Assembly: GCA_002439285.1 (NCBI GenBank)
Contig: DJTQ01000224.1
Span: 1 to 13,987 of the forward strand
Direction of reading: 5' to 3'
DNA from: Paenibacillaceae bacterium UBA6304
Lineage (GTDB): Bacteria > Bacillota > Bacilli > Paenibacillales > Paenibacillaceae
DNA length: 13,987 bases
Shown: in pieces, positions 1-13,987 of the stretch
Position numbering within the stretch: the first letter of the stretch is position 1
Layout of the letters: every line of letters begins with the position of its first letter
Notes under the pieces: model-generated
Seen by the model: the letters and a program-made list of their open reading frames with translations, nothing else
Told to the model about the DNA's origin: nothing
Database searches by the model: none
Program-made: the position numbers and the translations under genes

Positions 1-984
1 TTAATTTTGTCTTATTTCACGCTAGTGCTTGGAGAGCTTGTGCCGAAGCGGCTGGCTTTACAGAAGGCGGAGACCATTGCTTTCTTTGCGGCAGGTCCTT
101 TAACCTGGTTGTCCAAATTAACATCCCCCTTCGTTAAACTGCTGAATGCTTCGACGAATGTGATTGTCCGATTATTCGGGGTTGACCCCAATGCGGGTGA
201 CGAGCATGTGACGGAAGAAGAAATCCGCATGATGGTGGATGTGGGGAAGGAAAACGGGACGATTCAGGAACTGGAGAGGGAACTGATCAATAACGTTTTC
301 ATGTTCAATAATAAGACGGTATCGGACGTCATGACCCATCGAAAGAACATCGCAGGAATTCCGGCGGATGCCGGCCTGAAGGATACGGTGCACATTATCA
401 ATGTCGAAAGGTACACGAGGTTCCCCGTATATGAAGGAAATGTCGATTCCATTATCGGCGTGCTGCACGTTAAGGATCTGATCCGGTTTATCGAGCATGG
501 CGACCGGGAGCACTTTAACTTGCGGAATTTGATCCGTGAGCCGTTCTATGCGCCTGCCTCTCTCCGGACCGACCAATTGTTTCAGGACATGCAGAAGAAT
601 AAAGTTCATCTGGCCGTCGTCATCGACGAATACGGCGGGACCGACGGAGTAATTACGATTGAGGATTTGATCGAAGAGATCGTGGGGAATATTTATGATG
701 AGCATGATGAACCGGAAATGATGGTAGCCGAAGTGAAACGGCTCGGCGATCACCAGTACTGGATGACGGGAACGCTGCCGCTGTATGAGGTCGAAGAAAT
801 CCTGGAGCTGGATTTATCCACTTCGGAATACGATACGTTAAGCGGGTTTTTGATCGGACAACTGGGCCGAATTCCGGACCGGGAAGAGCTTCCTATTATC
901 TCTTACGAGAATATTACCTTTGAGGTACAGGAAATGGTTGACCATAGAATAGCCGGGGTAAAGGTGACGGTAGGTAAACAGTAG
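1..984 (+). CDS. CNNM/CorC (HlyC-type) membrane protein with CBS pair, 5'-truncated
   Basis: The reading frame is open from base 1, so the gene starts outside the window; 327 C-terminal residues are visible. The first 60 or so are the end of a DUF21/CNNM transmembrane domain, including the characteristic LGELVPKRLAL stretch near residues 10-20. A helical linker (EEEIRMMVDVG) leads into a CBS pair: CBS1 around residues 105-163 (VSDVMT, RFPVYEG, GVLHVKDL) and CBS2 around 177-233 (VVIDEYGGTDGVITIEDLIEEIVG). A CorC_HlyC/transporter-associated domain follows at about 245-322. Family members are integral membrane proteins linked to Mg2+ or other cation efflux and often misnamed hemolysins; the CBS pair binds adenine nucleotides in characterised relatives. 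The substrate of this copy cannot be read from sequence. The gene ends about 40 bases before a hairpin shared with the convergent gene. Family assignment is secure. Confidence 0.93.
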   Translation, partial: LILSYFTLVLGELVPKRLALQKAETIAFFAAGPLTWLSKLTSPFVKLLNASTNVIVRLFGVDPNAGDEHVTEEEIRMMVDVGKENGTIQELERELINNVFMFNNKTVSDVMTHRKNIAGIPADAGLKDTVHIINVERYTRFPVYEGNVDSIIGVLHVKDLIRFIEHGDREHFNLRNLIREPFYAPASLRTDQLFQDMQKNKVHLAVVIDEYGGTDGVITIEDLIEEIVGNIYDEHDEPEMMVAEVKRLGDHQYWMTGTLPLYEVEEILELDLSTSEYDTLSGFLIGQLGRIPDREELPIISYENITFEVQEMVDHRIAGVKVTVGKQ

Positions 985-1023
985 GATCGGCGTGACGGTG
1001 AGAACTACCCTGCCCTATAGCAG

Positions 1024-1050
1024 GAAAGGCACCTCAAGAGGTGCCTTTCT
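1024..1050. terminator. Bidirectional hairpin terminator between convergent genes
   Basis: The perfect inverted repeat AAAGGCACCTC (1025-1035) / GAGGTGCCTTT (1038-1048) sits 40 bases after the CNNM-type gene and 35 bases after the stop of the leftward IF-3-like gene. One more G-C pair extends the stem at its base. The flanks are only modestly T-rich (TTTCTCCTATT on the plus strand), so this is a plausible rather than textbook Rho-independent terminator, serving both directions. Confidence 0.7.
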
Positions 1051-1083
1051 CCTATTACGGAATAGGTTAATTTCTACGGTAAC

Positions 1084-1602
1084 TTAGCGCGGATTCACCT
1101 TCACCTGCGAGCCTTTGCCGCTCGACTGGATGCCGGTTTCTTTCACACCGACTTCTTTCAGATCGGTTAGCAGCCGTTCCAGGACGGCCTTTGCGGCAGC
1201 GGCTTCCTTCGCACCGGAAGCTTTGACGACGCACTGGACCGGCTTGCCGGACCGGAGCAGTTTATCGGCTTGGCGCAGCTTCGTGTCGTAATCATGTTCT
1301 TCGATATGGGCGGTAAAGCGAAGTTCTTTGACTTTCTCCTTGCTGGCGCGGCCGGATGCCCGGCCCGTGTCCGTCTTGCGTGCGGCGGCCGTTTCCTTCT
1401 GGGCGGCCGCCTTTGCTTTGCCTTTCGCCATTAAGCTGCAGGGCGGCGGGCTGCTCATCAAGGAGGTGCAGACCAGGTCCGCTCCGGTGGAGCGGGCCAT
1501 GGCCAGTGCCTCTACCCTGGAGACGATACCGAGTTTTTCACCTTTCAACCCTGTTAGTTCGACTTCGGATGCTTTAATTTGTTCGTTCATGAATACGGCC
1601 AC
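1084..1602 (-). CDS. Divergent translation initiation factor IF-3 paralogue
   Basis: The 172-residue protein has the two-domain layout of IF-3. The N-domain spans about 5-65, with NEQIKASEVEL, GEKLGIVSRVEALAMA, GADLVCTS and PPPCSLMAKGK matching the IF-3 pattern of 'INEEIR', 'LG', 'ALDLV' and 'PPVCRIMDYGK'. An Ala/Lys/Arg-rich linker covers about 60-90. The C-domain spans about 91-172, with VKELRF, IEEHDYDTKLRQADKLL and a C-terminal GKGSQVKVNP. The normally conserved basic FRGREM stretch, which contacts 16S rRNA in canonical IF-3, is replaced by KASGAKEAAAA (127-137), so ribosome binding should differ. The gene is not next to rpmI/rplT as a standard infC is, so this is an accessory paralogue. 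The GTG start at 1602 is chosen because AGGAGG lies 10 bases upstream; the ATG four codons later is too far from it. It starts 50 bases after the stop of the ubiquitin/SLH gene with no terminator between, so co-transcription is likely. Confidence 0.82.
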   Translation of the reverse strand: MAVFMNEQIKASEVELTGLKGEKLGIVSRVEALAMARSTGADLVCTSLMSSPPPCSLMAKGKAKAAAQKETAAARKTDTGRASGRASKEKVKELRFTAHIEEHDYDTKLRQADKLLRSGKPVQCVVKASGAKEAAAAKAVLERLLTDLKEVGVKETGIQSSGKGSQVKVNPR

Positions 1603-1652
1603 TTGTACGAATCCTCCTATAACTTCATCTACTTCATCTTGTTGTCACCATT

Positions 1653-4172
1653 CTATATGAGCCCCGAGTTCTCTAGCAGGCGTTCTATAATCAGTGCGAT
1701 TTCGGCTCTGGACACATAAGCCTTCGGTTCAAGTATATTCCCGGTTCTTCCGGCAACTATGCCGGCCGATACGCTGGCTGCGATGCCGCTCTGCGCCCAA
1801 GGCGATGATTCGTCCGCATCTTTGAATGGGCTAAGTGCTCGCTCCACCGCTGGCGGTTCAGATAGGCCGGAATCCAGACCGGTAAGCTTCATGGCTTCAG
1901 CCACAATCGTCATAACCTGCTCGCGGGTAATCCGGTCATCCGGCCGGAATGTGCCGTCTTCAAATCCGGAGATCAACCCGTAAGCGACTGCGGTGCTGAT
2001 GTCGTTATTATACCAGTTGGTCGCCTGCACGTCCGTAAATTCCGATGAAGAATTGGATGGTTCAAGGCCTAATGCCCGGACAAGAATGGCAGTAAATTCA
2101 GCGCGGGTAATGTCGTCACTTGGACCAAATCTGCCGGAGTCTTGGCCCTCGATGATGAGTTTTGAGCCTAGACGGTTTATGGCGTCCTTCGCCCAATGGT
2201 TCGCTATGTCGGCAAATTGGACCGGATGCGAGATCAAGGCATACGTGCCGGTGTCCAGGCTGTTTAATCGGGCATACTTTTTACCGTCGCTTTGAATAAA
2301 GGAGGTTGGAACATGGCGGATGGTCCCGTCGGAGCCGATGGACACACCGGTCGTTATTTCGTTCTCATCCGTAGCATTTGGAAGGGGAGGGATGTCACGT
2401 GTCACATAACCGGCAAACTGCGTGATATCGACAACCGTATCTCCCTTTACTCCTCTAACCGCAAAATCGATCAGCGGGGTTACCAGCTCAGAGCCATTGC
2501 GTTTCGCCGCCTGTTTTGCCAACTGGACTTTGTCGGATTCCGCTTCGGAGACTTCGATCTGCACCAGGACATCTTGCGGAACCGCCTCTTTTCCCATTTG
2601 TTGCATTAAAGAGCTAAGATCCAAATGGGCGGCGGGCAACGTGAACACCGATAGTTTGGTATTCAGTACTAGCACAGTTCGCTTCTCCTTCATGAAGGCG
2701 GCCAGCGGTTCGTTCATTTCGGCTAGGATCGCGTCCAGTTCGGAATTAACGGAGATCGATATTATTGCATCTTCTACGGCCGCAAGCTGGTCGCGAAGTT
2801 TATCGGCATCGAGCGTAATCTTGGCAACTCTTTTTCCGTTGGACTCCGTAATGGAGCTGGAGCCGATATCTGCTGTCTTTCCATTGATCGTGAAGGTGAT
2901 ATCTGCCTGGTTTTTTGCCGGACTTTGAGGTTTGGGCGGGGTCTGAGATGATGGGGAGGCCGGAGTTGAATTATTGTTATTGCCCGGCGTTTGAACAGCC
3001 TGAATCGTTACCTTTGCAGCGGCGCTTGTTGCTGAAGCTGTCTTGTTGCCTGTTGCACGGTCGTTCGTATTGGTTAGGATCGCATAGAAATACATCGTTC
3101 CAACGGTTGCTGTAGACGGCAAATAGGTTGCACCCGTTGCTCCGATAATGGCTGTACCTCCGGTGACTTCGTTCTTCTCATTCCGGTACCATTGATAGCT
3201 CAGCACTCCTCCGTCACTTACGGCTGCCGCGACACTTAATGGCGAGGCGCTGCCGCCTGCGGTCAGCGTCTGATCGATCGGCTGCAGGCTTATAACCGGA
3301 ACCTCAGCATTGATAAGCTGAGCGTCGGTGGTGATGCTGACGATGTTGGAGATGCCTTCATGGGCTCCGCCGGTAACGACAAGCCGGAAATCGTAGGCCT
3401 TAGCGGGTATCAAACCCGTAACCGTAGCTGTCGCAGCATTTGCAGCAAGGGGTTCCGCTACAGCCGGCACCCAACTGTCCTCACCCGCAGGGGATTGCTC
3501 AATCCCGATCCGGGTTGCGCCGACGGCCTCCGGCCAGCTCAATGTAACGGATGTATCCGTTTTGGCTACGGTAGCTAGGCCGGTAATCGGTGTGGGGGCC
3601 GCACGATTTACGGTGACCATATATGTGAAGGTATTTGCGCTATTGATGGAAGAGGTTAGGCTAACCGTGATGATGTTGTCTCCCACCATTAAAGGTATGT
3701 CCGCTTCGGTCCCGCTGATCTCGTTGATCTTCACGGTTGCGGATGAATCTGCAGCTTCTGCCGAAACTCTGACGGAACTTGTATCGCTAGTCACGCTAGC
3801 ATGGTATTGCTGAATCGTGGGATCGAATTCGGGAGACAAAGTTCCGTGATTTATAGCCAGACTATTCAAGATGGGGGTGAGTTGCTTTAACACCAAATGC
3901 AGCGTCGATTCTTTTTGAATGTTATAGTCGGCCAACGTGCGGTCGTTCTCTAACTGCTTTCCGGCAAATATAAGCCTTTGCTGGTCGATGGGAATGCCCT
4001 CTTTATTCCATATTTTCTGCTTTACCTGTTCAATGGTTTCTTGGCTTTCCGTCTCAATTGTGATAGTTTTGCCGGTTAATGTTTTGACGAAAATCGACAT
4101 CGCAAACACTTCTTGTTGAAAGAGCAGTGCGATAATCAGCATACAGATCAATGAAGTGCCGAGCTTCTTCAC
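1653..4172 (-). CDS. Secreted SLH-anchored surface protein with N-terminal ubiquitin domain
   Basis: The product is 839 residues long from a GTG start, chosen because GAGGGGGA lies 6 bases upstream; a TTG five codons earlier overlaps that site and is less likely. Layout: signal peptide 1-24 (KK, hydrophobic core, VFA cleavage site); ubiquitin domain 25-96; cadherin-like beta-sandwich about 100-190 ([30 protein letters not shown]); FN3-like domain 195-283; Ig-like domain about 292-391 (SYQWYRN); Pro/Ser/Asn linker 393-422; an unrecognised region 423-650; and three SLH domains at about 652-700, 712-764 and 783-833, with the motifs ITRAE, ITREQ and VSRAE. SLH domains bind pyruvylated secondary wall polymer, so the ubiquitin module should be displayed on the cell surface. 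By manual alignment 57 of the first 71 ubiquitin positions are identical to human ubiquitin. Lys6, 11, 27, 29, 33, 48 and 63 are all kept; the C-terminal Gly-Gly is replaced by Thr-Pro, so conjugation is not expected. The function is unknown; an adhesion or host-interaction role is inference. Confidence 0.95.
3873..4100 (-). other. Ubiquitin-like domain coding segment
   Basis: This segment encodes residues 25-100 of the surface protein, aligned without gaps to ubiquitin positions 1-76. Differences from human ubiquitin within 1-71 are at positions 2, 15, 17, 19, 20, 21, 25, 28, 31, 32, 38, 52, 53 and 57. Runs 3-14, 39-51 and 58-71 are unchanged and include the Ile44 patch, Lys48 and Lys63. Positions 72-76 read KQLTP instead of RLRGG. 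Ser19 and Ala57 are the residues found in plant ubiquitin. A hand count gives 89 G/C among the 213 bases for positions 1-71 (about 42%), visibly lower than the neighbouring coding DNA. The assignment is direct sequence reading; the donor lineage is not determinable here. Confidence 0.95.
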
Positions 4173-4215
4173 GGGAATCCCCCTCAAATTAACAATAATT
4201 AGAAATATACAAACA

Positions 4216-4221
4216 ATTATA
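4216..4221 (-). promoter_or_regulatory. Candidate -10 box for the ubiquitin/SLH gene
   Basis: Read leftward, a perfect TATAAT lies 44 bases upstream of the GTG start in an AT-rich divergent intergenic region. The matching -35 position is poor (TGTATT at 17-base spacing), so sigma-A recognition is plausible but not certain. Confidence 0.4.
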
Positions 4222-4337
4222 ATTACAACTTGAAAATAAATACAGATTTAATATCCTGATTTTTTGCATTTTGTTTTCTGTCTTGGAAAAAACTAAAATA
4301 TAAGATAATCAAGGATATAAGAGAAGGAGAACCTAGG

Positions 4338-5801
4338 ATGCAAAAAACAACGGATGCAGGCTGGAACTTCGATAACAGTTACGCTACTTTGCCGGATACC
4401 TTTTTTGCCAAGCTTTCTCCAACCCGGGTGCGCGCTCCGAAATTGGCGATTTTAAATCACTCTTTGGCCGAGTCGCTCGGCCTGGACGTGGAGGCGCTGC
4501 AAAGTGAAGACGGGGTGGCCGTGATGGCGGGCAATCAGGTGCCGGAGGGAGCACTACCGCTGGCGCAGGCCTATGCCGGGCACCAATTCGGCTACTTTAC
4601 GATGCTGGGCGACGGCCGGGCTCTGCTGCTCGGCGAACAGATCACCCCTTCGGGCGAGCGGTTCGACATTCAGCTTAAAGGCGCCGGAAGAACGCCATAC
4701 TCCCGTTCGGGCGACGGCCGGGCTGCACTTGGTCCGATGCTGCGCGAATACATCATCAGCGAGGCGATGCATGCATTAGGTATTCCCACGACGCGCAGCC
4801 TGGCGGTGGTATCGAGCGGGCAGCCCGTGATCCGGGAGCAGGATCTTCCCGGCGCGATCTTGACCCGCGTGGCAGCCAGCCACATTCGGGTCGGTACTTT
4901 TCAGTACGCCGCTCAGCAGGGGATCGATGATCTCCGGGCTTTAGCGGACTATACGATACAGAGGCACTATCCTGATGTGGAGACGGAGGAGAATCGCTAT
5001 CTTTCTCTGCTAAGAAAAGTGATCGAACGGCAGGCCGGGTTAATTGCCCAATGGCAGCTTGTTGGATTCGTGCACGGAGTCATGAACACCGACAACATGA
5101 CCCTTAGCGGGGAGACCATCGATTATGGTCCATGCGCATTCCTGGACACGTATGATCCGGCAACCGTGTTTAGCTCCATTGACCGTCATGGCCGCTATGC
5201 TTACGGCAATCAGCCGAAAATCGCTGCGTGGAATCTGGCGAGATTGGCGGAGAGCCTGTTGCCGCTGCTCGATGAAGACGAGAAGAAGGCAATTTCAATC
5301 GCCGAGGATGCGATGGAGGGATTCGCCGATTTATTCCACCGGAATTGGCTGGCGGGAATGAGGGCGAAGCTGGGCCTGTTCAACGAAGAGCCGGAGGATG
5401 AGGCGCTGATCCAAGACCTGCTTCGCTTGATGCAGGAGCACCAAGCGGATTACACCAATACGTTTGTCGCGTTGACGTTCGGACACGCCGAGGGCGGCAA
5501 CCTGTTCGGCACGGAGGGATTCACCCGCTGGCAAGAGTCTTGGTATGCAAGGCTTAACAGCCAGCCGGAGGATGAGGCCGCCCGGCAGCAATTGATGCGT
5601 AGCAGCAATCCGGCGGTCATACCCCGCAACCACCGGGTAGAAGAAGCCCTGGAAGCTGCGGAGAAGCAGGGAGACTACAGCGTGATGGAGCGGCTACTCG
5701 AAGTCCTCTCGAATCCGTACGCGCATTTCCCCGGACAGGCTGAATACGCCGAGCTGCCTCCGCAATCGGACTGTGCCTACCGGACGTTTTGCGGAACCTG
5801 A
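4338..5801 (+). CDS. selO: SelO/YdiU protein adenylyltransferase (UPF0061)
   Basis: The 487-residue protein is full length for bacterial SelO. SelO has a kinase fold that binds ATP in a flipped orientation and transfers AMP to Ser, Thr or Tyr of target proteins, with links to redox stress. Visible hallmarks are [10 protein letters not shown] (78-87), [20 protein letters not shown] with the nucleotide-binding Lys114, REYIISEA with Glu137, [13 protein letters not shown] with Arg177 and Arg184, the HGVMNTDNM loop with Asp252 and Asn253, and [10 protein letters not shown] with metal-binding Asp262. All expected active-site residues are present. The C-terminus is FCGT, with an ordinary cysteine and no selenocysteine. 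The start is supported by AAGGAG 8 bases upstream. It is transcribed divergently from the ubiquitin/SLH gene across a 165-base AT-rich region and appears monocistronic. Targets cannot be predicted. Confidence 0.95.
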
Positions 5802-5852
5802 TCCATTCATTAAATATAAGCAAGTACGAGCAGGCACAAGCGATGCCTCCTA

Positions 5853-5872
5853 TGCCTCCCTCAGGGGAGGCA
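5853..5872. terminator. Short hairpin after selO
   Basis: TGCCTCCC (5853-5860) and GGGAGGCA (5865-5872) form an 8-bp stem with a TCAG loop, about 50 bases after the selO stop. No T-tract follows, so its role as a terminator is uncertain. An extra copy of ATGCCTCC sits immediately upstream. Confidence 0.35.
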
Positions 5873-5925
5873 ATTCATGATGATCGGTCACTATGATGTA
5901 TACACGATGTAGAATAGAAGAGAGA

Positions 5926-6032
5926 ATGGGTATGGGGTGAAAGTTTACGGCCCGCCTTTAAAGTCGTGTTCTGACCCTATAATAAATTCAACAAGAACAC
6001 GACTTTAACAGCGGGTGAAGCCCCATACCCAT
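5926..6032. repeat. Long two-tier inverted repeat, MITE-like or structured RNA element
   Basis: This lies in the 448-base gene-free stretch between selO and the GH94 gene. The outer arms ATGGGTATGGGG (5926-5937) and CCCCATACCCAT (6021-6032) pair perfectly. A middle helix CCCGC (5951-5955) / GCGGG (6011-6015) and an inner 15-bp perfect helix TTAAAGTCGTGTTCT (5958-5972) / AGAACACGACTTTAA (5994-6008) enclose a 21-base loop. The three nested helices suggest one cruciform or RNA fold of 107 bases. An 8-base direct repeat ATGTAGAA occurs outside the arms at 5907-5914 and 6049-6056, but not flush with them. No coding capacity is seen. It could be a mobile miniature element, an insertion-sequence remnant or a structured transcript. 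Confidence 0.6.
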
Positions 6033-6070
6033 CCCTCCCCATGCACAAATGTAGAAGTCAGAACCGCCAA

Positions 6071-6091
6071 GACGCCGTCAGGCGTTTTTTT
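6071..6091 (+). terminator. Rho-independent terminator
   Basis: GACGCC, GTCA loop and GGCGTT form a short GC-rich stem (6071-6086, one G-U pair) running straight into seven T residues at 6085-6091. This is a classic intrinsic terminator on the plus strand. It lies 40 bases after the long inverted repeat and 270 bases after selO, and would end whichever transcript comes through. Confidence 0.7.
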
Positions 6092-6119
6092 ATGAATTGG
6101 GCGATTTATGGCATAACGG

Positions 6120-6150
6120 TTGTCTGAGGCACGACGCGGTATAGTATAAT
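6120..6150 (+). promoter_or_regulatory. Candidate sigma-A promoter for the GH94 gene
   Basis: TTGTCT (6120-6125) and a perfect TATAAT (6145-6150) are separated by 19 bases, somewhat long, just after the terminator. The predicted transcript would have an untranslated leader of roughly 90 bases before the ATG at 6250. Confidence 0.5.
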
Positions 6151-6249
6151 ACACTAGAGAATTCCAAGTGGATTGATAGATTATACCGGCACATCCTACT
6201 TCCAATCTGCAAACTTCATTTCTAAGACTATATGGAAAAGAGGTATACA

Positions 6250-8640
6250 ATGATCAGAGCGTCGGAAAATCAGGAGTTTTATGAACTTGCCAGCCCCACC
6301 CTTCTTCCGAAGGCTTCGGGATTTCTATGGAACGAGAAGATGATGATTCATATGAACTGCCGGGGATATGCGGTGGCTCAGTACATGCAGCCGGAACCGG
6401 CGAAATATTCGTATGCGCCGAATTTGGAGGCGAAGACGTTTATGCAGCCCGAGCAGCCTTACTATGCGCATCATCCCGGACGTTTTGTGTACGTGAAGGA
6501 CGAGGAGAGCGGGGAGATTTTCTCGGCGCCCTACGAACCTGTTCGGGTCCAGGCGGACAGCTATACCTTTGCCACAGGAAAGAGCAGCATCATGTGGAAG
6601 GTGGAATGCAAGGGCATTCGGATTGAAATGAGCCTGAGTTTGCCTAAAGAAGATCCCATGGAGCTTTGGCGCGTGAAGGTGACTAACCTCTCGCAAAAAC
6701 AAAGAAAATTGAGCATCTATCCGTATTTTACGGTCGGTTATATGTCTTGGATGAATCAGTCCGGGGAGTATCATGAGGAGCTGCAAGCGATTGTCTGTTC
6801 TTCGATCACGCCTTATCAGAAATATCAGGATTACGCCAAAATCAAAGAATTCAGCGATAAAACCTTCCTGCTGGCGGACCGCAAACCGGTTGCTTGGGAA
6901 GTGAACCAGGAAGCGTTTGAAGGAGAAGGCGGTATTACGGGACCGTCGGCCCTCCGTGAGGAGGAACTGGCCAAAGGGGATGCGCGGTACGAAACGCCGG
7001 TGGGCGCTTTGCAGTACCGGATTCATCTGGCGCCTGGCGAAGAGGAGGCGTATCGCTTTATTTTTGGACCCGCCAAGAACGAGGAACAAATCGCTCAAAT
7101 CCGCAGCGAGTATTTTATAAAGAGTAACGGAAATGGTGAGGACGGCTTCGCGATGGCGGAGCGGGAATACGATCAGTACATCCAAGAGGGCAGAGGGTGC
7201 ATCGAAATCAAGACCCCGGATCCCGATCTCGATAATTTCGTCAATCACTGGCTGCCTCGGCAAGTGTATTACCATGGGCAGACGAATCGTCTTACGACCG
7301 ATCCTCAAACCCGCAATTTCCTGCAGGATCATATGGGGATGAGTTATATTAAACCGCAGTTGGCCCGGGAGGCCTTCCTTATTGCGCTCAGCCAGCAGAA
7401 GTCCGACGGTTCGATGCCGGACGGAATCATTCTTCATAAGGATGCCGAACTGAAGTATATTAATCAGGTTCCGCATACCGATCATTGCGTATGGCTCCCG
7501 ATTTGCCTTAGCACTTATCTGGATGAAAGCAACGACTATGCGATCCTGGAGGAGAAGGTTCCATATGCTGATGGAGCGGAGAGTGATACGGAAACCGTTC
7601 TTGAGCATATTCATAAAGCGATGCGTTGGCTTGCAAGCGACCGGGATGAGCGGGGATTGAACTATATCAACCAGGGCGACTGGTGCGACCCGATGAATAT
7701 GGTGGGTTACAAAGGCAAAGGCGTGTCGGGATGGCTGACCATCGCTACCGCTTATGCTTTCAAGGTATGGGCGGATATTTGTGAACGAGGCGGACATGCG
7801 GAGATTGCCCAGGAATACCGGACGGCGGCGGAGACCACCAACGAGGTCATCAACCGCTATTTATGGGATGGCGAATGGTATGCGCGGGGGATCACGGATG
7901 ATAATGTGGTGTTCGGAATCAGCACGGATCAGGAAGGCCGGATATTCATCAATCCGCAGGGCTGGTCGCTGCTTAGCGGTGCCGCCGATCCGGAGAAGAA
8001 GGAGAAGCTGATGCGCGCGGTGACCGAGCAGTTGGAGACGCCGTACGGGGTCGAAAAGCTGGCGCCATCCTACACTTCGATGCGGGAAGACGTGGGCCGG
8101 GTCACCCAGAAGCACCCGGGATCGGCTGAGAACGGCGCTGTCTATAATCATGCGGCGGCATTCTATATTTACGCGCTATATGCCGTGGGAGAGAAGGACA
8201 ATGCATATCGCCTGCTGAGAAAAATGCTTCCGGGACCGACGATGGAGGATATCGTCCAGCGCGGCCAATTGCCGATCTTCATCCCGAATTATTATCGCGG
8301 GGCTTACCGGCAATTCCCACGTACAGCCGGGCGGTCCAGCCATCTGTTCAATACGGGCACGGTGCCGTGGGTGTACCGTTGCTTAATTGACGGCCTGTTC
8401 GGGGTGCAGGGAACTCCTGAAGGCATTCGCATTAACCCGCAACTTCCCGCTGAATGGGCGGAGGCTTCGGTCAAACGGGAGTTCAGAGGCGCCACCCTGC
8501 AGATTGAAATCAAACGGGAGTCCGGCATAACAGCAACGGAGGTTTACGCCAATGGCGTCTATTTAGAAGGTGGCGTTCTTAGCGATTTGAAGCCGGGGAC
8601 GGAATATAAAGTGTCTGTTAAAATTCCGGTATCGGAGTAA
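6250..8640 (+). CDS. GH94 glycoside phosphorylase, probably cellobionic acid phosphorylase-like
   Basis: The product is 796 residues. ATG at 6250 is preferred over the in-frame ATG at 6232 because AAAAGAGG lies 6 bases before it, and the earlier ATG has no ribosome binding site. The layout fits GH94: an N-terminal beta-sandwich to about 270, an (alpha/alpha)6 catalytic barrel at about 320-700, and a C-terminal beta domain. QGDWCDPMN (475-483) contains the expected general-acid Asp480. YNHAAAF (632-638) and SSHLFNTGTVPW (696-707) match phosphate-site regions. No signal peptide is seen, so it acts in the cytosol, splitting a beta-glucoside with phosphate to glucose 1-phosphate. The N-terminal text (MNCRGYAVAQYMQPEPAKY, PYYAHHPGRFVYVKDEESGE) and GDWCDPMNMVG resemble cellobionate phosphorylases as I recall them, which release gluconate. 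Cellobiose or another acceptor remains possible. GH94 membership is near certain; the substrate is a moderate-confidence inference. Confidence 0.88.
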   Translation: MIRASENQEFYELASPTLLPKASGFLWNEKMMIHMNCRGYAVAQYMQPEPAKYSYAPNLEAKTFMQPEQPYYAHHPGRFVYVKDEESGEIFSAPYEPVRVQADSYTFATGKSSIMWKVECKGIRIEMSLSLPKEDPMELWRVKVTNLSQKQRKLSIYPYFTVGYMSWMNQSGEYHEELQAIVCSSITPYQKYQDYAKIKEFSDKTFLLADRKPVAWEVNQEAFEGEGGITGPSALREEELAKGDARYETPVGALQYRIHLAPGEEEAYRFIFGPAKNEEQIAQIRSEYFIKSNGNGEDGFAMAEREYDQYIQEGRGCIEIKTPDPDLDNFVNHWLPRQVYYHGQTNRLTTDPQTRNFLQDHMGMSYIKPQLAREAFLIALSQQKSDGSMPDGIILHKDAELKYINQVPHTDHCVWLPICLSTYLDESNDYAILEEKVPYADGAESDTETVLEHIHKAMRWLASDRDERGLNYINQGDWCDPMNMVGYKGKGVSGWLTIATAYAFKVWADICERGGHAEIAQEYRTAAETTNEVINRYLWDGEWYARGITDDNVVFGISTDQEGRIFINPQGWSLLSGAADPEKKEKLMRAVTEQLETPYGVEKLAPSYTSMREDVGRVTQKHPGSAENGAVYNHAAAFYIYALYAVGEKDNAYRLLRKMLPGPTMEDIVQRGQLPIFIPNYYRGAYRQFPRTAGRSSHLFNTGTVPWVYRCLIDGLFGVQGTPEGIRINPQLPAEWAEASVKREFRGATLQIEIKRESGITATEVYANGVYLEGGVLSDLKPGTEYKVSVKIPVSE

Positions 8641-8714
8641 AAAATATACGAGATGGAAACTTTTACTTATCGATAAACGTCTGAAAGGGAGATGATAAAG
8701 AGAGGAGAGAGATG

Positions 8715-9470
8715 ATGTACTCACTTAGAAGGATAGGATGGATGGTGATCGGTGCCATCATGGTGGTGATGCTTGCAGCTTGCAGCGGAAATTCCAACAC
8801 TACGCCGGAACCAAAGGGGCAGGTACAAGACCAGCCGCAAAATCAACCGCAGAATCAACCGCAGAATCAACCACAAAATCAGCCACAAAACGAGTCCGAA
8901 GGGAATACTCTGGATAATGATACGACGAACCAGGAACCAAGCGAAGCTCCGGAGGAGGGCACTCCGCCGACAGCACTTGAAGCAGCCTCTACAGTTATCA
9001 AAGCCCTTAAGGCTGGAAATATGGAGACGGTGGCAAACTGGGCGGATATGGAGCAAGGGGTTCGGTTCTCGCCCTATGGAAATGTCGATAAGGAGAAGGA
9101 CCTCGTGTTCTCGCGTGATGAACTGAATGGCTTAATGAAGGATACTACGAAGCACCTATGGCGGGAGTTTCCCGGTAACGGAGATAAGGTTGAAATGACT
9201 TATGCGGAGTACCACGAGCGTTTTGTCTACGATGAAGATTTTATTACCGAAGCCAAGATTGTGGAGAACGAAGGAGCAGGTCCAGGGGGAGTCGGCAATT
9301 TACTTGATGTTTATCCCAAGGATCAATATGATTTCGTTGAATATCATATCGCGGGCAGTGATCCGGACGATGCCGAAAGTAAGGATTGGCGCACTCTGCG
9401 CCTGGTCTTCAAGAGAATCGGGCAAGACCACTCGCTTGTGGGCATTATCCACGATCAATGGACACCATAA
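8715..9470 (+). CDS. Lipoprotein with QPQN repeat and conserved C-terminal domain, function unknown
   Basis: Two adjacent ATGs (8712, 8715) follow GAGGAG; the second is 7 bases away and preferred, giving 251 residues. A signal peptide with positive charges (LRR) and a hydrophobic core ends in the lipobox LAAC with lipidated Cys23. A low-complexity spacer contains five tandem QPQN units (residues 40-59), then an acidic Thr/Glu/Pro stretch. The folded part, about residue 85 to the end, carries VIKALKAGNMETVANWAD, RFSPYGNVD, TYAEYHERFVYDEDF, EYHIAGSDPDD, DWRTLRLVFK and a terminal GIIHDQWTP. I recognise this pattern from uncharacterised Firmicutes lipoproteins but know no function. It should be tethered to the outer membrane face, with the spacer crossing part of the wall. 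It lies 74 bases after the GH94 gene and could share its transcript. Confidence 0.85.
   Translation: MYSLRRIGWMVIGAIMVVMLAACSGNSNTTPEPKGQVQDQPQNQPQNQPQNQPQNQPQNESEGNTLDNDTTNQEPSEAPEEGTPPTALEAASTVIKALKAGNMETVANWADMEQGVRFSPYGNVDKEKDLVFSRDELNGLMKDTTKHLWREFPGNGDKVEMTYAEYHERFVYDEDFITEAKIVENEGAGPGGVGNLLDVYPKDQYDFVEYHIAGSDPDDAESKDWRTLRLVFKRIGQDHSLVGIIHDQWTP
8832..8891 (+). repeat. Five 12-base tandem repeats encoding QPQN
   Basis: Five in-frame units of the form CARCCRCARAAY run back to back, with third-position variation only, so all encode Gln-Pro-Gln-Asn. Unit number could change by slippage without breaking the frame, altering spacer length of the lipoprotein. Confidence 0.9.
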
Positions 9471-9486
9471 ATGAAGGTGAAATACA

Positions 9487-9501
9487 GGGGGTTCCAGAAG
9501 T
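9487..9501 (+). repeat. Direct copy of the downstream terminator's 5' arm
   Basis: GGGGGTTCCAGAAGT occurs here, 16 bases after the lipoprotein stop, and again identically at 9884-9898, where it is the 5' arm of a complete hairpin. At this first site the complementary arm is missing. It may be a decayed terminator or one edge of an inserted or duplicated segment. Confidence 0.6.
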
Positions 9502-9613
9502 ATTAAATCTATTTGAGGGATAGTTTTACTACCGCCTGCCTCCAACTTTCCAGTAACCATTAACTTTATGCATTCACTGCTGGGATCGATTGGAGCGACT
9601 GTTGTTGAGAGCA

Positions 9614-9801
9614 AATTAACTGTATTACCTACAGTTAATTACCGTAAATCCAGTCGTTCTGTAGAATTAACTGTATTTTCTACAGTTAATTCTTATCCTT
9701 TCCGCTCTTTTCGCTGCAAGTGCCTAAATTAACTGTAGGATTTCCAGTTAGTTTGTCCGGACCTGCCCTACCGCGCGAAATAACTGTAGGTTTTCCAGTT
9801 A
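9614..9801. repeat. Cluster of four related palindromic 20-mers
   Basis: This lies in the 510-base gene-free region. Four units start at 9618, 9669, 9731 and 9782: AACTGTATTACCTACAGTTA, AACTGTATTTTCTACAGTTA, AACTGTAGGATTTCCAGTTA and AACTGTAGGTTTTCCAGTTA. The first two are hairpins with 11- to 13-bp arms (9614-9640, 9663-9693). The third (9726-9754) has 10-bp arms with a G-T pair, and the fourth has a 6-bp stem. Start-to-start distances are 51, 62 and 51 bases. They resemble REP-like interspersed palindromes. Intervening sequences share nothing obvious. No cas gene is present. Confidence 0.75.
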
Positions 9802-9883
9802 ATCTTCATAAGCGGTCTGGTGAGCCCAGGAGCCCAGCTCAGGGAGGAGAGCGGCATGATGAAAGTAAGCTTGGTCAGGAGAA

Positions 9884-9930
9884 GGGGGTTCCAGAAGTCA
9901 TCAGTAAATGACTTTTGGAACCCCCTCTTT
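9884..9930 (+). terminator. Strong hairpin terminator
   Basis: A 17-bp stem (9884-9900 with 9909-9925, one G-U pair) encloses an 8-base loop and is followed by TCTTTTG. Read on the plus strand it would end transcription from the lipoprotein side. Its symmetry may also help stop the convergent SDR gene, whose stop is at 9981, although the leftward flank is less T-rich. Confidence 0.8.
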
Positions 9931-9980
9931 TGATAGCCCCTTGTACAGGGATTTATCTTACCCTATCCTATATCTTACTT

Positions 9981-10961
9981 CTACGCTCTGACACAGGCAT
10001 TCAGTGTATCCCGAATCCAAGCCCGGATGTCGGCGTCTTTCTTGTATTGCAGCACCGGCATGGTCGTTTCCGGATCCAGATAAGCATCGCGGTCCTGGCA
10101 CTCGGCTACGTAGCTGAGATGGATACCGTGCTCTTTGCCGGCCGCCAGCGTTTGGCGGTCCATTTCTTCCATAGAAGGCTTAACGGCTTCTTTGGGAACG
10201 ATTTGGATTTTGGTCTCCGTTTGGCCAAGCGCGTCGGCAATCATTTGGTAGAACTCGGTGTATTTCATATTCGTATCGCAAATCGCATATTTCCCTTGAT
10301 GCTCCCCGAATTCAATCGCTCCAGCCGCTGCTTCCGCAACTTGCTGCGCCGTTACCATCGCGGTGCCGCCTTTCTGGATATGCACGACCTCCTTGTCCTT
10401 CACGCGGTCGATGAACATCGACCAGAGCGGCGTGCGTCCTGGCATAGTACCAAAAATATAAGGGAGACGAAGAGTCATAACGTCCATTTCGGCTCCGCCT
10501 TCCATGATCGCCACTTCCTCTTGCAGGAGACGCGTCCGCGGGTAAGCATTCACTTTTTTCAAATTCAGATCGGTCCACTCTTCAGCAAACTGGGCAAAAT
10601 AGGAGCCGAACAGCACGAACTTCTTCACGCCGGCTTTTCTGGCCAGTCTCGCTAAACGCTGAGTCGGCAGCACATTGGCTTCATAGAAAAAAGTAGCAGC
10701 CGGTGCAGCCGGTACAACGCGCTCATCCGCTCCGGCGGCATAAACAAAGGCGTAAACGCCATCCAGCATCTGTATGATTTCTTCATCCGATAGGGCGTTC
10801 ATATCGCCGAGCTTAATTTCAACGTCCTTACCCGGATACAAATTATCGGCAGGGAGGGGAGGGAGTGATATGGTGGAAACTTGATATCCTCTTTTCAACA
10901 GTTCATTGGTCGTATAATAGCCTAGAAAACCGGTTCCGCCTAAAACAAATGCCTTCTTCAT
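9981..10961 (-). CDS. NAD(P)-dependent epimerase/dehydratase-like SDR protein
   Basis: The 326-residue extended SDR-type protein opens with the dinucleotide-binding motif GGTGFLG (8-14). LGDMNAL follows (51-57), typical of the acidic adenine-pocket region, and then VYAAGADE (73-80). The usual active-site YxxxK appears as Y140-PRT-R144, an Arg for Lys change, and the upstream Ser is in FGSYF (118-122). This suggests altered or no redox chemistry, as in NmrA-like or sugar epimerase-like relatives. LRLPYIFGTMPGRTPLW (169-185) marks the substrate-domain start. Substrate is unknown. The start has AAGGAG 11 bases upstream. It is transcribed divergently from a second SDR gene across 297 bases, and its stop lies 56 bases from the 17-bp hairpin. 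Confidence 0.85.
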   Translation of the reverse strand: MKKAFVLGGTGFLGYYTTNELLKRGYQVSTISLPPLPADNLYPGKDVEIKLGDMNALSDEEIIQMLDGVYAFVYAAGADERVVPAAPAATFFYEANVLPTQRLARLARKAGVKKFVLFGSYFAQFAEEWTDLNLKKVNAYPRTRLLQEEVAIMEGGAEMDVMTLRLPYIFGTMPGRTPLWSMFIDRVKDKEVVHIQKGGTAMVTAQQVAEAAAGAIEFGEHQGKYAICDTNMKYTEFYQMIADALGQTETKIQIVPKEAVKPSMEEMDRQTLAAGKEHGIHLSYVAECQDRDAYLDPETTMPVLQYKKDADIRAWIRDTLNACVRA

Positions 10962-11010
10962 AAGTATCTGGTCTCCTTCATGGATGATGTATTAATTAGG
11001 TTGTACCCCA

Positions 11011-11042
11011 AATATAGCACAGCCAAAATAAAACAATGTAAA
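11011..11042 (-). promoter_or_regulatory. Candidate extended -10 promoter for the leftward SDR gene
   Basis: Read leftward, TGCTATATT (11011-11019) is an extended -10 element with a TG dinucleotide, about 50 bases before the start codon. TTTACA (11037-11042) lies at 20-base spacing as a weak -35. The 9-base direct repeat described next overlaps this -35. Confidence 0.45.
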
Positions 11043-11062
11043 ATTTATCATATTAAAATTTA
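11039..11062. repeat. Paired TAAAATTTA direct repeats, possible regulator site
   Basis: Two identical 9-mers lie at 11039-11047 and 11054-11062, one and a half helical turns apart, overlapping the -35 region of the leftward promoter. In such AT-rich DNA chance is possible. The remaining intergenic sequence up to 11258 shows no convincing promoter for the rightward gene. Confidence 0.3.
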
Positions 11063-11258
11063 ACGATTCGTGGCGACTTCCCTAATGTACGTCATGTCAT
11101 ATGATTGCCACATTTTACAAGGGAGGATAGCCCGCATCCGCGTCCGGTTCCCTCGACTACCTGTCCAAGCATCTCGTCATTACATCATGGAAGTGATACC
11201 ATAATGGGGTAACACCAAATAAGGCAATGGACACGCAATCGACTAGGGAGGGGATTTT

Positions 11259-12275
11259 ATGAAAGCGCTATTTATCGGAGGGACGGGAACGATCAGTTCG
11301 GCGATTACCAGGAAATTGGCGGCAGAGGGCTGTGAGCTATACCTGCTTAACAGGGGCAACCGGAATGGGGATTTGCCGGACGGCGTCCGCGTCATTCAGG
11401 CGGATATTCGGGATGAAGCGGAAGTGGTCAAGCTGCTCGGCAATCATACATTTGATGTTGTGGCGGATTTCATAGCGTTTGAACCGGCCCAGTTGGAAAG
11501 GGATTATCGATTGTTCCGCGACAAGACGAAGCAGTTCATTTTTATCAGCTCAGCTTCGGCTTATCAGACACCGTTGTCCGATTACCGGATTACGGAAGGA
11601 ACCCCGCTGAGTAATCCGTACTGGGAATATTCCCGCAACAAAATATCTTGTGAAGACTATTTGATGAAGCAATACCGGGAGCAAGGTTTTCCGGTGACGA
11701 TCGTAAGGCCGAGCCATACTTATGATGAGCGTTCCATCCCGCTCGGCGTACATGGTAGCAAGGGTTCCTGGCAGGTCGCTAAGCGGATGCTGGAGAACAA
11801 GCCGGTGATCATTCACGGGGACGGGACTTCGCTGTGGACGTTAACTCATAATCGTGATTTTGCCAAAGGATTCATTGGGTTAATGGGCAACATCCATGCG
11901 ATCGGCGAGTCGGTTCATATTACATCGGATGAAAGCGTCACTTGGAATCAGATATACGAAGTCATTGCAGATGCGCTTGGCGTGGAACTGAAGGCGGTGC
12001 ATGTGGCTTCCGATTTTTTGGCGGCTTGCAGCCAGGATGATCTGCGGGGCAGCCTGCTCGGGGATAAAGCGAACACCGTCGTATTCGACAATGCGAAGCT
12101 GAAGCGGCTCGTTCCCGAATTCACGGCAACCACCCGGGTGGACCAAGGGATTAAGGAGACGATCCGGTATATTCTGGACCATCCGGAACATCAGGTCGAG
12201 GACCCGGATTTTGATAGCTGGTGCGATAAGGTGATCGATGCGCTTGAAGCCGCTAAACGGGCTGTTGCGCAATAA
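11259..12275 (+). CDS. NAD(P)-dependent epimerase/dehydratase family protein
   Basis: The 338-residue extended SDR protein has an N-terminal Rossmann motif GGTGTIS (7-13), an LNRGNRNG segment (30-37) after beta-2, QADIRDE (47-53), FISSASAY (95-102) and a complete active site Y124-SRN-K128. IVRPSHTYD then opens the substrate domain. It resembles the NAD-epimerase proteins near plant CSP41 and dTDP-sugar dehydratase-related families; the substrate is unknown. Unlike the divergent SDR neighbour it keeps the catalytic Lys. The start has AGGGAGG about 7 bases upstream. It ends shortly before a hairpin shared with the convergent aldo/keto reductase gene, so it is probably monocistronic. Confidence 0.88.
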   Translation: MKALFIGGTGTISSAITRKLAAEGCELYLLNRGNRNGDLPDGVRVIQADIRDEAEVVKLLGNHTFDVVADFIAFEPAQLERDYRLFRDKTKQFIFISSASAYQTPLSDYRITEGTPLSNPYWEYSRNKISCEDYLMKQYREQGFPVTIVRPSHTYDERSIPLGVHGSKGSWQVAKRMLENKPVIIHGDGTSLWTLTHNRDFAKGFIGLMGNIHAIGESVHITSDESVTWNQIYEVIADALGVELKAVHVASDFLAACSQDDLRGSLLGDKANTVVFDNAKLKRLVPEFTATTRVDQGIKETIRYILDHPEHQVEDPDFDSWCDKVIDALEAAKRAVAQ

Positions 12276-12315
12276 TGCTAATGCAATAACGGTTATGCCA
12301 ACGCCAATATATGAC

Positions 12316-12356
12316 GAAGCCCTTCCGGCTCCATCACTGGAACCCGGAAGGGCTTC
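12316..12356. terminator. Bidirectional hairpin between SDR and aldo/keto reductase genes
   Basis: GAAGCCCTTCCGG (12316-12328) and CCGGAAGGGCTTC (12344-12356) form a perfect 13-bp stem with a 15-base loop, between two convergent genes. Neither flank has a strong T-tract, but position and stem strength support shared transcription termination. Confidence 0.7.
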
Positions 12357-12360
12357 TATG

Positions 12361-12392
12361 TGTTTATGTGTTTATGTGTTTGAGTGTTTAAG
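12361..12392. repeat. Four 8-base tandem repeats overlapping a stop codon
   Basis: TGTTTATG, TGTTTATG, TGTTTGAG and TGTTTAAG run consecutively. The last unit contains the stop codon of the leftward aldo/keto reductase gene (12388-12390), so copy changes could affect its 3' end or the spacing to the terminator hairpin. Confidence 0.75.
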
Positions 12393-13305
12393 GGAGGACA
12401 TTCCCTGCCGCACGGTAGATTTGGTACCATTCTTCACGCGTAAGGCGGATTTCGCCGGCCTTGATGCAATCTTTGAGCCGGTCCGTGTTCATCGTGCCGA
12501 TGATTGGCTGCATATGCGCAGGGTGCCTCAAGAGCCAGGCGACCGCGATCGTCGTGTTGCTGACGCCGTAATTGCCCGCGATTTCGTCAATGGCTTGGTT
12601 CAATTCCGGGAATTTCTCGCTGCCCAGGAACACGCCCTCGAAGAAGCCGTATTGGAACGGCGACCACGGTTGGATCGTGATGTCGTGCAGGCGGCAGAAA
12701 TCAAGGATGCTGCCGTCACGGTTCACGGCGGCTTCATTTTCCATGTTCACATTGATGCCTGCGGAAATCATATTGGCATTTGTGATGCTTAATTGCAGTT
12801 GGTTGGCAACGATCGGTTGTTTCACGTATTTTTGCAGCAATTGAATTTGCATCGGATTTTGGTTGGAGACGCCGAAATGGCGGACCTTCCCCGACGCTTC
12901 AAGCTGATCGAACGCTTCGGCCACTTCCTCCGGCTCCACGAGCGCATCCGGACGATGTAGCAGGAGGATATCCAGGTAATCTGTGTTCAGGCGCTTCAAA
13001 ATACCGTCGACCGAATGCAAGATATGCTCCTTAGAGAAGTCGAACGTCCCTTGGCGAATGCCGCATTTCGATTGGAGAATGATCCCATCGCGGACCGAGC
13101 TGTTCATATGAATGGCTTCGGCAAAAATTTCTTCGCAGTTACCCCCGCCGTAAATATCGGCATGGTCGAAGAAGTTGGCGCCTTCCTCCAGTGCGGTTTG
13201 TACGAAAGTCTCCGCTTCCGTTTTATCCAGCGAGTTCAGCCGCATGCAGCCGACCGCGACAACAGGCACTTCTAATTGGCTGGTTCCAAGTTTCAGGGTC
13301 TTCAT
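12388..13305 (-). CDS. Aldo/keto reductase (YdhF-like)
   Basis: The 305-residue, full-length AKR (TIM barrel, NADPH-dependent carbonyl reductase) carries the catalytic tetrad: Asp47 in FFDHAD, Tyr52 in DIYGGGN, Lys80 in QSKCGI and His117 in LLLHRPD. GVSNQNP, the INVNMENEAAVN loop, QPWSPFQYG and WLLRHPAHMQPIIGT (cofactor-binding region) follow the order seen in the E. coli YdhF-like branch. The protein is cytosolic with unknown physiological substrate. GGGAGG lies 10 bases before the ATG. It is convergent with the SDR gene and divergent from the GntP-type permease. Confidence 0.93.
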   Translation of the reverse strand: MKTLKLGTSQLEVPVVAVGCMRLNSLDKTEAETFVQTALEEGANFFDHADIYGGGNCEEIFAEAIHMNSSVRDGIILQSKCGIRQGTFDFSKEHILHSVDGILKRLNTDYLDILLLHRPDALVEPEEVAEAFDQLEASGKVRHFGVSNQNPMQIQLLQKYVKQPIVANQLQLSITNANMISAGINVNMENEAAVNRDGSILDFCRLHDITIQPWSPFQYGFFEGVFLGSEKFPELNQAIDEIAGNYGVSNTTIAVAWLLRHPAHMQPIIGTMNTDRLKDCIKAGEIRLTREEWYQIYRAAGNVLP

Positions 13306-13396
13306 CGTAGGTTAGCCTCCCGTTAATATGAATTAAAATAAGTTGCCATCTGATTGTCCCATATTTATGTATCCGATTTCAACGGGCTCAGCCTAT

Positions 13397-13412
13397 TTGT
13401 GCAAATGCACAA
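13397..13412. promoter_or_regulatory. Palindromic operator candidate upstream of the GntP-type gene
   Basis: TTGTGCA-AA-TGCACAA is a perfect inverted repeat with 7-base arms, about 45 bases upstream of a TATAAT, the position expected for an activator. It resembles sites of sugar-acid regulators such as the CdaR/SdaR type, but I cannot confirm the motif. It could also act on the divergent aldo/keto reductase gene. Confidence 0.45.
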
Positions 13413-13456
13413 TACATTTCGTCTCTTTATCAATATTTTTTGACGGGGCTGGGCTT

Positions 13457-13462
13457 TATAAT
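13457..13462 (+). promoter_or_regulatory. -10 box for the GntP-type gene
   Basis: A perfect TATAAT lies 38 bases before the start codon. No good -35 is present at normal spacing (a TTGACG is only 11 bases away), which fits a promoter needing an activator bound at the upstream palindrome. Confidence 0.5.
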
Positions 13463-13500
13463 GAAAGCGTGTTCAACATTTGCATGGGGGGTAAGACAAC

Positions 13501-13987
13501 ATGGAAGGATTAACGATTAGTTGGATTGGCGCGATAGCGGGTCTGGCCATTGCAATCATTCTGATATTACGAAAACTCAATCCTGTATACGCTTTATTTT
13601 TAGGAGCAATTGTAGGCGCTCTCATTGGCGGCGCGAATCTGGAACAAACGGTGAACGTGCTGGTTAGCGGGACGCAAAGCGTCATGGGCACGGTGCTGCG
13701 GGTGCTCGCAGCGGGCGTGCTGGCGGGTGTGATGATGGAATCGGGGGCCGCCGAGACGATCGCCCAGGCGATCGTGAAGAAGTTTGGCGGCGGCAAGGCG
13801 ATTCTGGCGCTGGCCTTAGCGACGATGATCATTACCGCGGTGGGCGTGTTCATTCCGGTAGCCGTGCTGATCGTTGCTCCGATTGCTCTCTCCGTAGGGA
13901 ACAAGATGGGCATTTCGAAGATTGCTTTACTTCTGGCGTTGTCGGGTGGTGGCAAGGCGGGGAACATCATTTCCCCGAACCCGAATA
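13501..13987 (+). CDS. GntP-family gluconate/sugar-acid permease, 3'-truncated
   Basis: The frame runs open from ATG at 13501 to the window end, giving 162 residues; families of this type are usually 420-460 residues, so about a third is visible. GGGGGG lies 9 bases upstream. The N-terminus is strongly hydrophobic, with membrane segments at about 7-23, 29-45, 63-80 and 97-130. GntP-type motifs are NPVYALFLGAIVGALIGG (27-44), LAAGVLAGVMMESGAAETIA (69-88), VGVFIPVAVLIVAPIAL (113-129) and SGGGKAGNIISPNPN (148-162). The family imports gluconate or related sugar acids with protons across the cytoplasmic membrane. In many bacteria a glycerate or gluconate kinase gene follows; that region is beyond the window. 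Confidence 0.9.
   Translation, partial: MEGLTISWIGAIAGLAIAIILILRKLNPVYALFLGAIVGALIGGANLEQTVNVLVSGTQSVMGTVLRVLAAGVLAGVMMESGAAETIAQAIVKKFGGGKAILALALATMIITAVGVFIPVAVLIVAPIALSVGNKMGISKIALLLALSGGGKAGNIISPNPN

Follow-up and report, generated by a model that had tools for sequence, protein, structure and literature searches.

How a ubiquitin comes to stand at the front of a bacterial cell-wall protein, and what it might do there, is the question raised by a gene of Paenibacillaceae bacterium UBA6304. Ubiquitin is usually regarded as a protein of fungi, plants, and animals, yet an equally precise mode of ubiquitin export appears to exist in other bacteria that are not related to this one. The whole stretch of DNA analyzed here (13,987 nucleotides) is called the window. 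The gene occupies 1653..4172 of its minus strand and encodes a ubiquitin-SLH surface protein of 839 amino acids. Of the two candidate starts, the TTG at 4187 given in the open reading frame list and the GTG at 4172, the latter is better placed, lying six bases 3' of a ribosome-binding-site-like GAGGGGG (4179..4185, minus strand), and the orthologue of Fontibacillus phaseoli is likewise annotated with a GTG start and 839 amino acids.

All parts of the protein are encoded on the minus strand. The first 24 residues (4101..4172) form a predicted signal peptide, called by our own heuristic of a hydrophobic core and the (-3,-1) rule, which ends in EVFA, with V in position -3 and A in position -1, and directly abuts Met1 of the ubiquitin. 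The ubiquitin domain itself (amino acids 25-96; 3885..4100), supported by BLAST, PF00240, and AlphaFold, corresponds to ubiquitin residues 1-72. It is followed by a Cadherin-like domain, PF12733 (amino acids 102-190; 3603..3869; 49.7 bits against a cut-off of 24.2), and by a beta-strand-rich FN3/Ig-like stalk (amino acids 191-400; 2973..3602), the blocks of which mostly reached pLDDT values of 79-90. No Pfam fn3 match was obtained in the window protein itself, and precomputed fn3 matches (PF00041) are present in some of the orthologues. A linker and a conserved region N-terminal of the SLH repeats (amino acids 401-645; 2238..2972) are common to SLH relatives without ubiquitin, as visual inspection of P0130 and P0134 indicates. 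The C-terminal three-SLH region (amino acids 646-839; 1656..2237), the presumed cell-wall anchor, matched PF00395 in three stretches (E 2.3e-36), the best being amino acids 712-753. In the Pfam scan of the window ORFs, the SLH and Cadherin-like domains share one open frame with the ubiquitin, and the heuristic signal peptide together with three SLH domains are the features of an SLH-anchored surface protein. The full-length AlphaFold model has a mean pLDDT of 58.7, with low confidence in all regions but the ubiquitin and the stalk, and the position of the ubiquitin at the outer end is therefore derived from the order of the domains.

The sequence-only reading had put a ubiquitin at 3873-4100 with 57 identities to the human protein; the domain lies within that span, and BLAST likewise gave 57/72 identities (79.17% over 72 columns). 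The description of it as near-identical is, however, too strong for a domain that is 79% identical and lacks the terminal RLRGG, the sequence reading LVLKQLTP in place of the LRLRGG conjugation tail. PF00240 matched with 97.2 bits (cut-off 25.4; E 4.8e-28) among the window ORFs, and the window protein is its only match in the 4.3-Mb assembly. The AlphaFold model of the domain (pLDDT 94.9) superimposes on 1ubq with a TM-score of 0.98 at 0.5 Å. The best 60 of the 369 solved-structure sequences matching the domain are ubiquitins or ubiquitin-based proteins. A domain search of the protein database gave 6919 matches, of which the 120 listed are polyubiquitin-like multi-repeat proteins and carry no information on bacterial members. 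Sequence, profile, and fold thus agree with the earlier view that this is a true ubiquitin and not a protein of the ThiS or MoaD type. The cytoplasmic beta-grasp proteins of bacteria, i.e., those of the Bil/Bub operons, YukD/EsaB, ThiS, and MoaD, show low identity to ubiquitin and have E1/E2-like partners or a sulfur-carrier tail. They share the beta-grasp fold with the window ubiquitin, but no such neighbor is found among the ten window ORFs, nor are adjacent E1-, E2-, or protease-like genes by Pfam. The neighbors recognized by Pfam are a CNNM transporter, an IF-3 paralogue, SelO, GH94, two epimerase-like genes, and an aldo-keto reductase, with 2/10 ORFs giving no match. UQ_con had no match in the genome (85.88% complete), and the control genomes gave none either; two ThiF-family genes are present, a family also matched in 12/14 control genomes.

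That the gene is an assembly chimera or eukaryotic contamination is a notion that hardly needs to be entertained any longer. The window is the whole of a small contig in an assembly of 452 contigs and 85.88% completeness, and several other matches in MAGs that have no signal peptide (e.g., the polyubiquitin L051) do look like contaminants. Against this, the frame is continuous, the same protein and architecture occur in nine further database clusters, and the gene order is the same in F. phaseoli, where the gene is flanked by the same CNNM transporter, IF-3 paralogue, SelO, and GH94 genes; the claim that the contig is genuine was thus borne out. In Paenibacillus faecis the gene is located at a different site, and a distance of about 36 kb separates it from SelO on its contig.

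Orthologues were sought in the protein database with the protein region behind the ubiquitin as query; 7994 candidates were scored and 72 proteins found, 10 of which, counting the window protein, contain PF00240. These ten cover 99-100% of the searched region, where the other nine are 47-69% identical to the window protein. The nine align with it from end to end (53-71% identity), and all have the signal-ubiquitin-stalk-SLH architecture; five belong to Fontibacillus or Paenibacillus. Both the PF00240 domain and the exact signal junction are kept in all ten. Other SLH surface proteins of Paenibacillaceae resemble the window protein in their Ig/FN3-like stalk and SLH domains, and P0130 and P0134 share its C-terminal half, but the ten-member clade has a ubiquitin and a Cadherin-like domain at the N-terminus; the four ubiquitin-less relatives scanned (P0126, P0130, P0134, and P0135) lack the Cadherin-like domain as well. 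In the Paenibacillus protein P0130, two cohesins occupy the N-terminal slot ahead of an Ig/SLH half of the same type. Cohesins are known binding modules, and the N-terminal slot of this design thus seems to accept exchangeable binding modules.

Within this family the ubiquitin is the best conserved folded part. Between the window protein and that of F. phaseoli its identity is 87.5%, compared with 56-73% in the other folded parts, and with P. faecis the corresponding values are 74% (53/72) and 47-57%. In the F. phaseoli comparison, fourfold sites are conserved too (17/21 agreeing in the ubiquitin versus 149/267 elsewhere in the gene), and part of the ubiquitin conservation there is therefore not due to selection on the protein. 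In the P. faecis comparison, 6/18 fourfold sites agree in the ubiquitin and 80/220 in the remaining gene.

The sequence-only reading had also proposed transfer from a eukaryote. As judged from identity and fold, a eukaryotic ubiquitin is by far the likely source of the domain, and this part of the proposal is strongly implied. Direct transfer to this lineage, on the other hand, did not gain support. In the tree of 111 ubiquitin domains (72 columns, with human NEDD8 as the sole outgroup and no archaeal ubiquitin included), 4/108 inner branches were starred and bacterial and eukaryotic rows interleave, and in the topology tests a single clade of bacteria (p-AU 0.41) was not rejected, nor was a single clade of Paenibacillaceae (p 0.588). 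Since a single bacterial clade was not rejected, the gene may have reached the lineage of the window from another bacterium. In view of the weakly resolved tree and the unrejected clades no number of transfers is claimed; many captures, or one capture followed by spread among bacteria, are both compatible with the tree.

Base composition bears on the age of the capture. The ubiquitin part has an overall GC content of 0.417 compared with 0.531 in the remaining gene, which, together with the patchy distribution described below, could point to a recent chance fusion of a eukaryotic ubiquitin fragment that was kept without function, although the amino acids encoded may explain the difference. However, third-position GC is 0.556 in the ubiquitin part and 0.561 in the remainder, which speaks against a very recent arrival; across the whole gene it is lower than in five other window genes (0.607-0.684). 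Moreover, all ten family proteins retain the domain and the junction, and the ubiquitin is still 74% identical to that of P. faecis where one third of the fourfold sites agree. Neutral capture of this kind was already disfavored and is considered highly improbable.

Among related genomes the gene is patchy. PF00240 was found in 4/40 genomes of the genus, in 11/392 genomes drawn from the order, and in 5/398 drawn from the phylum. The order set comprised eight signal-ubiquitin proteins (G000, G015, G016, G071, G166, G203, G280, and G337), two internal diverged copies of about 50% identity (G001 and G103), and one weak match (G098). The phylum set contained signal-ubiquitin proteins in the own genome and in G572, and weak PF00240 matches in G449, G487, and G646. 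A wider scan with alignment A1, covering 84,980 species with one genome each, matched at least 593 stretches, 375 of which encode a relative of the ubiquitin domain, contaminants included. The best 80 of these 375 loci, combined with those from the order and the phylum, yielded 99 ubiquitin copies once L022 and L046, duplicates of L008 and L009, had been dropped. Being the best-scoring part of the scan, the set is biased to close matches, and many of its members are MAGs. Named strains in it are Dyella acidiphila 7MK23, Dyella sp. OK004 and ASV24, Rhodobacter amnigenus HSP-20, Pseudohaliea rubra DSM 19751, Rhodoferax lacus, two Conexibacter, three Cohnella, Pedobacter cryoconitis S3M1, Ruminococcus albus 8, and Verrucomicrobia bacterium IMCC26134.

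A hydrophobic signal-like segment precedes the ubiquitin in 80 of these 99 copies (75 loci); the other 19, which include probable contaminants such as the four-repeat polyubiquitin L051, were left out of the analyses of signal-bearing copies. In 76/80 the (-3,-1) rule of signal peptidase was obeyed exactly at ubiquitin Met1. This looser rule also fitted 41/80 copies at the next-best offset, -2, whereas the strict A/V-x-A pattern was found at Met1 in 61/80 and in no more than 13/80 at each of the remaining offsets between -8 and +8. What follows the ubiquitin is varied. The Pfam scan covered 72 of the 80 (L008, L042, L065, L067, the second copy of L059, and three of L099 were left out; L042 and L085 lacked a recognizable start codon, and their entries begin with Met1 of the ubiquitin) and recognized SLH in 12, an autotransporter beta-domain in 11, a dockerin in five, and IPTL-CTERM in three. 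Some of these proteins are minimal, such as the 169-residue signal-ubiquitin-dockerin protein L025, the 129-residue signal-ubiquitin-IPTL-CTERM protein L043, and L053, L069, and L074, in which the ubiquitin precedes an autotransporter barrel with no further Pfam passenger. Eight genes in five loci (L060, L064, L070, L080, and four in L099) encode an exported ubiquitin alone. The window protein thus fits as one case of a wider set of putatively exported bacterial ubiquitins rather than an isolated one.

The four L099 genes of P. cryoconitis S3M1 are adjacent (4186-5585); in three of them the ubiquitin stops with residue 72, and in the fourth with residue 73 (Pro). Clostridial ubiquitins with dockerins are found in L025 by Pfam and in L036 and L089 by eye. 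The only match in 72,556 plasmid records, pRUMAL01 of R. albus 7 (L150, 3926-4666), is an exported ubiquitin with a dockerin gene and a gene of transposase type close by. No match was obtained in 50,697 phage records. Of the 18 IMG/VR loci, seven (L133 and L136-L141) show by eye a signal-like segment before the ubiquitin; one near-identical version, with IPTL-CTERM in L137, came from three samples. These contigs, binned as viral, could reflect phage carriage or misbinning. Eight viral contigs (L142-L149) share a 96-codon frame whose product, a diverged ubiquitin-like protein with 41% identity where it aligns, has no signal peptide. Internal ubiquitin-like domains of about 50% identity to ubiquitin are located in L010 (about 8246-8452) and L011 (about 8774-8995), within long frames (1304 and 1709 codons) whose products resemble, by eye, repeat-plus-SLH proteins.

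Over the 80 signal-bearing copies, conservation falls off where the globular fold ends, at about R72, and most copies have no conjugation tail. The residues at the end of the fold are largely retained (L69 in 80/80, H68 in 78/80, V70 in 72/80, and R72 in 68/80), whereas L73 is present in 35/80, R74 in 34/80, G75 in 23/80, G76 in 9/80, and both glycines in 7/80. All seven lysines are kept in 60/80 copies. L8, R42, I44, K48, H68, and V70 form what we take to be the ordinary ubiquitin face, used by eukaryotic ubiquitin-binding domains, and L8, I44, H68, and V70 are all intact in 67/80. With preset lists of I44-face, buried, and exposed residues that were not computed from a structure, the 13 I44-face residues of the ten-member family are 97.7% identical to human ubiquitin compared with 70% for a further 39 exposed residues (Mann-Whitney p 0.003), and 10/13 versus 17/39 sites are invariant (Fisher p 0.037). 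Eleven of the 22 variable exposed sites fall at positions 16-32, around the helix. By the same lists, no significant excess of the face over other exposed residues was detected in all 80 copies (0.916 versus 0.870, p 0.55), where the core reached 0.954, and none in the 14 most diverged copies (0.777 versus 0.777). The face is lost in L017, a signal-bearing copy of the same bacterial family (S8, V44, Q68, and I70), and L8, I44, H68, and V70 are lost in the internal copies L010 and L011.

From these data we tentatively favor, at a strength somewhat short of an even chance, a non-conjugatable ubiquitin that the cell wall carries as a binding head. In this scheme a ubiquitin gene derived from a eukaryote would have been put behind a bacterial Sec signal peptide and onto the cadherin-like/FN3/Ig-like stalk with its three SLH domains. 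Signal peptidase I would cut between VFA and M, and the mature protein would then start with the native Met1 of ubiquitin. The SLH domains would attach the protein to the wall, displaying the ubiquitin at its outer end, outside the cell, where the I44 face (L8, R42, I44, K48, H68, and V70) could bind a partner non-covalently. What can be read from the sequence of this scheme is the predicted architecture with its wall anchor, the export signal, the exact junction, the lack of a conjugation tail, and the retention of the face in the own family. The exact junction in the window and in 76/80 copies, the lost tail, and the conservation of the ubiquitin above other folded parts of its own family all argue for a binding head, as do the face retention in the ten members, the P. 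faecis fourfold comparison (with 18 sites only), and the cohesins of P0130 in the same slot. The fit of offset -2 in 41/80 copies weakens the argument from the junction.

It could also be that the ubiquitin is a structural or secretory cap, i.e., a small and very stable N-terminal domain, resistant to proteases, which shields the protein or acts as a spacer and whose surface chemistry is irrelevant. Its N-terminal position behind the signal peptide in all 80 signal-bearing copies is consistent with this, and so is the order of conservation over those copies, in which the core exceeds other exposed residues and the excess of the face is not significant; L017 and the internal L010 and L011 retain the fold and not the face. 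The missing excess and these losses of the face also count against the binding head. However, eight genes encode exported ubiquitin alone, and the scanned forms with a dockerin, with IPTL-CTERM, and, in several cases, with an autotransporter domain showed no other recognizable cargo. These minimal relatives count in favor of a binding head, since a ubiquitin that is sometimes the sole recognized cargo is unlikely to be a mere spacer. Together with the preferential retention of the I44 face in the ten-member family, they make the cap an unlikely explanation, though one that deserves to be taken seriously.

The best described relative is BfUbb of Bacteroides fragilis, which PMC3352274 and PMC5705921 present as a free protein of 76 amino acids with a C-terminal Cys and 63% identity to human ubiquitin. 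It binds human E1 in vitro according to the former (PMC3352274), and it has no terminal glycines and inhibits growth within the species according to the latter (PMC5705921). BfUbb and the window protein have in common a eukaryotic-type ubiquitin, the absence of a terminal Gly-Gly, and a Sec signal peptide ending directly before ubiquitin Met1, which in the window is judged by the (-3,-1) rule. Unlike it, the window protein is 839 amino acids long, SLH-anchored, and 79% identical to human ubiquitin. An antibacterial weapon of this type, in which the wall-bound ubiquitin head would inhibit competing bacteria on contact, would agree with the shared design of Met1 cut and missing glycines in a protein that, according to PMC5705921, inhibits sensitive B. 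fragilis strains. BfUbb producers seem to need no immunity protein (PMC5705921), so that a missing one is no objection here. Antimicrobial effects of extracellular ubiquitin and its peptides are reported in PMC10892293, and presence in 4/40 genomes of the genus would suit a competition gene. BfUbb is free and diffusible, however, and a head bound through SLH domains would reach the inner target of another cell less easily; the window protein also lacks the C-terminal Cys described for BfUbb. We regard such a weapon as quite unlikely.

If the protein is indeed a binding head, its partner may be guessed. BfUbb acts on other bacteria and binds human E1 in vitro, and either kind of partner is therefore possible; a eukaryotic cell outside (a grazing protist, a fungus, a plant, or a gut host) appears somewhat more likely than a competing bacterium, so that within the binding-head reading the eukaryote-directed version is the likelier half. 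A broader proposal, possible though less likely than not, is that eukaryotic-type ubiquitin is exported across many bacterial phyla as a head with a function of its own, its tail cut after about R72, the cleavage site exactly at Met1, and the anchor varied (SLH, autotransporter barrel, cellulosomal dockerin, or IPTL-CTERM) or missing. The shared job would be the non-covalent engagement of extracellular ubiquitin-binding partners, with eukaryotes that graze on or host the bacteria as the likeliest source of these. If even part of the set acts extracellularly, ubiquitin would play a second role, apart from conjugation, as a ligand on bacterial surfaces. Carriers such as F. phaseoli, P. faecis, Dyella, Cohnella, P. 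cryoconitis, and R. albus are named strains or species and allow direct testing.

The sequence-only reading knew of no characterized wall-anchored ubiquitin, and our literature survey agrees. The matches listed from the open-access literature, with most subscription journals and all preprints outside its scope, include PMC3352274, PMC5705921, PMC1949818, PMC11354881, PMC4378268, and PMC10892293; among them no account was found of a ubiquitin anchored to the wall, nor of exported ubiquitins as a class that spans bacterial phyla. Secreted ubiquitin-extension effectors of Globodera, a plant-parasitic nematode, as outlined in PMC5705921, are similar in that a signal peptide precedes an exported ubiquitin, but they are eukaryotic and free and carry a cleavable extension of 12 amino acids.

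Two further genes of the window may be mentioned. At 8712-9470 (plus strand), an ORF that has no Pfam match looks lipoprotein-like by eye and contains a repeated QNQP stretch. The IF-3 paralogue next to the ubiquitin gene (1084-1602, minus strand) is a second, diverged infC-like gene, its IF3_C match reaching 48.5 bits compared with 126 bits for the copy on contig C335, and it adjoins the ubiquitin gene in F. phaseoli too, with 88% identity.
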